Part shown: positions 1 to 64,000 of the stretch, in pieces
Position numbering within the stretch: position 1 is the stretch's first letter
How the letters are laid out: every line of letters starts with the position of its first letter
Assembly: GCF_002156705.1 (NCBI RefSeq)
Contig: NZ_CP019893.1
Span: 496,001 to 560,000, forward strand
Direction of reading: 5' to 3'
DNA from: Natrarchaeobaculum aegyptiacum
Lineage (GTDB): Archaea; Halobacteriota; Halobacteria; Halobacteriales; Natrialbaceae
DNA length: 64,000 bases
Made by a program: the position numbers and the translations under genes
Notes under the pieces: generated by a model
Database searches by the model: none
The model's input: only the letters and a program-made list of their open reading frames with translations
Told to the model about the DNA's origin: nothing

Positions 1-1
1 G

Positions 2-424
2 ATCCCACTCGTCCCCGGCGGTGCGTTCTCGCTCACCGGCCTGCTGCTGTACTGGTGGCGGTCGGGATTCGACGAACCCGGCACCGTGGCTCTCGTCGTC
101 CTCGTCTCCCTCGCCGTCCTCACGCTCGTGATCGAGCTCTTCGGAAGTCCCGCCGCAACTCGCGCCAGCGGAGGGTCGTGGACGACGACCGCAGCCGCGA
201 CCGTCGTCGGAATCGTCCTCATGCTCGTCACCGGGCCAGCCGGACTGCTCGTCGGCCTCTTCGGGACCGTGCTCGTACTCGAGTTCGTCCGTAACGGCGA
301 CCTCGAACACAGCGCCCGGACGGCCCTCTGGTCGACCGTCGGGACGCTCGCCTCCACGGCGGTGCAGGTGCTGTTGACCCTCTCGATTTTACTCGGCTTC
401 CTCGTTGCCGTCTACGTCCTGTAA
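2..424 (+). CDS. DUF456-family membrane protein (5' partial)
   Basis: The reading frame is open from the first bases of the window and ends at a TAA, so the N-terminus is missing. About 140 residues are visible, with several hydrophobic stretches (near VALVVLVSLAVLTLVIELF, VVGIVLMLVTGPAGLLVGLF and VQVLLTLSILLGFLVAVYVL) separated by short polar loops; it is an integral membrane protein. The glycine-rich PAGLLVGLFG helix followed by a charged loop and a last helix ending at the stop resembles the DUF456 (COG2839) family, whose function is unknown. Family assignment is by recall, not a search. Confidence 0.7.
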   Translation: MPLVPGGAFSLTGLLLYWWRSGFDEPGTVALVVLVSLAVLTLVIELFGSPAATRASGGSWTTTAAATVVGIVLMLVTGPAGLLVGLFGTVLVLEFVRNGDLEHSARTALWSTVGTLASTAVQVLLTLSILLGFLVAVYVL

Positions 425-486
425 GCAGTCGCCGTGGGGAAACGGGACCGGCCCGCCGAACTGTCGGCGACCGCAACGCTCATGCT

Positions 487-672
487 ATGGTTCGTGGTAA
501 CATTCCTGTGGACTGTTCGGAACCAGACTGCGACCGCCCGGCAGCCGTCGAACTTCACATCCCGTGGGCGGAGAACCGGCTGGTCTGTGCACCTCACGCC
601 CGCGTTCTCGGCCGCCGAGACGGGATCGTCGCGGACCCGCTGCCAGACCGGGCGGACGAACTCCTCGAGTGA
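487..672 (+). CDS. small conserved haloarchaeal protein with Cys/His cluster
   Basis: This 61-residue acidic protein has a CSEPDC segment near the N-terminus and a CAPHAR segment about 20 residues later, a spacing that could bind one zinc ion. It lies between the DUF456 gene and the convergent gltX gene. No function is recognised. It is called coding because of the Cys/His pattern and the haloarchaeal acidic composition. A longer frame overlapping it on the same strand (434-709) is basic and looks like a shadow. Confidence 0.6.
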   Translation: MVRGNIPVDCSEPDCDRPAAVELHIPWAENRLVCAPHARVLGRRDGIVADPLPDRADELLE

Positions 673-693
673 CCGGCGATCTGCGATCTGTCG

Positions 694-2412
694 CTACGGG
701 TGGGTGTAGTAGACGACGGTTTCGTCGCCGTCGTGGGCGTCGATCCTGGCGAAGCCGACGCGTTCGAACTGGACCAGTTCGTCGGGCTCGAGGTTCGCGA
801 CTCCGGGTTCGGCGCGCCCGGTCACGTCGCCATCCATGGTTCGCATGCGAACGGGGACGCTCTCGTCGACCGGCACCCAGTGGACGACGTCGACGTCACC
901 CTCGCGGACGACGTCGATGTCCTCGCCGGTGTACTGGAGCACGTCGCGCGTGTACTGGAAACAGCCCAGTCCCTTGAGCCAGATCCGTTCCTCTCGGCCG
1001 GGAAGGTCCGCTGACTCGAGCAAGACCGCGTCGCCGACGGGAATCTCACGGACGCCACGGTCCTCGTGGTTGGGATGCAACGGCGGGTTGGCCTCCCCGG
1101 GTGGGCTGCCGCCGAGGGGGAGTTCGGTACCGTCGCGGACGAGGAACCGGCGGTCGGTCTCGTCGTCGATCAACTCGCGGTTGTTGGCGTAGACGGTGCT
1201 CATCGCGAGGTCGACGTCGGTCGTCGAGGTGCCGAGGCCGACCATCGCGTCGACGATGGCCTCGCCCCGGATGCCCCGTCGGCGAAGGCTCTGGAGCGTC
1301 GGCGCGCGCGGGTCGTCCCAGCCGTCGAGGTCGCCACCATCGATCAACTCACCGATTCTCGAGGTACTCATCTTCACGTCGTAGGCGTCGATCTGGACGT
1401 GGCCCCAGTGGACCACCTCGGGGTACTCCCAGTCGAAGTAGTCGTAGACGAACTGCTGGCGTTTGGCCGAGTCCTGGAGGTCGATTCCGCGAATGATGTG
1501 GGTGATGCCGACCAGGTGATCGTCGACGCCGGACTGGAAGTCGAGCATCGGCCAGCAGCGGTATTCGCTCGCCTCCTCGCGCGGGTGGGGCGTGTCGATC
1601 ATCCGGAACGCGACCCAGTCGCGCAGGGCGGGGTTCTTGTGCTCGATGTCCGTCTTTACGCGCAGAACCATCTCGCCGCTCTCGTACTCGCCGTCGACCA
1701 TCGCCTCGAACTCCTCGAGGACGGTCTCGACGTCCTTGTCGCGGTGCGGACAGGGTTCACCCGAGTTCTTCAGTTCCGAGAACTCCTCGCCCGAACACGA
1801 GCAGGTGTAGGCCCCGCCGAGTTCGATCAGTTCGCGAGCGTGGTCGTAGTAGGTCTCGAGTCGATCACTCGCCCGGAAGACGTCGTCTGGCTCGAATCCC
1901 AGATAGTCGAGGTCCTCGATGATGGCGTCGTAGGCCTCGAGATCCGGGCGCTTTGTCTCGGGATCGGTGTCGTCGAAGCGGACACAGAACCAGCCGTCGT
2001 AGCGGTCGCGGTAGGTGCCGATGACCGCGGGCATCCGGGCGTGACCGACGTGCCACGGGCCGTTCGGGTTCGGCGCACAGCGCATTCGAATCTCGTCGTA
2101 CTCGTCGGCGCTGGGGAGGTCGGGCAGGTCGTGTTCGTCTTCTTCGTCTTCGGCCTCGAGTTCGGCCAGTTCCTCCGGTGCGAGATCCTCGAGTCGCTCG
2201 CGCTTTTCCTCGTAGGATAGATCGTTGACCTGACCGATGACTCCGCCGATGACCCCCGGAATTTCGTTACCGTATTCCCGGAAGTCGGCGTTCTCACCCA
2301 TCAGGGGACCCATGATAGCACCCACGTCGGCGTCGCTCTCGTGTTTGACGGCGTTCAACAGCGCGTGCTTCTCGGCTTCGCGCTCGACGCGCTCGCGTAG
2401 ATCGTCGTCCAT
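694..2412 (-). CDS. gltX: glutamyl-tRNA synthetase (archaeal type)
   Basis: The enzyme attaches glutamate to tRNA(Glu) in the cytoplasm; in archaea it usually also charges tRNA(Gln), with later amidation. The 572-residue protein starts with about 100 residues of acidic helical sequence typical of archaeal forms. It then carries the class I signature PNPNGPWHVGHAR (HVGH at residues 121-124) and the KMSTS loop (DVKMSTSRIG). The C-terminal part is the beta-barrel anticodon-binding region of the archaeal/eukaryotic GlnRS-like type. It stands downstream of the RNase J-idsA pair on the same strand, a common haloarchaeal arrangement. Confidence 0.97.
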   Translation of the reverse strand: MDDDLRERVEREAEKHALLNAVKHESDADVGAIMGPLMGENADFREYGNEIPGVIGGVIGQVNDLSYEEKRERLEDLAPEELAELEAEDEEDEHDLPDLPSADEYDEIRMRCAPNPNGPWHVGHARMPAVIGTYRDRYDGWFCVRFDDTDPETKRPDLEAYDAIIEDLDYLGFEPDDVFRASDRLETYYDHARELIELGGAYTCSCSGEEFSELKNSGEPCPHRDKDVETVLEEFEAMVDGEYESGEMVLRVKTDIEHKNPALRDWVAFRMIDTPHPREEASEYRCWPMLDFQSGVDDHLVGITHIIRGIDLQDSAKRQQFVYDYFDWEYPEVVHWGHVQIDAYDVKMSTSRIGELIDGGDLDGWDDPRAPTLQSLRRRGIRGEAIVDAMVGLGTSTTDVDLAMSTVYANNRELIDDETDRRFLVRDGTELPLGGSPPGEANPPLHPNHEDRGVREIPVGDAVLLESADLPGREERIWLKGLGCFQYTRDVLQYTGEDIDVVREGDVDVVHWVPVDESVPVRMRTMDGDVTGRAEPGVANLEPDELVQFERVGFARIDAHDGDETVVYYTHP

Positions 2413-2528
2413 TGGGCAGCGATTGGCCTGCCCGGACCAAAACCTCCGCGGTGTCGACTCGCCAGTCCGTACTCAGTTGCACAGACCTGCGTGGCAGGGA
2501 ACCGCGTCGCCCGCCTCGCCAGCGGACG

Positions 2529-2675
2529 CTACTGGTCGCCGCTGCGACTGACGATCAGGACGAGCGCAGCGAGTCCGATGACGGCCACACCGATCGCGAA
2601 CAGGAGCGCCAGCAAAAACAGGATGATCAACAGTTCCGGCCCACCGGGAGCCCCGGGAACGAATAGCGGAGTCAT
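2529..2675 (-). CDS. 48-residue single-span membrane protein
   Basis: The predicted protein is a short polar N-terminus (MTPLFVPGAPGGPELL), one long hydrophobic segment of about 30 residues (ILFLLALLFAIGVAVIGLAA...) and a short basic/polar tail (SRSGDQ). An upstream in-frame start would add 55 residues of arginine-rich sequence that overlaps the next small gene, so the internal ATG at 2675 is preferred. The architecture matches the small membrane protein encoded just upstream on the same strand, suggesting a related pair. Function is unknown. Confidence 0.6.
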   Translation of the reverse strand: MTPLFVPGAPGGPELLIILFLLALLFAIGVAVIGLAALVLIVSRSGDQ

Positions 2676-2748
2676 ACCCACCGATTTCGGTCCCGGGATA
2701 TAGTGATATCGACACTGAGAACGAAAGGCGAGCGTTCTCGTCCCCGCC

Positions 2749-2913
2749 CTACCACGAGTCCTCACTCGCCAGGAGTTCGTCTTCGTCGGTGCGACTGGCG
2801 AGGAAAACGAAGACAACGAGTCCGATCGAGCCGACCGCAAACAGTGCCGTGAGAGCGAGCAGAAGTACCACTGGATGGAGTAACTCGTAGATCAGGAGAA
2901 CTCCCGGGTTCAT
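2749..2913 (-). CDS. 54-residue single-span membrane protein
   Basis: The chosen ATG at 2913 gives MNPGVLLIYELLHPVVLL followed by a continuous hydrophobic helix (LLALTALFAVGSIGLVVFVF) and an acidic tail (ASRTDEDELLASEDSW). An alternative start at 2970 adds 19 residues that look untranslated. It resembles its downstream neighbour (2529-2675) in size, topology and the VVFVFLASRT / VLIVSRS junction after the helix, so the two may be paralogues. No function can be assigned. Confidence 0.6.
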   Translation of the reverse strand: MNPGVLLIYELLHPVVLLLALTALFAVGSIGLVVFVFLASRTDEDELLASEDSW

Positions 2914-3031
2914 AGAGAGTGGTCGAACCCATCGGACAAAGTGGTTTCTGACATCCTGTTCAGTCGTCACCAGCGCCTCGAGGCTGTGTCTCCAGTGACC
3001 GCCTGCAGAGAATGGATCGGACGGGGTCGGT

Positions 3032-4105
3032 CTAGTACCCGCGTTCGATCAGGTAATCGGCGAGTTCGATCAGCAGGGTACGGGCCTCGTTGTCGGGCAG
3101 GACCTCGAGTCTGTCTTTGCCCTGTTCGACGAGGTCACGTGCTTTCTGGTTCGCGTACTCGATCGAGCCCGACTCCTCGAGTGCTGCGACGGCGTCGTCG
3201 ATCTCGGCTTCGGTCACTGCCTCGACGTCGTCGGTGTCGACGAGGTCGGCGACGTCGACGCCACGCTCGCGCGCGTGGACGGTGATCAGCGTCTGTTTGT
3301 TCTCGACGAGGTCGCTCCCGCGCTGTTTCCCGAGTTTGTCGCTCGGAACGGTCAGATCGAGGACGTCGTCCTGGATCTGGAACGCCCGGCCGACGTCGAG
3401 GCCGTAGCCGTAGAGCTGGTCGATCGTCTCCCGGTCTGCGCCCATGAGCACGGCCGGCAGCGAGGCCGACGCCGCGAAGAGGACGGCCGTCTTCTGTTCG
3501 ACCATCTCGAGGTACTCCTCGGGAAGGACGTCGTCTCGGGCTTCGAACTCGACGTCGCGGGCCTGCCCCTCACAGATCTGCGTGCAGGTGTGAGCGAGGA
3601 CGTCGAGCGCTTCGACGGTTCGATCCGGCGTCGCGCCGACCTCGAGCATGATCTCGAAGGCCTTCGAGTAGAGCGTGTCGCCGGCCAGGATCGCGGTCTC
3701 GACGTCGTATTCGCGATGCACCGCGGGGACTCCACGGCGGAGGTCGTCGTCGTCCATGATGTCGTCGTGGATCAGCGTGAACGACTGGATGACCTCGACG
3801 CTCACTGCGGCACCCATGAGGTCGATCGTCTCTGGACCGGCCCGGTCGGCGTCGCCGGCGGCGAGTGTGGGAAACGACCGGTAGTCGGTCGAGAGCGGGT
3901 CGACGTCGGCGAGTGATTCGGCGACCGAAAGCAGGACCGTCGGTCGCAGTCGTTTTCCGCCGGCGTCGAGCAGGTACCGGGACGCCTCGTAGAGTCGCGT
4001 CGGCTCGTCGATCGGGAGTTCCTCGGGGATCGCGTCGTTGACGTGCTCGCGACGCTGCCGGACGGCCTCGAGGACGACTTCTTCACGTGCCTCTGTCGTC
4101 GTCAT
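3032..4105 (-). CDS. idsA: geranylgeranyl / polyprenyl diphosphate synthase
   Basis: This trans-prenyltransferase makes the C20 (or C25) chain used for archaeal ether lipids from IPP and allylic diphosphate. Both aspartate-rich motifs are present: LIHDDIMDDDDLRRG (first, chain-binding) and FQIQDDVLD (second), along with the GGKRLRP segment that contacts IPP. The ATG at 4105 gives 357 residues; an upstream in-frame start adds 26 Ser/Thr/Arg-rich residues inside the RNase J gene and is rejected. It starts 1 base after the RNase J stop, so the two are co-transcribed and probably translationally coupled. Confidence 0.95.
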   Translation of the reverse strand: MTTTEAREEVVLEAVRQRREHVNDAIPEELPIDEPTRLYEASRYLLDAGGKRLRPTVLLSVAESLADVDPLSTDYRSFPTLAAGDADRAGPETIDLMGAAVSVEVIQSFTLIHDDIMDDDDLRRGVPAVHREYDVETAILAGDTLYSKAFEIMLEVGATPDRTVEALDVLAHTCTQICEGQARDVEFEARDDVLPEEYLEMVEQKTAVLFAASASLPAVLMGADRETIDQLYGYGLDVGRAFQIQDDVLDLTVPSDKLGKQRGSDLVENKQTLITVHARERGVDVADLVDTDDVEAVTEAEIDDAVAALEESGSIEYANQKARDLVEQGKDRLEVLPDNEARTLLIELADYLIERGY

Positions 4106-4106
4106 G

Positions 4107-5456
4107 TCAGTCGACGAGCTGGATGAGGTTGCCGTTTCGCGAGACGTGGACGTCGCGGTCCATCTTGTAGCCCTCGCTCTCACAGAGGTTGACGTAGCCC
4201 GACAGTCCCTTCAGGTCCTGGTGAGCGGGGATGACGTGCTGGGGCTGGAGTGCGTCTAACATCTCGTAGTGACCCTCCTGGTTGAGGTGGCCGGAGACGT
4301 GGATGTCGTCGTAGACGCGGGCACCCTGCATGGAGAGCAGTTTCTCGGCCTGGTAGCGCTGGCCCTCGTTGGTCGGCTCCGGGATGACGCGAGCGGAGAA
4401 GACGACCTTGTCGCCGTCGTCCAGTTCGTACGGCGTCTCGCCGCGGGCCATGCGGGTGAGCATCGCACGCGGTTCGCCCTGGTGGCCGGTGACGACGGGC
4501 AGGTAGTCCTCTTTGCCCTCGTTCATGATCCGCTTGAACGTGCGGTCGACGGACTTGCGGTGACCGAACATCCCGAGGTCAGAGGGGAAGTCGACGAAGT
4601 CCAGTCGCTCTGCGGTGCCGGAGTACTTCTCCATCGATCGGCCGAGCAAGACGGGCTGACGGCCGATGTCTTCGGCGAATTCGACGAGGCTGGTCACACG
4701 CGAGATGTGACTCGAGAACGTCGTGGCGACGATCCCGCCGTCGTAGTCTTCCATGCTGTAGAGGACGTCCCGGAGGTGTTCGCGCGCGACGCGCTCACTT
4801 GGGGTGCGGCCTTTCTTGTTCGCATTGGTACAGTCCTCGATGTAACACAGCACGCCTTCGTCCTCGCGACCGATCTCACGGAACCGCTTCATGTCGATCG
4901 GGTCGCCGAGCACTGGTGAGTGGTCCATGCGCTTGTCCAGTCCGTAGACGATGGCACCCTCGGGCGTGTGGAGGACGGGGTTGATCGCGTCGATGATCGA
5001 GTGGGTAACGTTGACGAACTCGAGTTCGACGCCGTGGTCGCCGATGGTCATCGAGTCGCCGGCGTCCATCTTGATCAGATCGTTTTCGACGCCGAACTTC
5101 TGTTCACCCTCGATCTGCTGTTTGACGAGTTCGATGGTAAAGGGCGTCGCGACGATGGGTGCGTTGTACCGGTGGGCCAGTTTCGAGATGGCACCGATGT
5201 GATCCAGGTGACCGTGGGTCGGGACGATCGCCTGCACGTCGCCCTCGAGGTCGGACATGACCCGGTCGTCGGGGATCGCGCCCATGTCGATCAGGTCGAG
5301 GCTGTGCATTCGCTCGGTCTCGACGTTGTCGTGGATGAGAACCTGCGAGAGGTTCAGACCCATGTCGAAGATGACGACGTCGTTCCCGGCGCGGACGGCA
5401 GTCATCTGCCGTCCAACTTCTTCGTAACCGCCGATGGTTGCAATTTCAATCTCCAT
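4107..5456 (-). CDS. rnj: ribonuclease J (beta-CASP metallo-beta-lactamase)
   Basis: An archaeal RNase J of 449 residues, a 5'-3' exonuclease for RNA processing and decay. The metallo-beta-lactamase motif THGHLDHIG gives the metal ligands H81, H83, D85 and H86. A beta-CASP region follows, with the conserved [10 protein letters not shown] segment, and the C-terminal [15 protein letters not shown] and QHVIPAHQD segments are typical. It heads an operon with idsA. RNase J lying beside isoprenoid genes is a conserved haloarchaeal gene order, but the functional reason is not known. Confidence 0.95.
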
Positions 5457-5948
5457 GGTTCGTTGTACTGAAAGCCGTGTGCGTGACTCTCATCGAAACG
5501 GTCCGCGGACTCCCGGTCGTGCGGCCCCGGCGTCTTACAGCGCGTCGGCCACTCTATCCCGCTATGCGTTCGGCACCGAGTCGAGGCGAATCGGCCGTCC
5601 GAGACGGTCTCGACCCCGAACGCACTTGCCCGCGGGTTTCGCTAATCGTCTCTACACGCCCAGGTGTTAAAAACTCAGTGGGTTAGCCCGTCGGTCGAAC
5701 CGGTGGTGATCGGACCGCCGTTGGAACCCGTCGTCGAGAAGCTGGACGCTCGTTTTGCCGCTTTCTCGGTCGTCACACTGTCACCGTAGCGCACCGAACC
5801 ACAGATACCACGTGTCTCGAGGACTACCCTGTCCGATCGACCACTTCTACAGATTTTTTCTGGGTTATTTTAAATTACCTTTGTGGAAAGATCACACTCG
5901 GTTCCGAAATGCGAAGCTTTCTTAACTTCCGTTCGAAATGGGCTGGTG
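5457..5948. other. 492-base intergenic region between divergent RNase J and permease genes
   Basis: No supportable gene is seen. Open frames here are arginine- and serine-rich and read through GC-rich non-coding sequence. The last 130 bases before the permease are AT-rich and hold a T-run (5852-5859) and a TATA-like box. In other haloarchaea ipk or a small gene often precedes RNase J, so this is a likely junction where the permease/lipoprotein block joined the isoprenoid cluster. Confidence 0.5.
5868..5876 (+). promoter_or_regulatory. TATA-like box of the APC permease gene
   Basis: The sequence TTTTAAATT is centred at 5872, predicting a transcription start near 5897-5900. That lies downstream of the alternative GTG at 5883 and so favours the ATG at 5949, with a leader of about 50 bases. 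Confidence 0.45.
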
Positions 5949-8246
5949 ATGGCGAAGGATCTCGAGCGCGACCTGGGGCTTTTTGCGGTGATCGCGATCA
6001 GTATGGGTGCGATGATCGGGAGCGGCATCTTCATCCTCCCCGGCATCGCGATGGCCGAGGCGGGGCCAGCGGTGATCCTCGCGTTCGTCATCGCGGCGGT
6101 CCTCGTGATCCCCGCGGCGCTGTCGATCGCCGAACTGGGGACCGCGATGCCCGAGGCCGGCGGCGACTACATCTTCATCGAACGGGGGCTCGGCCCCTCG
6201 TTCGGAACGATCGCCGGGCTCGGTACCTGGCTCATGCTGATGCTCAAAGGTTCACTCGCGCTCTACGGCGGCATGTTCTACATCAATTTCATATACACGC
6301 TCCCGACCTGGGATCTCGCCGTTCCGTTTCTCGAGGCGACCATCGCAATTCCCGGTGTTCGCGCACTCGGCATCACCTTCGCACTGATCTTCATCGCGAT
6401 CAACCTCATCGGCGTCAAACAGACTGGCGGCATCCAGCTCGTGATGGTTATCGTCATGCTCGTGATCCTCGGCGTCTTCGTCGCCGTCACCATCGTACAG
6501 GTCGACGGTGCGAACTACGATCCGTTCTTCGACGAGGGAATCGACGGCGTGCTCACGGCGACCGCGCTCGTGCTCGTCTCCTACGCGGGCGTGACGAAGG
6601 TCGCGGCGGTCGCAGAAGAGATCGAAAACCCCGGCCGAAACCTCCCACTCGGGCTGCTCGTCTCGCTCATCGTCACGGCATTTCTGTACGCACTGCTCGT
6701 GTTCGTCCTCGTCGGCGTGATGGAAGCCGAGGACCTGGCCGACTCGGAAGAGCCGATGGCCCTCGCGACGGAACTGCTGTTCGGTGATGCCGTCCTCGGT
6801 GGCGTTCCCGTCGGCACGCTCGCCGTCGCCGGTATCATCCTCGCGGCCGTCCTCGCGCTCGTGAGTACCGCGAACGCCGGCATCCTGACCGCCTCGCGGT
6901 ACCCGCTCGCGCTCAGCCGCGACGACCTCTTCCTGAAGAAGTTCGAGTACATCCACCCGCGGTTCAACACGCCGACGATCGCGATCCTCTCGACCGGTGC
7001 GATCATCATCTTCATCGTCGCCACCCAGGAGGTCGACGAAATCGCGAAGATGGCCGGCGCGTTCCAGATCCTCGTCTACATCCTCGTCTGTGGTGCCCTG
7101 ATCGCCTTCCGGGAACGCGACCTCGAGTGGTACGATCCGGACTTCCACACGCCCGGCTATCCGTGGGTCCAGCTGTTCGGCATCGTCTCTGGTATCTTCA
7201 TCATCACACAGATGGAAACCCGCGAAATCGCCGGCTCTGTCGCCATCGTGATCCTCGGGTTCATCTGGTTTCGCCTGTACGCCTCGAAACGGGTCGATCG
7301 CGAGGGCGTCGCCAAGGACCTCGCCCGCAGGCAGACCGGGAAACAGTACGTTCAGGAGACCGAAGACCAGCTCGACCGAAGCGACGAATACGAGATCCTG
7401 ATCCCGATCCGGCAGGACCTCACGCGCGAGCAGGAAGACGCACTGATCCAGATGGCCGCACCGATCGTCAACAAACGCGGCGGCCACATCCGGATCGTTC
7501 GCTTCGAGGAAGTGCCGGATCAGATCCCGCTCGACACCGCGGCCGCGGAACTGACCGAGGCCGACGTCGAGTTCGAGAACCGGACCGACGAACTCGTCCA
7601 GTATCTGGAGGCCCCCGTCGAGGTCGGCGAGATCGTCAGTCACGACACCCGTCACGCGGTCGTCAACTTCGCCGACCGGACCGGGGCCGACCTGATCCTC
7701 GCCCGGCAGAAAGCGACCAGCCGACTCGACACCCTGCTCGGTCGGGACAGCGACTGGATCCTAGAACACGCTCCGTGTGACGTCGTCTTCGTCCAGCACG
7801 AACGGCGCGCGATGATCGACGAGATCGCCATCGTCACCGACCAGAGCCCGTTCAACGACCCGCTCAAGGTCGAACTCGCCGACGCGATGGCCGACGTCGT
7901 CGGCGCACGGGTTCGGTTCATCTTCGCGGTTCCCGAGAGTTCGGGCGAGGAGTTCGTCGAGACCATCGAGGACTACCACGACGAACTCGACGCGCTCTGT
8001 TCGGTCCCCGTCGAGTCGACGATCGTTCGAGGCGACGACGTCGCAGCCCTGTCGGCGGAACTCGAGTCCGCCGACGTCGTGATGCTCAGTACGATGACCC
8101 ACCGTCGCCTGCCGGACCTGATCGTCGAACAGCGCAGCGACCGGATCGCCGCTGCGATCGAACAGCCGGTCATGCTCGTCCACTCGAAAGAGAGTCGCCG
8201 GGGAACGTTCCTGCGACCGATCGTCGAGCGACTCCTGTTCGATTGA
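5949..8246 (+). CDS. APC-superfamily amino acid permease with C-terminal UspA domains
   Basis: The 765-residue protein begins with an APC transporter (about residues 1-440) with roughly twelve membrane helices; the first carries the substrate-site signature MGAMIGSGIFILPG. After a short charged linker come two cytoplasmic universal-stress-protein-like domains (about 470-610 and 625-765), the first ending in NFADRTGADLILARQ. This fusion is common in haloarchaea and probably couples nucleotide or stress sensing to amino acid uptake; the substrate cannot be told from sequence. The ATG at 5949 was chosen over a GTG at 5883 because the latter lies upstream of the predicted transcription start. The gene is convergent with the lipoprotein gene downstream. 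Confidence 0.9.
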   Translation: MAKDLERDLGLFAVIAISMGAMIGSGIFILPGIAMAEAGPAVILAFVIAAVLVIPAALSIAELGTAMPEAGGDYIFIERGLGPSFGTIAGLGTWLMLMLKGSLALYGGMFYINFIYTLPTWDLAVPFLEATIAIPGVRALGITFALIFIAINLIGVKQTGGIQLVMVIVMLVILGVFVAVTIVQVDGANYDPFFDEGIDGVLTATALVLVSYAGVTKVAAVAEEIENPGRNLPLGLLVSLIVTAFLYALLVFVLVGVMEAEDLADSEEPMALATELLFGDAVLGGVPVGTLAVAGIILAAVLALVSTANAGILTASRYPLALSRDDLFLKKFEYIHPRFNTPTIAILSTGAIIIFIVATQEVDEIAKMAGAFQILVYILVCGALIAFRERDLEWYDPDFHTPGYPWVQLFGIVSGIFIITQMETREIAGSVAIVILGFIWFRLYASKRVDREGVAKDLARRQTGKQYVQETEDQLDRSDEYEILIPIRQDLTREQEDALIQMAAPIVNKRGGHIRIVRFEEVPDQIPLDTAAAELTEADVEFENRTDELVQYLEAPVEVGEIVSHDTRHAVVNFADRTGADLILARQKATSRLDTLLGRDSDWILEHAPCDVVFVQHERRAMIDEIAIVTDQSPFNDPLKVELADAMADVVGARVRFIFAVPESSGEEFVETIEDYHDELDALCSVPVESTIVRGDDVAALSAELESADVVMLSTMTHRRLPDLIVEQRSDRIAAAIEQPVMLVHSKESRRGTFLRPIVERLLFD

Positions 8247-8278
8247 CCTCGACGATCGGTTGCTGTTCCGTGCTGTCG

Positions 8279-9445
8279 TTATGCCCCCGATCCCGCGAAC
8301 GTCCCGAGCGTCGCGACGATCCCGCTTTCGAGATGGTACTGGAACGACAGGACGACGTCGTCGGGGAGGTTGCCGACGATGAACTGGTTGCCCGGCTCGA
8401 GCGTGTCCGTCTCGAGACCGAGGTCGATACTCGTCTCCCCGTCGACGCTGAGTCGGAGCCGAGAACTGTCGACTGGATCGCCCGCACGATGGGTTACGGT
8501 CGCGACCTGCTCGTCGGCGTCGTACTCGAACCCGATGGACACCCGCGGCGGGACGGCAGTCTCCACGTCGCCAACAGGGTCGTCCTCACCGGTGACGACG
8601 CCCTCGAGCGCGTCATCGCCCGTCGTGACCGTCGCTTCTCCCTGCCAGGCCTCCTCGAGGGAGGCCGCGAGGTCGTCTGCGAACTCCTCGCCAGCGTGTC
8701 CGTCGGGGAGAACGACCGCCGCGCGGCGGGCGTAACCGTCGTCGGTCGCGTCGGCGGCCGTCCCCCAGGTACTCCCCTCGGGGAACCACTCGAGTGGCGC
8801 TCGTGGGAGCGTCGTCTGGATCCCCCGTCCCAGCTGGTCGGTCAACCGGGCGAATCCGTCTTCGACATCGTAGCGCCGGTCGCGTTCGCCGGCACCGACT
8901 GCGAGTACGCGCTCGACCCGTTCGAGGCCGTCGACGACGGCCTCGTCGGATCGTCCCGGTAGTTCCGCCTGGACGATTGCCGAGGGCGTGACCCCGACGA
9001 CTCGTGGCTGGTCCTCTCGGACGAATGCCTCCCACTCCTCGCCCGTCGCGAGGGGCTCGTATCCCGAGTCACCCAGCGCATCTGCAGCGCTCGAGGTGTC
9101 GAACTCGCCGAGGAATGTCAGCGTCGGCGGGCTGCCGCCGTAGACGAGCATCCCCTCGAGGGCCTCGACGTCGTGACCGAACCAGTCACCGAGGCCCCAG
9201 AACTCGAACGCGGTGGCTGCCAGGGTGACCCGCAACGTGTCGCCGCGCTCGAGCGCTCGCGGCACGTCGACGTATCGAACGGCGTCCGCGCCGATCGACT
9301 CGTCGTCCGTCGGTGCAGGGACCCACTCGCGGTAGGTCGGCCCACCGGAATCGGCCCGGTCTCGACTTCGGGGGGCGGCACACCCGGCGACGCCCACCAG
9401 TCCCACTGCAGCACCCGTTCGGAGCATCCGTCGCCTCGAGTACAT
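8279..9445 (-). CDS. predicted Tat-exported lipoprotein, function unknown
   Basis: The 388-residue protein opens with RRRMLRTGAAVGLVGVAGC, which combines a twin-arginine-like start, a hydrophobic stretch and a lipobox (VAGC), followed by a Ser/Asp-rich linker. It is therefore probably exported by Tat and lipid-anchored on the cell surface. The rest is acidic with alternating beta-type segments and no motif I recognise; the last 100 residues (VSIGFEYDADEQVATVTHR..) look like an Ig-like beta domain. It sits 74 bases downstream of ipk on the same strand and may be read through from that operon, but nothing links it to isoprenoid synthesis. Confidence 0.75.
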   Translation of the reverse strand: MYSRRRMLRTGAAVGLVGVAGCAAPRSRDRADSGGPTYREWVPAPTDDESIGADAVRYVDVPRALERGDTLRVTLAATAFEFWGLGDWFGHDVEALEGMLVYGGSPPTLTFLGEFDTSSAADALGDSGYEPLATGEEWEAFVREDQPRVVGVTPSAIVQAELPGRSDEAVVDGLERVERVLAVGAGERDRRYDVEDGFARLTDQLGRGIQTTLPRAPLEWFPEGSTWGTAADATDDGYARRAAVVLPDGHAGEEFADDLAASLEEAWQGEATVTTGDDALEGVVTGEDDPVGDVETAVPPRVSIGFEYDADEQVATVTHRAGDPVDSSRLRLSVDGETSIDLGLETDTLEPGNQFIVGNLPDDVVLSFQYHLESGIVATLGTFAGSGA

Positions 9446-9519
9446 GTGCGAGGAGATTCGCCCGGACCGTCAAACACTTCCCGATTCTCCGACGGCCGGT
9501 CTCGGTCACACGGACCAGT

Positions 9520-10284
9520 TCAGTCGACGGCCGACGCGCCGTCGATCGTCGTCCCCGGCTGGTCGCCAGCGAGGAACGCCTCGAGGTCGTCGAGTCCGAA
9601 GATGGTCGCCGGCGACTCGAGGTCGAGGAGCGCGCGCACCTTCGCGGCCATCCCGCCGGTCACGTCGGTCGCGTCGCTCGCGCCGAGGACCGGTTCGACG
9701 TCGTCGTAACTCGAGATGTAGCCGATCACCGCGTCGTCATCGTCGAGAACGCCGGGGACGGTCGAACAGAGGCCGACCGCGTCCGCCTCGAGGTCGCGGG
9801 CGAGACCTGCGACCAGTTCGTCGCCGCTGACGATCGTCACGCCCTCGCCAGCGTGGGAGACGACGTCGCCGTGGAGCACGGGGACGAATCCCTCCGCGAC
9901 GATCGTCGCGACCTGTCCGGTCGGGAGTACCAGATCGCCGCCCTCCTCACGGTGGGCCGTCGAGAACGGGTGCACCGGCACGGCCGGCACGTCCCGCTCG
10001 AGCAGTCGCTCGAGGACGAACGCGTTCAGCGTCTTCATCGCCCGGTGGACGTCCATCGCCGCCGTCACGTCGCGGCTTCCGCTGGTTCGAGTCAGCCCGT
10101 GTTCGCTCGCGTGGTGGTGACCGAAGCTGCCACCACCGTGGACGATCACGAGGCCATTCTCGACGCCGTCACCGTCGAGTGCCGCCGCGATGGCGTCGCT
10201 CGCGCGCTCGAGGGCCGGTCCGTCCAGCGTCTCGGGACGGGACTTGTCGGTGATCGCGCTGCCGCCGAGTTTCAGGACGATCAT
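9520..10284 (-). CDS. ipk: isopentenyl phosphate kinase
   Basis: This amino-acid-kinase-fold enzyme phosphorylates isopentenyl phosphate to isopentenyl diphosphate, the last step of the alternative (archaeal) mevalonate pathway. The 254-residue protein shows the N-terminal phosphate loop MIVLKLGGSAITDKS and VHGGGSFGHHHA. The last contains H56 of the SFGH segment, equivalent to the histidine conserved in IPKs. Its ATG overlaps the mevalonate kinase stop by four bases (ATGA), so mvk and ipk are translationally coupled. Confidence 0.95.
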   Translation of the reverse strand: MIVLKLGGSAITDKSRPETLDGPALERASDAIAAALDGDGVENGLVIVHGGGSFGHHHASEHGLTRTSGSRDVTAAMDVHRAMKTLNAFVLERLLERDVPAVPVHPFSTAHREEGGDLVLPTGQVATIVAEGFVPVLHGDVVSHAGEGVTIVSGDELVAGLARDLEADAVGLCSTVPGVLDDDDAVIGYISSYDDVEPVLGASDATDVTGGMAAKVRALLDLESPATIFGLDDLEAFLAGDQPGTTIDGASAVD

Positions 10285-11267
10285 TCGATCCGTTTCACCC
10301 CTTCCTCGGTGAGCGCGGCGCGGAAGGCGTCCTCACAGCCCGGCGTGAACGACAGCGCCGTCTCGGTTTCGGGCGTCGGATCGAGAGCGACGATACAGCC
10401 GCCGCCACCCGCGCCCGTCAGTTTCGCCCCCATCGCCCCGGCGTCACGGGCCGCCCAGACCATCGTATCGAGCGACCGTGAGGAGACGCCGAGCGCAGAC
10501 AACAGCCCGTGGTTGAAGTTCATCAGCCGGCCGATCTCCTCGAGATCACCCGCCGAGAGGGCCTCTTCGCCGTTCCTGACGACGTCGCCGATCGCCGCGA
10601 CCGTATCGGCCGCGAAGTCGTACTCCTCGCGCAGGTTCCTGACGCCGGCGACCAGCTGGCCGGTGTCACCGGCACCCCCGTCGAACCCGATCACGATCGG
10701 CAGGTCGGGTGCCTCGATCGATCGACAGTCCTCACCCTCGACGCGGACCGCGCCGCCGGTCGCCGAGCAGAACGTGTCGGCTCGCGACGCCTGCCCGTCC
10801 TGAACCTCGTGTTCCGTCCGGTAGGCGCGGTCGGCGAGTTCCTCGGTCGAAAGCGTGGTCCCGAGTTCGCGCGTCGCCGCGTCGATCGCCGCGACGACGA
10901 CCGCCGCGGAGGAACCCAACCCTGCCCCCAGCGGAATGTCGCTGTCGATCGTGACGTCGAAGCCGACGTCGTCGTTTCCGGTCACGTCCCGGACCTGTTC
11001 GATCGCACCGTCGACGTACCCCATTGCCGCCGTGACGAGTGACTCCGAGACGTCGATGTCCGGTCGCTCGTCAGGGCTCACGCCGTACTCGACGGTAAAG
11101 CCGTCCAGCGTGAGATCGTCGGAGTGAACGCTGAGTTTGCCGTCCTCGCGACGGCTAACCTCGACCCGTGCCCGCCGCTCGATCGCACACGGCACCGCCG
11201 GCTCGCCGTATACCACCGCGTGCTCCCCGAACAGATAGACCTTCCCGGGAGCGCTCGAGATAGCCAT
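10281..11267 (-). CDS. mvk: mevalonate kinase
   Basis: A GHMP kinase of 328 residues that phosphorylates mevalonate with ATP. It shows all three family motifs: APGKVYLFGEHAVVYGEPA (motif 1), IPLGAGLGSSAAVVVA (ATP loop, motif 2) and GAKLTGAGGGGCIVAL (motif 3). It is the first gene of the mvk-ipk pair. A TATA-like box about 28 bases upstream of the ATG indicates a leaderless transcript and supports this start. Confidence 0.96.
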   Translation of the reverse strand: MAISSAPGKVYLFGEHAVVYGEPAVPCAIERRARVEVSRREDGKLSVHSDDLTLDGFTVEYGVSPDERPDIDVSESLVTAAMGYVDGAIEQVRDVTGNDDVGFDVTIDSDIPLGAGLGSSAAVVVAAIDAATRELGTTLSTEELADRAYRTEHEVQDGQASRADTFCSATGGAVRVEGEDCRSIEAPDLPIVIGFDGGAGDTGQLVAGVRNLREEYDFAADTVAAIGDVVRNGEEALSAGDLEEIGRLMNFNHGLLSALGVSSRSLDTMVWAARDAGAMGAKLTGAGGGGCIVALDPTPETETALSFTPGCEDAFRAALTEEGVKRIE

Positions 11268-11290
11268 GCGCGGGCCTTCGCACGAGGGCA

Positions 11291-11300
11291 GGTAAAACCT
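11291..11300 (-). promoter_or_regulatory. TATA-like box of mvk-ipk
   Basis: On the minus strand the sequence reads AGGTTTTACC, centred about 28 bases upstream of the mvk ATG at 11267, the spacing expected for leaderless transcription. Confidence 0.45.
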
Positions 11301-11437
11301 ATCTTCTCTGGCTCGGGGACTGCTCGAGCGTGCTCGAGTAACCGCCAGATCAGGATGCGCCGTTTGTCCAGTTCAGTGAACACTGCAGTGGGTAATAGTG
11401 GGCAACACTTATTCGAGAGCAGAATCTAGTTGGGAAC

Positions 11438-11677
11438 ATGACGAAAGTAGATGTACGGGAACTCCAGACCAACGAGACCGACGATCGCGGCCGAATCTAT
11501 CTCGGGACGGAGTATGCGAACAAACGTGTAACCGTCGCAGTCGTCGAAGTGGAAGCAGACCGTCCAGACGAGGACGAACTGGCTGCCGCATATCGCGAAG
11601 CGTCTGAGAGTGCAGAAGATCTCACAGAGGAGTGGGACGACGCGTCGGACGAGGCATGGAGCGGGCTGAATAAATGA
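11438..11677 (+). CDS. antitoxin of a MazEF-type pair
   Basis: This 79-residue acidic protein has an N-terminal AbrB-like beta-hairpin core (DDRGRIYLGTEYANKRVTV) and a helical acidic C-terminus rich in Glu/Asp/Ala, the usual layout of an antitoxin with a DNA-binding head and a toxin-wrapping tail. Its last codons overlap the toxin ATG by four bases. A TATA-like stretch (CACTTATTC, near 11410) lies 28 bases upstream, so the message is probably leaderless. It would repress its own promoter together with the toxin. The call rests mainly on the partner gene. Confidence 0.8.
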   Translation: MTKVDVRELQTNETDDRGRIYLGTEYANKRVTVAVVEVEADRPDEDELAAAYREASESAEDLTEEWDDASDEAWSGLNK

Positions 11678-12027
11678 GCGAGGACGTGGCAATTCGCCGC
11701 GGCGATGTCGTTATCGTTCGGTTCGATCCTGCAGAAGGGCACGAAATGAAGAAAACCCGGCCTGCCGTAGTCGTTCAGAACGACGTGGGGAACAGCAATG
11801 CAAGTACAACTATCGTTGCACCCGTGACTGGAACGTACCGCGGATATCCGTTCGAGGTCCTCGTCGAAGCCGCGGAGTCGCCGTTCGAGAAGGATTCCTC
11901 GATCCGTCTCGACCAGATTCGTGTCGTTTCTATCGAACAGCGGATTCACTCCGTAGTTGGGTGTCTCGACCCGGAGACAGTGAAGCGTATCGACGACGCG
12001 CTGAAATTGAGTCTCGGCCTCGAGTAA
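11674..12027 (+). CDS. PemK/MazF-family toxin
   Basis: The 117-residue protein has the MazF-type start RRGDVVIVRFDPAEGHE, the KKTRPAVVVQND segment and the TTIVAPVTGT and DSSIRLDQIRVV strands, ending with a helix (PETVKRIDDALKLSLG). Family members are usually mRNA endoribonucleases. It appears intact and is coupled to the antitoxin (ATGA overlap). Its stop codon is immediately followed by the 33-bp copy of the chorismate mutase 3' end (12028-12060), marking a recombination junction. Confidence 0.9.
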   Translation: MSEDVAIRRGDVVIVRFDPAEGHEMKKTRPAVVVQNDVGNSNASTTIVAPVTGTYRGYPFEVLVEAAESPFEKDSSIRLDQIRVVSIEQRIHSVVGCLDPETVKRIDDALKLSLGLE

Positions 12028-12060
12028 GCTAGCGATTCTCCCGCTGGTACTCCTTGTTCA
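12028..12060. repeat. 33-bp direct repeat, left copy (chorismate mutase 3' end)
   Basis: This segment is identical over 33 bases to 15328-15360, which contains the last ten codons and stop of the chorismate mutase gene. The match ends abruptly on both sides. The copies are in the same orientation, 3,300 bases apart, and bracket the IS605 element plus the RelE-type toxin-antitoxin pair. Such a gene-end duplication is what site-specific integration at the 3' end of a gene leaves behind. Confidence 0.9.
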
Positions 12061-12135
12061 GATCTTAGACTGATGTTACAGATTTCGCCTACTTTACCGG
12101 TTTCTGGTATATCTACAGGAAAGACAGGCCGAGTG

Positions 12136-12156
12136 CCTCGGGGCTTGACCCCGAGG
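12136..12156. repeat. left-end hairpin of the IS605 element
   Basis: A perfect 8-bp stem (CCTCGGGG/CCCCGAGG) with a 5-base loop (CTTGA). The same sequence in the same orientation recurs at 14635-14655. Located 19 bases beyond the tnpA stop, it is the probable TnpA recognition structure at the left end. Confidence 0.8.
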
Positions 12157-12175
12157 GTGAAGGCCGTAAGCTCCG

Positions 12176-12574
12176 CTAAACGTGTTCCGTTCGCTCAATA
12201 TACTGTTCAATCGTCTCGCTCGACACTGTGCCTGCCGTCCCGACATAGTATGACTGCTCCCAGAATCCACCACCCCACAAATACTGTTCCAGAAACGGTT
12301 CGTGTTGCCCCCACATCTCTCGCGCTGTGATGCTCTTAATCGTCCGTACAATCCTGCTCGGCGCGTGTTTCGGATGCGCGGACAGGAACACGTGTACGTG
12401 GTCAGGAGAGATATGCAACGATTGTAGGTCATAACCGTACTCATCGCATACTTTCTGGAAACACTCGTCCAACGAATCCTCGATTGACTCCAGTATCACG
12501 TGGCGGTACTTCGGACACCACACGAAGTGATAGTTGACGTTATACACCGTGTGATTTGACCGTTTCTCCCCCAT
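12176..12574 (-). CDS. tnpA: IS200/IS605 Y1 transposase TnpA
   Basis: This 132-residue HUH single-strand transposase has the metal-binding HVH at residues 59-61 (SPDHVHVFLSA) and the catalytic tyrosine in EQYIERTEHV (Y125), positions matching those known for the ISHp608 enzyme. It cuts and joins single-stranded DNA at hairpin-bearing ends during excision and insertion. The ATG at 12574 gives MGEKRSNHTVYNVNYHFVW, the usual family start; a longer frame to 12625 adds unrelated sequence. It is divergent from the DUF2080-tnpB operon, leaving 53 bases for two promoters. Confidence 0.95.
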   Translation of the reverse strand: MGEKRSNHTVYNVNYHFVWCPKYRHVILESIEDSLDECFQKVCDEYGYDLQSLHISPDHVHVFLSAHPKHAPSRIVRTIKSITAREMWGQHEPFLEQYLWGGGFWEQSYYVGTAGTVSSETIEQYIERTEHV

Positions 12575-12627
12575 ATTGGACACACCACACCGATATACAT
12601 AAGTATATCCAAGGGATATACACAAGT

Positions 12628-12783
12628 ATGGCGAATCGCTTTGAAATCGACGGCGAAGAAGTTCTCGACGGAGAGGTCAAACCGTTCGGGAACAGCGCCC
12701 ACGTCACCGTCCCAAAACGCTGGCGTGGCGCGGACGTGAAAGTCGTTCGTACCTCAGAACCCACCGAACAAGACGAAGAATGA
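12628..12783 (+). CDS. DUF2080-family transposon-encoded protein
   Basis: A 51-residue protein (MANRFEIDGEEVLDGEVKPF then GNSAHVTVPKRWRGADVKVV) with an AbrB-like swapped-hairpin pattern. DUF2080 proteins are commonly encoded beside tnpB in archaeal IS605 elements and may regulate or bind element DNA; their function is not established. It overlaps the following 189-residue gene by four bases (ATGA). The internal ATG at 12628 fits a start just after the AT-rich divergent promoter. Confidence 0.85.
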   Translation: MANRFEIDGEEVLDGEVKPFGNSAHVTVPKRWRGADVKVVRTSEPTEQDEE

Positions 12784-13349
12784 ATGGTGAAACTAACGGT
12801 TCTGCACGAACCGAATCACTCGTTCGAACACTCTGTGACGCAGAAGAGCGTGATGTGGTGTTCCGATTCAATGACCAGATGTCCGCCCCTACGTCGAAAT
12901 ACAATGGGTCATCCTATCGCAGCGAGACGCTACCCAAGGCAACGCTAAACGCGACCATCTGGAATGCCAGTGTCGAAGACGCAGGCGAGACGCTCATGTG
13001 CTTCGCCAAAATCGATATGGAGGAACTTGACCGTGTAGGAATTGACCCTTCGGTTGTATACACTGAACCAGTTGACAGGACGCCTGAATACTGTGTAGTT
13101 GATGTTAACGCATCACGACAATGGTGGTTAGATGAGTTCTCTGAACTCACCAGAGAGGAAGCAGAACAGGCAATCGAAGACGGTCGTGAGGAAGACGTGC
13201 TTCCGCCGTGGGATGGACTCCCCACCGTCACGGTAAACGTCGAACGAACAGAAAAGTGCCTTGAGAGGTCGTATAACTCAGGATTTCATATCCAGTATGA
13301 CCCTCCGACGCACGAAATTGGGGAAATAATCGACGTTCGAATCAAATGA
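12780..13349 (+). CDS. unrecognised 189-residue protein carried inside the IS605 element
   Basis: I do not recognise this protein. It is acidic, has no membrane segment, and includes a beta-rich middle (KATLNATIWNASVEDAGETL), a WWLDEFSELTREEAEQAIED helix and a PPWDGLPTVTVNVERTEKC segment. Its ATG overlaps the DUF2080 stop and its TGA overlaps the tnpB ATG, both as ATGA, so the three genes form a tightly coupled operon. Codon use is noticeably more AT-rich than in flanking chromosomal genes, in keeping with horizontal transfer. Candidate roles are an accessory factor for TnpB or for transposition, or passenger cargo; the sequence does not decide. Confidence 0.7.
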   Translation: MNGETNGSARTESLVRTLCDAEERDVVFRFNDQMSAPTSKYNGSSYRSETLPKATLNATIWNASVEDAGETLMCFAKIDMEELDRVGIDPSVVYTEPVDRTPEYCVVDVNASRQWWLDEFSELTREEAEQAIEDGREEDVLPPWDGLPTVTVNVERTEKCLERSYNSGFHIQYDPPTHEIGEIIDVRIK

Positions 13350-14620
13350 CTGGGGCGTCTCTCGTGAAAACGCTGGACTTCCAACTCGACATCCAGAGTG
13401 ACAACGAGAGTCTGCTCAAAGACGCCACCCTCGAAGCCCGCTGGGTGTACAACGAAACCATCCGCCTCGCCAAAGAAGGCGTGGACTGGGACGATATTTC
13501 TCCTCGCCTCGAAGACGAGGCCGACCTCATCAAGAACACGACTCAACGCATCGTCGCCAAAGCGTTGGAAGCGATGGAGAATTACTACGACTACGACGAC
13601 TACAACATTCCCAGCCACACCAAAGATGGCGCGTACCCACTTCGAGCCAACTACGAAGAAGGCTACAACCTGTCGCTCACTGATGATGGTGAAGTGGCGT
13701 TTCGCATCAGCGCGAAACCCTACAACCACGTCAAAGGCATCCTCAAAGGTAGTGACGCCCACCTTGATGTGCTCAAGAACGCACTGACGAGCGACGAGTG
13801 GAAAGTCACGACCAGTGAAGCCCTGTGGCGCGAGGGAGAACCTGAACTTCACGTCAATATTCGCAACACCGAACGTATTGTTCGAGACAGGCAGGACTCT
13901 CAGACGGTTATCGGTGTCGATGTGAACGAGGACAACGTGGCCCTCACTGCACTCTCCGAGGATGGCGTCGAGGATACGTTGGTTATCGACTTCCCCGAAA
14001 TCAAGTTCGAGCGCCACCGCTATTTCACGATGCGGAAGCGCGTTCAGAATGTGGGGAAGGACAGCATACACGACACGCTGGAAGGTCGTGAGGAACGGTT
14101 CGTCCGCGACCGACTCCACAAAGTGAGCCGTCATATCGTGGAGTGGAGCCGTCAGTTCGAGAAGCCGTGCATCGTCTTTGAAGACCTCAAAGAGATGCGC
14201 GACAGTATCGACTACGGCACGCGGATGAACCGACGCTTGCACCACCTCCCGTTCCGCGCCCTCCAGTTCTATACGTCGTACAAGGCGTCGTTCGAGGGAA
14301 TCCCCTCAGATTCGATTGATCCGTACAAGACGAGCCAGCGGTGCCCGTTGTGTGGGCACGCTGAACGGGCGAATCGGCGGAAGAAGCGATTCAAATGTAA
14401 GGACTGTGGTCATCAAGACCACAGCGACCGTGGTGCAAGCGTCAACATCGCCGTGAAAGGCATCGAGAAGTATATGGATTGGAATGTGCCTGCTCTCAAC
14501 AGCCTTCCCGTTGTTCGGAAGGTGCGACGGCAGGCATCGGGGCTTGTGGACAGCCCGACCGTGACCCACCCGACCGTTCGAGGCTATCAGGCCGATGGTC
14601 AAGTGGGAGTATCTGATTAA
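13346..14620 (+). CDS. tnpB: TnpB RNA-guided nuclease of the IS605 element
   Basis: This 424-residue protein has the split RuvC active site: D192 in VIGVDVNEDN, E279 in CIVFEDLKEMRD and D361 in HSDRGASVNIA. A zinc ribbon lies between the last two (C333, C336, C351, C354). TnpB proteins cut DNA guided by an omega RNA made from the element's right end and help retain the element after excision. All catalytic residues are present, so it is likely active. It is translationally coupled to the preceding 189-residue gene. Confidence 0.95.
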   Translation: MTGASLVKTLDFQLDIQSDNESLLKDATLEARWVYNETIRLAKEGVDWDDISPRLEDEADLIKNTTQRIVAKALEAMENYYDYDDYNIPSHTKDGAYPLRANYEEGYNLSLTDDGEVAFRISAKPYNHVKGILKGSDAHLDVLKNALTSDEWKVTTSEALWREGEPELHVNIRNTERIVRDRQDSQTVIGVDVNEDNVALTALSEDGVEDTLVIDFPEIKFERHRYFTMRKRVQNVGKDSIHDTLEGREERFVRDRLHKVSRHIVEWSRQFEKPCIVFEDLKEMRDSIDYGTRMNRRLHHLPFRALQFYTSYKASFEGIPSDSIDPYKTSQRCPLCGHAERANRRKKRFKCKDCGHQDHSDRGASVNIAVKGIEKYMDWNVPALNSLPVVRKVRRQASGLVDSPTVTHPTVRGYQADGQVGVSD

Positions 14621-14662
14621 ACCACGGGAAGAAGCCTCGGGGCTTGACCCCGAGGCGGTTCA
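14520..14662 (+). ncRNA. candidate omega RNA (reRNA) at the 3' end of tnpB
   Basis: In characterised IS605 elements the guide RNA scaffold overlaps the tnpB 3' end and the right-end hairpin, and the guide begins just outside the element. Here the perfect right-end stem-loop lies at 14635-14655, and the following bases would be the start of the guide. Limits are approximate and no promoter or processing site can be seen. Confidence 0.35.
14635..14655. repeat. right-end hairpin of the IS605 element
   Basis: Identical in sequence and orientation to the left hairpin (8-bp stem, CTTGA loop), 14 bases beyond the tnpB stop and 8 bases before the stop codon of the convergent RelE-type toxin gene. 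Confidence 0.8.
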
Positions 14663-14663
14663 C

Positions 14664-14948
14664 TCAGTCGTCGTCAGCGGTATACGCGCCTCCACGACGT
14701 TTGATTCGAGCAACAACCATTCGGTACTCGTCTTGATCGAACGTGACCGCGAGGCGGAACTCACCGATACGCACTTTACGGCGTGGACTGTTCTGGAGCG
14801 GTTCGCCATAGTCCGGTGGGTCTCGCCACGGAGAATCGACGATTTCGTCGAGTTTGTCGATGATGCGCTGTTGCTCAGTTGGGTTGAGCGCAGCGAGGTC
14901 GTCCTGTGCTTTCGATGCAAGTTCCCACGCCCACCCGTCGTCACTCAT
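14664..14948 (-). CDS. RelE/ParE-family toxin
   Basis: The 94-residue basic protein has the RelE fold pattern: an N-terminal helical hairpin (SKAQDDLAALNPTEQQRIID), the DYGEPLQNSPRRKVRIGEFR strand-turn segment and the terminal strand YRMVVARIKRRGGAYT. Members usually cleave mRNA on the ribosome or inhibit gyrase. It lies downstream of its antitoxin, overlapping it by 8 bases, the usual RHH-RelE order. Its 3' end abuts the right end of the IS605 element, but the protein does not seem truncated. Confidence 0.85.
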   Translation of the reverse strand: MSDDGWAWELASKAQDDLAALNPTEQQRIIDKLDEIVDSPWRDPPDYGEPLQNSPRRKVRIGEFRLAVTFDQDEYRMVVARIKRRGGAYTADDD

Positions 14949-15225
14949 TCGTGTCGCTAGTGCCGAATCGTTCGCGTGCTTCTTCGGCGCTCATCGTCCG
15001 TTCTTCACGAACGTCCTCTTCAGCTTTGAGGAGCGCAACGAGTTCATCACGGTCGAACGCAGGGTGTTCAACGGCATCACGTAAGGTATACCGAATAAAT
15101 TCGCTCCGACTGTTGAATCCTCGTCCTTGCCACGTGTCTTCGATCTCGTTGAGAAACGACCGTGTGACTTTGAAGTTTACCGTGACGATCTCGTCGTCGC
15201 CGTCGTTTGTGGCCGCTTCGGACAT
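14941..15225 (-). CDS. ribbon-helix-helix antitoxin
   Basis: This 94-residue acidic protein contains a ribbon-helix-helix core (VTVNFKVTRSFLNEIEDTW, then SRSEFIRYTLRDAV) and a C-terminal tail (EERTMSAEEARERFGTSDT) expected to neutralise the toxin. The RHH head would bind its own promoter as a dimer; an inverted repeat 12 bases upstream of the start (15237-15256) is a plausible operator. It is coupled to the RelE-type gene by an 8-base overlap. Confidence 0.82.
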   Translation of the reverse strand: MSEAATNDGDDEIVTVNFKVTRSFLNEIEDTWQGRGFNSRSEFIRYTLRDAVEHPAFDRDELVALLKAEEDVREERTMSAEEARERFGTSDTNE

Positions 15226-15236
15226 ACGTCTGTATT

Positions 15237-15256
15237 ACCTACGTGTTACTGTAGGT
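15237..15256. promoter_or_regulatory. inverted repeat, candidate operator of the RHH-RelE pair
   Basis: ACCTAC and GTAGGT arms are separated by 8 bases, immediately upstream of the antitoxin ATG at 15225. The position and dyad symmetry suit an RHH dimer pair that represses its own operon. Confidence 0.4.
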
Positions 15257-15327
15257 GTTTCGGCGTCTGAACGCTGAAGCTATTGGCGAGGAGAAACAGT
15301 AGTAGATCCGCGAAATTAGTGTTGTTT

Positions 15328-15360
15328 GCTAGCGATTCTCCCGCTGGTACTCCTTGTTCA
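15328..15360. repeat. 33-bp direct repeat, right copy (native chorismate mutase 3' end)
   Basis: Contains the last ten codons and TAG of the chorismate mutase gene. It is identical to 12028-12060. This copy lies within an intact gene and is taken as the original site. Confidence 0.9.
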
Positions 15361-15652
15361 ACTCGATTAGCTCCCGGAAGACCGCTTTGACGCGACTCTC
15401 GTCGACGTCGAACCGCGCGGCGTTGTCTGCTGCCCGCTCCATGACCTGCTGTTCTTGCTGCTCGTCGGTCGTCGGCAGTCCCTCGTCGGCTTTCACCTGA
15501 GCGATCGCGTCGGCGACGTACGTTCGCTGGGCGATCAACTCGACGATTTCGCGGTCGATCGACCTGATCTCCTCGCGCAGTTCCTCGAGGCTCATCTCCC
15601 CGGGTTCCCGGTCGTCCGTCGATCCGCCGTCTGTCGATTGTTCCTGTGTCAT
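15329..15652 (-). CDS. chorismate mutase (AroQ class)
   Basis: The 107-residue all-helical enzyme converts chorismate to prephenate for Phe/Tyr synthesis. It shows the AroQ pattern: MSLEELREEIRSIDREIVEL, the R in IAQRTYVADAIAQVKADEG and a C-terminal helix VKAVFRELIELNKEYQRENR. About 20 acidic N-terminal residues precede the fold. It follows shikimate kinase by 13 bases on the same strand, so both act in the shikimate pathway and are probably co-transcribed. Its last ten codons are duplicated at 12028-12060. Confidence 0.95.
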   Translation of the reverse strand: MTQEQSTDGGSTDDREPGEMSLEELREEIRSIDREIVELIAQRTYVADAIAQVKADEGLPTTDEQQEQQVMERAADNAARFDVDESRVKAVFRELIELNKEYQRENR

Positions 15653-15665
15653 AGCTCCATCTCAG

Positions 15666-16538
15666 TTAGGCCGTGTTCGTTCCGTCGGTCCTCGTTGCCA
15701 CCAGTCGCGTCGTCCCGTCGCGGTCGTCCCACCGATCGCGTACCGCCTCGAGCGTCGCCCGCTCGTCGACGGCGACGTAACTCGGGCCGGAACCCGACAG
15801 CGTCACGCCGGCGACGTCAGGCATCACCTCGAGCATCGGTTCCGTCGAGAACCCGAGGGCGGCGCAGTAGGCGAAGCCGTTGACGGTCATCGCTTCGCCG
15901 TAACGACTGTCGAGGGCGAGTTCTTCGACCAGTTCGGCCATCGGGGCGATCCGCCGGCAGGCGTCCATGTCGGTCTCGCCGCTGTAGGCCCGTTCCGGTG
16001 GCGTGTAGATCAGAGCGTGCCAGTCGACTTCCTCGCGCTGGAGGAGTTCGTCGCTGCCGTTGTCGGTGATCGTGACGCCGCCGAGCATGCTCGCGCTGGC
16101 GTCGTCGAACGCCCCGGTCGTGGTCACGCCGACGTCGCGTGCGGCCGTGACGCCGAGGCGACAGGCGTCGACCCGGTCGACCGCGTCGGCGATCTCGAGC
16201 GCGTCGAGGGTCGCGAGAACCGTCGCGTTGGCCGCGGCGCTCGAGCTGGTCAGCCCGGCTGCCATCGGAATGTCGCTCTCGGTCACGACGCGTGCGCCGA
16301 CGTCCTCGGCCTCGAGACCGGCGTCCTCGGCGTACCGGCTGACGGTCAACTCGGTGCAGCGCTCGATGAGACTGGTATCCTCACCGGGGCGGTCGTCGAT
16401 CTCCCCGACGAACGCACCGTCGCTCGTGAGTTCGACCGTCGCCGTCGTCTCGAGGTCGACGGCGAACGCCGAACCGATTCCGGTCGCGAACGCGGTGAGG
16501 ATCGATCCGGCTGCAGGGGCAACGGCTCGGCCGTCCAT
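15666..16538 (-). CDS. aroK: archaeal shikimate kinase (GHMP family)
   Basis: The 290-residue GHMP-type kinase phosphorylates shikimate; archaea use this family instead of the bacterial P-loop enzyme. Visible motifs are the N-terminal MDGRAVAPAAGSILTAFATG, the ATP loop IPMAAGLTSSSAAANATV and the C-terminal GVTLSGSGPSYVAV. It heads the shikimate kinase-chorismate mutase operon. The ATG at 16538 matches the normal family N-terminus. Confidence 0.94.
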   Translation of the reverse strand: MDGRAVAPAAGSILTAFATGIGSAFAVDLETTATVELTSDGAFVGEIDDRPGEDTSLIERCTELTVSRYAEDAGLEAEDVGARVVTESDIPMAAGLTSSSAAANATVLATLDALEIADAVDRVDACRLGVTAARDVGVTTTGAFDDASASMLGGVTITDNGSDELLQREEVDWHALIYTPPERAYSGETDMDACRRIAPMAELVEELALDSRYGEAMTVNGFAYCAALGFSTEPMLEVMPDVAGVTLSGSGPSYVAVDERATLEAVRDRWDDRDGTTRLVATRTDGTNTA

Positions 16539-16946
16539 ACCGGTACAGTCTCAGACGGTGTATTTACGGCTGACGGTCTCTCGGAACGGTTCGATCGCCC
16601 ACCACCAACCGACCTCGCTGGCATGGTGCCCGATTGTTGGACGTTCGACGACCAGCGGCGCTGGGTGGCCAACTGAAGTTTATAACTCGTCCGACAGGGC
16701 GTGTGGATACCGTTGCTCACCTGAAACCGGTTAGTGGATACTACCATACTATAGTAACAACTGCAACGATTCACACACTGATCGCCGATCAGTCTGGCGA
16801 TCAGGTGTGTACTGACGTGCAGTGGCTACTATAGTCACTGACTCCCGAGACCGCCAGCGGAATAATCGGCGCTGGTTCCGTTACTGTCACGGGTTCGACA
16901 GCCCGCAGTGCTTTTATCCGTGTCGGAAAAAGGTTCTTACAGGACC
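16539..16946. other. 408-base intergenic region with layered inverted repeats
   Basis: No gene is supported. The region between the divergent aroK and HTH-regulator genes contains a hairpin of 9-bp arms (16778-16786 and 16796-16804) that extends outward by five more pairs past a one-base bulge. It is flanked by two copies of TACTATAGT exactly 80 bases apart. A TTTTATC box at 16912-16918 would drive the regulator gene. Confidence 0.6.
16747..16835. repeat. nested dyad: two TACTATAGT copies flanking a CTGATCGCC hairpin
   Basis: The 9-base sequence TACTATAGT (largely self-complementary) occurs at 16747-16755 and 16827-16835. Between them are CTGATCGCC at 16778-16786 and its exact complement at 16796-16804. 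The arrangement is almost centred, suggesting a protein-binding region or a short structured RNA. Confidence 0.5.
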
Positions 16947-17522
16947 ATGCCCGAGGACACGTTGAGCGACGTCGGTCCGCGTGACATTGCGTTGCTTCAG
17001 GCACGAATCGCAAATCCGACCGCCTCGAGCCGTGAGCTGAGCGATATTCTCTACGAAGAGTATGGTATCTCGCTTTCACACAACCACGTCAATACACTCT
17101 TACGAGAGATGGAAGACGATGACCTGTTTCGGCGAACTGTCGTCCCGAGGCGGTCACTCTTCCAGCACTACCTCTTTCGAATCGGTTTTCACTACCCGAA
17201 CTTCGACGAGCACTGGCGGGCCTGTCACGAAACACTCACTAGCGACCCGCACGTATTGATGTTCTTCAACGCTGATAGCAAGTACCGTTGGCAGCTGATC
17301 ACCCAGTTCAGGTCTACTGCTCAGATGGACGACTGGGTAACGTCGTTTTTCGAACGCCACGGACAGGTCATCGATGAGTTCGAAACGACGGCGATTCACA
17401 ATCTCCATAAATTCAAGACGGATGCCAAGATTTTCGACGATATGCTCTCGGAAACCGACGAGGGGCGAACGTACTTGGAACGACGGGGCGACCTCGAGAC
17501 GACCGACGACACCGCGGAGTAG
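16947..17522 (+). CDS. winged-helix regulator, Lrp/AsnC-like
   Basis: The 191-residue protein has an N-terminal HTH (about residues 10-60; ASSRELSDILYEEYGISLSH, then VNTLLREMEDDDLFRR) and a C-terminal alpha/beta region (residues 70-150) that could be a ligand-binding RAM-like domain. It lies convergent to the split dikinase genes, with stops one base apart, and next to a catabolic block, so it is a candidate local regulator sensing an aromatic substrate; that is inference. A TTTTATC box centred near 16915 supports the ATG at 16947 over the upstream start at 16908. Confidence 0.75.
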   Translation: MPEDTLSDVGPRDIALLQARIANPTASSRELSDILYEEYGISLSHNHVNTLLREMEDDDLFRRTVVPRRSLFQHYLFRIGFHYPNFDEHWRACHETLTSDPHVLMFFNADSKYRWQLITQFRSTAQMDDWVTSFFERHGQVIDEFETTAIHNLHKFKTDAKIFDDMLSETDEGRTYLERRGDLETTDDTAE

Positions 17523-17523
17523 A

Positions 17524-18603
17524 TTACAGTCGATCGAGGATCTGTTCTGCGGCGCTGTCGTTCGAGAGAGTAGGGTTCGAACTTGCCGACGTCGACGTCT
17601 CGTCGACCTCGTCGTTCCACGACGTCTCGGGGCGGCTCTGAAGCACGTAGAACTCTTTTCCGTCGCCGGTCTCTTCGATTGCCCACTCGATGTCCTGTGG
17701 CTCCCCGTAGTATTGTTCGATCTTCTTTGCGATGATGGTCAGCTGGATTATCTCGTCGGCAGTGACTGACGGGACGTCCCGTCGGTCGTCGCTGACGGTC
17801 ACTTCTGCTGTCCCGTCGCCTGTCGAAATCGTCATCTCGTCTTTCGACTGGATCGACCGATCGACGATCTTGAACACTGGCTTGTCGACCAGGAAACTGT
17901 CGGGTGTCACAGTCCCGCTAACCACCGCCTCACCGAGGCCCCAGTTCGACTCGATCCGGACCTTCGAGCGATCGCCGTTGGCCGGGTTCAGGGTAAACAT
18001 CACACCCGAACTCCGCGCATCGACCATCTTCTGAATCCCAACGCTGATCAGTACGTCGTCGTGATCGAACCCATGTTGTTCGCGATACGTGATTGCTCTC
18101 GGCGTGAACAGACTCGACATGCACTCTTTTGTTCTCAGGGTGACTTCCTCGAAGTCCCTGACGTTGAGAAATGTATCCTGTTGGCCCGCGAAACTTGCGT
18201 CTGGCAGGTCTTCTGCCGTCGCCGATGATCGAACGGCGACGCGAAGATCGTCACCAGTCCGTTGCTCGAGCCGTTCCCATCCCCCCTCGAGTTCGTCAAT
18301 CAGATTCGTGGGCAAGGGTTCGTCCTCGATGTGACTTCTGATATCCTCACTCGCGTCGGCAACCGCGTTGTCGTCGTCGAAATCGACGGTTGCGAGTCGA
18401 TCGGTGATGTAGGCGTCGATCGATCGTTCCTCGAGGAAGGTTTCGTAGAACGTAGTCGTCACCGCGAAGCCCGGCGGCACCTGAACGTCCTCGCCGGCGT
18501 CCATCAGTTCACCGAGTGAGGCGTTTTTCCCACCGACGAGTGCGATCTGTTCGTTGTTACAGCAATCTGCAGCGAAATCGACCGTGTACGGCGATTCAAT
18601 CAT
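17524..18603 (-). CDS. ATP-binding subunit of a split PEP-synthase-like dikinase (phenylphosphate synthase B-like)
   Basis: The 359-residue protein corresponds to the N-terminal ATP-grasp half of PEP synthase and PPDK. It shows VGGKNASLGELMDAG, VAVRSSATAEDLPDASFAGQ, GVMFTLNPANGD, ESNWGLGEAVVSG and the closing FYVLQSRPETSW. It has no phosphohistidine or PEP-binding domain. The upstream gene supplies the histidine domain, 36 bases away on the same strand. The size (about 40 kDa) and gene order A-B match phenylphosphate synthase of anaerobic phenol degraders, where subunit B binds ATP and phosphorylates the histidine of subunit A. Other drug or metabolite dikinases are possible. Confidence 0.82.
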   Translation of the reverse strand: MIESPYTVDFAADCCNNEQIALVGGKNASLGELMDAGEDVQVPPGFAVTTTFYETFLEERSIDAYITDRLATVDFDDDNAVADASEDIRSHIEDEPLPTNLIDELEGGWERLEQRTGDDLRVAVRSSATAEDLPDASFAGQQDTFLNVRDFEEVTLRTKECMSSLFTPRAITYREQHGFDHDDVLISVGIQKMVDARSSGVMFTLNPANGDRSKVRIESNWGLGEAVVSGTVTPDSFLVDKPVFKIVDRSIQSKDEMTISTGDGTAEVTVSDDRRDVPSVTADEIIQLTIIAKKIEQYYGEPQDIEWAIEETGDGKEFYVLQSRPETSWNDEVDETSTSASSNPTLSNDSAAEQILDRL

Positions 18604-18639
18604 GGTGTGGTGTAACGTTTCGGTCTTCGCGACACAGGG

Positions 18640-20556
18640 TTATTCTGGTTTCGAGGCCTTCTCGACGATTTCGACGACGCCCGCTTGACCGTCGACGCGG
18701 ACGCGGTCACCGGTTTCGATGAGTTTGGTCGCGTGTCCCGTCCCCGTCACGGCGGGCAGTCCGTACTCACGACAGACGATCGCCGCGTGACTCGTGATAC
18801 CGCCGTCGTCCGTTACGGCACCTTCAGCACGGGGAAAGACCGGTGCCCACGCTGGATTCGTTAGCGGAGCAACGAGGATCTCACCTTCTTCTAGTTCGTC
18901 GATCGCCGTGGTGTTGTCGACCACCCGAGCCGGCCCTTCGACCCGGCCGGAGGAGGAGCCAAAGCCCTCGAGCGTGTCGGTATCGGTCGGTTCTGACTCG
19001 ATGTTTAGCCAGTTTTCGACCTTTTCGGTCGTGATCCCCCAGAGCATCTGCATCAGCGGGTCGGTGACTTCCTCGGGTGGTTCACCGAGTGCCGGAGACG
19101 GGTCCCACTGCTTGGCTGCCTCGAAGATGCCGCGGCGTTTGGTGGCGCGATCTTTCCACCGACCCGAGACGAATGCTCCCTTCCCGAGTGCCCAGGTCGA
19201 ACACGCCTCTTCGAGCAGCTCTGCCACCTCGAACCGAGTAAACAGGAAGACGTCTTCGGCGTCGTCGAGGAGTTCTTCGTTTTCGAGCAATCGACCGAAC
19301 TCCCGCATCTTCCGGAAGACTATCGTGTGGAGCCAGTTTTCGATCCAGAACTGGTGGTTCTCCGCGTACTCGTAGACAGTCATACACGTCTCGTAGGCGT
19401 CGTCGAACAGCTGGCGTTCTTCGGCACTCAGGTACTGACGATATTCGTCGACGACGGCTTCCCGTTCCGACTGGAGTTCCTCGAAGTCACGCCCCAGCGA
19501 CTCACCATCCTCGAGTCGCTCGATTTTCGATCGCAGGTGATCGAACGGTGCCTCCAGATCTTCGATCCAGGATCCCTCGTAACTGTGGAACCCGTCTCCG
19601 TAGGTCATGTAGAACCAGGGGTCTTTCACCTCATCGAACAGGCTCATGAACTCCTGACCCTTCCCGTCAGCCCGGAGCTGCTTTATCTTCTCGTCCGGAT
19701 CACGATCGGACTTGAGAATCTCGGGGACGGAACCACCGAGTTCGAGGGCCTCCTCCGCAAGCGCGTTGAGCTCTTGGTCCGGGCGGAACACGTCAGCTTC
19801 GACCGCAGAAACCATTTTGCCGATGGCGTCGTCGGAGATGTCCGGGAAAAGTTCGCGGCTCGTCTCGGTAAACTGCATGTACGCGAGATACGCGAGGTAG
19901 AGAAACTCGAAGTGTCGTTGCCACCCCTCGAGTGCGAGTTCGGTCAGCCGATTGTAATTTCGAAGTACCGTCAACGTATCCTGGCTCTGTCCTTTCCCTT
20001 CGATGACGGCTTCTTCGGGTGTGTACTCGGGGAGCTCCGGTGGTACCTCGAGATCGTCGATCTCCTCGCCGATGCGTTTTACTTCTGGCAGCCAGGTACC
20101 GTTGTACAGTGCGTCGTAGTTTTCGTAGTAGTAGTCGCTCCGTTCCGTAAACAGTTCCGCGCGCTCGTTCAGGAGGTCCTCGTCTTCGACGTTGATACCA
20201 GTGAAATAGGCGTAGCCGGCTATCACCCGAATGTCGACGGACATAGACGGTGGAATCGCGAACACGCGGCTGGTGTTCTGGGCCATCGCGATCTGCCACG
20301 CCTGAGCGCTGATCGTCATGTCCCACGGCATGAGCGGCTCCGTCGTGTCTTTCTTGTCCCAGAACCAGAATCGACCGCGCTCGTACTCGGTTCGTTCTTC
20401 GGTCAACTCGAACTGGAAGTACTCCGGGTACATCTCCTCCCAGCCCTGAAGTTCGTCAGGTAACTCTAGCTCACCGGCGAATGGAAACCGCTCGCGGATC
20501 TCGCTCGGCGAATCGTCGTCCTCGGGTGTAGCTGTCACGTCCTGATCCGTACCCAT
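18640..20556 (-). CDS. phosphohistidine subunit of a split dikinase (phenylphosphate synthase A-like)
   Basis: This 638-residue protein ends in a PEP-utilising swivelling domain with the catalytic histidine motif GGITSHAAIVCRE (H590). The first ~500 residues are helical, acidic and aromatic-rich and not part of classical PEP synthase; they probably bind the substrate. There is no C-terminal TIM-barrel PEP/pyruvate domain. This matches phenylphosphate synthase PpsA, whose active histidine also lies near the C-terminus of a ~70-kDa subunit. The ATG at 20556 lies 28 bases from a TATA box and is preferred to 20592. The gene is divergent from a phosphoesterase gene. Substrate is not proven. Confidence 0.8.
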   Translation of the reverse strand: MGTDQDVTATPEDDDSPSEIRERFPFAGELELPDELQGWEEMYPEYFQFELTEERTEYERGRFWFWDKKDTTEPLMPWDMTISAQAWQIAMAQNTSRVFAIPPSMSVDIRVIAGYAYFTGINVEDEDLLNERAELFTERSDYYYENYDALYNGTWLPEVKRIGEEIDDLEVPPELPEYTPEEAVIEGKGQSQDTLTVLRNYNRLTELALEGWQRHFEFLYLAYLAYMQFTETSRELFPDISDDAIGKMVSAVEADVFRPDQELNALAEEALELGGSVPEILKSDRDPDEKIKQLRADGKGQEFMSLFDEVKDPWFYMTYGDGFHSYEGSWIEDLEAPFDHLRSKIERLEDGESLGRDFEELQSEREAVVDEYRQYLSAEERQLFDDAYETCMTVYEYAENHQFWIENWLHTIVFRKMREFGRLLENEELLDDAEDVFLFTRFEVAELLEEACSTWALGKGAFVSGRWKDRATKRRGIFEAAKQWDPSPALGEPPEEVTDPLMQMLWGITTEKVENWLNIESEPTDTDTLEGFGSSSGRVEGPARVVDNTTAIDELEEGEILVAPLTNPAWAPVFPRAEGAVTDDGGITSHAAIVCREYGLPAVTGTGHATKLIETGDRVRVDGQAGVVEIVEKASKPE

Positions 20557-20579
20557 GTGAATAGTCACCTCACCACAGG

Positions 20580-20588
20580 TATTTAAAA
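20580..20588 (-). promoter_or_regulatory. TATA box of the split-dikinase operon
   Basis: TTTTAAATA on the minus strand, centred 28 bases upstream of the ATG at 20556, indicates leaderless transcription and fixes that start. Confidence 0.55.
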
Positions 20589-20721
20589 CCACCGGTAGTT
20601 AGATTACTTTGTAATATATGAGGGGCAATTAAGAGCATATTGTACCCTTTAGAGCCAGCATTCTGGCCCAAGGTTCGGCAGAATTACGAAGATTGATTGC
20701 AATACACGCTGAAAGGCTGGT

Positions 20722-21426
20722 ATGAAAGTCGGTCTCATCAGCGACGTACACGCGAACAAACCAGCACTCGACGCTGTACTCGCGGATATGCCTTCCGTCG
20801 ACGAGATCCTCCACGCTGGTGACGTGGTTGGCTACGGCACACATCCCAGCGCGGTCATCGAGACGTTTCACGCCCACGACGTAACGTCGATCCAGGGAAA
20901 CCACGATCGGGCAGTCCTCGGTGAGTTCCACGACAACTTCCATCGTATCCCGAAATCGGTCGCTCTCTGGACGACCGATCGGCTCGAGAAGAGCGAACTG
21001 TCTTACCTCGAGTCTCTTCCGCTCGAGCTCGAACGGTACGACGGATGCGTGAAAGTCGTCCACGGAGCACCGAATAAACCAAACACCTACACGTACCCGG
21101 AGGAATTCGATGCCGACCTCCCCGGTGACGAGTCCGTCCTCGTGCTCGGGCACACGCACATGCAGGCGAAAGCGGAGTTCGACGAGGGAGTCGTCGTCAA
21201 CCCCGGAAGCGTTGGATTGCCTCGCGACGGCGACTGGCGGGCAGCGTACGCGGTACTCGACGTGGAAACCGGGCAGGTTGAACTCCACCGCGTCGAGTAC
21301 CCAAAAGAGGTGGCGCAGGAGCGACTCCGTGAGTTCGAACTCCCCGAGGAACTCGTCGAGGGTCTCGAACACGGGGAGCTATTGTTCGGCCGGACGAAAC
21401 GATCGGTGAACGACTCGGTGGAGTAG
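20722..21426 (+). CDS. YfcE/DR1281-like metallophosphoesterase
   Basis: The 234-residue calcineurin-like phosphoesterase shows the full metal set: GLISDVHANKPAL (D, H), LHAGDVVGYG (GD), QGNHDRAV (GNHD), VVHGAP and LGHTHMQ, then the VVNPGSVGLPRDGD closing motif. Such enzymes hydrolyse phosphodiesters or small phosphomonoesters. It shares a 165-base divergent promoter region with the dikinase operon, so it might act on or reset a phosphorylated intermediate; this is only suggested by position. Confidence 0.88.
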   Translation: MKVGLISDVHANKPALDAVLADMPSVDEILHAGDVVGYGTHPSAVIETFHAHDVTSIQGNHDRAVLGEFHDNFHRIPKSVALWTTDRLEKSELSYLESLPLELERYDGCVKVVHGAPNKPNTYTYPEEFDADLPGDESVLVLGHTHMQAKAEFDEGVVVNPGSVGLPRDGDWRAAYAVLDVETGQVELHRVEYPKEVAQERLREFELPEELVEGLEHGELLFGRTKRSVNDSVE

Positions 21427-21518
21427 CAGTAGGCAGCACCGGACGACGGGCCTCATCGGATAGTCGCAGTCTCCGTTGGCCACGAACGGGAGGCTTTGGT
21501 GACGACTGATAGCGGGAG

Positions 21519-23009
21519 TTAGAACGGATACTCCCGCGGTTCGTGCTGGATCGATGTCCACTTCGGCTCCGTGAACTCGTCGATGATCCACTCGCTATTG
21601 TATCGGCCCATTCCCGAAGCTTTCATTCCGCCGAACGGAACGTGGGGCTCGTTGTTGATCGGCTGGTCGTTGATGTGCACCATGCCAGCGTCGATCGCGT
21701 CGGCGACAGTCCGCGCCCGTCGAATCTCTCTCGAGTGGACCGACGCGGCGAGGCCGTACTCGGTCGCGTTCGCGAGTTCGACAGCCTCCTCGTCGTCCGC
21801 GAATGGAACGATCGGGGCAACCGGTCCGAAGTGCTCGTTACACGCCGCAGCCATGTCGTTGGTCATTCCCGAGAGGACGGTCGGTTCGACGAACAGCCCG
21901 TCTCCAGACCCTCCCAGTTCGACGGTGGCTCCTTGCTCGACCGAGCGTTCCACATACTCGAGGACCGTGTCACGTTCGTCCTCGTTGATGATCGGGCCGA
22001 CGATGGTCTCCTCGTCGAGCGGATCGCCCACCGGGAGCGACGCCGCCCGGTCGACGAACTGGGTGACGTACTCGTCGTAGATCGATTCGTGGACGAGGTG
22101 TCGGTTGATCGAGATGCAGATCTGTCCCTGGTGCATGAACGAGCCGAAGATTCCGGCGTCGACGGCACGCTCGATGTCCGCGTCCTCGAGGACGACGTGT
22201 GGGTTGTTCCCACCGAGTTCCATCGCGGGAATGGCAAGTTGTCGCGCGGCGTTTTCTGCGACCCGCTGGCCGACCTCGGTCGACCCAGTGAACGCGACGG
22301 CGTCCATCTCGGGATGGCCTGCGACCCGGTCGCCGATCTCGGACCCGTGTCCCGGGACGACGTTCAACACGCCGTCCGGGAGGCCGGCCGCTTCGAAGAG
22401 GCGCGCGATCAGGAGACCACCGGTGATCGGCGTTTCAGTCGCCGGCTTGAGCACCACAGTGTTGCCTAGCGCGATTGCCGGTGCCACCGCGCGAAGCGAG
22501 AGTTGGAACGGAAAATTCCACGGCGAGATGACGCTGACGACGCCGACGGGCTCACGTTTGACGATATTCTCCTTGCCGCTGATTTTCGACTGGCTGTGTC
22601 CGCCGGTCATTCGGAAGGGATAGGTGACGACGTCGTCCAGCATCTCCCCCGTCGAAGTAAACTCACGGGATGCCTTCGGCCGGGCGCTGCCGGATTCGAT
22701 TGCCAGTAGTTCGGTCAGTTCGTCGTGGTGCTCCTCGATGAGTTCCTGTACGTGCCGGACGTACTCACCCCGTTCCTGCGGGAGGGCCTCCCCCCACGTC
22801 TCCTGAGCTGCCGCCGCTGCCTCGAAGGCCGCGTCGACGTCGCCGACGGTTCCAGCCGGCACCTGGGAGACGCGTTCCCGTGATGTGGGGGAGTAGATAG
22901 GAATCGACTCTCGGTCATTCGGTCGGTACCACTCGCCGTCGACGAACAGTCCGTTCCAGTCGGCGTCGATCGTGAAGTCAGTACGTTGCGTGTCGGTCTG
23001 TCGTGTCAT
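21519..23009 (-). CDS. NAD(P)-dependent aldehyde dehydrogenase (benzaldehyde/vanillin dehydrogenase-like)
   Basis: This 496-residue ALDH has the cofactor motif FTGSTEVG (residues 240-247), catalytic E264 in MELGGNNP and catalytic C298 in HQGQICIS. The WNFPFQL segment and the C-terminal HVPFGGMKASGMGRY are normal. The overall layout resembles aromatic aldehyde dehydrogenases. It lies 53 bases downstream of the dioxygenase genes on the same strand and probably shares their transcript. The likely reaction is oxidation of an aryl aldehyde to the acid; the substrate is inferred from neighbours. Confidence 0.9.
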   Translation of the reverse strand: MTRQTDTQRTDFTIDADWNGLFVDGEWYRPNDRESIPIYSPTSRERVSQVPAGTVGDVDAAFEAAAAAQETWGEALPQERGEYVRHVQELIEEHHDELTELLAIESGSARPKASREFTSTGEMLDDVVTYPFRMTGGHSQSKISGKENIVKREPVGVVSVISPWNFPFQLSLRAVAPAIALGNTVVLKPATETPITGGLLIARLFEAAGLPDGVLNVVPGHGSEIGDRVAGHPEMDAVAFTGSTEVGQRVAENAARQLAIPAMELGGNNPHVVLEDADIERAVDAGIFGSFMHQGQICISINRHLVHESIYDEYVTQFVDRAASLPVGDPLDEETIVGPIINEDERDTVLEYVERSVEQGATVELGGSGDGLFVEPTVLSGMTNDMAAACNEHFGPVAPIVPFADDEEAVELANATEYGLAASVHSREIRRARTVADAIDAGMVHINDQPINNEPHVPFGGMKASGMGRYNSEWIIDEFTEPKWTSIQHEPREYPF

Positions 23010-23062
23010 GATTGGTGGTCGAATAGTCGTGAAGGTCCTGTCACAGACTCTGGCCGCTATCC

Positions 23063-23539
23063 TCAGTGTGCGTGTCCGCCGGGTCCATGGGGGGTCTCGA
23101 GGAACTCGGAGAAAATGCTGGTCTCCTGTGCGGCAAGTCCCGCGAGTCCCACGGGCGTGAGACGGAGGCTGAACTGTTTTTTCGGTGCCTCGACGACGAG
23201 TTGCTCACCGGCAGCCGTTTCGAGCTTTCGGACGAGCACGTCGGCGTACTCGTTGCTGATTGCAAATTCACAGCTCACCTCGCCGTCGTCGTCGGCCGGC
23301 TCCACGCGACCGGCGACCTCGGCGTCGTCGACGAACGCCTCGATGATCTCCTGGTCCTGCCACGAGAGGCTCTCGAGGCCCAGCGCGTCGATCCGGATCG
23401 AGTCGTCAGGCGACCTGACTTCTATCCGTTCGCCTTTGGGTGTCAGAATCCGTCGGACGGTGACGGTCAGCTGTTCATCGTCTACGGTGGTCTCCTCGGC
23501 GATGTCGATGTAGTGGTCCGTCGAGCTGTCACCTGTCAT
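23063..23539 (-). CDS. unknown 158-residue protein coupled to the ring-hydroxylating dioxygenase
   Basis: I do not recognise this acidic protein. It has two beta-rich halves (about 15-85 and 85-145), one cysteine, no iron-sulfur or flavin motif and a His-rich end (HGPGGHAH). It cannot be the missing ferredoxin or reductase. Its ATG overlaps the beta-subunit stop by four bases, and the beta ATG in turn overlaps the alpha stop, so all three are translationally coupled and probably made in fixed ratio. A structural or metal-delivery role for the dioxygenase is a guess. The two halves may be repeats of one fold. Confidence 0.75.
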   Translation of the reverse strand: MTGDSSTDHYIDIAEETTVDDEQLTVTVRRILTPKGERIEVRSPDDSIRIDALGLESLSWQDQEIIEAFVDDAEVAGRVEPADDDGEVSCEFAISNEYADVLVRKLETAAGEQLVVEAPKKQFSLRLTPVGLAGLAAQETSIFSEFLETPHGPGGHAH

Positions 23540-24093
23540 AAAAAGATCGAGACGTTGTCGGTGCTCAGGATTGTCTGGTTCAGTCTGATCTCCCGATCGG
23601 TGATCTCGAAGGAGCCGTCCTCACGCCGTCGGAGCGTATCGTAACGCCGCCCCGAGTAGAACGTGGCGTCGGCGCTATCTCCGCGGCTCAGGTACACGAG
23701 CAGACAGCTCTCGACGTCGAGTTCGTCACCCCGATCCTCGTGGACGACCACGTTCGAGACGTATCGTCCAGTCCGCGTCGGGGGTCGTTCCGACCACGCG
23801 TACTCCGAGTCGAACCGCTTGACCCGAGTCGTCAGCGAGCCGTAATCCTCGTCGAAGTAATAACTCTCCTCGCTGTACGTATCGGCCGTATTCTCCCGCA
23901 TCAGTCGTCGAGGCATCCGGTAACTGATGTCCTCAGCGATGTGATCGAGCCACTCGTGCAGCTTTCGGTTATCGAGCAGTTTGGCCTCGTAGTAGAGGAA
24001 CTGACGGACCTCGCGTTCGACGAGCAGGGCCTCGAGTTCGGCGTCTCGATCCTGGTTCGGTAGCTGGTCAGGCTCGGAGTCCTGTCGGCTCAT
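23536..24093 (-). CDS. ring-hydroxylating dioxygenase beta subunit
   Basis: The 185-residue protein has the cystatin-like fold pattern of small dioxygenase subunits (VREVRQFLYYEAKLLDNRKL, then HEWLDHIAEDISYRMPRR), with the C-terminal strand region (DATFYSGRRYDTLRRREDGS) and the ending FEITDREIRLNQTIL, a conserved family tail. It is structural and forms an alpha3beta3 hexamer with the alpha subunit. ATGA overlaps link it to the genes on both sides. Confidence 0.9.
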   Translation of the reverse strand: MSRQDSEPDQLPNQDRDAELEALLVEREVRQFLYYEAKLLDNRKLHEWLDHIAEDISYRMPRRLMRENTADTYSEESYYFDEDYGSLTTRVKRFDSEYAWSERPPTRTGRYVSNVVVHEDRGDELDVESCLLVYLSRGDSADATFYSGRRYDTLRRREDGSFEITDREIRLNQTILSTDNVSIFL

Positions 24094-25493
24094 TTGTCCT
24101 CACTCTCCTGAATGTTGATCGGGGACCCAAGCGCGTTCTCGCGCGGATTCTCGGCCAGCAGTTCGTACCACTGTTCGTGGAACAGTCGCATGCCACCTTC
24201 CTCGAGGTTTTCCGAGTACGCGAAGCCCGGTCCGGGCCAGTTCTCGTCGATGTCCATTTCGCTCATCCAGTCGAGTCCCATCTGGTAGTTGAGCTGGAAG
24301 TCACTCGTTTTTGCGAACTGTCCCTTCGCACCGTCGGTGATTCCCTTCCAGATCGGGACGTCGTCTTGCTCGAAGTTCCCTGTCGGTCCGAAGTTCGCTG
24401 TGTACATCTTGTACATCCGCTGTTTGAACTCCTCGGGCGCGTTCTTGGGTGCGAGTCCCCAACTCCAGAGTTCCATCTTGTCCGGCGCGAGTGGTCGCCA
24501 CTTGCGGATGGTGAAAAACGGCGCAACGTCCTTGTCCGGGTCGTCCGTGGTGTCGCCGAAGTGAAGGAACCCGAAGTTGGGGAAGATGGCACCGGTGAAC
24601 GAAAGCGCCTGTCGCGCGACCTGCCACTGGTCCTCGGACAATCCGTCTCTCGAAAAGACATCCTCGACGACCTCCTCGGGGTAGGTCATGAAGACGTCCT
24701 CGTCCTCGAAACCCCGCATACTCGTCGTGTGGCCGTCACAGTGGATGTGTCGGTCCATACTGTCGCCAGTTCCGGCGTGGCCAACCGTCTCCTCTCCACC
24801 GAGTTCCAGGTCAAGCACGGAGCCGTGGGCCCACGCGGTGTGGTAACTATCTCCGTTGAAGTTGTCGGCAATCGTCTTCCAGTTGGCGTCGATGACCCAG
24901 CGGTGTGGCTCCCCGATGACCTCCATGCCGCCGTCCGGGAGTTTCATGTGGATGTCGAAGTACCACTTGAAGTCCCCGAGCCACTCCTCGAGCGACGGCC
25001 CCTCGTCGCTGATCGAGGCGAACACGAGTCCCTCGTAGGTCTCCAGCCGCGGAACGTGCGCAAGCCCATGTTCCTCCCGATCGAGATTCTTGAAAGCCTT
25101 CGATTTCTGCGGGATACCGGCTGCCTCGCCGTCGTTCTTGTACGTCCAGCCGTGGTACGGACAGCGAAAGTGAGTCGTGTTGCCCTGCTCCGCTCGACAA
25201 ACCCTCGCGCCACGGTGGCGACAACTGTCGAAGAGGAGGTTTACCTCGCCGCTCTCGTCGCGGACGAAGATGAACGTGTCGTCGCCGATGTACCGCCGGG
25301 CGTAATCACCCGGCTCGGGGATCTCCGATTCGTGGCCGATGAACACCCACGCCGTCCCGAAGATCCGTTCCATCTCCAGTTGGTGGAGTTGTTCGTCGTG
25401 AAAGAACTCGAGCGGGAAGAGCCCCTCGTCGAGGGCGTCACGAGCGTCGGCCAGCGTTCGTTCCGTCCAGTCACCGGTGTCATCGATTGCCAT
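24090..25493 (-). CDS. Rieske ring-hydroxylating dioxygenase alpha subunit
   Basis: The 467-residue catalytic subunit has a Rieske [2Fe-2S] domain with C91, H93, C111 and H114 (SCRHRGARVC and CPYHGW). Its catalytic domain carries the bridging D215 and iron ligands H218 and H223 (DSYHTAWAH). It adds O2 to an aromatic ring to give a cis-dihydrodiol, needing electrons from a ferredoxin and reductase not seen in the window. The ATG at 25493 was preferred to a GTG at 25505 because of the TATA-like box. It shares a divergent promoter region with the alcohol dehydrogenase gene. Confidence 0.93.
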   Translation of the reverse strand: MAIDDTGDWTERTLADARDALDEGLFPLEFFHDEQLHQLEMERIFGTAWVFIGHESEIPEPGDYARRYIGDDTFIFVRDESGEVNLLFDSCRHRGARVCRAEQGNTTHFRCPYHGWTYKNDGEAAGIPQKSKAFKNLDREEHGLAHVPRLETYEGLVFASISDEGPSLEEWLGDFKWYFDIHMKLPDGGMEVIGEPHRWVIDANWKTIADNFNGDSYHTAWAHGSVLDLELGGEETVGHAGTGDSMDRHIHCDGHTTSMRGFEDEDVFMTYPEEVVEDVFSRDGLSEDQWQVARQALSFTGAIFPNFGFLHFGDTTDDPDKDVAPFFTIRKWRPLAPDKMELWSWGLAPKNAPEEFKQRMYKMYTANFGPTGNFEQDDVPIWKGITDGAKGQFAKTSDFQLNYQMGLDWMSEMDIDENWPGPGFAYSENLEEGGMRLFHEQWYELLAENPRENALGSPINIQESEDK

Positions 25494-25522
25494 GCGTATA
25501 CCCACCGTTCAGTTGGCGGTGA

Positions 25523-25530
25523 CTTAAATA
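25523..25530 (-). promoter_or_regulatory. TATA-like box of the dioxygenase operon
   Basis: TATTTAAG on the minus strand, about 33 bases upstream of the alpha-subunit ATG. The 207-base gap to the alcohol dehydrogenase gene is strongly AT-rich, so it probably holds a divergent promoter pair. Confidence 0.4.
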
Positions 25531-25700
25531 TGGCGCATTTGAGGCATATCTGTAATCCAATAATTGAATATAGGGATAGATCGTATTCCAATACACCAAA
25601 ATTATATTACGACAGTGGCCCGATTGGGGTCGTATGTGTCGAGATGAACCAGCGGTAGTCGGCCGTCGGATCCCTGCTGTCGGGAATCAGGTGATCTCGA

Positions 25701-26795
25701 ATGCGTGAGATCTCGGCTGCAGTCGTGCGTGAGCCGAACGCGGTCTCGGTCGAGACCGTCGACCTCGAGGGCCCACGACGGGGTGAAGTACTGGTCGACG
25801 TCCGTGCGACGGGAGTCTGTCATACCGATTATCACGCGTATACGAGTGCGGACCTGGCAACTCCGATCGTTCTCGGTCACGAAGGCGCGGGGGTCGTAGA
25901 AGCCGTCGGTGAGGGGGTCTCGACGGTGTCCCCCGGGGACCGCGTCGTTCTCTGGGTGCTTCCGTCCTGTGGCGAGTGTACCCACTGTCGAGACGGGAAG
26001 CCGTATCTCTGTCAGGTTCGCCGTGATCTCGACGGCGGGTTGATGGACGGAACGCGACGACTTCGTGCCGACGATGGGCCGATCAACCATTTCTACGCCC
26101 AGTCGTCGTTCGCCAGTATGGCCGTCGTCCCCGAACGACAGGTCGTCCCGATCGACGAGGACGTTCCACACGAAGTCGCGGCGCTGCTGGGCTGTGGGGT
26201 CACGACCGGGCTCGGCGGCGTGTTGAACGTCGCAGACGTCGACAGCGGCGACTCGGTGGCTGTCTTCGGTTGCGGTGGTGTCGGTGCCGGCGCGATCCTC
26301 GCGGCCGCCGCCGTCAGCGCCGGGACGATCGTCGCCGTCGACGTGGACGAGGATACCCTCGAGGCAATGGCCGAGATCGGGGCGACACACACCGTCGACG
26401 CCGCGTCGACGGATCCGGTCGAGGCGATTCACGACCGCGTCGGCGACGTCGACCACGCCATCGAGTGCCTCGGTGCCCCCGAGACTGTCCGACAGGCTGT
26501 CGAGACACTCGCGCCCGGCGGAACCGCCGTTATCACCGGAACGAGCGACACGGATCCTGCCGAGATCGACCTCGGCCTCTTCACACGTGGAATCTCGGTC
26601 GTCGGGAATATCGTCGGGTTCACCCGGCCACACGTCGACATCCCGCGATACGCGACGATGTACCGGAACGGCGACCTCGGGTTAGAGCGCCTTCTCACCC
26701 ATCGACACGAACTCTCGGATCTCGACGCCGCGTTTTCCGGGTTCGAGTCGGGTGTCGGCATCCGGCGCGTCGTGAAGTTCGGCGCTGGACCATAG
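25701..26795 (+). CDS. zinc-dependent alcohol dehydrogenase (class III / aryl-alcohol type)
   Basis: This 364-residue medium-chain dehydrogenase has catalytic zinc ligands C40 and H60-E61 (GVCHTDYH, LGHEGAG), four structural zinc cysteines C90, C93, C96 and C104, and the NAD loop VFGCGGVGAG. It is closest in pattern to class III and benzyl alcohol dehydrogenases. Divergent from the dioxygenase operon and near the ALDH, it probably oxidises an aromatic alcohol to the aldehyde used by the ALDH, though this comes from context only. Confidence 0.92.
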   Translation: MREISAAVVREPNAVSVETVDLEGPRRGEVLVDVRATGVCHTDYHAYTSADLATPIVLGHEGAGVVEAVGEGVSTVSPGDRVVLWVLPSCGECTHCRDGKPYLCQVRRDLDGGLMDGTRRLRADDGPINHFYAQSSFASMAVVPERQVVPIDEDVPHEVAALLGCGVTTGLGGVLNVADVDSGDSVAVFGCGGVGAGAILAAAAVSAGTIVAVDVDEDTLEAMAEIGATHTVDAASTDPVEAIHDRVGDVDHAIECLGAPETVRQAVETLAPGGTAVITGTSDTDPAEIDLGLFTRGISVVGNIVGFTRPHVDIPRYATMYRNGDLGLERLLTHRHELSDLDAAFSGFESGVGIRRVVKFGAGP

Positions 26796-26831
26796 GTCGG
26801 CCCCCTTCGACGACGTCTCGCTGGTGTCGGA

Positions 26832-27374
26832 CTACAGGAACGAGGACGCGTACAGGACAGCAAACGCCGTCCGGGTGTCGGTGATCGCGCCGTCGCAGAC
26901 TGCGTCCCGGAGGGCCGCGAGCGATCGCGTGTCGACGCGAATCTGTTCGTCTACGTCCGGATCGGGCTCGTCGGTCTGCTGACAGTCGTGGGCGGCGAAA
27001 TAGTAGATGCGTGTGGTGAGGAGGCTGTTCAACGGCTCGAACGCACCGAGCGATTCGAGACTCCCGGCTTCGTAGCCGGTCTCTTCACGAAGTTCCCGAC
27101 GGGCTGCGTCGGCAGGGCCGTCGTCTCCCGGCTCGAGTTGGCCTCCCGGGAGCCCACAGTCGGTTCGCCCGACGCTGTATCGCCACTCCTCGAGAACGAG
27201 GACCTCGCCGTCAGTCGTGAACGCCAGCACGGTGACGGCATCCGCAGTATCGAGATATTCGACCGAGAAATCCGTGTCGTCGGTTCGGTACACGTCTCGT
27301 CGAACGTCGAAAGCATCTCCAGCGTAGGGGATCGACTGCTGCACGCAATCGAACTGCATACCGTCGTTTTCCAT
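26832..27374 (-). CDS. Nudix hydrolase (ADP-ribose pyrophosphatase-like)
   Basis: The 180-residue protein carries a Nudix box: GGQLEPGDDGPADAARREL followed by REETGYEAG. The catalytic RELREETG is intact; the first acidic position is Asp where Glu is common. The preceding VEYLDTADAVTVLAFTTDG and EEWRYSVGRTDCGLPGG segments are like ADP-ribose pyrophosphatases, which hydrolyse nucleoside diphosphate derivatives. The ATG at 27374 is chosen; an upstream in-frame GTG at 27440 would add 22 residues. It is convergent with the alcohol dehydrogenase gene. Confidence 0.88.
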   Translation of the reverse strand: MENDGMQFDCVQQSIPYAGDAFDVRRDVYRTDDTDFSVEYLDTADAVTVLAFTTDGEVLVLEEWRYSVGRTDCGLPGGQLEPGDDGPADAARRELREETGYEAGSLESLGAFEPLNSLLTTRIYYFAAHDCQQTDEPDPDVDEQIRVDTRSLAALRDAVCDGAITDTRTAFAVLYASSFL

Positions 27375-27658
27375 GGGGTGGTGTCCCTCTCGTAAGCGCA
27401 TGGATATCAGCCACGAAAAGTACTCGTCTTCGTCAGTCACATCTGGGCGGATAGCCGTGGATGGCCACCAAACAAGTTGTATACTGACCGTCCGTCGGAC
27501 CGTGAACTATTCCTGCCGACTCACTGGGGGCAATACCTGCTGGTTCCTCGAGGCAGGGTGTTCCTGATTTGCCGGTGGGCTTTGCAGCACCCTCAGACCT
27601 GACGCGGACCGAACGCCAGAACACACCGCTTTTCCCCGATCCACCCGAACGAGTGGGT

Positions 27659-28150
27659 ATGAGTACGCGGAGCAACGTCGCGCCGAGCACGATCGGCGTC
27701 GACTTCGTCGAGGGTGGGGTGGTCGTCCAGTACCTGGACGGACGCGAGGTCTTCTATCACGGCCCGCCGAAACCCGTCACGGAGTCGATCACGACGCCAC
27801 CGGGAAAGAACGTCCACGTCCTCGTCACCGACCCCGACGGCATCGAGGGTGTCATGACCTACGTCAACGACCGGGACACCCACGACGGCATCCTGGAGAA
27901 GACCGGCGTCGGCCGCGTGATGCTCGAGGCGACGGACGAGGAGGAACTGTTTCCCGGTGTCACCGTCGCCACCGAGGCCTACTCGGTGCGCGTCGAGGCC
28001 GACCTCGAGGTGGTCGACGGCCGGGTGTTCGTCTTCGCGGAAGACGAATTGAGCGAGCACGCCTACGAACTGGTCGGTCCGGACTACGACGGCTCGAGTG
28101 GCGATTCTCGGGAGGGAGAAGACGGACAGGACACCCATCAGGAGGTCTGA
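27659..28150 (+). CDS. DUF5796-family haloarchaeal protein
   Basis: This 163-residue acidic protein begins MSTRSNVAPSTIGVDFVEGG and contains VVQYLDGREVFYHGPPKPV, PPGKNVHVLVTDPD and GVGRVMLEATDEEELFPGVT, which I recall as the DUF5796 pattern. The last ~20 residues are low-complexity and polar. Function is unknown. It is followed five bases later by another small conserved gene on the same strand, probably co-transcribed. The ATG at 27659 excludes 30 upstream codons with unrelated composition. Confidence 0.8.
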   Translation: MSTRSNVAPSTIGVDFVEGGVVVQYLDGREVFYHGPPKPVTESITTPPGKNVHVLVTDPDGIEGVMTYVNDRDTHDGILEKTGVGRVMLEATDEEELFPGVTVATEAYSVRVEADLEVVDGRVFVFAEDELSEHAYELVGPDYDGSSGDSREGEDGQDTHQEV

Positions 28151-28155
28151 CCGGG

Positions 28156-28401
28156 ATGCCGCTGCAGAAGCCATGGCGCGACCTCGATCGTGAAACGGTC
28201 GGCGGTGCACCTGACCGCCCGGGCGTCTACGAACTCGGGGACGACGACGGAACCGTCCTCGCGGTCGACCACGGCGTCCTACGGGACGAACTGAAGACCG
28301 CGCTCGCCTACGGCGACGGCGACCGCGTCAGGTACGCGGAGACCCACACCCTCGAGCGAGCCCGAGAACTCGCGGCCACCCATCGGAACCGACTCGAGTG
28401 A
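28156..28401 (+). CDS. small haloarchaeal protein, GIY-YIG-like start
   Basis: The 81-residue protein (MPLQKPWRDLDRETVGGAPD then RPGVYELGDDDGTVLAV) resembles the first strands of GIY-YIG domains (GVYEL...) but is too short for a nuclease and lacks the rest of the motif. The second half is helical (VLRDELKTALAYGDGDRVRY). It follows the DUF5796 gene closely. Function is unknown; conservation across haloarchaea is recalled, not tested. Confidence 0.75.
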   Translation: MPLQKPWRDLDRETVGGAPDRPGVYELGDDDGTVLAVDHGVLRDELKTALAYGDGDRVRYAETHTLERARELAATHRNRLE

Positions 28402-28541
28402 GTACGCAGCTCCTCGAGTGTGGTCGTCGCAGTCGAGTTAATCGATGACGGGACGGGGACGGAACATGGGCATGGGCAGGACCGGAAGCAGGGCCAAAAA
28501 GAGGGGCAGGGGTCGCCGTCAGGGGACACAGAACCTGCCGA

Positions 28542-29450
28542 TCAGGCCTCGAGATTCGTCAGTTCGTCGACGTCCGGGATCTGTTCGCTCGCGGTGGTAA
28601 TCTGTTGCATCCGCTGCTGGTGCTTGGTGAGCGCGTACTCGGCGAGGTCGCTCGGACTCGGTCCGGGCCCCGACTCAGAACTCGCACCGCCGTCACCGGT
28701 CAGGCTCTCCTGGACCAGCGGAACCAGTTCGTCGACGGTCTCGCGGAGCAAGTCAGCGCCGACCTCGCCGTCCATCACGAGCCCCCGGAGCTTCGCCATG
28801 CCGAAGCCGACGTGGCGGCCTTCGTCGCTGCGAACGAGTTTGAGTCCCTCGACGAGCCCCGGCAGGTCCGGCAGGTCGGGTTCCTGCTCGCCGTAGGCGA
28901 GAGTGAGTCCGTAGTACCCCGTCTGGGCCAGAATTCCCTCGATCGTGAGGTGGTAGTGACAGTGTGCTTTCGCGCGGTTTTCGGGCGTATCCTCCTCTAG
29001 CAGCCGTGCCATCGCCCGCTCGTTGCGCTCGAACAGTTCGTCGTAGGGGTCGTTGAACCACTTCTCGTCGGTGGGCGAGGACGGGTCTTGCCCCCGGCGT
29101 TCCTCTTCGGGGTGGACGACCTCGCGCCAGTAGCGGTCGAAGAAGTCCGTGTGCTTTGCCTCCTCGTACAGCTGCGTGGTGATGAACAGCTGGTCTTCGA
29201 CGCCCTCGAGGACGACCGCCAGCGGTGCCAGATCCTCCGTCACTGACTCCTCGCCGGCACCGAATAGCGCGAGCGACTGTTTCAGTCCCTCGAACGCCGG
29301 ATCCGGAAGCTCGGCGACGCCTTCCCGGTCCGCCTCGAGGTCGATCTCGTGTGGGTCCCAGTGTTTCTCGACTGCGTTCCGGTAGTAGTTGTGCGACCGA
29401 ACGCCGGTCTCGAGTTGCATCTCGGGGAGCGACTGACTGTCGGATGCCAT
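28542..29450 (-). CDS. R2-like di-metal carboxylate protein (R2lox-like)
   Basis: A 302-residue helical protein of the ribonucleotide reductase R2/ferritin-like class. Metal-ligand motifs are visible as LYEEAKHTDFF and SDEGRHVGFG (two ExxH-type sites), with further Glu candidates in VVLEGVEDQLF and HYHLTIEGILAQ. R2-like ligand-binding oxidases carry a Mn/Fe site and oxidise an unknown substrate. The C-terminus has a Ser/Gly-rich linker (GDGGASSESGPGPSPSD) and a final helix. It is not next to any RNR large subunit, which argues against a classical R2. It is divergent from an HTH regulator 83 bases away. Confidence 0.82.
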   Translation of the reverse strand: MASDSQSLPEMQLETGVRSHNYYRNAVEKHWDPHEIDLEADREGVAELPDPAFEGLKQSLALFGAGEESVTEDLAPLAVVLEGVEDQLFITTQLYEEAKHTDFFDRYWREVVHPEEERRGQDPSSPTDEKWFNDPYDELFERNERAMARLLEEDTPENRAKAHCHYHLTIEGILAQTGYYGLTLAYGEQEPDLPDLPGLVEGLKLVRSDEGRHVGFGMAKLRGLVMDGEVGADLLRETVDELVPLVQESLTGDGGASSESGPGPSPSDLAEYALTKHQQRMQQITTASEQIPDVDELTNLEA

Positions 29451-29533
29451 CTGTACCCGACGTATCGGGTGAACTTACATGAATGTGTATCTCATGGAGT
29501 AGGGTCTTTATATCGGGGTATCGAACGCGACCT

Positions 29534-30190
29534 ATGGGACTCATCGCGGAGTTTCGCCTCTCGTCGGCCGACCTCCCGTTGACCAGCGCCGTTTCGACCG
29601 TTCCGTCGGTCACCGTCTACATTCAGCGCATCCTCGTCGCCGATCCCGAGCGGCCGGTGATGGTCTGTCGGGTCGTCGACGAGCGTGAGAGCGATGGCGC
29701 TGGCGAGGTGGGGAAATTTGCCGCGGCCCTCGCGGACGATCCGACGGTGGCTACCGCCGACTCGGTCGGCGAAACCGATGCCGGGGCGCTCTACCGAATC
29801 GAACTACGTGATCCACCCGTCCCCATCTATCGGAAGTACGTCGAACTCGGCACGACGCCGCTTGGCGGTATCGTCACCGTCGACGGCTGGTGGGGACGGG
29901 CCCGGTTCCCCGACCGCGAGGCGCTGGCCCAGTACCGCCAGTTCTGTCTCGACCGCGGTGCACGATTCACCCTCGAGCAACTCACGCGGGAATCGAGTGC
30001 CGACGACCCACCGTTCGGCCTCACGAACGAGCAGTACGAGGCCCTCGTCGCCGCTCGTGATGCCGGCTACTTCACCGTCCCTCGGCAGGTCTCGACCGAG
30101 GAGGTCGGACGAGAACTGGGTATCTCGGGCCCGTCGGCATCCGAGCGGATTCGTCGCGGCATCGACCGCTTGCTCGAGAACGCGCTCTAG
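29534..30190 (+). CDS. bacterioopsin-activator-type HTH regulator (HTH-10)
   Basis: The 218-residue protein has an N-terminal domain of about 150 residues (MGLIAEFRLSSADLPLTSAV..) and a C-terminal HTH-10 domain: LTNEQYEALVAARDAGYFTV, PRQVSTEEVGRELGISGPS and ASERIRRGIDRLLENAL. Such haloarchaeal regulators respond to unknown signals through the N-terminal domain. A CTTTATAT box at 29507-29514 lies about 24 bases upstream of the ATG. Divergence from the R2-like gene makes that gene a likely target. Confidence 0.88.
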   Translation: MGLIAEFRLSSADLPLTSAVSTVPSVTVYIQRILVADPERPVMVCRVVDERESDGAGEVGKFAAALADDPTVATADSVGETDAGALYRIELRDPPVPIYRKYVELGTTPLGGIVTVDGWWGRARFPDREALAQYRQFCLDRGARFTLEQLTRESSADDPPFGLTNEQYEALVAARDAGYFTVPRQVSTEEVGRELGISGPSASERIRRGIDRLLENAL

Positions 30191-30265
30191 CGCTCGAGCC
30201 TCGAGGGCATCAATCGTCCAGCAGGTGGGCAGTACGCTTAACCGACTGGTTTCGAATGTCCCTCG

Positions 30266-30328
30266 TATGCGAAATGGGTTGGGGCCCGTGAGGACAGGCG
30301 ATTTCGACGTGGAGGTATCCGATGACTG
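30266..30328 (+). CDS. candidate 20-codon leaderless upstream ORF before the globin-coupled kinase
   Basis: MRNGLGPVRTGDFDVEVSDD starts 26 bases after a weak TATA-like box (GCTTAACC near 30240) and ends at a TGA that overlaps the kinase ATG by 7 bases. The overlap would couple its translation to that of the kinase. The box is not a strong match, so this is tentative. Confidence 0.35.
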
Positions 30329-32067
30329 ACTACCGGGGTCACTTCGGTCAGGGGGCACTCAACGAACGCGTCGACGCCGATCAGTTGACCGACCGGATCG
30401 GTCTCGACGCGGCAGAGATCGCCTGGCGCAAGGACTTCATCGACTTCGGCGAGGACGACCGCGAGCGCCTCGAGCAGTACGAGGATCTCTTCGAGGAGAA
30501 CGCGGACGTGATCGCCGACAGCTTCTACAATCATCTGGTGGAATTTTCGGAGACGGGCGAAATCTTCGACCGGTCACCGAAGTCCGTCGAACAACTCAAG
30601 TACACCCAGCGGGCGTACCTGACGACGCTCGCCTCGGGGACCTACGACGAGAGGTATTTTCGCAACCGCGCCCGGATCGGCAAGCTCCACGATCTGCTCG
30701 GAATGCCGATGAAACACTACCTCGGCCAGTACAACGTCTACTACGGCCTGCTGTTCTCGCTGGTCTCCGATCGACTTCACGATCGGATCGGGGCCACCGT
30801 CGAGGACGAACTCGAGCGATCGGGGATAGACGGGGAATCGGCGGCCGTGGACACCGACCAGTTGGCCCGTCGACTCCACGCCGAGGTCGAAGACGGTCTC
30901 GACGACCTCCACTCGATCCTGAAGATTCTCAACCTCGACATTCAGGTCGCAGTCGACACGTACATGCAGTCTCAAATCGACGCCGTCGAGACCGAGCGGG
31001 ACCGGTTCGCGGCGCTGTTCGAGAACGTTCCAACGCCCGTCGTCATCGTCCGGTTCGTCGAGGATCAGGAACGAGTCGAAGCGGTCAACGACGCGTTCGA
31101 AGAACTGTTCGGATACACGGCCGAGGAGTTCGAAGATGAATCCTTCGAATCGGTCCTTCGACCGCCGGGCGAAGAGCCCCGGCCGATCGAGGGCCAGTCA
31201 CTCCTCTCCGAGGTCGCGACCGATCCCGATCGAAATATCGACGAAGCCGAGGTCGCTCTCGAGACGATGTTCGGCCGACGGGAGTTCGTTCGCGTCTCGG
31301 CGCCAATCGATCGCGCCGGACTCGACGACCTCGAGTACGCCTTCTACATCGACGTGACCGACCAGAAGCAACGTCAGGAACGGCTGCAGGTCCTCTCGCG
31401 GGTGCTCCGACACGACATTCGGACCCAGATGAACATCGTCAAAGGCTACGCCTCGACCCTCGGCGACGAAACCGTGGTCGGTCCGGAGGAGCGACGCACG
31501 GGGGCAACCGAGATCGAAGAGGCGGCAGACGACTTGCTCGCGATGACCGACCGCATCCGCGGAATCGAAAAGGTCGTCGCAGGTCAGGCCGATCGACACC
31601 CGATCGCCGTCGATCGGCTCCTCACGGATGCTCTCACGGACGTCGAGGCTCGCTATCCGGACTGTGAGTTCGTCCGTTCGGACGTCGAGGATCTGTGGGT
31701 TCGGGGCACCGAAACGGTCGAGGAGGCCCTCGTACACGTCATCGAAAACGGGGCCGAACACAACGACGCCGACGAACCGTGGGTCGAGATCAGCGCCGTC
31801 GAGAGCCTCACCGGCGACCACGTAACGATCCGCGTGACCGACAACGGACCCGGCATCCCGCCCGCGGAGTACGAGGTCCTCACCGGGGAGCGCGACCGCA
31901 CGCAGATCGACCACTCGAGCGGGCTGGGCCTCTGGACGGTCAACTGGGTCGTCACCAAGATCGGTGGCTCGCTCGAGTTCGACGCCAACGCCCCGCGCGG
32001 GTCGATCGTGACGGTTCGACTGCCACGTGCCGACCCACCAGCCGACCAGTCGCAGTCCTCGAGCTAA
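30322..32067 (+). CDS. globin-coupled sensor histidine kinase
   Basis: The 581-residue soluble kinase has an N-terminal protoglobin/HemAT-type heme domain (about residues 10-190; proximal histidine H123 in RIGKLHDLLG), a PAS domain (about 230-345) and a kinase core with phospho-acceptor H364 (VLRHDIRTQMN), N box (VIENGAEHND) and G boxes (DNGPGIP, SSGLGLWT). It would sense O2 or another gas through heme and autophosphorylate. The globin part is clearly related to that of the HemAT transducer at 42839. No membrane segment is seen. No receiver gene is adjacent. Confidence 0.9.
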   Translation: MTDYRGHFGQGALNERVDADQLTDRIGLDAAEIAWRKDFIDFGEDDRERLEQYEDLFEENADVIADSFYNHLVEFSETGEIFDRSPKSVEQLKYTQRAYLTTLASGTYDERYFRNRARIGKLHDLLGMPMKHYLGQYNVYYGLLFSLVSDRLHDRIGATVEDELERSGIDGESAAVDTDQLARRLHAEVEDGLDDLHSILKILNLDIQVAVDTYMQSQIDAVETERDRFAALFENVPTPVVIVRFVEDQERVEAVNDAFEELFGYTAEEFEDESFESVLRPPGEEPRPIEGQSLLSEVATDPDRNIDEAEVALETMFGRREFVRVSAPIDRAGLDDLEYAFYIDVTDQKQRQERLQVLSRVLRHDIRTQMNIVKGYASTLGDETVVGPEERRTGATEIEEAADDLLAMTDRIRGIEKVVAGQADRHPIAVDRLLTDALTDVEARYPDCEFVRSDVEDLWVRGTETVEEALVHVIENGAEHNDADEPWVEISAVESLTGDHVTIRVTDNGPGIPPAEYEVLTGERDRTQIDHSSGLGLWTVNWVVTKIGGSLEFDANAPRGSIVTVRLPRADPPADQSQSSS

Positions 32068-32137
32068 CACGAACAGCGCATAGTTCGGCCGCCGTGATGG
32101 GGCAATTCTCAAGACGCCAGCCACGAAAGCAACGAGC

Positions 32138-34318
32138 ATGACCGAGTCGGACGCCGACGGCGTGACCCTCTCCGTCCAGGCCGCAGAGAAGCGTGACGCC
32201 GGCCGCGGCGTCGCCCGAATTCCGGAGCAGGCTCGACGTCGACTGGGCGTCCTCAGCGGCGACACCGTCGTCATCGAGGGGGACGAACAGACGGTCGCCA
32301 AACTGTGGCCGGCCGATCCGTCGATCCCCGACAACGCGATCCAGATCGACGCCGACACGCGCGCGAACGCGGGCGTCCACGTCGGCGATCCCGTCACCGT
32401 TCGACCGAAAGACACCGCGACGATCCGCGACGCCGAGCGTGTCACCCTCATCGCTCCGGCGTCGATCGGCAACGGCGAGGAACGGCTGGGGACCCGCGAG
32501 GCGACGAAAAAACTGCGAAATCGTCCGGTCAGGGTCGGCGAGCAGATCCGTCTCGAGGGCGTCAGCACCGAGCCGTTCCGCGTCGTCGACACCGAACCCG
32601 GCGGCGACGTCCGGATTACGACCGCGACCACGATTCGCGTCGTCGAACGGGAGTCGGGTGGCTCGAGCGACGACGCCACCGGCCAGTCGACGGCGGAGCC
32701 GTCGTCGACGACCACGACGGCCGAACACGAGCCGAGTTCCGGCGTCACCTACGAGGATATCGGCGGGCTGGACGAGGAACTCGAGTTAGTCCGAGAGATG
32801 ATCGAACTCCCGCTGTCGGAGCCCGAGCTCTTCCAGCGACTGGGCGTCGAGCCGCCGTCGGGCGTGTTGATGTACGGTCCGCCGGGCACCGGCAAGACGC
32901 TGATCGCCCGCGCCGTCGCGAACGAGGTCGACGCCAACTTCGAGACGATCTCGGGGCCGGAGATCATGTCGAAGTACAAAGGTGAGTCCGAAGAGCGCCT
33001 CCGGGAGGTGTTCGACCGTGCAGAGGAGAACGCTCCGACGATCGTGTTCTTCGACGAGATCGACTCCATCGCGGGCCAGCGTGACGACGACGGCGACGCC
33101 GAGAACCGCATCGTCGGTCAGCTCCTGACCCTGATGGACGGTCTCGACGCCCGCGGCGAGGTGATCGTCATCGGCGCGACCAACCGCGTCGACACGATCG
33201 ATCCCGCGCTCCGCCGTGGCGGCCGATTCGACCGCGAAATCCAGATCGGGGTCCCCGACGAAGACGGTCGCCGCGAGATCCTGCAGGTCCACACCCGCGG
33301 CATGCCGCTTGCCGACGACGTCAGCGTCGAGACCGTCGCCCGGCGCACCCACGGCTTCGTCGGTGCCGACCTCGAGGCGGTCGCCAGCGAGGCTGCCATG
33401 GCCGCGATCCGTGACCGGCCGACCGAGGCCGACGAGCGCGCCGAGTGGAACAGCGATCCCCTCGTCCACAGACGTCACTTCGACGAGGCGCTCGCGTCGG
33501 TCGAGCCCTCCGCGATGCGCGAGTACGTCGCCGAATCCCCGACCACCGACTTCACCGACGTCGGTGGACTCGAGGACGCCAAGGGGACGCTCCGTGAATC
33601 CGTAGAGTGGCCCCTGACCTACGATCGGCTCTTCGAGGAGACGAACACGCAGCCGCCGTCGGGCGTCCTGCTGTACGGGCCACCCGGGACCGGAAAGACG
33701 CTTCTCGCGCGTGCGCTCGCGGGAGAGACGGACGTTAACTTCGTCCGGGTCGACGGTCCGGAGATCGTCGACCGGTACGTCGGCGAGAGCGAGAAGGCGA
33801 TCCGCGAGGTGTTCGAACGCGCCCGCCAGTCTGCGCCGTCGATCGTCTTCTTCGACGAGATCGACGCGATCACGAGCGCTCGCGGGGAGAGCCACGAGGT
33901 CACCGAACGCGTCGTCTCACAGCTGTTGACCGAACTCGACGGGATGCGCGAAAACCCGAACCTCGTCGTGCTCGCCGCTACCAATCGAAAAGACCAGATC
34001 GACCCCGCCCTCTTGCGCCCCGGTCGCCTCGACACCCACGTCTACGTCGGCGAACCCGACCAGGAGGCCCGCGAGAAAATCCTCGAGGTCCACACCCGTG
34101 GCAAACCCCTCTCGGAGGACGTCGACGTCGAGTCACTCGCCGAGGGCCTCACGGGCTACACCGGTGCAGACCTCGAGGCACTGGTCAGGGATGCATCGAT
34201 GAAGGCGATCCGGGAGGTCGCGACCGCCTACGATCCCGAGGACGCAAACGAGAAAGCCGACGAGGTCGAAATCGAGCGCCGCCATCTCGAGGCGGCCCGC
34301 GAGCGGTTCGAAGACTGA
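32138..34318 (+). CDS. CDC48/VAT-type AAA+ ATPase
   Basis: The 726-residue protein has an N-terminal double-psi beta-barrel domain (about 1-190; VQAAEKRDAGRGVARIPEQA), a polar linker and two AAA modules. D1 has GPPGTGKT near residue 247, IVFFDEIDS, and an RRGGRFDREI sensor/arginine-finger region; D2 has GPPGTGKT near residue 514, IVFFDEIDA and LLRPGRLD. It unfolds or extracts proteins, probably feeding the archaeal proteasome. Haloarchaea carry several paralogues. It is convergent with the decarboxylase gene, with 12 bases between stops. Confidence 0.95.
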   Translation: MTESDADGVTLSVQAAEKRDAGRGVARIPEQARRRLGVLSGDTVVIEGDEQTVAKLWPADPSIPDNAIQIDADTRANAGVHVGDPVTVRPKDTATIRDAERVTLIAPASIGNGEERLGTREATKKLRNRPVRVGEQIRLEGVSTEPFRVVDTEPGGDVRITTATTIRVVERESGGSSDDATGQSTAEPSSTTTTAEHEPSSGVTYEDIGGLDEELELVREMIELPLSEPELFQRLGVEPPSGVLMYGPPGTGKTLIARAVANEVDANFETISGPEIMSKYKGESEERLREVFDRAEENAPTIVFFDEIDSIAGQRDDDGDAENRIVGQLLTLMDGLDARGEVIVIGATNRVDTIDPALRRGGRFDREIQIGVPDEDGRREILQVHTRGMPLADDVSVETVARRTHGFVGADLEAVASEAAMAAIRDRPTEADERAEWNSDPLVHRRHFDEALASVEPSAMREYVAESPTTDFTDVGGLEDAKGTLRESVEWPLTYDRLFEETNTQPPSGVLLYGPPGTGKTLLARALAGETDVNFVRVDGPEIVDRYVGESEKAIREVFERARQSAPSIVFFDEIDAITSARGESHEVTERVVSQLLTELDGMRENPNLVVLAATNRKDQIDPALLRPGRLDTHVYVGEPDQEAREKILEVHTRGKPLSEDVDVESLAEGLTGYTGADLEALVRDASMKAIREVATAYDPEDANEKADEVEIERRHLEAARERFED

Positions 34319-34330
34319 GTCTGTATCGGG

Positions 34331-35008
34331 TCAGAAACCGGAACCGGAGTCGGCGTCGAACGGACGGCGTCGCTGCTCGAGGACGACCGACTCGCCGGCG
34401 GTCGCACTGTCGCCGGGGGTGACCGTGACGGCACCGCGGTCGACCGATTCCGGGAAGCACACGTCGACCCGGCTGCCGAATGCGATGTGACCGATTCGAT
34501 CGCCACGCTCGAGTTCGTCGCCGGGTTCGACGTACGGGAAGATCCGACGCGCGAACGCACCTGCGATGAGCGTGACACGGGCGTCTTCGGGCCCGTCGTC
34601 GCCGTCACCGTCGTCGTTCCCGCCGAAGGCGTCGGTCTCGAGGTGAAGGTGAACCCGTTCGTTACGATCCGAGTCCTTCGAGAACGCGGGCCGGTGTGCA
34701 CCGGGGACGTGTTCGACGTCGCGCACGCGAGCGTCGAAGGGAGCCCGGACGACGTGGACGTGCCAGACGTTCATGAACACCCCGAGTCGAACCTGTTCGC
34801 CCTCCGTTCGGAGCACGGAGACGGTTCCGTCGGCGGGCGAGACGACGCCGGTCGGCGGCGGCGTGCGCTCCGGGTCGCGAAAGAACGCGAGCGCGCCCAG
34901 CCCGAGCAGGGCCGAGACGACGCCGACGGCGACGCTGTAGATGAACGCGAACGGCGCCGCGAGCAGTGGGAGGAGCGCGTACTTCCAGGTGCCGGGCGCG
35001 AACTTCAT
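34331..35008 (-). CDS. asd: archaetidylserine decarboxylase (PSD family)
   Basis: This 225-residue pyruvoyl enzyme converts archaetidylserine to archaetidylethanolamine. It has N-terminal membrane segments (YALLPLLAAPFAFIYSVAVG), the RDPERTPPPTGVVSPADGTV motif, NVWHVHVVRAPFDARV and the self-cleavage region IGHIAFGSRVDVCFP, where the Gly-Ser would give the pyruvoyl serine. The ATG at 35008 gives MKFAPGTWKYALLPL; a longer frame to 35116 adds basic sequence. It contains a Gly/Asp-rich insertion (NDDGDGDDGPED) before the cleavage site. Confidence 0.93.
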   Translation of the reverse strand: MKFAPGTWKYALLPLLAAPFAFIYSVAVGVVSALLGLGALAFFRDPERTPPPTGVVSPADGTVSVLRTEGEQVRLGVFMNVWHVHVVRAPFDARVRDVEHVPGAHRPAFSKDSDRNERVHLHLETDAFGGNDDGDGDDGPEDARVTLIAGAFARRIFPYVEPGDELERGDRIGHIAFGSRVDVCFPESVDRGAVTVTPGDSATAGESVVLEQRRRPFDADSGSGF

Positions 35009-35175
35009 GGCTCGAGTGAGGGGGGCCGCACGCTTTGCCGTTTCGGAACGTCGCGAAACTGACACGCGAGGAGCTCTCTCGAGTCCAGAGACGACCCGGG
35101 TTCGTATTTTCCCCACTCGCCTGTGTGATTACAATAGTGAATATATTTACTTTAGGACACTCATGGTTGTCGCTA

Positions 35176-35886
35176 ATGCGAATTACAACGGGCGTGCCGG
35201 GATTCGATGCGCTGGTCGACGGCGGAATCCTGAAAGACCGCCTCTACGTCATCAGCGGCCCACCCGGGAGCGGGAAGACGACCTTCTGTAGCCAGTTCGT
35301 CACGCAGGGGGCGATCGACGGCGAGACGACGCTCTTTCTGACCCTTCACGAGTCCGAAGACGAAATCGTCTCTGACATGGGCAACTACGAGTTCGGCTTC
35401 GACAGGGCCGTCGAATCGGGCCACGTCAAGGTGCTGAACGTCTTCGACAGCGAGGCCCAGCGACTCCTCTCTTCGTCCTCGCGGAGCAGCGGCGAGTTCC
35501 TCTCGAACGTCGACAACCTCGCGAACCAGCTCGTCGCGTTCGTCGAATCACGCGGGGTCGACCGCCTCGTCATCGACTCGACGATGCTACTCGAGTACTA
35601 CTTCTCCGACGACCTGAACGCGCTCGTGAAGTTCCTCACGAAGCTCAAACGTGCCAACGCCACCGTTCTCCTGATCTCGGAGATGACCGATCCCACGTCG
35701 TACACGGACGGTCACTACCTCGCCCACGGCGTGATCTTCATGCACAACTACCTCGAGTCGGGTGGGATGACCCGCGGCGTCCAGATCATCAAGATGCGTG
35801 GGACCCAGATCGACTGTGACATCCGGCCGGTCGAGTTCACCGAGACGGGGCTCCGGGTCGATCCGGACGACAAGGTCCAGGTCTGA
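35176..35886 (+). CDS. RecA-superfamily (KaiC/RadA-like) ATPase
   Basis: This 236-residue single RecA-fold protein starts MRITTGVPGFDALVDGGI and has Walker A GPPGSGKTT and a Walker B-like strand (VDRLVIDSTMLLEYYF). Such haloarchaeal proteins are annotated as Htr-like or RAD55-family ATPases and are often encoded near chemotaxis genes, as here. A TATATTTAC box centred about 30 bases before the ATG supports this start. It is followed two bases later by the next gene and forms an operon with it. Confidence 0.88.
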   Translation: MRITTGVPGFDALVDGGILKDRLYVISGPPGSGKTTFCSQFVTQGAIDGETTLFLTLHESEDEIVSDMGNYEFGFDRAVESGHVKVLNVFDSEAQRLLSSSSRSSGEFLSNVDNLANQLVAFVESRGVDRLVIDSTMLLEYYFSDDLNALVKFLTKLKRANATVLLISEMTDPTSYTDGHYLAHGVIFMHNYLESGGMTRGVQIIKMRGTQIDCDIRPVEFTETGLRVDPDDKVQV

Positions 35887-35887
35887 G

Positions 35888-36622
35888 ATGTACGAAGCTA
35901 CCTTCGGCACCGACTGGGAGCGCATCGACGACCGCGACGAGGTCGTCTTCCGGGCCTACGCCATCGGCGTGGCGACGCGACTGGGCGAACCCCAGCCCGA
36001 CGAACTCGAGGCGCTGCTCACACAGGTCGAGTCGGCATACGACCGCAGTTTCGTTCTGCTCGCGTTCCGCAAGGGCCGCGACGAGGCCGCAGCCGCCGAT
36101 ACCGACGACGACGAGACGATCTGGGAACAACTCGTCGAGGCCAAAAGCGGCATCGACCCGCTCGAGTGGGAGGAGATGACCGAGGCCGAGTGGAACGAAC
36201 CCGATCCACTCCAGGACACAACGATTCCCGACGCACTCGACCGGTTCGACGTCGACTTCCTCCCGGCGGACAGCACCGCTGCCGTTCGCCGACCGTCGTT
36301 TCTCGAGCGCGAGAGCGGAGCATCCCCGTTCGGCGACAGCGAACGGTCTGTCTTCGGCCGACCGGTCGATGACCTCGCCGACGGGACGTCGACCTCGAAC
36401 GACACGGCGTCCGGTCACGACGTCGCTGATCCGGACGCTGCCGACGCCCGCAACGGTGTAGACGGGGCGTCACCGCCAGACTCCGACGGAGCGACCGGCT
36501 CGAGTTCGGGTGCACGACCGGACGCGAGCGATGGGTCCGACCCGGGGGCGACGAACGGGTCGAACGCCGACGCTCGCTCGCGAAACGGCGGGCGTGATAG
36601 CGAGGGCTCGAGCGACAGCTGA
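35888..36622 (+). CDS. unknown acidic protein co-transcribed with the RecA-like ATPase
   Basis: The 244-residue protein has an ordered N-terminal ~75 residues (MYEATFGTDWERIDDRDEVV, then FRAYAIGVATRLGEP) resembling a small helical domain, and an acidic middle with an SFLERESGASPFGDSERS segment. The last 85 residues are low-complexity Asp/Gly/Ser/Asn and look disordered. It begins 2 bases after the ATPase stop, so the pair is an operon and the proteins may interact. Function is unknown. Confidence 0.75.
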   Translation: MYEATFGTDWERIDDRDEVVFRAYAIGVATRLGEPQPDELEALLTQVESAYDRSFVLLAFRKGRDEAAAADTDDDETIWEQLVEAKSGIDPLEWEEMTEAEWNEPDPLQDTTIPDALDRFDVDFLPADSTAAVRRPSFLERESGASPFGDSERSVFGRPVDDLADGTSTSNDTASGHDVADPDAADARNGVDGASPPDSDGATGSSSGARPDASDGSDPGATNGSNADARSRNGGRDSEGSSDS

Positions 36623-36701
36623 CGGGATCAGACGGTGCGCAATGTCGGAGAGTGGCTTTCTGTACTACTGATCACCGCATGACTCCGCTTGAGGGATCTG
36701 C

Positions 36702-36741
36702 GTACCGATCGCTGACGAGAAGTACCGATCACTGACGAGAG
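36702..36741. repeat. two tandem 20-bp repeats in the cheA downstream region
   Basis: GTACCGATCGCTGACGAGAA at 36702-36721 is followed directly by a copy with two changes at 36722-36741. The repeat lies in the 220-base gap between the convergent 35888 gene and cheA. Role unknown. Confidence 0.6.
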
Positions 36742-36842
36742 ATCCTGTTCGATTCCAGAAGCCACCGTCGAACGTTCGAACAGGCGATTCTGCGATTCAG
36801 GCGAACTGCTGAGTCTGCGATACCAGTCGCGAACGCCCGGCC

Positions 36843-38885
36843 CTAGAGCGTGTCGACGTCGAGGATCATCACGACCTCACCCTCGCCGAGGACGGAGGCT
36901 CCGCTGATCCCCGGCGCGCCACTGAGGACGCCCTCGAACGGCTTGATGACGACCTCTTCCTGACCGACGACGTCCGTACACCGGAGACAGACCTGCCTGA
37001 CGTCGTCTTTGATCCGGACGACCATGTCGTCTGCTGCGGGCTCGGTGTCTGGCACGTCGAGACGGTCGGCCAGCGAGAGCATCGGGTAGACCTTGCCGTC
37101 GTGGGTGACCGTCTGGCGGCCCTCGACCCGCTCGACGGTGACGTCCTCGAGCTCGGAGATTTCGTCGATGTTCTTGATCGGGACGCCGTACTTCTCGTCG
37201 CCGGCGGTGACGAACAGGACGCGAACGATGGCGACGCTCACCGGGAGCATCAGGGTGACGCTCGTGCCCGCGTTGGGTTCGCTCTCGACGTTGATCGAGC
37301 CGTCGACGCCGCGGACGACCTGGTTGACGACGTCCATCCCGACGCCGCGGCCGCTGACCTCCGTCACTTCCTCGGTCGTCGAGAATCCGGGGTGGAAGAT
37401 CAGGTCGTACACCTCCGAATCGTCGAGGACGCGCCCTTCCTCCTCGGTGATGACGCCCTGATCGATCGCCTTCTGGCGGATCTCGTCGACGTCGAGGCCG
37501 CGACCGTCGTCCTGGACGGTCACGGACACGCGGTCGCGTTCGCGTTCGCCGATGAGCCTGATCGTCCCCTCGCGGGGCTTGCCCTTCTCCTCGCGTTCTT
37601 CCGGGGGCTCGATGCCGTGGTCGACCGCGTTCCGGATCAGGTGCATCAGGGGATCGCCCAGTTCGTTCAGGATCGAGCGATCCATCTCGATGTCGACGCC
37701 CTCCATCCGGAAGTCGATCTCCTTACCCTGCTTGCGCGAGATGTCCCTGACGACCCGCGGAAAGTTTCCGACGATCTTCTTCAGGGGCACCAGTCGGATC
37801 TCCAGCACCGTATCCTGCAGGCTGGCCGTGATCTTGCCGTGTTCCTCGAGTTCGTCTTCGGCCTCGACGAGGTCGTTTTCCTCGATGATCTTCCGGAGTT
37901 TGATCCGGCTGGTGACCATCTCCTCGACCTGATTGTACAGCTGGTCGACTTGCTCGACGTCGACGCGGATCGACTCGACCTCCTGGCTCGCCCGGGTCAT
38001 CGCGGAGTCGGAACCGCCGCCGTCGTCGCTGGTTGCGTCCTCGTCGCTCCCGTCGTCCTCGTCTTCGGCTGCTGCGGCCACGACGTCGTCGGTGACGAGG
38101 CTGGCGCTCGCGTCTTCCAGGTACCGGTTTTCCCGGAAGAAACCGGCGACGTCGTCGGCGGTTGCCCCCTCGTCGGTGACGACGTAGACGTCGAACGCCC
38201 CGTCGAACTCGCCGGCCTCGATCGCCTCGTTATCCGGGTCCGTTCGAAGCAAATCGTACTCGTCGGTCGTCGAATCGAGGACGAACATCGCGTCGACGTG
38301 CTCCGAGCCGGAGGCTTCGAACACGAGCGTGGCCTGGACGACCTCGCGGTCTCCGAGTTCCGCGTCCACGTCGTCGGCGTCGACCTCGAGCGTCTCTGTG
38401 GCGTCCTCGAGGAGTTCTGCGGGCGCAATGTCGGGGCCAGCGGACTCGGTTTCGGCCGCTGGGCTCCCGTCTGCGTCGCCAGCATCGCCGTCGGCTGCAT
38501 CCTCGCCGGCCTCGATCGACGACCGGATCTCTTCGATCGTCGCGCTCGGGTCGGTCTCGGTTTCACCGTCGTCGGAAATTTCTCTCACCATCTGGTCGAG
38601 CAGGTCGACGCCGCTAAAGATGAGGTCCATCCGCTCGCCGGTCACCGAGAGTTCCCCGTCGCGGATGCAATCGAGGAGGTCCTCGACGGCGTGGGCCATG
38701 TTGCTCGCGTCCGTGTAACCCATGACACCGAAGTTCCCCTTCAGGTTGTGGGCGACCCGAAACACCGTCTCGATCGCCTCGGAGTTTTCGGGATCGTCGG
38801 CGTCCTCGAGTTCCAGTAGCGCGTTGTTTAGGCTCTGGATGTCCTCCTGACTCTCCTGGACGAAGGTGCTGGTCGGATCGCTCAT
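36843..38885 (-). CDS. cheA: chemotaxis histidine kinase CheA
   Basis: The 680-residue kinase couples transducers to CheY and CheB phosphorylation. It has the P1 phosphotransfer domain with H46 (VAHNLKGNFG), an acidic P2-like linker region, dimerisation P3 (residues ~330-390), the ATPase P4 (LIRNAVDHGIEPPEER; VQDDGRGLD; GRGVGMDVV) and a C-terminal CheW-like P5 domain. Its ATG overlaps the cheB stop (ATGA). An upstream in-frame GTG at 38894 is less likely. No cheR is in the window. Confidence 0.96.
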   Translation of the reverse strand: MSDPTSTFVQESQEDIQSLNNALLELEDADDPENSEAIETVFRVAHNLKGNFGVMGYTDASNMAHAVEDLLDCIRDGELSVTGERMDLIFSGVDLLDQMVREISDDGETETDPSATIEEIRSSIEAGEDAADGDAGDADGSPAAETESAGPDIAPAELLEDATETLEVDADDVDAELGDREVVQATLVFEASGSEHVDAMFVLDSTTDEYDLLRTDPDNEAIEAGEFDGAFDVYVVTDEGATADDVAGFFRENRYLEDASASLVTDDVVAAAAEDEDDGSDEDATSDDGGGSDSAMTRASQEVESIRVDVEQVDQLYNQVEEMVTSRIKLRKIIEENDLVEAEDELEEHGKITASLQDTVLEIRLVPLKKIVGNFPRVVRDISRKQGKEIDFRMEGVDIEMDRSILNELGDPLMHLIRNAVDHGIEPPEEREEKGKPREGTIRLIGERERDRVSVTVQDDGRGLDVDEIRQKAIDQGVITEEEGRVLDDSEVYDLIFHPGFSTTEEVTEVSGRGVGMDVVNQVVRGVDGSINVESEPNAGTSVTLMLPVSVAIVRVLFVTAGDEKYGVPIKNIDEISELEDVTVERVEGRQTVTHDGKVYPMLSLADRLDVPDTEPAADDMVVRIKDDVRQVCLRCTDVVGQEEVVIKPFEGVLSGAPGISGASVLGEGEVVMILDVDTL

Positions 38886-39943
38886 CCGGACCACCCCCGG
38901 AACGCGTTCGTGATCCCTTCGGCGAGTCGGTCTTTGGGCAAGACCATGTCGAGGTCGACCTGTTCGGCGGCGACCTTCGGCATCCCGTAGACGCGCGAGG
39001 TCGCTTCGTCCTGCGCGATGGCCTTCCCACCGGCTGCTTTGATCGCCGCGAGGCCGTCGGCCCCGTCGGCCCCCATGCCGGTCATGACGACGCCGAGGAG
39101 GTTACCGTCGACGCGTTCGGCCGCTGTCTCCATCGTGACGTCGATCGCGGGTTTCACGTTGTGTCGCTTCGGGCCGTCGTCGTGGTCGACGACGACCGAA
39201 CCGTTCCGGAAACCGGTAACCGCGAGGTGGGTGCCGCCTTTCGCGAGCACGGCCTCACCGGGACCGATCCGTTCACGGCCCGACGATTCTCGAAGTTCGT
39301 AATCTGTACGGTCGTTGAGACGCGATGCAAATCGTCCCGTGTAATGGTCTGCCATGTGTTGTACCACCAGAATTCGCAACCCCGCTCGTTTGGGGAGCTC
39401 CGCCAGGACTCGTTCGACGACCCGCGGGCCGCCGGTCGAAGCGCCGATGATCACCGTCGGATCGTTCGGGAACTCGTCGTCGACGTCGATCGTCGGCGTC
39501 TGGGCGGTGCGAGTGCGTCGCCCCGTCGGTTCGGATTCCTCTCTCGAGACGTCCGCCCCGGCGACCGCGCAAACGCGCTCGACGATTTCGTCCTGTTGAC
39601 TCCAGATGTCGACGGAGTTGTCTCCGGAGGGCTTGGCGATGAAGTCGACGGCCCCCTTCTCGAGGGCCTCGAAGGTCGCGTCGGCGTTCCGGGTCGTGTG
39701 GGAGCTGATGACGAGCATCGGCGTTGGATTCTCTGCCATCACCTCCTCGATGACCTCGTGACCGGTCTTGCGAGGCATCTGGATGTCGATCGTCGCGACG
39801 TCCGGTTCGAGCCGGTCGATCGCCTCGACTGCCTCGACACCGTCTTTCGCTCGGCCGACGACCTCGATACCCCCGTCTTCGAGGATCCTGCCGAGCGTTT
39901 CGCGCATGACCGCCGAGTCGTCCGCGATGACTGCTCGAACCAT
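38882..39943 (-). CDS. cheB: protein-glutamate methylesterase CheB
   Basis: The 353-residue protein has a receiver domain with phospho-acceptor D53 (TIDIQMPRKTG) and a methylesterase domain with the catalytic serine region IGASTGGPRVVERVL, histidine VQHMADHYTGRF and MTGMGADGADG. It removes methyl groups from transducers for adaptation. It is coupled to cheA. Its own ATG overlaps the stop of a 39-codon upstream ORF (TGATG), which starts at the predicted transcription start. Confidence 0.96.
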   Translation of the reverse strand: MVRAVIADDSAVMRETLGRILEDGGIEVVGRAKDGVEAVEAIDRLEPDVATIDIQMPRKTGHEVIEEVMAENPTPMLVISSHTTRNADATFEALEKGAVDFIAKPSGDNSVDIWSQQDEIVERVCAVAGADVSREESEPTGRRTRTAQTPTIDVDDEFPNDPTVIIGASTGGPRVVERVLAELPKRAGLRILVVQHMADHYTGRFASRLNDRTDYELRESSGRERIGPGEAVLAKGGTHLAVTGFRNGSVVVDHDDGPKRHNVKPAIDVTMETAAERVDGNLLGVVMTGMGADGADGLAAIKAAGGKAIAQDEATSRVYGMPKVAAEQVDLDMVLPKDRLAEGITNAFRGWSG

Positions 39944-40062
39944 CAGGACGCAGCTTCGTTTCGCGGGTTCCTCGTCGGCCGACGCACACCGACCCCTGCC
40001 CTCGAGCCGTCGACGTCCGCCGTCCGGCGGACGGTGCCGACGACCGATTCGCTGACTGCCAT
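39943..40062 (-). CDS. candidate 39-codon leaderless upstream ORF of the cheB-cheA operon
   Basis: The frame MAVSESVVGTVRRTADVDGS... starts about 28 bases after a TATA-like box (40086-40093) and so would be the first thing read on a leaderless transcript. It ends with TGA sharing its A with the cheB ATG (TGATG), the signature of reinitiation coupling. The encoded peptide is basic and unlike any protein I know, so it may be a regulatory leader, not a functional protein. Confidence 0.5.
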   Translation of the reverse strand: MAVSESVVGTVRRTADVDGSRAGVGVRRPTRNPRNEAAS

Positions 40063-40085
40063 GGCGATGGATTGTGATGATCCCT

Positions 40086-40093
40086 GCATAAAG
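40086..40093 (-). promoter_or_regulatory. TATA-like box of the cheB-cheA operon
   Basis: CTTTATGC on the minus strand, centred about 28 bases upstream of the ATG at 40062 and about 147 bases upstream of the cheB ATG. The spacing favours transcription starting at the small upstream ORF. Confidence 0.45.
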
Positions 40094-40245
40094 AATGCGG
40101 CCAACACCGTGGCACTCGAGGTCCGGTTGCCCGAGGTACCCTCAGTACGACGGCCCCCTCGTCGCGCAGGCGCGTTCACGTCACGTTCCGAGAGGGTCTG
40201 TTGGCCGTGTGAGTTATGTAGGCAGAATCGAAACGATCCACGCAG

Positions 40246-41043
40246 ATGGCGGGATCTGCACGGCTCTGTGTGACGAATCAAAAGGGAGGCGTCGGGAAGA
40301 CGACCGTGGCGATCAACCTCGCCGGAGGCCTGAACGAACGCGGTCACGACGTGCTCTTCGTCGACCTTGACCCACAGGGTAACGCGACGGAAGGGCTCGG
40401 CCTGCTCGAGGCCTACGACGCGGAACCGCCGACGCTTCTCGACGCGCTCGTAGAGCCGTCGGCCGTCTCCCCGTCGGAACTCGTCTACGACCACCCCGAG
40501 ATGGACGTCGTCCCGAGTAACATCGACATGAACGCCGCCGAGTCAGCGCTGGGCGGCGAATCGGACGGCGAGACCAGACTCGAGCCGCTGCTCGAGAGCC
40601 TGGAGGAAGACGGTGACTACGACGTCGTCGTGGTCGACTGTCCGCCCTACCTCGGGCTCGTCACCGACAACGCGTTGCTCGCGACCGAGAACGTGGTCGT
40701 TCCGGCGCTGGCCGAACCGACGAGCAAGCGCTCGCTCGAACTCCTGTTCGACTACGTCGGCGCACTCGAGATGGATCACGACGTGCAGATCGAACCCCGC
40801 GTCCTCGTCGCCAACCGCGTCGAGAACACCAAGGAAGCTGATCACATGATCGACTGGTTCGAAGAGGCTCTGCCTGACGTCCCGCTGTATCGCATTCGAA
40901 AGCGCGTCGCGCTCCAGCGGGCGTTCGCCGACGGCCGGTCGATCTTCGGCGTCGAGGAGGAGACCGACATGCAGTCGGTCTTCCTCGAGATAGCCGCGAC
41001 GATCGAAGAGACGGTCTTCGAGGCCACGGAGGTGCCAGCGTGA
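40246..41043 (+). CDS. ParA/MinD-family ATPase in the chemotaxis cluster
   Basis: The 265-residue protein has the full deviant Walker A motif KGGVGKTT, FVDLDPQGNATEGLG (ParA-type) and VVVDCPPYLGLVTDNAL. ParA-like ATPases form dynamic gradients that position cargo. Its last codons overlap the GTG start of the following CheW-domain gene (GTGA), so the pair is translationally coupled. By analogy with bacterial ParC/ParP, it may place chemosensory arrays in the cell. A TTATG box 30 bases upstream of the ATG supports a leaderless start. Confidence 0.9.
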   Translation: MAGSARLCVTNQKGGVGKTTVAINLAGGLNERGHDVLFVDLDPQGNATEGLGLLEAYDAEPPTLLDALVEPSAVSPSELVYDHPEMDVVPSNIDMNAAESALGGESDGETRLEPLLESLEEDGDYDVVVVDCPPYLGLVTDNALLATENVVVPALAEPTSKRSLELLFDYVGALEMDHDVQIEPRVLVANRVENTKEADHMIDWFEEALPDVPLYRIRKRVALQRAFADGRSIFGVEEETDMQSVFLEIAATIEETVFEATEVPA

Positions 41044-42182
41044 CCGACGATCGCGCACGCCGAATCCGGAACCTGCGAAAGCGGACGGGCGGTCGCGGTG
41101 ACGACGACGCAGCCTCCGGGGACGACGACGGAACGGACGGACCTGACGCTGGCGACGAGGAAACGGCCGAGTCGCCGGGCGACGAGCCCGTGAAGACCGA
41201 CGGAAACGGCGAGGACGTGGCTGGCGACGAGTCAGATGACGGTGGCGACGGGACCGACGACGAGTCGTCGAGACCTGAGGACACCGACGATTCGTCGACG
41301 TCCGTTCCCGAAGACGACGTCGAACTCGAGTACTCGAGCGACGCTGCGGCGGACGCCGACTCCGGCGGAGACTCGGACGGTTCAGTCGCGACTGAGCACG
41401 ACGTGGACCACGCCGACGGGGCCGAGGGGAGCGAGGCGTCGGCAGGCACCGGGTCAGCCGGGACGACAGTCGCCGCGGCAGCCGAGACGGCGGCAGTGGC
41501 GAGTCCGGGTGCCAGTACGTCCGTCGGCGACGGACTGAAACCGATGGTCGAGACGGCCGACGCTTCCGACTCGCCGTTCGGTGGCGCGATCGCCAGCGAG
41601 GACGTCCTTTCTGACTTCGTCGACGACGTCGGCACCGGCGAAACGGACGCCATCGGTGGCGGGGCCAGCGGCCAAAGCGCGTCCGTCTTCGACCGCGACG
41701 ACAGCCTCGTCGCCACGACCCACGAGGACGACACGATCCAGATGCTCGAGTTCTACCTGAACGACGATCGCTACGCGATCGAAATCGAGCGGATCAGCGC
41801 CATCGTCGAGATGAAGCGGATCACGCGGTTCCCACGTGGACCCGAGGCGATCGACGGCGTCACTGACCTTCGCGGTGAGATCACCGCCGTCCTCGATCCG
41901 ACGGCGATGCTCGACGTCGACCGCAGCGAACTCTCCGACGATCACTACATCGTCGTCCTGGAGCGCGACGACGACAAGCAGAAACTCGGCATTCGCGTCA
42001 CCGACGTCCTGCAGGCAGTCACCTACCGGGAGTCACAGATCGACGAGACGGCCAGCGTAATGGACGCCGCCGGCGATCACGCCCACGAGTTCGTAAACGG
42101 CATCGTCAAGAAAACGACCGACGGGCGGACCGAACTCGTCACGTGGCTCGACGTCGACTCGATCATCGAGAACACGGAATAG
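41040..42182 (+). CDS. CheW-domain protein with long acidic N-terminal region
   Basis: The 380-residue protein starts at a GTG overlapping the ParA stop. A short basic head (RARRIRNLRKRTGG) is followed by about 200 residues of Asp/Gly/Ser/Ala-rich, probably disordered sequence. A complete CheW/SH3-like domain runs from about residue 230 (IQMLEFYLNDDRYAIEIERI, then ITRFPRGPEAIDGVTDLRGE). It differs from the plain CheW at 42211. The tail-plus-CheW layout and coupling to ParA suggest an adaptor that ties arrays to the ParA system, in the manner of ParP; this is inference. Confidence 0.88.
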   Translation: MTDDRARRIRNLRKRTGGRGDDDAASGDDDGTDGPDAGDEETAESPGDEPVKTDGNGEDVAGDESDDGGDGTDDESSRPEDTDDSSTSVPEDDVELEYSSDAAADADSGGDSDGSVATEHDVDHADGAEGSEASAGTGSAGTTVAAAAETAAVASPGASTSVGDGLKPMVETADASDSPFGGAIASEDVLSDFVDDVGTGETDAIGGGASGQSASVFDRDDSLVATTHEDDTIQMLEFYLNDDRYAIEIERISAIVEMKRITRFPRGPEAIDGVTDLRGEITAVLDPTAMLDVDRSELSDDHYIVVLERDDDKQKLGIRVTDVLQAVTYRESQIDETASVMDAAGDHAHEFVNGIVKKTTDGRTELVTWLDVDSIIENTE

Positions 42183-42210
42183 GTCCCCGACCAGACACAT
42201 ATCCCACGCC

Positions 42211-42651
42211 ATGGCAACTACGAACCCGAACCAGACCGCGACAGCCAGCACGCACGTTCTCGAGTTCGATCTCGGGGACAACCGCTACTGCGTCGACATC
42301 GGCTACATCGCAGAGATCGTCAACACCGACGAACTGACGCCGATCCCGAACACACCACCGCACATCGAGGGCGTGATGGACCTCCGCGGAGAGACGACGA
42401 AGATCGTCAACCTCCGCAAGATCTTCGACGATCAGACCGACCGGGAGGAACTCGGTGACCGCATCGTCGTCTTCAAACGCCGGCGCGACTCGAGCGAGCG
42501 GATCGGCTGGCTCGCCGACGAGGTCCACCAGGTCCGCGAACTGCAGACCGACCTCGTCGACACGTCCGTCGAGGGGTCCCAGATCGCAGGGATCGTGCGC
42601 CGGGACGACCGGTTCGTCCTCTGGATCGATCCGACAGCGGTCCGCGTCTAG
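42211..42651 (+). CDS. cheW: chemotaxis adaptor CheW
   Basis: This 146-residue single-domain CheW (HVLEFDLGDNRYCVDIGYIA; ITPIP-like TPIPNTPPHIEGVMDLRGET; IDPTAVRV end) links transducers to CheA. It follows the longer CheW-domain gene by 28 bases and is likely in the same operon. Confidence 0.95.
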   Translation: MATTNPNQTATASTHVLEFDLGDNRYCVDIGYIAEIVNTDELTPIPNTPPHIEGVMDLRGETTKIVNLRKIFDDQTDREELGDRIVVFKRRRDSSERIGWLADEVHQVRELQTDLVDTSVEGSQIAGIVRRDDRFVLWIDPTAVRV

Positions 42652-42838
42652 AACGGTTCAGTAGTGTGAGACACTGGCGTGGGTTCGTCCACCCGCGTGG
42701 CGAGCACTGATTTTGGATTGACCGAGACGTGCCGAGGTAGGGTCGCTAGGTGGTTCCCGTTCGGAACCGTGATGAACGTGCGATAGTGTTCGGTCTGGGC
42801 CAGCAGATATTTACAAAAACCCCCGCATTAATTGCTCA

Positions 42839-44413
42839 ATGAGTCGCGGTTCCCCGACGGCCAAAATTACTGATACGAATCGACAACAGGTAGACGGCGA
42901 GACGCTCACCGACGAACTGGGCATCGATCGGCGAGAGATCGACTGGCGAAAGGAGTTCGCCCGGTTCGACGAGTCAGACGCAGCCCGACTCGAGTCGATG
43001 TCGCCCCTCTTCGACGACATCGCCGAGGACCTCGTCGACGAGTTCTACGATCACCTCGAGTCGACGGCGGAATCGGCTGCGATCATCGAGTCCTCCTCGA
43101 AGCAAGTCAACCAGCTCAAACGGACCCAGCACCAGTACCTGACCGACCTCGGCAACGGCGAGTACGGCCAGTCGTACTTCGACCAGCGAGCACGCATCGG
43201 AAAGATCCACGACATGCTCGATCTAGGGCCGAAATTCTATCTCGGGGCCTACACGCTCTACTACGAGGGGATTCTTGACGCGGTCTGTGAGGACGCGATG
43301 GACCAGCTGGCCGAGCGGGCGATCGACCACGGACAGGAGTCGGCCGACGGGGACGTCGGAGACGCTGCTGCTGAATCCGGAACCGCGGGCGAGGAGATGG
43401 TCTCGCTGGAGGACGCTCGAGCGGTCGTCGACGAGGGAATGGCTGACGTTCTCGCCGTGTTGAAACTGCTCTCGCTCGACCAGCAGATCGCGATGGACAC
43501 CTACATCCACTCCTACGCGGACGTCGAGGCCGAACTCGAGCGTCGGACCGAAGTCGCGGAGAACGTGACCGACTCCATCGGCGAGGTTCGCGACCGCTCG
43601 CTGGACGTTGAGGAGCGCTCGAGCGAGATCAGCGCGCTCGCGAGCGAGCAGTCCGACTCGATGACGGAGGTCGCATCGGAGGTGTCGAACCTGTCGGCGA
43701 CGGTCGAGGAGATCGCTTCCAACGCCGAGACGGTCAGCGACACGAGCGAACGCGCCGAGTCGATCGCCAACGAGACGACGGAGACGGCGGAGACGGCGAT
43801 CGAGAAGATGGAGAGCGTCGAGGCGGCCGCCAACGACGTCACCGAGGACGTCGAGGACCTCCGGGAGGGCGTCGGGCAGATCGAAGACGTCGTCGACGTG
43901 ATCAACGACATCGCCGACCAGACGAACCTGCTCGCGCTGAACGCCTCGATCGAGGCCGCGACGGCGGGTGAAGCCGGGGCTGGCTTCGCGGTCGTCGCCG
44001 ACGAGGTGAAATCACTCGCCGAGGAGTCCCAGGAGGAGGCCGCGACGATCGAGCGCCTCGTCGACGACATCCGGGAGGACACACGCGAGACCGTTGAGAG
44101 CCTCGAGGAAGCCAACGAGGAGATATCGGAGGGCGTCGAGCGCGTCGAGGAGACCGTCGAGAACCTCTCGCGGATCGAGGGGACGATCGCCGACGCCAAC
44201 GCGGGGATCCAGGAGGTGGCGATCGCGACCGACGATCAGGCCGCCAGCACCGAAGAGGTCGCCAGCGTGACCGACGACGCGATGAGCAAGGCCCAGACGG
44301 TCGCCGAGGACGTCGCCAAGATCGCCCGGGCGAACGAGGAACTTCGGGAGGCGATCACCGAGATCGAATCCGAGGTCACGCGCCTGACCGACCGTGCCGA
44401 CGACGCCCAGTGA
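42839..44413 (+). CDS. hemAT: HemAT-type globin-coupled transducer
   Basis: The 524-residue soluble aerotaxis transducer has an N-terminal heme-globin domain (about 15-200, proximal H124 in [10 protein letters not shown]) and a C-terminal signalling coiled coil with the conserved hairpin [20 protein letters not shown] and the following [20 protein letters not shown]. It senses O2 and signals through CheW to CheA. No membrane segments. A TATTTACA box centred 28 bases upstream of the ATG supports a leaderless start. Its globin is similar to that of the kinase at 30322. Confidence 0.95.
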
Positions 44414-44686
44414 CGACAAGCCCACGGCCCCCGATACGTCACCGGGCCATCGTCACCTCGCCGACTCGAGTGCTGTTCTGGAGATACGTTATTCGTCGTG
44501 AACTGACCGACGGGTAGTGATGGAGCACGCTCGAGTGACGCCACGCCGGAACGATCGGGATTTTGTACTCCGGTGTCGGGGATATAATGAGTATTGGTAA
44601 AGAGATATATACGTTCAGTTCACACTGTTGGATAACCAGTAGCGGTGTGCGTCTCGCCCCACACGGCACCGTCTCGAGGGGAGTGT

Positions 44687-45568
44687 ATGACCGAGGATAT
44701 CGTCGCCGACTTCACGAGCAGGTTCTTCCTGAACAGTGGCGACGACGGCGATGGGGCACCGACGAACGGGCGCGTCGTAATGACGCGGAAACGGCTCGTC
44801 CTCGCGACGACCGACGACAAGACGACCATCGCGCTCTCGAACGTCGTCGACGTCAACGTTGGCTCGGTTCCCGCTCACGTCAAACAGTTCTTCGACGATA
44901 CGGTGACGATCGGTTTCAAAGGGCCAACCGGGATCCAGAGTGCCGTCATCGAGAGCGAGGGGGACACTCTGGAGACGTTCGTCGCGATCCTGTTCCGGTG
45001 CCTGCTGAACGGGCGAACGGTGGCCGTCAAACACCCGGCACGGGTCGGTGGGCGGGTCAAGAACACGTCCGTTCGGAAGGGCAAACTCCGGATCAAGAAG
45101 CGCTCGATCGAGGTGACGACGGCCGGTTCGGACGATCCCGTGTCGATCGACGTCGAGAGCGTGATGAACATCGGCCGGTCGAACAGACTCGGTGACGACG
45201 ATCGCGTCACTCTCGTCGTCAAGTGGATCGACGACGGTGGCCTCACGTCGACGACCCTGATCGCCCCGGCGAAGAGTCAATACGTGAATCTGCTCGCCCG
45301 GTTCCTCCGCCTCGAGTTCGACGACTTGCGGGAGGAAGTCGAGGACGTCGAGCTATCGGACCCAGAAAAGCGGGTGCTCGTCAGCGTTCACGCGACCGGT
45401 GGCGACATCGACTTCACGAACCTCCTCGACGGCGATCCGGCCTACGTCACCAACGTCCTCAACTCGGTGAAGAACAAGGACCTCATCGTCGAGAACGGCG
45501 ACGGCATCTCGCTGACCGCGAAGGGACGAATCATCGTGAGCCAGCGCATCGAAGACGTCAACGTTTGA
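44687..45568 (+). CDS. cheF: CheF, chemotaxis-archaellum adaptor (DUF439)
   Basis: This 293-residue archaeal protein couples CheY to the archaellum motor. The N-terminal MTEDIVADFTSRFFLNSGDD and GRVVMTRKRLVLATTDDKTT fit the DUF439/CheF pattern of paired PH-like beta domains. The C-terminus is a winged-helix-like segment (DPEKRVLVSVHATGGDIDFT and LTAKGRIIVSQRIEDVNV). A TATA-like GATATATAC lies near 44607, leaving about 50 bases of leader before this ATG; an in-frame GTG at 44645 is the alternative. Confidence 0.92.
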   Translation: MTEDIVADFTSRFFLNSGDDGDGAPTNGRVVMTRKRLVLATTDDKTTIALSNVVDVNVGSVPAHVKQFFDDTVTIGFKGPTGIQSAVIESEGDTLETFVAILFRCLLNGRTVAVKHPARVGGRVKNTSVRKGKLRIKKRSIEVTTAGSDDPVSIDVESVMNIGRSNRLGDDDRVTLVVKWIDDGGLTSTTLIAPAKSQYVNLLARFLRLEFDDLREEVEDVELSDPEKRVLVSVHATGGDIDFTNLLDGDPAYVTNVLNSVKNKDLIVENGDGISLTAKGRIIVSQRIEDVNV

Positions 45569-45715
45569 TACGATTCCTATCACGCTGTAGAGAACGTTTC
45601 CAGAACGGCGACGAATTTCGACGAACGCAGTCTCGAGTGGCCGTCCACGATCGACCTTTCGACTGTCACCTTTTTGGTCAACATCATTAAGTCATCCCGG
45701 TGTATTCACCCGCCT

Positions 45716-46072
45716 ATGGATGTGCTGATCACAGACGATTCTGGGTTTATGCGTGATCTCCTCCGGGAAATTCTCGAGGAAGAACACACCGTCGTCGGCG
45801 AGGCTGAAAACGGCGTGGAAGCGGTCGAACTGTACCAGGAGAAACAGCCCGACATCGTCTTCATGGATATCGTGATGCCGATCAAAGACGGTATCGAGGC
45901 GACCGGCGAGATCACCGACATGGATCCGGACGCGACGGTCGTGATGTGTACGAGCGTCGAGCAGGCCGAGCAGATGAAAGAGTCGATCAAAGCCGGCGCC
46001 GAGGGATACATCACGAAGCCGTTCCAGAAGGAGAGTGTCCTAGAAGAGATAAACAGCATCGCAGCCGACTGA
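45716..46072 (+). CDS. cheY: chemotaxis response regulator CheY
   Basis: The 118-residue receiver has the acidic pocket (DD at 7-8), phospho-acceptor D51 (VFMDIVMP), T79 (VMCTSVE) and K101 (YITKPF). It relays CheA phosphate through CheF to the archaellum. A CATTAAGTC box centred 28 bases upstream of the ATG fixes the start at 45716, excluding 14 upstream codons. It is followed eight bases later by cheC. Confidence 0.97.
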   Translation: MDVLITDDSGFMRDLLREILEEEHTVVGEAENGVEAVELYQEKQPDIVFMDIVMPIKDGIEATGEITDMDPDATVVMCTSVEQAEQMKESIKAGAEGYITKPFQKESVLEEINSIAAD

Positions 46073-46080
46073 GCCTTCCC

Positions 46081-47289
46081 ATGGAAATCGATATCCGCGA
46101 GCTCGAGACCTACCAGACGCTCGCCCACGACGGTGCACAGTCGGCCGCCCAGTCACTCTCACAGCTTACCGGGATCAGTACGCACGTCCAGGTCACCGAC
46201 GTGTCCCTGATGTCTCCATCGAGTCTGAGCTACGAGTTCATCGGCGACGAGTTCGCCGGCGTCAACATCGATCTGACCGGCGAGATCGCCGGCGAGGTCG
46301 TCCTCGCGTTCGACGAGCAGGGACGACGGGCGATCACCGAGACGCTCGTCCCGGCCGACGACCCCGAGAAGCAAAAGAGTTCGATCAAGGAGGTCGGCAA
46401 CATCATGACCAGCGGCTTCGTCGACGGCTGGGCGAACTACCTCGAGGCCAAGATCAAGAGTTCGCCACCGACCTACATCGAAGGGACGGGAAGCGACATC
46501 CTCCCGACGTCCGCGAGCGAGGGCGACACCCACCTGTTCGTCTTCCGCAGTCGCGTCGAAGCCTCCAAGGACTCGAGCACCGATCCGATCGACTTCCGGA
46601 TCCTCCTCGTCCCGGATTCGGCATCACTCGAGCGGTCGCTCCAGCCAAAGACGGAAAACATCGTCTCGCTGGAAAAGCTCGAGGTATTCAACGAGATGAC
46701 CAAGGAAGGTGCCGAGAAGTCGGCCCAGAACATCTCCTCGATGACAGGGATCGAAACCACGGTCAACGTGAGTCGGCTGAGCCTGGTGCCGATCGAGGAC
46801 ATCCCCAACCGGGTCGGGAGCAAGCGGTTCGTCGGCACCGTCATGGAGTTCCGAGGGAAACTCGGCGGCTTCCTCGTGATCCTGTTCGACCAGCCCTCGG
46901 GACGTGCCGTCGTGGACTCGCTCGTGCCGATGGAGACCGACGGCGACTGGGGCGAGATGGAACAGGGTGCCCTGCGAGAACTCGGCAACATCATGACCAG
47001 CGGCTTCGTCGACGGCTGGGCGAACGTTCTCAACGCCGAGATCAAACACTCGCCCCCGGAGTTCGTCGCTGACACTGGTGCCTCGGTCCTGCGACCGATC
47101 ACGGCCCAGATCGCCGAGACCGACGACCACGCGTTCATGCTGGACTCGAACATCCAGACCGACTCCGACCAGGTGTTCACCTGCCAGATGCTCGCGCTCC
47201 CACGCCGGGACGAACTCGAGGACGCCCTCGACGACCTGCTGCTCGAGAACGCAGAGAACACGGAAGTCAACCCAGAAGACCTCTTCTGA
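46081..47289 (+). CDS. cheC: two-domain CheC-family protein
   Basis: The 402-residue protein consists of two CheC-like units (about 1-195 and 200-400). Each contains one phosphatase ExxN signature: KEVGNIMTSGFVDGWANYL and RELGNIMTSGFVDGWANVL, nearly identical copies. CheC proteins dephosphorylate CheY-P and bind CheD. Each unit keeps only the second ExxN in a recognisable form, so the active sites differ from Thermotoga CheC, which has two per domain. It is in an operon with cheY. No cheD is seen in the window. Confidence 0.93.
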   Translation: MEIDIRELETYQTLAHDGAQSAAQSLSQLTGISTHVQVTDVSLMSPSSLSYEFIGDEFAGVNIDLTGEIAGEVVLAFDEQGRRAITETLVPADDPEKQKSSIKEVGNIMTSGFVDGWANYLEAKIKSSPPTYIEGTGSDILPTSASEGDTHLFVFRSRVEASKDSSTDPIDFRILLVPDSASLERSLQPKTENIVSLEKLEVFNEMTKEGAEKSAQNISSMTGIETTVNVSRLSLVPIEDIPNRVGSKRFVGTVMEFRGKLGGFLVILFDQPSGRAVVDSLVPMETDGDWGEMEQGALRELGNIMTSGFVDGWANVLNAEIKHSPPEFVADTGASVLRPITAQIAETDDHAFMLDSNIQTDSDQVFTCQMLALPRRDELEDALDDLLLENAENTEVNPEDLF

Positions 47290-47409
47290 GCATTTTCGAC
47301 CACTCACTGACTCTCCTCCTCTCCCGACCGGCAGTGTCCTGCACTCCTCGACCAGTATTCGACCCGAACGACCGTCGGGTTCAAAAGGGAAGGCGCGGCC
47401 AGTGGCGGC

Positions 47410-48036
47410 ATGATCGCCATCGCCGGCTCCAAAGGGAGGTGTGGAACCCCCACGGTGACCCTCGGCATCGCCGAGGCACTCGGCCGCACAGACACGCCCG
47501 TCGTGGCCATCGACGCCGACAGACAGCTGCCGAACCTCCACGTCCTGACCGACTGCGACCGCTCGCCGACGGCCGCCGACCGCGTGGACGGTGCGGACGT
47601 GACGACTGTCGCCCAGCGCCATCCCCGCGACGCTCACGTCGGGGTCGTCCCCGCGCCGCGCCCCGGGGAAGCGTTCGACTTCGGCGCGCTCCCAGCGGCC
47701 ACACCCGATGGCATCCAGGTGCTGGTCGACTGCCCGTCCGGTGCCGGACCAGACGTCGTCGACCCGCTCGAGTCCGCACGCGGGATGATCGCCGTCACGA
47801 CGCCCACGGAACGCGGCCTCGAGGCCGCCGAGACGACCCTCGAGATGGCCCGACGGCTACGGGTTCCCGTCTACGGCGTCGTCTGTAACCGGTGTACGGA
47901 TCCGCCCGGGAGAGTCACACGATGGGACGGCGTGGCGGTTCTCGGCTGCGTGCCCGAACGGACCTCGACGCTCGAAAGCGAGGACGTCGCGGCGGCGTTC
48001 GACGACGCCTCGAGCGGGAGTTCGGACGGGTCGTGA
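47410..48036 (+). CDS. MinD/ParA-like protein with degenerate Walker A
   Basis: The 208-residue protein aligns with MinD-like ATPases (IAIAGSKGRCGTPTVTLGIA; VAIDADRQLPNLHVL; VLVDCPSGAGPDVVDPL), but the Walker A motif KGGxGKT is replaced by KGRCGTPT. The nucleotide-binding lysine is missing, so ATP hydrolysis is unlikely. Its stop overlaps the GTG start of a second MinD-like half gene. Lying downstream of cheC, it may be a pseudo-enzyme partner of a real MinD/ParA. Confidence 0.75.
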   Translation: MIAIAGSKGRCGTPTVTLGIAEALGRTDTPVVAIDADRQLPNLHVLTDCDRSPTAADRVDGADVTTVAQRHPRDAHVGVVPAPRPGEAFDFGALPAATPDGIQVLVDCPSGAGPDVVDPLESARGMIAVTTPTERGLEAAETTLEMARRLRVPVYGVVCNRCTDPPGRVTRWDGVAVLGCVPERTSTLESEDVAAAFDDASSGSSDGS

Positions 48037-48491
48037 TCGACTGCCCCGTCGGACTGGCTCGCGACGTCGGGGTGGTGCTCGCGTGTAGCGACCTCGCAGT
48101 CCTCGTAACGGTTCCCGAACGTCCGGCGCTGGTCGACGGACTCCGGACCGGACGGCTCGCCACGGAACTCGGAAGCCCGGTCGCGGCCATCGCACTCAAC
48201 CTGGTCACCCGGGATTGCGACGACCGGTTCGCCGAGTGGCTCACAGCGCACGTGGGAAGCGACGTGACGACGATCGAGCGCGACGACGCCGTCGCGCAGT
48301 CCCGGTGGCTGCCAGTTGCCGAGGTCGACTCGAGCGTTCGCGCTGTCGAGGCCTACCGATCGATCGCCGAACGCCTTCGACGGACCCACGATCGGTTCGC
48401 GAATCGACGCGGTGTGATACAGACCGATAGCGCATACCTCCGTCTTCAGGCGCGGGAGGAGGTCAGGGGTCCATCCTGCAGTAGTCGGTGA
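48033..48491 (+). CDS. truncated MinD-like half protein, overlapping the previous gene
   Basis: From a GTG that overlaps the previous TGA (GTGA), 152 residues read as the second half of a MinD-like fold: IDCPVGLARDVGVVLACSDL and AVLVTVPERPALVDG, then a helical tail. There is no P-loop. The frame stays open upstream into the preceding gene; the 8 residues before the start (LEREFGRV) also look MinD-like, which hints that a longer ancestral ORF was frameshifted. It could be a coupled non-ATPase subunit or a decaying remnant. Confidence 0.55.
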   Translation: MIDCPVGLARDVGVVLACSDLAVLVTVPERPALVDGLRTGRLATELGSPVAAIALNLVTRDCDDRFAEWLTAHVGSDVTTIERDDAVAQSRWLPVAEVDSSVRAVEAYRSIAERLRRTHDRFANRRGVIQTDSAYLRLQAREEVRGPSCSSR

Positions 48492-48637
48492 AACGAGTTA
48501 CTCACCGCTCGCACTCGAGCGGGAGTGCACTGACGTTCGACGACTGCGATACCCACGTCGAGGTGACTCCAGCCCCCGCGTCTCGAGGCGTCTGAATACC
48601 CGGAACACCTTTTGCCCTCACGGGAATCCACTCGAGT

Positions 48638-49489
48638 ATGATCGACGAGACGGTCGAGGAGATATCGGAGATGCAGACCCACAGCTCCTCGGTGGTCGCG
48701 GTCACCGCCACCCGTGCCCTAGAGGAGTTACTCGAGCGGGAGTTCGCGACGCTCGAGGAGTATTTGCGGTCGCTCGAACGGAACGGGTCCGTGCTTCGGC
48801 GAGCGAATCCCTCGCACGCCGCACTCCAGAACGCCGTCAGGGAGGTTGTCTCCGAGGTAACGGAGGCCGACCCCGCCGACGTCGCCGAAGCGAAAGCACT
48901 CACGCAAGAGCGGATCGACGCGGTCGTCTCCCGCGTCGAGTCCGGCAAGACGCTCGCCGCGGAGAACGCTGCGGCGATGCTGGCAGATGGCGAGACGTTG
49001 CTGACCCACGACTACTCTTCGACCGTCCTCGAGGCGATCGAGCAGGCGACGGCGGAGGGAAAACGCTTCGAGGTGTACGTCACCGAGGCCCGGCCCCGAT
49101 TCATCGGCCGGAAGACCGCCCGCGCGCTGGCCGACGTCGAGGGCGTCGAGGCGACGCTCATCACCGACAGCGCCAACGGCGTCTATCTCGAGGAGTGCGA
49201 CCGGGTCGTCGTCGGCATGGACTGCATCGTCGACGACACGCTTTACAATCGGGTCGGGACCTTCCCCATCGCATCGACGGCGGCCCAGCTCGACGTCCCG
49301 GTGACCGTCGTCGGGTCGGCCGCCAAGATCGTCAGCGAAGGGTTCGTCTTCGAACCCGACTACCGCTCCGGAAGCGAGGTAATGCTCGAGCCAAGCGAGG
49401 GCTTCGACGTCGAAAACCCGGCGTACGACGCGACGCCGGTCTCCTTGCTCGAGAGCGTCGTGACCGACGAGGGACGGGTCGAGTTCTGA
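48638..49489 (+). CDS. eIF2B-alpha-like protein (initiation factor 2B / R15P isomerase family)
   Basis: This 283-residue protein has an N-terminal helical bundle (1-100) and a Rossmann-like domain with LLTHDYSSTVLEAIEQA, KRFEVYVTEARPRFIGRKTA, VVVGMDCIVDDTLYNRVGTF and VPVTVVGSAAKI. In ribose-1,5-bisphosphate isomerases and MtnA a catalytic Cys follows the TH; here it is Asp (THDYSS), and the segment resembles eIF2B-alpha (HAYSR). The isomerase activity is therefore doubtful, although the acidic Asp in GMD is kept. A TATA-like stretch about 27 bases upstream supports the ATG. Confidence 0.85.
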   Translation: MIDETVEEISEMQTHSSSVVAVTATRALEELLEREFATLEEYLRSLERNGSVLRRANPSHAALQNAVREVVSEVTEADPADVAEAKALTQERIDAVVSRVESGKTLAAENAAAMLADGETLLTHDYSSTVLEAIEQATAEGKRFEVYVTEARPRFIGRKTARALADVEGVEATLITDSANGVYLEECDRVVVGMDCIVDDTLYNRVGTFPIASTAAQLDVPVTVVGSAAKIVSEGFVFEPDYRSGSEVMLEPSEGFDVENPAYDATPVSLLESVVTDEGRVEF

Positions 49490-49627
49490 GCATCTGTCCT
49501 GAATCTCGAGGAGACATTCACCGTCTGGATACTTTTGGGCCGTAATTGAAGGAAAAACTGTCATATTGCTCGCCTGTACAGATTATTCGTTCATAACGCT
49601 TATTTCGACTCCCGACTGGGTACCTCC

Positions 49628-49723
49628 ATGGAACCAGGTTCTCACACGCAACTGACCACGGACTCGTGTCTCTCCTGTCGATCAGGGCGTTCGCTTCCGG
49701 CTCTCGAGGGTGGTTCTCGGTGA
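49628..49723 (+). CDS. candidate 31-codon leaderless upstream ORF before the Gfo/Idh/MocA gene
   Basis: The ATG lies 26 bases after a GCTTATTT box (49598-49605), the normal position for a leaderless start. The frame (MEPGSHTQLTTDSCLSCRSG...) ends with TGA at 49721-49723, overlapping a GTG at 49720 that begins the oxidoreductase gene (GTGA). This explains both the promoter position and the start of the main gene. The peptide contains CLSC. Confidence 0.5.
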   Translation: MEPGSHTQLTTDSCLSCRSGRSLPALEGGSR

Positions 49724-50955
49724 TCGGTTCGGACGCCGCGTCCGCTCGTGGCTACGACGTCGGCATCGGAATCATCGGACTCGGGGGGATGGGAAGCCTT
49801 CACGCGAGCACGCTCGAGCAACTCGGGGCCGACGTGGTCGCGGGGGCGGACCTCGTCGAGCGTCAACGAACGCGATTCGCCGCCGAGTACGACGCTCGAA
49901 CCTACGAGACCCACGATGGATTACTCACGGACGACGCCGTCGACGCCGTCGTCGTCACGACGCCCAACCGGTTCCACGAACCCATCGCCGTGGCCGCCCT
50001 CGAGACGGGCCGTGACGTTCTCGTCGAGAAACCGCTCGCTCACTCTCTCGAGAGCGCAGAGCGGATCGCCGCGGCCGCGGCCGACTCTGCGGGCACACTG
50101 ATGGTCGGCTTTCACAACCGCTATGCGGCCTCCATGCTGCTGTTCCAGCAGTACCGCAAACGTGGACGGTTCGGGGACCTGACACACGTCGAGGCCAACT
50201 ACGTTCGCCGACGTGGCGTTCCGGGGCCGGGCTCGTGGTTCACCGACCCGGACCTCGCTGGCGGCGGCGCGCTGCTCGACATCGGCGTCCACGCATTGGA
50301 TCTGGCCCTCTACGCGCTCGACTTTCCGGAGGTCACCGAGGTGACGGGCGTCACCCGGACGACGTTCGGTTCGAAACCCGATTACGCCGACCCGGACGGG
50401 TTCGGAACCGACTGGGATGGCCAGAACGAAACCTACGAGGTCGACGACTCGGTCAGCGCCTTCCTCCGGACGGCCGACGGACAGACGATCACCCTCGAGG
50501 CCGCCTGGGCGACTAATCGCGAAGAGAGCATGGACGTTCGCATCCGGGGGACCGACGCCGGCGCGCAGTTCGACGTCGGTGACACGAACCTGACGATCCT
50601 CGAGGCCGGAACCGTCGGCACCGACCACTACGCCGATGCCGAACTCACGGGCGATCCGACGGCGACCGGCTACGAAGACCAGGACCGGGCGTTCCTCGAG
50701 GCCATCCGAACGGGGAGCGAGCCGGAGACCAACACGCTCGAGGAGGCGCTGCTCGTCCAGCGGGTCATCGACGCCATCTACCGCTCGAGCGAACTCGGCC
50801 GGGCCGTCGAGGTCCCGCCCGCTCGTGACGCCGCTACAGCGGAGCCCGCTTCGGCCGCAGGTTCGACGACCGAGACCGACGCCCACTCCAGTTCGGCTGC
50901 GGAAACGGACGGCGACGGCGAAGCAGACGTAGACGAGTGTCCGGCGGTCGACTGA
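49720..50955 (+). CDS. Gfo/Idh/MocA-family oxidoreductase
   Basis: The 411-residue NAD(P)-dependent dehydrogenase has the N-terminal Rossmann motif GIGIIGLGGMGSLHAS, VVVTTPNRFHEPIAV and the EKPLAHS catalytic-lysine motif (family EKP). A C-terminal beta-sheet domain contains GGGALLDIGVHALDLALYAL (metal/substrate histidine). The last ~50 residues are Ser/Thr/Ala/Asp-rich and probably disordered. Substrate is probably a sugar or polyol derivative. The GTG at 49720 overlaps the stop of the small upstream ORF; a GTG at 49666 in the same frame is the alternative. Confidence 0.88.
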   Translation: MIGSDAASARGYDVGIGIIGLGGMGSLHASTLEQLGADVVAGADLVERQRTRFAAEYDARTYETHDGLLTDDAVDAVVVTTPNRFHEPIAVAALETGRDVLVEKPLAHSLESAERIAAAAADSAGTLMVGFHNRYAASMLLFQQYRKRGRFGDLTHVEANYVRRRGVPGPGSWFTDPDLAGGGALLDIGVHALDLALYALDFPEVTEVTGVTRTTFGSKPDYADPDGFGTDWDGQNETYEVDDSVSAFLRTADGQTITLEAAWATNREESMDVRIRGTDAGAQFDVGDTNLTILEAGTVGTDHYADAELTGDPTATGYEDQDRAFLEAIRTGSEPETNTLEEALLVQRVIDAIYRSSELGRAVEVPPARDAATAEPASAAGSTTETDAHSSSAAETDGDGEADVDECPAVD

Positions 50956-51187
50956 CAGTAGTCATCGGTTCGGCGTCTCGGCACGACCGAAATCGGGACG
51001 GGACGTTCGATTCGGAATCGTAGCGACGCGACTCGAGCGACGCGCAGTTCAGGACGACTGGACACGCGACCCGGGGGTGGCGTGTTTACGGTGGGAGCCG
51101 TTTTGCAGGAGACAGCCGCTGCTTCCGTGGTGAGTAGTGGTCAAAACCGAGAGACGGCACCCGCACGGCAGGCGACCAGCGAGCCCG

Positions 51188-51919
51188 TTAGATGACTTCT
51201 TCGAAGTCGTTGTGGCCGTGGATCTCGACGCCCTCGTCGGTGATCTCACAGAGGAAGACGCCGTTGCCGGAGCCGGTGTCGCGCTCGGCGGCGGACTTGA
51301 TGCCGCGGGCGGCGATGGTCATCGCCTCGTCGTTCGAGAGGTCGTCCTCGTAGGCCTGCTCCAGGTGACCGTAGGCCAGTTGCATCCCGCTGCCGGTGAC
51401 GGTGTAGTCGTCTTCCATGACGCCGCCGGCGGGGTCGATACTGTAGACGTGGCTTCCCTCGTCGTCGACGCCACCGAGGATGGGGTGGATCGCGAAGAAC
51501 GGGCCGCCGCGAGCGAAGTTACCCGCGAGTGTCGCGAGCGCGTTGATGCTCATGTGTTCGCCGCGACGGGATTCGAAGAGGTTGACCTCCGCGCGCAGGC
51601 TCGAGATGAACGACTGGGCACCGCCGACGCTGCCGACCATCGTGAGTGCGCCGGTGGGGTGGATCTGCTCGACCTTCTGGACGTTCTTGTTCGAGACGAA
51701 CCGGCCGCCGAGGCTGGCGCGCATGTCCGTCGCGATGACGACGCCGTCGTCGGTCGTGATGCCGATCGTCGTCGTCCCCGTCTTGTTGACGGTGTCGAGG
51801 TCCGTCCGCGAGACGTCGTTCCGGGGGAGCGACCCGAGTTCCGGTTCGTACGGACTCGGCTCGTCGGCCAGCTGGTCGACCGTCCGGGAGAACTCCGAGT
51901 TGTGATGCGGTGTGCGCAT
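51188..51919 (-). CDS. psmB: proteasome beta subunit
   Basis: The 243-residue precursor is processed after G48, leaving T49 as the catalytic N-terminal threonine (NKTG/TTTIGITTDDGVVIATD). The mature part shows DMRASLGGRFVSNKNVQKVE, the GSVGGAQSFI helix start and GSGMQLAYGHLEQAY. It forms the inner proteolytic rings of the 20S proteasome, probably fed by the CDC48-type or PAN ATPases. A strong TTTTATA box 28 bases upstream of the ATG at 51919 rejects the longer frame to 51964. Confidence 0.97.
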   Translation of the reverse strand: MRTPHHNSEFSRTVDQLADEPSPYEPELGSLPRNDVSRTDLDTVNKTGTTTIGITTDDGVVIATDMRASLGGRFVSNKNVQKVEQIHPTGALTMVGSVGGAQSFISSLRAEVNLFESRRGEHMSINALATLAGNFARGGPFFAIHPILGGVDDEGSHVYSIDPAGGVMEDDYTVTGSGMQLAYGHLEQAYEDDLSNDEAMTIAARGIKSAAERDTGSGNGVFLCEITDEGVEIHGHNDFEEVI

Positions 51920-51944
51920 TGACAGACCGTTACGACCGGAATGG

Positions 51945-51953
51945 TATAAAAGG
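51945..51953 (-). promoter_or_regulatory. TATA box of psmB
   Basis: CTTTTATAC on the minus strand, centred near 51948, 28 bases before the psmB ATG, which implies a leaderless mRNA. Confidence 0.6.
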
Positions 51954-52089
51954 CCGGCGTTCACACCGGGCGTTTCCGGTTCCGGGACGGGAACGGGTCC
52001 GCTCGAGCCACCACCGGGATGGCGGAGCCGGCGCTCGAACGGGAACGATACAGTCGAACGAATCGAAAACGGGCGTCGGTGTCAGGTCA

Positions 52090-52260
52090 TCAGGGCTGGC
52101 TGGCTTCGTAGGCCTCCTCCAGGTTGGCGAGGACGCGGTGGATCGGCAGGGTGATCCCGGCCTGGCGGGCGGTGATGGCGAGTGGCATCGCGACGATGCC
52201 GGCCACGATGGCGAACTGGTACAGTGCGAACACAGTCGCGCGGTGCACGCGGGATATCAT
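52090..52260 (-). CDS. 56-residue membrane protein
   Basis: The short frame encodes MISRVHRATVFALYQFAIVA then GIVAMPLAITARQAGITLPI and a soluble tail HRVLANLEEAYEASQP. It has one hydrophobic helix with a basic start (inside) and an acidic helix at the end. A CTTATG box at 52295-52300 is about 35 bases upstream. Composition, codon bias and membrane pattern favour a real gene. It lies in the gap between psmB and the UPF0212 gene; function unknown. Confidence 0.65.
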   Translation of the reverse strand: MISRVHRATVFALYQFAIVAGIVAMPLAITARQAGITLPIHRVLANLEEAYEASQP

Positions 52261-52651
52261 CAGCGTTCAGGCGAGGCTCAGACGCAGGTCGTACATAAGC
52301 TTTCTTGCTCGAACCATCACGTCGTCTCCCTGACGGCAGAAGCAGGTCGACGCAGTCTTGCGATTCAACTCAAGTTGCAGTCACCGCAACTGGTGGTTCA
52401 CTCGAGGCGAAATCGGCATATGCAGGCAGCAATCGACGTGGACAATTCTCGTAACTTATGCGGATAATGCGGTTGTCGTCCGCGTCTGTGGCGTGACTTT
52501 CCCGTGATACTAGTTGTCGTGTCCTGTGCCCACACGATTGCACACCAGGAACTGTCCACCTCGACGGTCTGTCGCGTTCGTCGGTCTGCTGACCAGTCTG
52601 GAGCCGACGACGAACCGCAAAGCAGGAAACCCCCCGTACCGACGATCACGT
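52261..52651. other. 391-base intergenic region upstream of the UPF0212 gene
   Basis: Apart from the putative promoter of the small membrane protein on the minus strand, I see no gene, repeat or RNA signature. Frames here are Arg/Ser-rich shadows. Confidence 0.5.
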
Positions 52652-53005
52652 ATGGGAAATTATCTCGTCGCGATGGAAGCCGCGTGGCTCGTTCGTGACG
52701 TCGATGCGATCGACGACGCCATCGGCGTCGCCGTCAGCGAAGCCGGCAAGCGACTCAACAACAAGGACATGGACTACGTCGAGGTCGAAGTCGGTGCGAC
52801 GGGCTGTCCCGCTTGCGGGGAGCCGTTCGACTCCGCGTTCATCGCCGCCGACACCGCTCTCGTTGGACTGGGTCTCGAGATGGACGTCTACAACGCCGAC
52901 AGCGAGGAACACGCCTCCCGGATCGCCAAGAGCGAGGTCGGCGGGGCACTGCGGGACGTGCCGCTCTCGGTCGTCGAGATCATCGAACGCCCCGAGGACG
53001 AGTAG
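52652..53005 (+). CDS. UPF0212 (DUF555) family protein
   Basis: This 117-residue archaeal protein begins MGNYLVAMEAAWLVRDVDAI and contains one CPACGEPF zinc-knuckle-like pair plus a conserved DTALVGLGLEMDVYNADSEE segment. The family is archaeal and uncharacterised. The ATG at 52652 matches the family start; the frame stays open upstream but that sequence is unrelated. It precedes the HTH-CBS regulator by about 90 bases. Confidence 0.88.
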   Translation: MGNYLVAMEAAWLVRDVDAIDDAIGVAVSEAGKRLNNKDMDYVEVEVGATGCPACGEPFDSAFIAADTALVGLGLEMDVYNADSEEHASRIAKSEVGGALRDVPLSVVEIIERPEDE

Positions 53006-53096
53006 GCATCGCCGACGGTGATCGCCGGTCGACCGACGTTCCGGCAGATTCGGTGGCACCCACCATACTTTTGATAACCCGCGGTTATGGTCCAGT

Positions 53097-53636
53097 ATGG
53101 AACTCCCGACGCCCGCGGACCTGCGTCAGCGCCGGACCGACCTCGGGTTGACCCAGAGCGAACTCGCAGAGAAAGCCGACGTCTCCCAGCCGCTGATCGC
53201 CCGCATCGAAGGCGGCGACGTCGACCCGCGCCTATCGACGCTCCGTCGGATCGTCAACGCCCTCGAGAAGGCAGAGAGCGACGTCGTCCGTGCGGAGGAC
53301 CTCATGAACGAAGCCGTCGTGAGCGTCTCGCCGGACGAACCGGTCAGCGCCGCCGCTCGAGAGATGGAAGAGGAAGCCTACTCCCAGCTGGCGGTCATTC
53401 AGGACGGCATCCCGGTCGGCTCGATCAGTCAGGGCGACCTCGTTCACCTCGACGCCGAGGCGCGAGACGAACCCGTCGAGGAACACATGAGCGAGAGTTT
53501 CCCGACGGTCTCGAAGGACGCCACGCTCGACGAGATCGGCAACTTACTCGAGCACTACAAGGCCGTGATGATCACCGAAGCCGGCGAGACGGTCGGCATC
53601 ATTACGGAAGCCGACGTCGCGGCCAGACTCTCCTGA
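53097..53636 (+). CDS. XRE-type HTH protein with two CBS domains
   Basis: The 179-residue protein has an N-terminal Cro/C1-type HTH (TPADLRQRRTDLGLTQSELA, then DVSQPLIARIEGGDVDPRLS; residues 5-62) and a CBS pair (about 68-120 and 125-179; EDLMNEAVVSVSPDEPVSAA and EEHMSESFPTVSKDATLDEI). CBS pairs bind adenosine nucleotides, so this is probably an energy- or nucleotide-responsive regulator. It is convergent with the urt transporter operon; a TTTTGAT stretch 25 bases upstream of the ATG may be the promoter. Confidence 0.9.
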   Translation: MELPTPADLRQRRTDLGLTQSELAEKADVSQPLIARIEGGDVDPRLSTLRRIVNALEKAESDVVRAEDLMNEAVVSVSPDEPVSAAAREMEEEAYSQLAVIQDGIPVGSISQGDLVHLDAEARDEPVEEHMSESFPTVSKDATLDEIGNLLEHYKAVMITEAGETVGIITEADVAARLS

Positions 53637-53681
53637 ACGGCTGCCCGACCGACGCGCGAAAACGAGTGTGACTCGATCGCC

Positions 53682-54542
53682 TCAGACGGCGAGGTACTCC
53701 GTGACGGCCTCGCGTGACTGGAGCCGGTCGGCGTCGAGTTCGTCGACGATCGTTCCCTTGTCGATGGCGTAACACCGTTCGGCCAGGTTCTGGACCACGT
53801 GCAGGTTCTGTTCGACGAACAGGATCGTCGTTCCCAGGTCCCGGTTGACGCGCTCGAGATCCCGCGTGATGTCCTGGACGATCGACGGCTGGACGCCCTC
53901 GGAGGGTTCGTCGAGCAACAGCAGGTCGGGATTGCCGATCAGTGCCCGCCCGATCGCGAGCATCTGTTGCTGGCCGCCCGAGAGCGTTCCCGCTTTCTGT
54001 GTGGACCGCTCCTCGAGGATCGGGAAGTACTCGTAGACGTCGTCGTAGCGGAAGTCCGAATCGTCCTCGTTGATCGTCTCCCCCATCCGCAGATTTTCCC
54101 TGACGGTGAGTTCGGGAAAGACGTCCCGGCCCTGCGGGATGTAGCCCATCCCCCGTCTCGCGCGTTCGTCCGCACCGACCCACGTGCCGGCTGGCGTGGA
54201 CGTTCCCAGTGCGTCTGCAATTCGGCCGCCGAGGCCGCCGCGATCGGCGTCGGTCGTCGCCGCCTCGGTCGCGTCGACGACGACGTCGCCGTCGAAGACG
54301 ATTCGGCCGTCGGCTGCCTCGAGCAGGCCCATGATAGCTTTCACGAGCGTGGTCTTGCCGACGCCGTTTTTCCCCATGATACCGACGATCTCTCCCTCTT
54401 CGACGGTCACGTCGACGTCCCGGAGGATCGGCGTCTTGCCGTAGGAGACGGCGAGGTCGTCGATCTCGAGCATCGCCGCGTCGCTCGGCGTTGCTCCGGA
54501 TTCCTGTCCTCCGACAGCGGTATCGGCGCTGGTTTCGGTCAT
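53682..54542 (-). CDS. urtE: urea-type ABC transporter ATPase UrtE
   Basis: The 286-residue LivF-like ATPase has Walker A GKNGVGKTT, signature LSGGQQQMLAIGRAL and Walker B PDLLLLDEPSEGVQP. It contains an extra ~45-residue segment (about 105-150, ATEAATTDADRGGLGGRIAD..) between Walker A and the signature that is not in typical 230-residue UrtE. It is the last gene of urtABCDE; its ATG overlaps the urtD stop (ATGA). Family alone cannot separate urea, amide and branched-chain amino acid transport, but the nearby urease genes favour urea. Confidence 0.88.
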   Translation of the reverse strand: MTETSADTAVGGQESGATPSDAAMLEIDDLAVSYGKTPILRDVDVTVEEGEIVGIMGKNGVGKTTLVKAIMGLLEAADGRIVFDGDVVVDATEAATTDADRGGLGGRIADALGTSTPAGTWVGADERARRGMGYIPQGRDVFPELTVRENLRMGETINEDDSDFRYDDVYEYFPILEERSTQKAGTLSGGQQQMLAIGRALIGNPDLLLLDEPSEGVQPSIVQDITRDLERVNRDLGTTILFVEQNLHVVQNLAERCYAIDKGTIVDELDADRLQSREAVTEYLAV

Positions 54543-55318
54543 TGTTCTTCACCCAGGTAAATTCGCTTGACGTCCGGATCGTCTCGAACCTCGTCGATCG
54601 TCCCTTCGGTGAAGATGGCTCCCTGGTGGAGCACGGTCACCCGGTCGGCGATCGTCTCGACGAAGTCGATGTCGTGTTCGATCACGATGAACGCGACGTC
54701 GTCCTCGTCGTTGATCGTCCGTAACAGCTCGGCGATCTCGCGGGTCTCCTCGACGGAGAGGCCAGCGACGGGTTCGTCGAGCAACATCAGCTTCGGCTCG
54801 AGGGTCATTGCCATGGCAATCTCGAGTCGCTGTTGCTGGCCGTGTGAGAGGTTCGACGCCGTCTCGTCGGCCGTCTCCGCGAGGTGGAATCGGTCGAGGA
54901 TTTCGGCCGTTCGGCGGTCGAATTCCGACGGTTGTTCGACCCGCTGGAGCGGGATTCGCAGGTTCTCACGGACGCTCAGGTCCGGGTAGATACTCGGAAC
55001 CTGGAACTTGATACTGATCCCGCGTGAGACCCGTTCGTGGGACGCCAGGTCCGTGATCTCCTCGCCGTCGTAGTAGATCGTTCCGGCGGTCGGCTCGAGG
55101 CGGCCGGTGAGCAGTTTGAGGAACGTGCTCTTGCCGGCACCGTTCGGCCCGATCAGACAGCGGAGTTCGCCTTCTTCGATGCCGAAATCGACGTCGTCGG
55201 TCGCGGTGAGGCCGCCGAATTGCTTGCGCAGGTCCCGCGTCTGGAGGATCGTGTCCGTCCCGACGCCGGTCTCGGCGACCGCGGGTGACTCCTTGACGGT
55301 CGGATCGCTCGTCGCCAT
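54539..55318 (-). CDS. urtD: urea-type ABC transporter ATPase UrtD
   Basis: The 259-residue LivG-like ATPase has Walker A GPNGAGKSTFLKLL, signature NLSHGQQQRLEIAMAM (GQQQ variant typical of UrtD) and Walker B KLMLLDEPVAGLS, plus the H-loop region FIVIEHDIDFVE. The N-terminal 30 residues are polar. The gene overlaps urtC by one base (TGATG) and urtE by four bases. Confidence 0.9.
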   Translation of the reverse strand: MATSDPTVKESPAVAETGVGTDTILQTRDLRKQFGGLTATDDVDFGIEEGELRCLIGPNGAGKSTFLKLLTGRLEPTAGTIYYDGEEITDLASHERVSRGISIKFQVPSIYPDLSVRENLRIPLQRVEQPSEFDRRTAEILDRFHLAETADETASNLSHGQQQRLEIAMAMTLEPKLMLLDEPVAGLSVEETREIAELLRTINDEDDVAFIVIEHDIDFVETIADRVTVLHQGAIFTEGTIDEVRDDPDVKRIYLGEEQ

Positions 55319-56412
55319 CAGTCGCTCACCTCCTCGGTTGCGGTCGGTGGCTCTGCGGGCTCACCGCCCCCGCGGTTTCGCAGGTAATCGACGGCGTCGC
55401 CGACCCGCGGCGCGATGCCATCCGGCATCGCGAGGATCACGATCACGAGCAGCGAGCCGACGACGACGAGCGCCCACTCGCCGGTGAGCCCGATCTGGAT
55501 CCGCTGGATGACGACGGCGGCAGCGATCGTGCCGACGAACGACTCGCGGCCGCCGATGCTGGCCCAGATGACCGGCATCGCCGCGGCGGTGATCGCGAAC
55601 TCGCTGGGGTCGATGTAGTTCCCCCAGGTGACGAACAGGACACCGCTGAGTCCGGCGAGCGCACCACCGATCGTGAACGTGGCGAACTTGATGAACGTCG
55701 TGTTGTAGCCGAACATCTCGGTGCGGGCTTCGTCCTCGCGAGTGGCGACCATCGCGTAGCCGAACTGGCTGTTGACCAGCGCGCGAAGGCCGAGGACGGT
55801 CGCGACGAGCACGAGCAGCGTCACGTAGTAGTGCATCGCGCCGGCGAACTCGAGCCCGGCCGTCCCGAACCCGATCGCGAGATCGGGAACGCCGACCATC
55901 CCGTTGAAGCCGCCGAGGGCAGCCTCGCCGATCGCCCACTGGCTTCCGGCCGTCTGGCCCATGAAGGTGTGCAACACGAGCGCGACGACGAGCGTGATGA
56001 TCGTCACGTAGACGTCGCGAACGCCGCCGTAGAACATGAAGTATCCCAGCAGGGCGGCGAGCAGCGTCGCCACGGCGACGCCGGTGAGAACGCCGAGGGT
56101 CGCTCCCGTGTACGAGGCGAGGTTGATCGAAACGATTCCGAACGCGTAGCCGGCGACGCCGAAGAACGCGACCTGGCCGAAACTGAGGATTCCACAGAAC
56201 CCCCAGATGAACGCCAGACTCACCCCCAGCAGCCCGTAGACGAGGTACACCGACGTGGACTCGGCGGCGTAGGCACCGAACAACACGGGGTAGACCGCGA
56301 GCAGGGCGGTTCCCAGTACGAAACTCAGCCAGAACCGTCGCGAGTTGCCGATCGTGTTCGGCCCCTCGAACGGCCCGCGAAGTCTCGCCTCGAGTGACGG
56401 TTTCTCGCTCAT
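55318..56412 (-). CDS. urtC: urea-type ABC transporter permease UrtC
   Basis: This 364-residue LivM-like permease has about ten hydrophobic segments and the conserved GFNGMVGVPDL and SQFGYAMVATREDEARTEMF loop (EAA-like). The C-terminal segment YLRNRGGGEPAEPPTATEEV is polar. The ATG at 56412 overlaps the urtB stop (ATGA). Confidence 0.88.
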   Translation of the reverse strand: MSEKPSLEARLRGPFEGPNTIGNSRRFWLSFVLGTALLAVYPVLFGAYAAESTSVYLVYGLLGVSLAFIWGFCGILSFGQVAFFGVAGYAFGIVSINLASYTGATLGVLTGVAVATLLAALLGYFMFYGGVRDVYVTIITLVVALVLHTFMGQTAGSQWAIGEAALGGFNGMVGVPDLAIGFGTAGLEFAGAMHYYVTLLVLVATVLGLRALVNSQFGYAMVATREDEARTEMFGYNTTFIKFATFTIGGALAGLSGVLFVTWGNYIDPSEFAITAAAMPVIWASIGGRESFVGTIAAAVVIQRIQIGLTGEWALVVVGSLLVIVILAMPDGIAPRVGDAVDYLRNRGGGEPAEPPTATEEVSD

Positions 56413-57299
56413 TCTGCTCGCCTCCACTTTTCACGCAGGTCCTCGAGCAGGCCGGTGATTCCGTCGGGCAGGACGCGAATGGCGACGATCGCCGTCAGGA
56501 GCAGGAACACGGTTCCGATGAACTGCCCGCCGAGGTTGGTGAATACGGCGTCGACCAGCCCGAGCAGGCCGCCAGCGAGCGGCGTGCCGAGGATGACCGA
56601 CGGCCCGCCGACGACGACCGCGACGAACGCTTCGACGAGGAAACCCGTGCCGAGCTCCGGCGACATCGTGATCGTCGGCGCGTACAGCGCGCCGGTGAGG
56701 CCGGCCAGCGCCGAGCCGATCGCGAACGTCGAGAGGTACATCCGGTCGGTGTCGACGCCCATGCTGCGTGCGGTTTCTTCGTCCTGGATCGTTGCCCGTG
56801 CCCGAACCCCGAAGTCGGTTCGAGTGAACAGCACGTAGAGCCCGACGAGCGTGGCGATCGCACACGTCGCGAGGACGACGCTTCGGTAGGTCGAGTACGA
56901 GTACGGCCCGTAGCTGATACCCCCGAAAGGCGTCCCGATCTGCTCCAGCGAGTTCCCGAAGACGATCCGGGTGAGCTGAATCACCACGAGGCTGATCCCG
57001 AAGGTGACGACCATCGAGTCGAGCAACCGACCGTACAGCCGGTGGATGATGGTCCGCTCGAGGACGATCCCGAAGATGGTCGTCGCGACGACGCCGGCGA
57101 CCATCGCGAGCGGTAACGGCAACCCGGCGTGAAACGACAGCGTCGTCGCGTAGGCCCCGACGAGAATGAACTCACCGTGGGCGAGGTTGATGATTCCCAT
57201 CATCCCGAAGATGATGGCCAGCCCCGCTGTCGCGAGCACGATGAACGCGAAGCTATCGAGGAACTGGAAGCCGAGGTTCAGTAGTTCGTAGATGGCCAT
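56409..57299 (-). CDS. urtB: urea-type ABC transporter permease UrtB
   Basis: This 296-residue LivH-like permease has membrane segments with MMGIINLAHGEFILVGAYAT (typical NLAHGE motif), DFGVRARATIQDEETARSMG (coupling loop) and a final FIGTVFLLLTAIVAIRVLPD helix. It starts one base before the urtA stop codon region, so urtA and urtB are consecutive in one operon. Confidence 0.9.
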   Translation of the reverse strand: MAIYELLNLGFQFLDSFAFIVLATAGLAIIFGMMGIINLAHGEFILVGAYATTLSFHAGLPLPLAMVAGVVATTIFGIVLERTIIHRLYGRLLDSMVVTFGISLVVIQLTRIVFGNSLEQIGTPFGGISYGPYSYSTYRSVVLATCAIATLVGLYVLFTRTDFGVRARATIQDEETARSMGVDTDRMYLSTFAIGSALAGLTGALYAPTITMSPELGTGFLVEAFVAVVVGGPSVILGTPLAGGLLGLVDAVFTNLGGQFIGTVFLLLTAIVAIRVLPDGITGLLEDLREKWRRAE

Positions 57300-57300
57300 G

Positions 57301-58566
57301 TTAGATCTCGTCGTAGAACTCTTCGGGCGTGTACTGGGTTTGCTCGGGCTCGCTCGTCAGGTCACAGCCGACCTCGTGGAGGAAGGTTGGTTCGATGTAC
57401 TGTTCCTCGTCGAAGGTAAGCTCGTGGTTCTCGTCGGCGTGGCCGATTCGCATGTGGTGGGTCATATGGTGGGTTGCCGGATCGAGTTCGATCGTTCCCT
57501 CGGGGGCGTCGACCTCCATCCCGCTCTCGAGTTCGGCGATGACCTCCTCCTGGTCGAACGTCCCGGCCGCTTCGACGGCCTCGGCCCACATGTGGACCGA
57601 GAAGTAGTTGTTCTGGGCCTCCTGGTTGAGGTAGGGGGCATCCGGGAACATCTCGTAGAAGTCGTCGACGAACGCCTGTGCTGGGTCGGTCTCGAGTTCC
57701 TCCATGAAGTTGACGCCGACGTACATGTCCTCGAGTGCGGGCGGGTCGAGACGGAGGTGCTCGTACCCCTGGGCCATCGTCGTCGAGGAGGCCATCGGGA
57801 CGTCGAGTCCGGTGTCGGCACGCTGCTGGTAGAAGTTCGTGTGGGCGTCCCCGACCAGCATCGAGGCGACGAAATCGGGGTCTTCGCCCTGAATGTTGTT
57901 GATCGTCGACCCGAAGTCGGTCTCCCCGAGCGGGATGTACTCTTCGCCGAGCACCTCGGCGTCGTTCTCTTCGGCCAGCATCCGTACCCACTGACCGGAG
58001 ATCTGCCCGAAGTTGTAGTCGGCGGCGATGGTGTAGATCCGCGGGCCGTACTCCTCGATCATGTACGGGATCACGGCACCGAGTTGCTGGCGTGCGGTCG
58101 CCCCCATCGCGAACGTCGTCCGGTCACAGACGCCGCCCTCGTACTGGGTCGTGTAGAAGTACAGCTGCTCTTCGTCGTTGACGATCGGCCGAATCGCCTC
58201 GCGAGTCGCGCTCGAGTAGCCAGCCCAGAGGGCGTCGACGTTCTCGCTGTTGATCGCCTCGCGAGTGAGTTCCTGGTAGCGCTGGTTGTCGGATTGCGGA
58301 TCGGGATCGTACACCTCGATCTCTTCCCCCAGCACCCCGCCGGCTTCGTTGAGCTCTTCGATGGCGAGCAACGACGCCTGCCACTTCGACTCGCCGACCA
58401 GCGCGAACTCGCCCGAGCGATCCTCGAGCACGCCGATCGTCACTGCGCCGTCGTCGTCGCCGTCGCCGACGACCCCTCCTTCGGAGAGACAGCCCGCGAA
58501 CGCCGTGATGGCCGCCCCACCACTGGCCGCGAGGACGCCCCTGCGAGAGACAGTCGGTCGCGTCAT
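57301..58566 (-). CDS. urtA: urea/amide-binding lipoprotein UrtA
   Basis: The 421-residue solute-binding protein starts MTRPTVSRRGVLAASGGAAI, with a Tat motif (SRRGVLAA) and a lipobox (FAGC), so it is exported folded and lipid-anchored. The body is a type I periplasmic fold (VTIGVLEDRSGEFALVGESK; YTTQYEGGVCDRTTFAMG; IAADYNFGQISGQWVRML; HMTHHMRIGHADENHELTF), typical of UrtA/amide-binding proteins. The ATG at 58566 is favoured because the Tat signal then lies at the very start; an upstream start at 58593 is possible. Confidence 0.9.
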   Translation of the reverse strand: MTRPTVSRRGVLAASGGAAITAFAGCLSEGGVVGDGDDDGAVTIGVLEDRSGEFALVGESKWQASLLAIEELNEAGGVLGEEIEVYDPDPQSDNQRYQELTREAINSENVDALWAGYSSATREAIRPIVNDEEQLYFYTTQYEGGVCDRTTFAMGATARQQLGAVIPYMIEEYGPRIYTIAADYNFGQISGQWVRMLAEENDAEVLGEEYIPLGETDFGSTINNIQGEDPDFVASMLVGDAHTNFYQQRADTGLDVPMASSTTMAQGYEHLRLDPPALEDMYVGVNFMEELETDPAQAFVDDFYEMFPDAPYLNQEAQNNYFSVHMWAEAVEAAGTFDQEEVIAELESGMEVDAPEGTIELDPATHHMTHHMRIGHADENHELTFDEEQYIEPTFLHEVGCDLTSEPEQTQYTPEEFYDEI

Positions 58567-59100
58567 TGCGCCCCACCACTGACGAAAGAACAATCTTCGT
58601 GTTTGTCAGCCATTTCCCCGGAATAGATCGATGTTTGTCCGTTCATCGGCTACAGCATTCGAAAAGAGAGTAGATATAAAAGGGTTGCTTCAAGGAAATT
58701 CATTCTATTGGGGGCTCTACAGGGGAGAATAATCGAAGATTATGACGGTATATTCGATTTAATTCTGGTCGTTCGTCGAATCCTAGGGGGTGTGGCCGTC
58801 CACCAGCCATCGTCTCCGGGTGACCTTCCCAGCACGATGGCCCGAGTGAGGCCCCCTCTCGGGGAATCAGACGTTGCGGGGCCGACGAGAATCTCGTTTC
58901 GAGTCGAGGGATATCCCCACGTACGGGAATCATCGACGTTCGTATCCAGCTTCGTCCCGCTCTCGAACGTGCGCGGCGATTGGACATACAACCATTCATT
59001 CGACGTATGGGTAACGATATGGCTGTTGATGTCCGGTATCGTAGAGCGATTGCTGCCAGTAACGAAGCATATATTGGACGGGCAAGGTACACTCGAGACG
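58567..59100. other. 534-base divergent region between urtA and the ZnuA-like gene
   Basis: AT-rich for this genome. On the minus strand a TTTTATATC stretch (58671-58681) may be the urt promoter, with a leader of 80 or more bases. On the plus strand a CATATATT box at 59068-59075 lies about 29 bases upstream of the ZnuA-like ATG. No gene is supported; the frame that stays open upstream of 59101 is not conserved-looking. Confidence 0.5.
59068..59075 (+). promoter_or_regulatory. TATA-like box of the ZnuA-like gene
   Basis: CATATATT centred about 29 bases before the ATG at 59101, consistent with a leaderless transcript, and rejects the longer frame from 58708. Confidence 0.5.
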
Positions 59101-60552
59101 ATGACACTCACGCGACGACGGATTCTTCTCGGAACCGGCGGCCTCGCCGCCGGCCTCGCCGGCTGTCTCGACGACCGTGGACAGGGAGGTGCTGAGACCT
59201 GGGCGACTGCGTCCTTTTTCACGCTCTCTGAGTTCACGCGGGCCGTCACCGGCGACCTGCATACAGTCGAGAACGCGGTCCCGTCAGGCGAGCACGGCCA
59301 CGAGTGGGAGCCGCCGATCGACATGCTCCCGCGGGTCGTCGAATCGGACGTCTTCGTCTACATCGGAACCGAGGGATTCCAGCCGTGGGTCGACGACGCC
59401 CTCGACCAGATCGAGACCTACTACGCAGACGACGTCAGCCTGGTCGACGCCGCCAAAGGGATCGAACTGCTCGAGTACGATGGGGACGGCCACGGTCACG
59501 ACCACGACCACGGTCACACGCACGACCACGACCACGGTCACACGCACGACCACGACCACGGCGATGCGGAACCGTCGCTCGAGGTCCGCAACATCGAGCT
59601 AATCGACCGCTCGGCGGGCCAGCCGGTCGTCGACGCCCACGCGGACCACTGGCACGGCGAGCCGCTCGTGATCCCCACGGAGGGAACGCTCTCCATCGGA
59701 GCGGCCGCGGAAACGGACGACGGCCCGGTCGAGATCGGTCCGCCGGGCTACGCCCTCGAGGCGCGAATCGTCGACGGTCCCGACGGACTCGAGATCGACG
59801 CTCACGGCGACCACCTGCACGTCTCCGGAGACGAGGCCGGCGACGGGGCAGTGATCGTCCAGCTAGTCGACGACGACGCGGTCGTCTGGGAAGCGCCACC
59901 GCTCGAGGTGGTAGTCGGGGACGGCGACGAGGAGGCTGGTTCCGACGATGGTCACGGTCACGGGGACGATCACGAACACGAAGACGACGGTCACGGCCAC
60001 TCCCACGGGGAGTACGACGCCAAGTTCTTCTCGGACCCCATCCTGGCACAGGAGGGCGTCAGGAACATCCGTGACGACCTGATAGCGATCGACCCGGACA
60101 ACGCGGCCGCCTACGAGGAGAACGCGGCCGCCTACGTCGAGGAACTCGAGGCCCTCCACGAGGAGTTCGCGTCGGCGCTCGAAGACCGTGAGCACGACCA
60201 CGTCGTCCTCGCGGGCCACGACTCGTTCCAGTACCTCGCAGAACGGTACGGGCTCGAAATCCACACGCCGGTCGGCCTCTCGCCCGACGATACCCCGAGC
60301 GGCCGTGACGTCGCAGCTACAGTGGACTTCGTCGAGGAACACGGCCTCGAGTACGTCCTCTGGGATTACTTCGACGGTCCGGACGTCGCCGAACAGATCG
60401 CCGCGGAGGCCGACACCGTGACCGACACGATCATGGTCTCGCCCGCGGAAAGCGTCGTCGAAGAATGGGTCGAGGCGGGCCACGGCGACTTCATCGGCCA
60501 GCTCCGCGAAATCACTCTCCCCGCGTTCGAGACGGCCCTCGGCGCGCGGTGA
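59101..60552 (+). CDS. ZnuA-like metal-binding lipoprotein with inserted domain
   Basis: The 483-residue protein has a Tat/lipobox signal (RRRILLGTGGLAAGLAGC) and cluster 9 metal-binding segments: H67 in SGEHGHEWEP and the later AGHDSFQYLAERYGL. The canonical DPHxWxDP motif reads DAKFFSDP, with K308 in place of the ligand histidine. Two His-rich stretches (about 130-153 and 284-303) flank an inserted domain (155-273) that contains DAHADHWHG and DAHGDHLH. It binds and delivers a metal (Zn, Mn or Ni) to the permease at 60653. No ATPase gene lies between or beside them. Confidence 0.85.
   Translation: MTLTRRRILLGTGGLAAGLAGCLDDRGQGGAETWATASFFTLSEFTRAVTGDLHTVENAVPSGEHGHEWEPPIDMLPRVVESDVFVYIGTEGFQPWVDDALDQIETYYADDVSLVDAAKGIELLEYDGDGHGHDHDHGHTHDHDHGHTHDHDHGDAEPSLEVRNIELIDRSAGQPVVDAHADHWHGEPLVIPTEGTLSIGAAAETDDGPVEIGPPGYALEARIVDGPDGLEIDAHGDHLHVSGDEAGDGAVIVQLVDDDAVVWEAPPLEVVVGDGDEEAGSDDGHGHGDDHEHEDDGHGHSHGEYDAKFFSDPILAQEGVRNIRDDLIAIDPDNAAAYEENAAAYVEELEALHEEFASALEDREHDHVVLAGHDSFQYLAERYGLEIHTPVGLSPDDTPSGRDVAATVDFVEEHGLEYVLWDYFDGPDVAEQIAAEADTVTDTIMVSPAESVVEEWVEAGHGDFIGQLREITLPAFETALGAR
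59497..59561 (+). repeat. 24-bp tandem repeats encoding the His-rich segment
   Basis: Two identical 24-base units (59497-59520 and 59521-59544) and a 17-base partial third encode HDHDHGHT repeats. Such a repeat can change length by slippage and alter metal-buffering capacity of the protein. Confidence 0.85.
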
Positions 60553-60652
60553 CCCGGGGTAGTCGCGTCGCTCGTCTCACTCGACCTGCTCGAGTCGGAC
60601 CGACGACGATCGGCCGGGATCGTCGTGGACCGTCCCGGTCGCAGGAGGGACG

Positions 60653-61606
60653 ATGAGGCGTCCGTTTCGGCTCGTCGTCAGGGGGATCCTCGCGTTGACG
60701 GCCGCGGCCGTCGCAGTCTTCTTCCTGCCGTACTCGTTCGGGCTGTTGCCCGAGCGCGCGTTCGATGCGGGGTGTACCGCGGGCCGGGCGCTCGGCACGG
60801 AACTGGCCTGTTACCGGTTCATGTGGAACACCGTCACCGTCGGGGTCTTCATCGGCATTATCGGACCGCTCATCGGGGTGTTCCTCGTGCACCGCGAGAT
60901 GGCACTCATCGGGGAGACGCTCGCACACACCGCCTTTGCCGGGGTCGCGTTCGGGACGCTGCTGTTCGCCGCCTCCGGCTGGGACGCCCGGTTGTTGCTC
61001 GTCGCACTCGCTGCGGCGGTGATCGGCGCGCTCGCGGTGCAGGAACTCGCGGATCGAACGGGTTCCTACGGCGACGTCCCGGTCGCGATCATGTTGACTG
61101 GAAGTTTCGCCCTCGGAACGCTGTTCATCGATCTCGGCGGCGGATTCGCGTTCGTCGACGTCAACAGCTACCTCTTCGGGAACATCTCGATCACCGACGA
61201 GCGGAGCGTCGCCCTGATGGCCATTCTCAGTTTGAGCGTCGTCGCCGCTGTTGGGCTCTGCTACAAACAGCTGTTGTTCATCACCTTCGACGAACAGGCT
61301 GCGAGGGTCGCCGGGTTGGCGGTCTCGCGGTACACCGTCTTGCTCGTCGTCCTCACCGCGCTGGTCATCGTCGGCGCGATGCAGATCCTCGGGGTCATCC
61401 TCGTGGCGGCGATGCTCGTCGTTCCCGTGGCCGCCGCCTCGCTCGTCGCGGGTAGCTTCCGGGAGACGCTCCTCGTCGCGGTGGTCGTCGGCGAACTCTC
61501 CGTCCTCGGTGGAATCGCCCTCTCCTGGACGGCAGGGCTCCGCCCGGGAGCGACGATCGTCGTGATCGCGATCGGCTGGTACCTCGTGGCCGTCGTTCGA
61601 TCCTGA
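60653..61606 (+). CDS. metal ABC transporter permease (ZnuB family)
   Basis: The 317-residue integral membrane protein of the cluster 9 metal ABC class has eight or nine hydrophobic helices, the ALIGETLAHTAFAGVAFG loop (conserved in ZnuB/MntB) and GAMQILGVILVAAMLVVPVA near the end. It follows the ZnuA-like gene by 100 bases on the same strand. The partner ATPase (ZnuC) is missing from this locus. Nearness to urease raises nickel as a substrate, unproven. Confidence 0.9.
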   Translation: MRRPFRLVVRGILALTAAAVAVFFLPYSFGLLPERAFDAGCTAGRALGTELACYRFMWNTVTVGVFIGIIGPLIGVFLVHREMALIGETLAHTAFAGVAFGTLLFAASGWDARLLLVALAAAVIGALAVQELADRTGSYGDVPVAIMLTGSFALGTLFIDLGGGFAFVDVNSYLFGNISITDERSVALMAILSLSVVAAVGLCYKQLLFITFDEQAARVAGLAVSRYTVLLVVLTALVIVGAMQILGVILVAAMLVVPVAAASLVAGSFRETLLVAVVVGELSVLGGIALSWTAGLRPGATIVVIAIGWYLVAVVRS

Positions 61607-61922
61607 CCGCCACTTCGCGCCCGGAGCTCGAGGTCCTGCTGGATGTCGGCGCCCGAATCATCTCGGCGTCTCACGCGAGCTCAGGCGGTCGTTTCGCCAG
61701 ATGCTGTTCGTCTGATGATAGGTACCGTTCGATCCTAGTACGGATAGAAAGACGTTATATTCCGACCCGAATGGAAACTTACGTTCAAACACCAATATCC
61801 AAATTCAGTGGGCAAATATTGTGTTGTAGGGCCGACTTTACGTCGGTCGTATTCTAATCGCGGGGCGTGATGAGACAACGTTTCGGAACAGAACGAGATT
61901 CGGTACTCGAGGGTGGTCGACC
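61607..61922. other. 316-base region upstream of the urease genes
   Basis: Contains an AT-rich stretch (about 61730-61860) that probably holds the urease promoter. No gene, repeat or structured RNA is recognised. No metal-box or NikR-type dyad stands out by eye. Confidence 0.5.
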
Positions 61923-62309
61923 GTGTCTGAACTGATACCCGGTGAACTGCTCCCAGCCGAGGAACCGGTTACGATCAACGAGGGTCGAGAGACGGCGACG
62001 GTAACCGTCGAGAACACGGGTGACCGGCCGGTACAGGTCGGCTCGCACTTTCACTTCTTCGAGGTTAATCCCGGGCTCGCGTTCGACCGAGAGGCAGCCT
62101 ACGGGATGCGACTGAACATTCCTGCAGGAACGGCCGTCAGGTTCGAACCCGGCGTCGAACGCGAGGTCGACCTCGTCGCGATCGGTGGCGACCGCATCGT
62201 GCACGGGATGGGCGGCCTCGTCCAGGGTGACCTCGACGACGACGGCGCGAAAGAACGGGCGCTCGAGCGGGCTCGAACCGAGGGCTACCTCCAGGAGGAC
62301 ACCGAATGA
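61923..62309 (+). CDS. ureB: urease subunit beta
   Basis: The 128-residue beta subunit begins at a GTG ([20 protein letters not shown]) and shows [20 protein letters not shown] and [20 protein letters not shown], the usual conserved core. The C-terminus is extended and acidic. The stop overlaps the ureC ATG (ATGA). ureA is not upstream, which is common in haloarchaea where it may lie after ureC. Confidence 0.95.
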
Positions 62310-64000
62310 GTCGGGACCTGTCCCGGCGGGAGTACACCGACCTGTTCGGACCGACGGCGGGGGACCGACTCCGTCTCGGCGACACGAATCTGCTCGCGAA
62401 GATCGAGACGGACCACACGGTTCCCGGCGAGGAGGCGGTCTTCGGCGGCGGGAAGACGATGCGCGACGGCATGGGGATGCAGTCGGGGACGACCCAGGCC
62501 GAGGGAACGCTCGACTGGGCCTTTACGAACGTCGTGATTCTCGATCCAGTCCTCGGCGTCCGAAAGGGAGATATCGGTGTGCGAAACGGCCACATCGTCG
62601 GCGTCGGGAAGGCGGGCAACCCCGACACGATGGACGACGTCGACATGGTGATCGGCTCGAGTACGGACACGGTTCCCGGTGACGGGCTGATCGCCACGGC
62701 CGGGGCGCTCGACATTCACGTCCACTTCAACAGTCCGCAGCTGGTCGATCACGCGCTCGCCTCGGGCGTGACGACGATGCTCGGGGGCGGGTTTGGCGGC
62801 GGGGCGACGACCTGTACGCCGGGCCCGGAGAACATCAAACGACTCTTGCAGGCCGCAGAAGAGTGGCCGGTCAACGTCGGCGTCTACGGCAAAGGCAACA
62901 GCAGCGGCCCCGAGGCAATCTACGAACAGATCGAGGCCGGTGCCTGCGGGCTCAAACTCCACGAGGACTGGGGCTCGACGCCCGCGGCGATCGACACCTG
63001 CCTCGAGGTCGCCGACGAGGAGGACGTCCAGGTCTGCATCCACACGGACACGCTCAACGAGTCGGGTTTCGTCGAGCATACCTTCGACGCCATCGACGGC
63101 CGGACGATCCACACCTTCCACATCGAGGGTGCCGGCGGCGGTCACGCCCCGGACGTCCTCGAGTTGATCGGCCACGAGCACATGCTGCCCTCGTCGACGA
63201 ACCCGTCGATGCCCTACACGGAGAACACGTTCGACGAACATCTGGACATGGTGATGGTCTGTCACCACCTGAACCCGGACGTGCCGGAGGACGTCGCCTT
63301 CGCCGAGTCGCGCATCCGCGCGGAGACCATCGGCGCGGAGGACGTCCTTCACGACACGGGAGCCATCTCGATGATGACCTCCGATTCGCAGGCGATGGGA
63401 CGGATGGCCGAGGTCATCTGCCGGACGTGGCAGACTGCCCACAAGATGAAGGCCCAGCGCGGCCCGCTGCCGGCGGACGAGGGCACCGGCGCGGACAACG
63501 CCCGCATCGAACGCTACGTCGCGAAGTACACGATCAACCCGGCGATCACCGCGGGCATCGACGACGACGTCGGTTCGCTCGAGCCCGGCAAACTCGCCGA
63601 CGTCGTCCTCTGGAAGCCCGCGTTCTTCGGGATCAAGCCGGAGGTCGTGATCAAGGGTGGCTTCCCGGTCTACTCCCAGATGGGCGAGGCCAACGGCTCG
63701 CTGATGACCTGCGAGCCGGTGATGGCCAGAGAGCGCGCTGGTGCCCAGGGGCGGGCAAAGCACGACCTCTCGGTCACGTTCGTCAGCGAGGCAGCCCACG
63801 AAGACGACGTCGGCGAACGCTACGACCTGAAGACGCCGGTACGCCCGGTCCGGGACACTCGAGCGATCGAGAAGTCCGATATGTTACACAACGATCACTG
63901 CCCGGACGACATCGAGATCGACCCACAGACGTTCGAGGTGCAGGTCGGCGAGGAGCGAAGCTCCTCGAGCACTCGGACGCAGTCCGATGACGACGGCGAG
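62306..64000 (+). CDS. ureC: urease subunit alpha (3' end beyond the window)
   Basis: The catalytic subunit hydrolyses urea to ammonia and carbamate with two nickel ions. 565 codons are open to the window end. Starts [20 protein letters not shown]. Nickel ligands H138 and H140 appear in [10 protein letters not shown]; the carbamylated lysine is K217 in [10 protein letters not shown]. Active-site MVCHHLN and [12 protein letters not shown] are present. The C-terminal tail after DPQTFEV is Ser/Thr/Asp-rich and runs off the edge. With urtABCDE upstream, it completes urea uptake and hydrolysis. Confidence 0.96.

What the first reader, a model, noticed from the sequence alone, without database searches (positions are those of the whole stretch)
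12628..14620. Three-gene coupled operon DUF2080 - unknown 189 aa - TnpB inside an IS605 element
Both junctions are ATGA overlaps, so the unknown protein is made with DUF2080 and TnpB. Typical archaeal elements carry DUF2080 directly before tnpB. A protein inserted between them, with AT-richer codon use, could be a TnpB accessory, an inhibitor of the nuclease, a transposition factor or cargo. TnpB keeps all catalytic residues (D192, E279, D361), so the system looks functional.
Basis: partly seen in the sequence, partly recalled or inferred. Interest (0 to 1): 0.72.

Follow-up and report, generated by a model that had tools for sequence, protein, structure and literature searches.

The report
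Portable cargo gene in haloarchaeal IS605
The unknown 189-residue protein is a real, selected gene carried as interchangeable cargo in a slot of a small salt-lover jumping element (IS605); it is not a fixed partner of the RNA-guided nuclease TnpB, because near-identical elements lack it and many genomes keep it without that nuclease.

Summary
Observation confirmed: divergent tnpA, then DUF2080 (12628-12783), a 189-aa ORF 'X' (12780-13349) and tnpB (13346-14620), both junctions ATGA. An empty site in a relative sets the element at 12117-14663, target TCTAC. X is a real gene (17 intact homologues in as many haloarchaea, dN/dS about 0.1-0.2) with no sequence or fold match.

IS copies 94-98% identical in DNA lack X exactly at the ATGA junction. 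X-bearing tnpBs are scattered (at least 4 label changes; one clade rejected, p 1.8e-6). X is 95-98% identical between backbones only 83-90% identical, so it moves as a cassette. Ten of 17 intact X genes have no full tnpB beside them; two have GC3 of 76-86% and look long resident.

Beyond the finding: the gene before tnpB is itself exchangeable (AbrB-like DUF2080, VapB-like or ParG-like), and only the DUF2080 type has a GTATATCC-AAA-GGATATAC palindrome before it. The DUF2080|tnpB slot also holds an unrelated 74-aa zinc-ribbon-like gene in elements of several TnpB lineages.

Best reading: an IS200/IS605 passenger slot between regulator and tnpB. X's biochemical role is unknown; a regulator-coupled effector is my guess.

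The parts
12112..12116 (+). target pentamer TCTAC kept at the left edge of the element
   Evidence: empty site in L033 (G032) reads TCTAC|TCAGTCGTCG; TCTAC conserved at the left end of all copies compared
12117..14663 (.). whole IS200/IS605 element (2,547 bp) carrying X
   Evidence: empty site; most full-length copies align from about 12112 to 14663
12136..12156 (+). left subterminal hairpin CCTCGGGGCTTGACCCCGAGG
   Evidence: read directly; same sequence at both ends and in other copies
12176..12574 (-). tnpA, Y1/HUH transposase (start ATG 12574; the listed ORF runs to 12625)
   Evidence: Y1_Tnp 7e-38, NF033573 164 bits; HVH motif
12603..12621 (.). palindrome GTATATCC-AAG-GGATATAC, candidate operator of DUF2080
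   Evidence: matching palindrome in 26 of 28 DUF2080-type copies and 0 of 10 copies with another regulator
12628..12783 (+). DUF2080, small AbrB-like protein
   Evidence: PF09853 and NF033496 above cut-off; 'AbrB-like' is my reading of the sequence
12780..13349 (+). X, 189-aa passenger protein of a family found only in haloarchaea here
   Evidence: 17 intact homologues; purifying selection; AF2 model pLDDT 85.7 without PDB or BFVD match
13346..14620 (+). tnpB, RNA-guided endonuclease family, D192/E279/D361 present
   Evidence: NF040570 130 bits; residues
14635..14655 (+). right subterminal hairpin CCTCGGGGCTTGACCCCGAGG
   Evidence: read directly
14659..14663 (+). right end TTCAC of the element
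   Evidence: junction with empty-site flank

Best explanation
X is a passenger gene in a cargo slot of a haloarchaeal IS200/IS605 element. The slot lies between the regulator gene (here DUF2080) and tnpB. X starts on the regulator's stop codon and ends on the tnpB start codon (ATGA both sides), so it is inserted without uncoupling DUF2080 and tnpB. X passes between IS backbones as a cassette, most simply by homologous recombination in the conserved flanks, and is often kept by hosts after the rest of the element has decayed. Shown: real gene, exact presence/absence, scattered distribution, cassette transfer, retention without tnpB, selection. Inferred: transcription as one operon under a promoter controlled by DUF2080; a TnpB-independent function; and, as my working guess for what it does (about 0.3 likely), that X is a non-toxic effector expressed with a small DNA-binding regulator. 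It sits behind AbrB-like DUF2080 in the IS and behind a DUF7342 winged-helix gene in G023.
For: Exact absence: L031, L032 and L033 run from DUF2080 straight into tnpB through one ATGA, while X copies have ATGA-X-ATGA. W against L032: tnpA 97.9%, DUF2080 96.7%, no X, tnpB 94.0%; W against L002: tnpA 82.6%, X 95.4%, tnpB 89.4%; L011 against L018: tnpA 89.7%, X 97.7%, tnpB 90.0%. tnpB tree: 6 changes of the X label, at least 4 forced by supported branches, one clade rejected with p 1.8e-6. Ten intact X genes without a full tnpB: L003, L006, L007, L009, L010, L012, L015, L016, L026, L028. Summed changes on terminal branches of nine of these: 53 nonsynonymous to 109 synonymous. GC3 of L006 is 76% and of L028 86%, against about 47-54% for the IS-borne copies. 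A second, unrelated gene (74 aa, zinc-ribbon-like) occupies the same slot in L078/L248, L238/L255, L249 and L250. In G023 X follows a DUF7342 gene with ATGA overlap.
Against: All seven X genes beside a full-length tnpB are in DUF2080-type elements (7/7 against 37/65, Fisher p 0.038; rows not independent), so a working link to DUF2080 or the operon is possible. Five of the ten other copies keep IS remnants, so many may be recent leftovers. Four of nine genomes with a solo X carry a full TnpB at least 84% identical elsewhere, against about 60 of 295 genomes at 75% identity or more (my count). That leaves room for action in trans. Recombination is inferred from identity patterns, not observed. 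The N:S count is a crude consensus method.
Confidence: 0.75

Rival explanations
1. X is a dedicated TnpB accessory (cofactor, omega-RNA handling or nuclease inhibitor), translated with TnpB.
For: ATGA coupling to tnpB; present in seven elements with a full-length tnpB match, several with a full-length tnpA match too.
Against: Absent from IS copies 94-98% identical; 10 of 17 intact X genes have no full tnpB beside them; X-bearing tnpBs are not a clade; two X genes look adapted to host composition.
Confidence: 0.1
2. DUF2080 and X are a toxin-antitoxin pair stabilising the element, DUF2080 being the antitoxin.
For: DUF2080 was validated as an antitoxin (SpnP2/DUF2080) of a nuclease toxin in PMC10440598; the alternative regulators in the slot resemble VapB and ParG; DUF2080-X pairs persist without full tnpA and tnpB in L003, L009, L012 and L015.
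Against: X persists intact where DUF2080 is frameshifted (L026), strongly diverged (L010, L016) or absent (L006, L028), which a toxin should not tolerate; most DUF2080 genes in IS605 have no X; no PADLOC, Pfam or fold match to a toxin.
Confidence: 0.1
3. X is an antagonist of this TnpB family acting in trans, kept by hosts or by rival elements as protection from IS605 cleavage.
For: Solo X co-occurs with a full TnpB at 84-96% identity elsewhere in G008, G032, G217 and Natronorubrum bangense.
Against: Not in G023, G248, G267 or G399; small, post hoc sample; X shares IS ancestry, which alone gives co-occurrence.
Confidence: 0.05

Closest known systems
IS200/IS605 elements with divergent tnpA and tnpB (haloarchaeal IS605/IS1341 group; PMC3119063)
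   Same: Y1 TnpA, TnpB, subterminal palindromes at both ends, short target, no target duplication
   Different: Carries an extra coupled gene between regulator and tnpB; the regulator itself is one of three unrelated kinds across the family
'Transporter IS' carrying passenger genes (ISfinder usage; from my own knowledge)
   Same: A gene not needed for transposition lies inside the IS ends and moves with it
   Different: Passenger sits in one fixed, translationally coupled slot and is exchanged between backbones; I know of no such slot described for IS605, and papers found with 'cargo gene' or 'passenger gene' plus IS605 did not show one by title or abstract
Type II toxin-antitoxin modules with AbrB-like antitoxin, including DUF2080 (PMC10440598)
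   Same: Small DNA-binding first gene, overlapping second gene, exchangeable regulators
   Different: X is kept without any regulator and has no toxin homology

Membership tests
IS200/IS605 element | Y1/HUH TnpA | tested here: met
   PF01797 7e-38; NF033573 164 bits; HVH motif
IS200/IS605 element | subterminal hairpins, insertion 3' of a short target, no target duplication | tested here: met
   identical 21-nt palindromes at both ends; empty site TCTAC|TCAG in L033
IS200/IS605 element | excision and insertion activity | not testable with these tools
   needs a transposition assay
RNA-guided TnpB | RuvC triad D/E/D and zinc ribbon | tested here: met
   D192, E279, D361; PF07282 60.1 bits, cut-off 26.3
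RNA-guided TnpB | omega RNA and guided cleavage | not tested
   no RNA data; 3' end of tnpB not modelled
DUF2080 family | profile match above curated cut-off | tested here: met
   PF09853 28.3 against 21.5; NF033496 68.3 against 22
TnpB accessory protein | constant association with its TnpB | tested here: not met
   absent from 94-98% identical copies; 10 of 17 intact X away from a full tnpB
Type II toxin (partner of DUF2080) | always accompanied by an antitoxin gene | tested here: not met
   L006 and L028 without recognisable partner, L026 with frameshifted DUF2080
Type II toxin (partner of DUF2080) | toxin homology or fold | tested here: not met
   no hit in Pfam, NCBIfam, PADLOC, PDB sequences or folds
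Type II toxin (partner of DUF2080) | growth arrest neutralised by the partner | not testable with these tools
   needs expression assay
IS passenger gene | inside IS ends, dispensable to otherwise intact copies | tested here: met
   X within 12117-14663; X-less copies L031 and L032 have full-length tnpA, DUF2080 and tnpB matches

The most novel reading that the evidence does not exclude
Haloarchaeal IS605 elements are a shuttle for small regulator-coupled effector genes: an exchangeable DNA-binding regulator with its own operator, followed by a slot for unrelated effectors (X, zinc-ribbon-like Zn74). X would be a new effector family with an undescribed fold that hosts adopt, for defence or maintenance, once the element dies.
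Probability: 0.25. Interest if true: 0.72.

Novelty: new variant of a known kind. Interest (0 to 1): 0.52.

Why it matters
IS200/IS605 elements are the ancestors of Cas12 and are usually treated as minimal: transposase plus RNA-guided nuclease. A fixed slot in which different small genes are exchanged without breaking coupling to tnpB would show how such elements, and TnpB-derived systems, pick up extra genes. It also gives a clean natural experiment: near-identical elements with and without X, with a predicted operator and target site.

Tried and rejected
X as family member: no Pfam, NCBIfam, PHROGs, PADLOC or PDB match. First AF2 model from 8 rows was poor (pLDDT 65); with 17 rows it reached 85.7, still without a PDB or BFVD match at E <= 0.001. 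X in viral contigs or phages: none. X as a relative of the TumE-like partners of DUF7342: profile comparison probability below 1%. X inserted once into one IS lineage: rejected. Site-specific insertion at ATGA: not needed; the tnpB 5' end differs between W and its X-less relatives and resembles L002, which fits recombination. Enrichment of solo X with cognate TnpB: suggestive only. Literature: only one paper in the library names DUF2080; none found that describes the slot.

Full report
OBSERVATION. DUF2080, TnpB and the divergent Y1 transposase TnpA pass curated cut-offs. The TnpB residues D192, E279 and D361 are there. X is AT-richer than its neighbours (GC3 50.0% against 59.6% and 69.6%). 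The element can be delimited: in relative G032 (locus L033) the same flanks are joined without the element, reading ATCTAC|TCAGTCGTCG, so the window copy occupies 12117-14663, 3' of the pentamer TCTAC, with identical 21-nt subterminal palindromes at 12136-12156 and 14635-14655. TCTAC stands at the left end of all ten copies compared.

X IS A REAL GENE. Searches found 20 loci (duplicates merged by me), all in haloarchaea; 17 are intact, one is frameshifted (L017, Haloquadratum) and two are fragments (L008, L029). Pairwise dN/dS is about 0.1-0.2. No library of families, solved chains or phage genomes gives a named relative; the one plasmid hit is an unnamed hypothetical protein. An AlphaFold2 model from 17 sequences is good (pLDDT 85.7, pTM 0.82; one N-terminal helix followed by a mostly beta fold) yet has no PDB or viral match with E <= 0.001.

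X IS NOT TIED TO TnpB. First, near-identical IS copies lack it. In L031 (G008), L032 (G255) and L033 (G032), tnpA is 95-98%, DUF2080 96-98% and tnpB 94-95% identical in DNA to the window copy, yet DUF2080 runs directly into tnpB through one ATGA. The X-bearing copy L002 is more distant on both sides (tnpA 82.6%, tnpB 89.4%) but its X is 95.4% identical. L011 and L018 show the same: X 97.7% on backbones 90% identical. Second, on a tnpB tree of 36 copies the seven with X need 6 changes, at least 4 forced by well-supported branches, and one clade is rejected (p 1.8e-6). X therefore moved between backbones several times, most simply by homologous recombination through DUF2080 and the start of tnpB. 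Third, 10 of 17 intact X genes have no full tnpB beside them. Five of these keep clear IS remnants (L003, L009, L010, L012, L015). L006 and L028 have no recognisable partner and GC3 of 76% and 86%, as if adapted to the host's composition over a long time. Changes on the terminal branches of nine solo copies sum to 53 nonsynonymous and 109 synonymous, where no selection would give roughly three to one the other way. The method is crude, but the direction is clear.

THE REGULATOR BEFORE tnpB IS EXCHANGEABLE. In 89 related X-less tnpB copies, the gene before tnpB is DUF2080 in 37, a ParG-like ribbon-helix-helix protein in 16 (PF09274, 25.7 bits against 21.4 for the representative tested), a VapB-like protein in 12 (PF02697, below cut-off), and none of these in 24. 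A palindrome GTATATCC-AAA-GGATATAC or a close variant stands just before the DUF2080 start in 26 of 28 DUF2080-type copies and in none of 10 copies of the other two types. In the window it is at 12603-12621, between the divergent genes. This suggests, without proving it, that DUF2080 controls the tnpA/tnpB promoter region. The window's own genome holds a second IS of this family, 85% identical in TnpB, with the VapB-like regulator and no X.

THE SLOT HOLDS OTHER CARGO. In G217 (L078) a 74-aa gene with CxxC...CxxC lies between DUF2080 and tnpB, again starting on the DUF2080 stop. A 70% identical gene sits in the same place in G257 (L238), before a TnpB of another lineage. Of 12 genomes with clear homologues, four have DUF2080|Zn74|tnpB, in elements whose TnpBs belong to several lineages; others lie beside a divergently oriented TnpB. 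Among 110 DUF2080 loci surveyed, nearly all others run straight into a tnpB. Cargo is thus rare but not unique to X.

MECHANISM. Shown: precise modular presence, cassette transfer, retention and selection without tnpB. Inferred: one transcript with coupled translation, DUF2080 as repressor, X as an effector independent of TnpB. A hint that X works with a small regulator is locus L061 (G023), where X overlaps (ATGA) a DUF7342 winged-helix gene, in the place where most other DUF7342 genes checked have a downstream partner of about 150 aa, two of four tested being weakly TumE-like. X shows no similarity to those partners. A classic toxin is unlikely because X persists without an intact partner (L006, L026, L028). 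DUF2080 itself has been validated elsewhere as an antitoxin (PMC10440598), so the question deserves a growth test.

VERDICT. The thing is a new variant of a known kind, an IS200/IS605 element with a coupled passenger slot. The function of X remains unknown.

Noticed in passing
window 12028-12060 and 15328-15360: Exact 33-bp direct repeat; the right copy is the 3' end of the chorismate mutase gene (15329-15652, -). Between the copies lie the IS and a ParE/ribbon-helix-helix pair, suggesting an integrated toxin-antitoxin cassette later hit by the IS.
   Followed up: partly
window 14664-15225 (-) and 11438-12027 (+): Two toxin-antitoxin-like pairs flank the IS: ParE-like with a 94-aa partner at the right edge (its stop codon abuts the IS end) and PemK/MazF-like with a 79-aa partner on the left.
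   Followed up: partly
L078/L248, L238/L255, L249, L250: 74-aa zinc-ribbon-like gene (Zn74) in the DUF2080|tnpB slot of elements from several TnpB lineages; other copies lie beside divergent tnpB genes, in two cases followed through ATGA by a 47-aa small protein (L251, L253).
   Followed up: partly
L034, L041, L043, L045, L048, L050, L051, L042 and others: The small DNA-binding gene between tnpA and tnpB is swapped between AbrB-like, VapB-like and ParG-like kinds, together with the promoter palindrome.
   Followed up: yes
L061 6211-7746 (-) and 3938-5083 (-): In G023, X lies with a DUF7342 gene, an ArdC-like anti-restriction gene and a Fic gene, probably an integrated mobile element.
   Followed up: no
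L263-L272: DUF7342 winged-helix genes are mostly followed at 0-7 nt by a gene of about 150 aa; two of four partners tested are weakly TumE-like (E 0.009-0.02), a possible unrecognised haloarchaeal toxin-antitoxin group.
   Followed up: partly
L208: About 230 bp without a clear long ORF between DUF2080 and its tnpB in G385.
   Followed up: no

Follow-up and report, generated by a model that had tools for sequence, protein, structure and literature searches.

Organization of the locus

The window, i.e., the entire stretch of 64,000 nucleotides of Natrarchaeobaculum aegyptiacum DNA that was analyzed, harbors a chemotaxis cluster in which a ParA-type ATPase is encoded next to a CheW protein with a long N-terminal extension. 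On the minus strand, cheA of system I (36843-38894; Pfam Hpt, H-kinase_dim, HATPase_c, and CheW) and cheB (38882-39943; CheB_methylest, E 3.7e-54) can be found, the latter divergent from parA. On the plus strand, parA (40246-41043) and the tailed cheW (41040-42182) are followed by a plain cheW (42211-42651; PF01584, 7.3e-27), a gene for a HemAT-like MCP with a protoglobin domain (42839-44413; MCPsignal and Protoglobin), cheF (44645-45568; CheF-arch, 1.8e-64), cheY (45674-46072; Response_reg, 8.2e-30), and a two-domain cheC (45946-47289; CheC, 1.8e-20, two stretches). Coordinates of cheF and cheC are those of the longest ORF, the true start of cheF possibly being downstream and that of cheC probably downstream of the cheY stop. 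A preliminary description had placed the pair within a che cluster that also holds a plain cheW, and this is borne out. Beside cheC, a MinD-like ORF (47410-48036, plus strand) displays a degenerate Walker A, SKGRCGTPT; 18 of 40 other relatives encode a homologue, and among the 11 that were read some carry GCGKTT and some GCGTST.

The ATPase (265 aa; Pfam AAA_31, E 1.6e-40) is of the small form without an N-terminal HTH, and its Walker A, KGGVGKTT, corresponds to residues 13-20. An alignment of 23 sequences shows no variation at K13, K18, D40, and D131, among which are the signature lysine, the catalytic lysine, and the aspartate of Walker B. Its AlphaFold model (pLDDT 90.6) finds its best Foldseek matches in Soj, ParA, and McdA. 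Regarding a MinD identity, the protein scores far below the NCBIfam cut-offs of both the archaeal TIGR01969 (61.8 vs 201.75 bits) and the bacterial family (39.8 vs 212.9). The short form and a kinship with plasmid ParAs both fit the small (type Ib) plasmid partition ParAs; in type Ib systems the partner is a centromere-binding protein, and the sole Pfam domain of the window partner is CheW. The residues R218, K219, R220, and R225 are conserved in the same 23 sequences and form a basic stretch that presumably lies close to where Soj-like ParAs contact DNA. R224 of Caulobacter ParA, which is linked to DNA binding, presumably corresponds to an alanine in the window ParA. With a conserved basic stretch, yet one contact residue apparently an alanine, DNA binding is plausible; the contact region of Soj-like ParAs is described in the available part of PMC7229837.

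Within GTGA, the stop codon of parA (TGA, 41041-41043) overlaps the GTG at 41040 with which the next ORF starts, so that the claim of a complete ParA-type ATPase whose stop overlaps the start of a CheW-domain ORF is confirmed. This tailed CheW (380 aa, plus strand) can be divided into three parts. Residues 1-18 (41040-41093, MTDDRARRIRNLRKRTGG), with seven K/R and two D/E, constitute a basic peptide, proposed here as a ParA contact and ATPase-activating segment; the basic MTDDRARRIRNLRKR precedes an acidic, fast-evolving linker of 210 residues (residues 19-228, 41094-41723) with 60 D/E and five K/R. The CheW domain (residues 234-378, 41739-42173; PF01584, E 1.8e-23, 83.1 bits vs a curated cut-off of 23.5) is presumably the array-docking module, and its best PDB match is Thermotoga CheW (2.5e-10). 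The acidic tail announced earlier is therefore a real acidic stretch, but it is N-terminal to the CheW domain, not C-terminal, and the basic head, the most informative feature of the protein, had been passed over.

Conservation of the pair and of its parts

Among 125 genomes of the family, the ParA is found at 66-100% identity in 32, further matches being at 55% or less; where the next gene of such a lower match was read, no CheW partner was present. A search for the tailed CheW at E 1e-30 or better returns the identical list of 32 genomes. In 31 of the 32, the two genes adjoin each other on a single contig; in the remaining one (G001) the ParA and CheW matches are split between contigs, each near a contig end. 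A lack of co-occurrence had been named beforehand as grounds for rejecting the proposal; the two genes do co-occur, their lists of 32 family genomes (of 125) being identical, and, for a second type described below, a CheW accompanies 44 of 48 ParA matches in the order. ParA and the tailed CheW are thus a conserved unit and not an accident. CheA of the window type at 69% identity or more is, among the 125, restricted to the 32 pair-bearing genomes, and at 53-63% it occurs in six additional genomes; some CheA match can be found in 116 of the 125, and a second, longer CheA is common in the family.

The four-base overlap is present in 31 of 32 named-genome pairs and in 65 of 72 pairs from further genomes. 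Within the partner, conservation is distributed unevenly: mean pairwise identity is 0.77 for the peptide, 0.77 for the CheW domain, and 0.25 for the linker in Natrialbaceae-type partners (18 sequences), and 0.60, 0.63, and 0.17, respectively, in Haloarcula-type partners (51 sequences). The acidic region was considered as the ParA contact and rejected on account of this fast evolution in both groups; it is unlikely to play that role, for which the basic peptide at the N-terminus is a stronger candidate.

When the ParA alignment was scanned against 84,980 species genomes, 80 loci were kept. The next gene encodes a CheW in 32 of the 80, namely seven loci of Natrialbaceae and 25 mostly of Haloarculaceae, and the species with a pair include members of Natrialba, Natronorubrum, Halobiforma, and Haloarcula. 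In the seven Natrialbaceae loci, CheB adjoins the pair in all and CheA in six; in the other 25, no CheA, CheB, or CheY was found within the flank examined (up to 6 kb). In a sample of 293 genomes from across the order, the Haloarcula-type ParA has 48 matches in 46, with a CheW partner next to it in 44 and without one in four. Twelve genomes with this second kind of pair were searched with the CheW family, and 10 show a separate frame taken to be a CheA from its length and its CheW domain; no such frame was found in the other two, the MAGs G048 and G051.

A third kind of pair, in genus g8 (five genomes; L224-L227 and L229), keeps the ParA-CheW order with a divergent ParA (about 180-190 bits vs 400 or more), which in G010 reads KGGTGKTFT. 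Its partner has another conserved N-terminus, about DPDDxFEDQLSDVGSRTREKxS, from which the peptide motif is absent. Since the g8 CheW lies near the Natrialbaceae type in the CheW-domain tree though the ParA is divergent, ParA may have been replaced there. At L228 (G022:C98), neither ParA nor the basic peptide is present in a che cluster that encodes a CheA (63%) and a relative of the tailed CheW of g8; this locus represents a natural loss and could serve as a control.

A peptide shared with the partners of plasmid ParAs

The nearest ParAs without CheW, by identity and in the ParA tree, are haloarchaeal plasmid ParAs, and the subfamily of the window ParA can be found on 32 PLSDB plasmid records at 45.9-60.7% identity. 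Where a ParA of this subfamily has no CheW beside it, a small protein follows that displays a like peptide (e.g., MSDRASRLRERRN and MSDESRADRLRRRRR), a charged linker, and a different C-terminal domain. In the PLSDB plasmids the peptide is present in 7 of 7 annotated partners that were read; in an eighth record, pNRC200, no peptide-bearing partner was found. A strict form of the motif, R[AS]xR[ILVM][RKG] within the first 45 residues, occurs in 81 of 86 distinct N-termini of ParA-linked CheWs (shuffle mean 0.19), the five misses belonging to one genus, and in 18 of 28 distinct N-termini of non-CheW partners (shuffle mean 0.07), of which 10 miss it; because the motif was written after the sequences had been seen, the shuffles control for composition only. 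These 132 partner proteins come from L068-L112, L129, and L178-L266, the window and loci L008-L037 not being included; L105 (at a contig end), L263 (no partner found), and L228 (no ParA) were set aside before counting. As a control, 65 of 107 distinct CheW domains were taken from CheW ORFs without ParA, and in none of the 65 is the strict motif present upstream of the domain.

The ParA subfamily is thus otherwise located on haloarchaeal plasmids, and the partner in the window keeps the peptide of the plasmid partners, with CheW replacing their C-terminal domain. That original domain is small and helical (model pLDDT 85.6). A ribbon-helix-helix identity, suspected by eye, was rejected, Foldseek giving no match at E <1; the best VIA Z is 3.5, no Pfam family exceeds its cut-off, and the best PDB sequence match is at E 0.71. 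With no match by fold, family, or PDB sequence, its role as a DNA binder therefore stays putative.

The shared peptide also bears on what the tailed CheW might do in the array. It could act as an additional coupling protein that alters the output of the array rather than its place, with ParA governing its incorporation, as might be expected from the two CheWs per cluster and from CheW2 of Hbt. salinarum, which, in the accessible text of PMC3579733, binds receptors and not CheA. However, the peptide is common to plasmid partners that have no CheW domain, and two genomes (G056 and G058) have such a ParA yet no CheW gene at all; a tuning of the signal is accordingly a decidedly improbable function.

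Separate recruitment of CheW domains

Natrialbaceae-type and Haloarcula-type CheWs stand on opposite sides of a starred branch of the CheW-domain tree, and a single clade is rejected (AU p 0.0026). The Natrialbaceae type clusters with CheWs that are solitary elsewhere (95/99), and 24 CheW-domain rows, including the ParA-linked ones, are split from 11 CheA-P5 rows (100/100). For ParA, the tree does not reject the grouping of every CheW-linked ParA in one clade (p 0.067); removal of L104 turns this into a weak rejection (p 0.022), and no rejection results if the clade may also include L031, a non-CheW locus (p 0.78). In all AU tests, the groups had been named once similarities were visible. CheW has thus been attached to ParA at least twice, be it to one ParA lineage or to two. 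As to the sampling of these trees, all of which were built without ParC or ParP rows, L126, L128, and L130-L132 were left out of the ParA tree by choice, L108, L020, and L023 were missed by the Walker pattern, and L133-L147 were not taken; the re-test of the ParA clade dropped L018, L019, L025, L033, L034, L105, and L112, and the CheW tree skipped 13 loci of distant or second-system CheWs.

The plasmid origin of the ParA and the repeated attachment of CheW allow two further explanations to be weighed. The ParA could be a remnant of plasmid partition that happens to lie beside cheW without joint function, its relatives being plasmid genes. Against this stand the perfect co-occurrence in 125 genomes, the conserved overlap, the repeated separate pairing, and the persistence of the pair both inside and outside che clusters; the explanation is strongly disfavored and retains only a nominal chance. 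Alternatively, cargo positioning could be reversed, with the pair moving or holding DNA by means of arrays that serve as fixed anchors. A ParA of plasmid origin and the location of the Haloarcula-group genes outside the che cluster would be in line with this, but the CheW-type partner retains no other recognised domain, which makes DNA segregation by way of arrays highly unlikely.

Comparison with known ParA-based positioning systems

In vibrios, ParC and ParP place chemosensory arrays, and the preliminary description had proposed the archaeal pair as their possible counterpart. According to the available portions of PMC5706961, ParP consists of an N-terminal ParC-binding part, a linker, and a C-terminal array domain (AIF), a clade apart that is nearer to CheA-P5 than to CheW. 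Similarly, the archaeal pair combines a ParA-like ATPase with an adjacent or overlapping partner that has a candidate N-terminal contact region, a long linker that looks disordered, and a C-terminal SH3-like array domain; the ATPase is beside its partner in a chemotaxis operon in the window and in the seven Natrialbaceae loci, but not in the 25 other named pair loci. Unlike in ParP, the linker is acidic and not proline-rich, the array domain groups with true CheW and not with P5 (100/100, in a tree without a ParP row), the ParA is nearest to haloarchaeal plasmid ParAs, and the pair also occurs outside che clusters. Of the proposed counterpart, the conserved pair and the ParP-like layout hold, while shared descent is not supported, given the CheW-type domain and the kinship with plasmid ParAs. 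The resemblance to ParC/ParP looks convergent rather than orthologous.

Another ParC is that of Halothiobacillus neapolitanus, for which the accessible text of PMC10241942 lists CheW as the partner, the neighboring gene overlapping it; the likeness of a ParA with a CheW partner to the archaeal pair is one of description, not of sequence comparison. A ParA with a CheW partner is thus already known from bacteria. In Rhodobacter sphaeroides, the orphan ParA PpfA partitions arrays over the nucleoid together with TlpT (PMC5706961 and PMC10241942, in the parts available). TlpT contacts its ParA via the N-terminus, a contact that is only proposed for the archaeal pair, and, unlike the archaeal partner, which is a CheW only, it is a chemoreceptor. 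The pair, whose array domain is a true CheW, may be regarded as an archaeal variant of ParA-based array positioning that would work in the manner of ParC/ParP and PpfA/TlpT and that is apparently convergent with them.

Among haloarchaeal systems, the plasmid ParAs with their small partners, e.g., on pHS4 of Hbt. salinarum and pHG4 of Haloferax gibbonsii, belong to the same subfamily and share the overlap (mostly of four bases), the peptide, and the charged linker; in contrast, the C-terminal domain of their partners is small and helical without a Pfam match, and not CheW. In Haloferax volcanii, MinD2 and MinD4, also ATPases of the ParA/MinD superfamily, are needed for polar CheW foci, but they are of the MinD branch and, in the available text of PMC11588486, no CheW partner gene is described for them.

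The comparison raises the possibility of a polar tether, in which a landmark would hold ParA at the pole and the tailed CheW would anchor the arrays there, with no travel over the nucleoid. The ParP-like layout of the partner (PMC5706961, in part), the polar arrays of H. volcanii (PMC6509185, in part), and the dependence of its CheW foci on both MinDs (PMC11588486, in part) argue for such a tether; the plasmid ParAs as nearest relatives, the Soj/McdA-like model, and an array domain that is CheW-like and not P5-like argue against it. Overall, a tether at the pole is the chief rival to partition over the nucleoid, though it seems rather unlikely.

Proposed mechanism and significance

Based on these comparisons of sequences, the pair is likely to be a cargo-positioning system captured from plasmid partition, in which the tailed CheW would be part of the arrays and ParA would partition them over the nucleoid. 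Partition over the nucleoid is preferred to polar tethering because the ParA is closer to Soj, McdA, and plasmid ParA than to MinD. The CheW domain would dock the tailed protein into receptor arrays, and each array would therefore display many flexible basic peptides, with the acidic linker as a spacer suited to high salt. ATP-bound ParA dimers would sit on the nucleoid; binding of the basic peptides would lead to ATP hydrolysis and release, and the array would track the resulting ParA gradient, such that arrays could be spread, kept apart, or passed to daughter cells. For such a contact there are precedents in the accessible parts of two papers: basic disordered N-termini of partners contact ParA/MinD (A/D) ATPases (PMC10241942), and the N-terminal peptide of ParB, together with DNA, stimulates ParA (PMC12462528). 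As MinD2 and MinD4 position the arrays in H. volcanii (PMC11588486, in part), ParA is dispensable in some haloarchaea.

We also lean towards the view that haloarchaeal plasmid ParAs use one partner peptide code, that this code was transplanted at least twice, onto CheWs of two different lineages, and that a swap of the partner's C-terminal cargo domain alone converted the motor from partitioning DNA to positioning arrays. If true, competition for ParA between arrays and plasmids could arise, or each could be partitioned by the ParA of the other, since the same peptide code is retained on plasmids of related cells. In many salt-loving archaea, ParA-linked CheWs carry the basic tag of plasmid partners, which suggests that a plasmid-type DNA-segregation motor has been recruited repeatedly for the placement of sensory arrays.

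Regarding what was known before, only MinD2 and MinD4 of one species are implicated in the placement of archaeal arrays in the literature consulted (PMC11588486, in its available part), and the available text of the Natrialba magadii genome paper reports two CheWs in the che/fla locus without mention of a ParA. In open-licence papers, neither the archaeal pair nor its plasmid kinship nor the shared peptide was found. The pair thus offers a two-gene candidate for placing or inheriting archaeal arrays, with a mapped candidate contact peptide. A single ParA subfamily moreover provides a natural series of cargo swaps, and therefore the idea that ParA systems evolve through replacement of the cargo domain while the contact peptide stays fixed is directly testable.

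Related ParAs in other contexts

Plasmid-type partners at four loci (L082, L075, L078, and L110) match the viral families phrog_29165 and phrog_26668 of unknown function (E to 1.5e-20), and archaeal viruses therefore probably also carry this partition system. Directly after gvpC, gvpN, and gvpO, pNRC200 of Hbt. salinarum carries a ParA of the same wide family (L274:1492-2256); might it place gas vesicles? A haloarchaeal-type ParA with a peptide-bearing partner can be found on a contig labelled Candidatus Bipolaricaulota (L109:5893-6952), owing to either transfer or misbinning. Finally, on a contig of the Phycisphaerae (L143:5875-12256), a ParA encoded by a 563-aa ORF is near CheB-, CheY-, and CheC-like ORFs.
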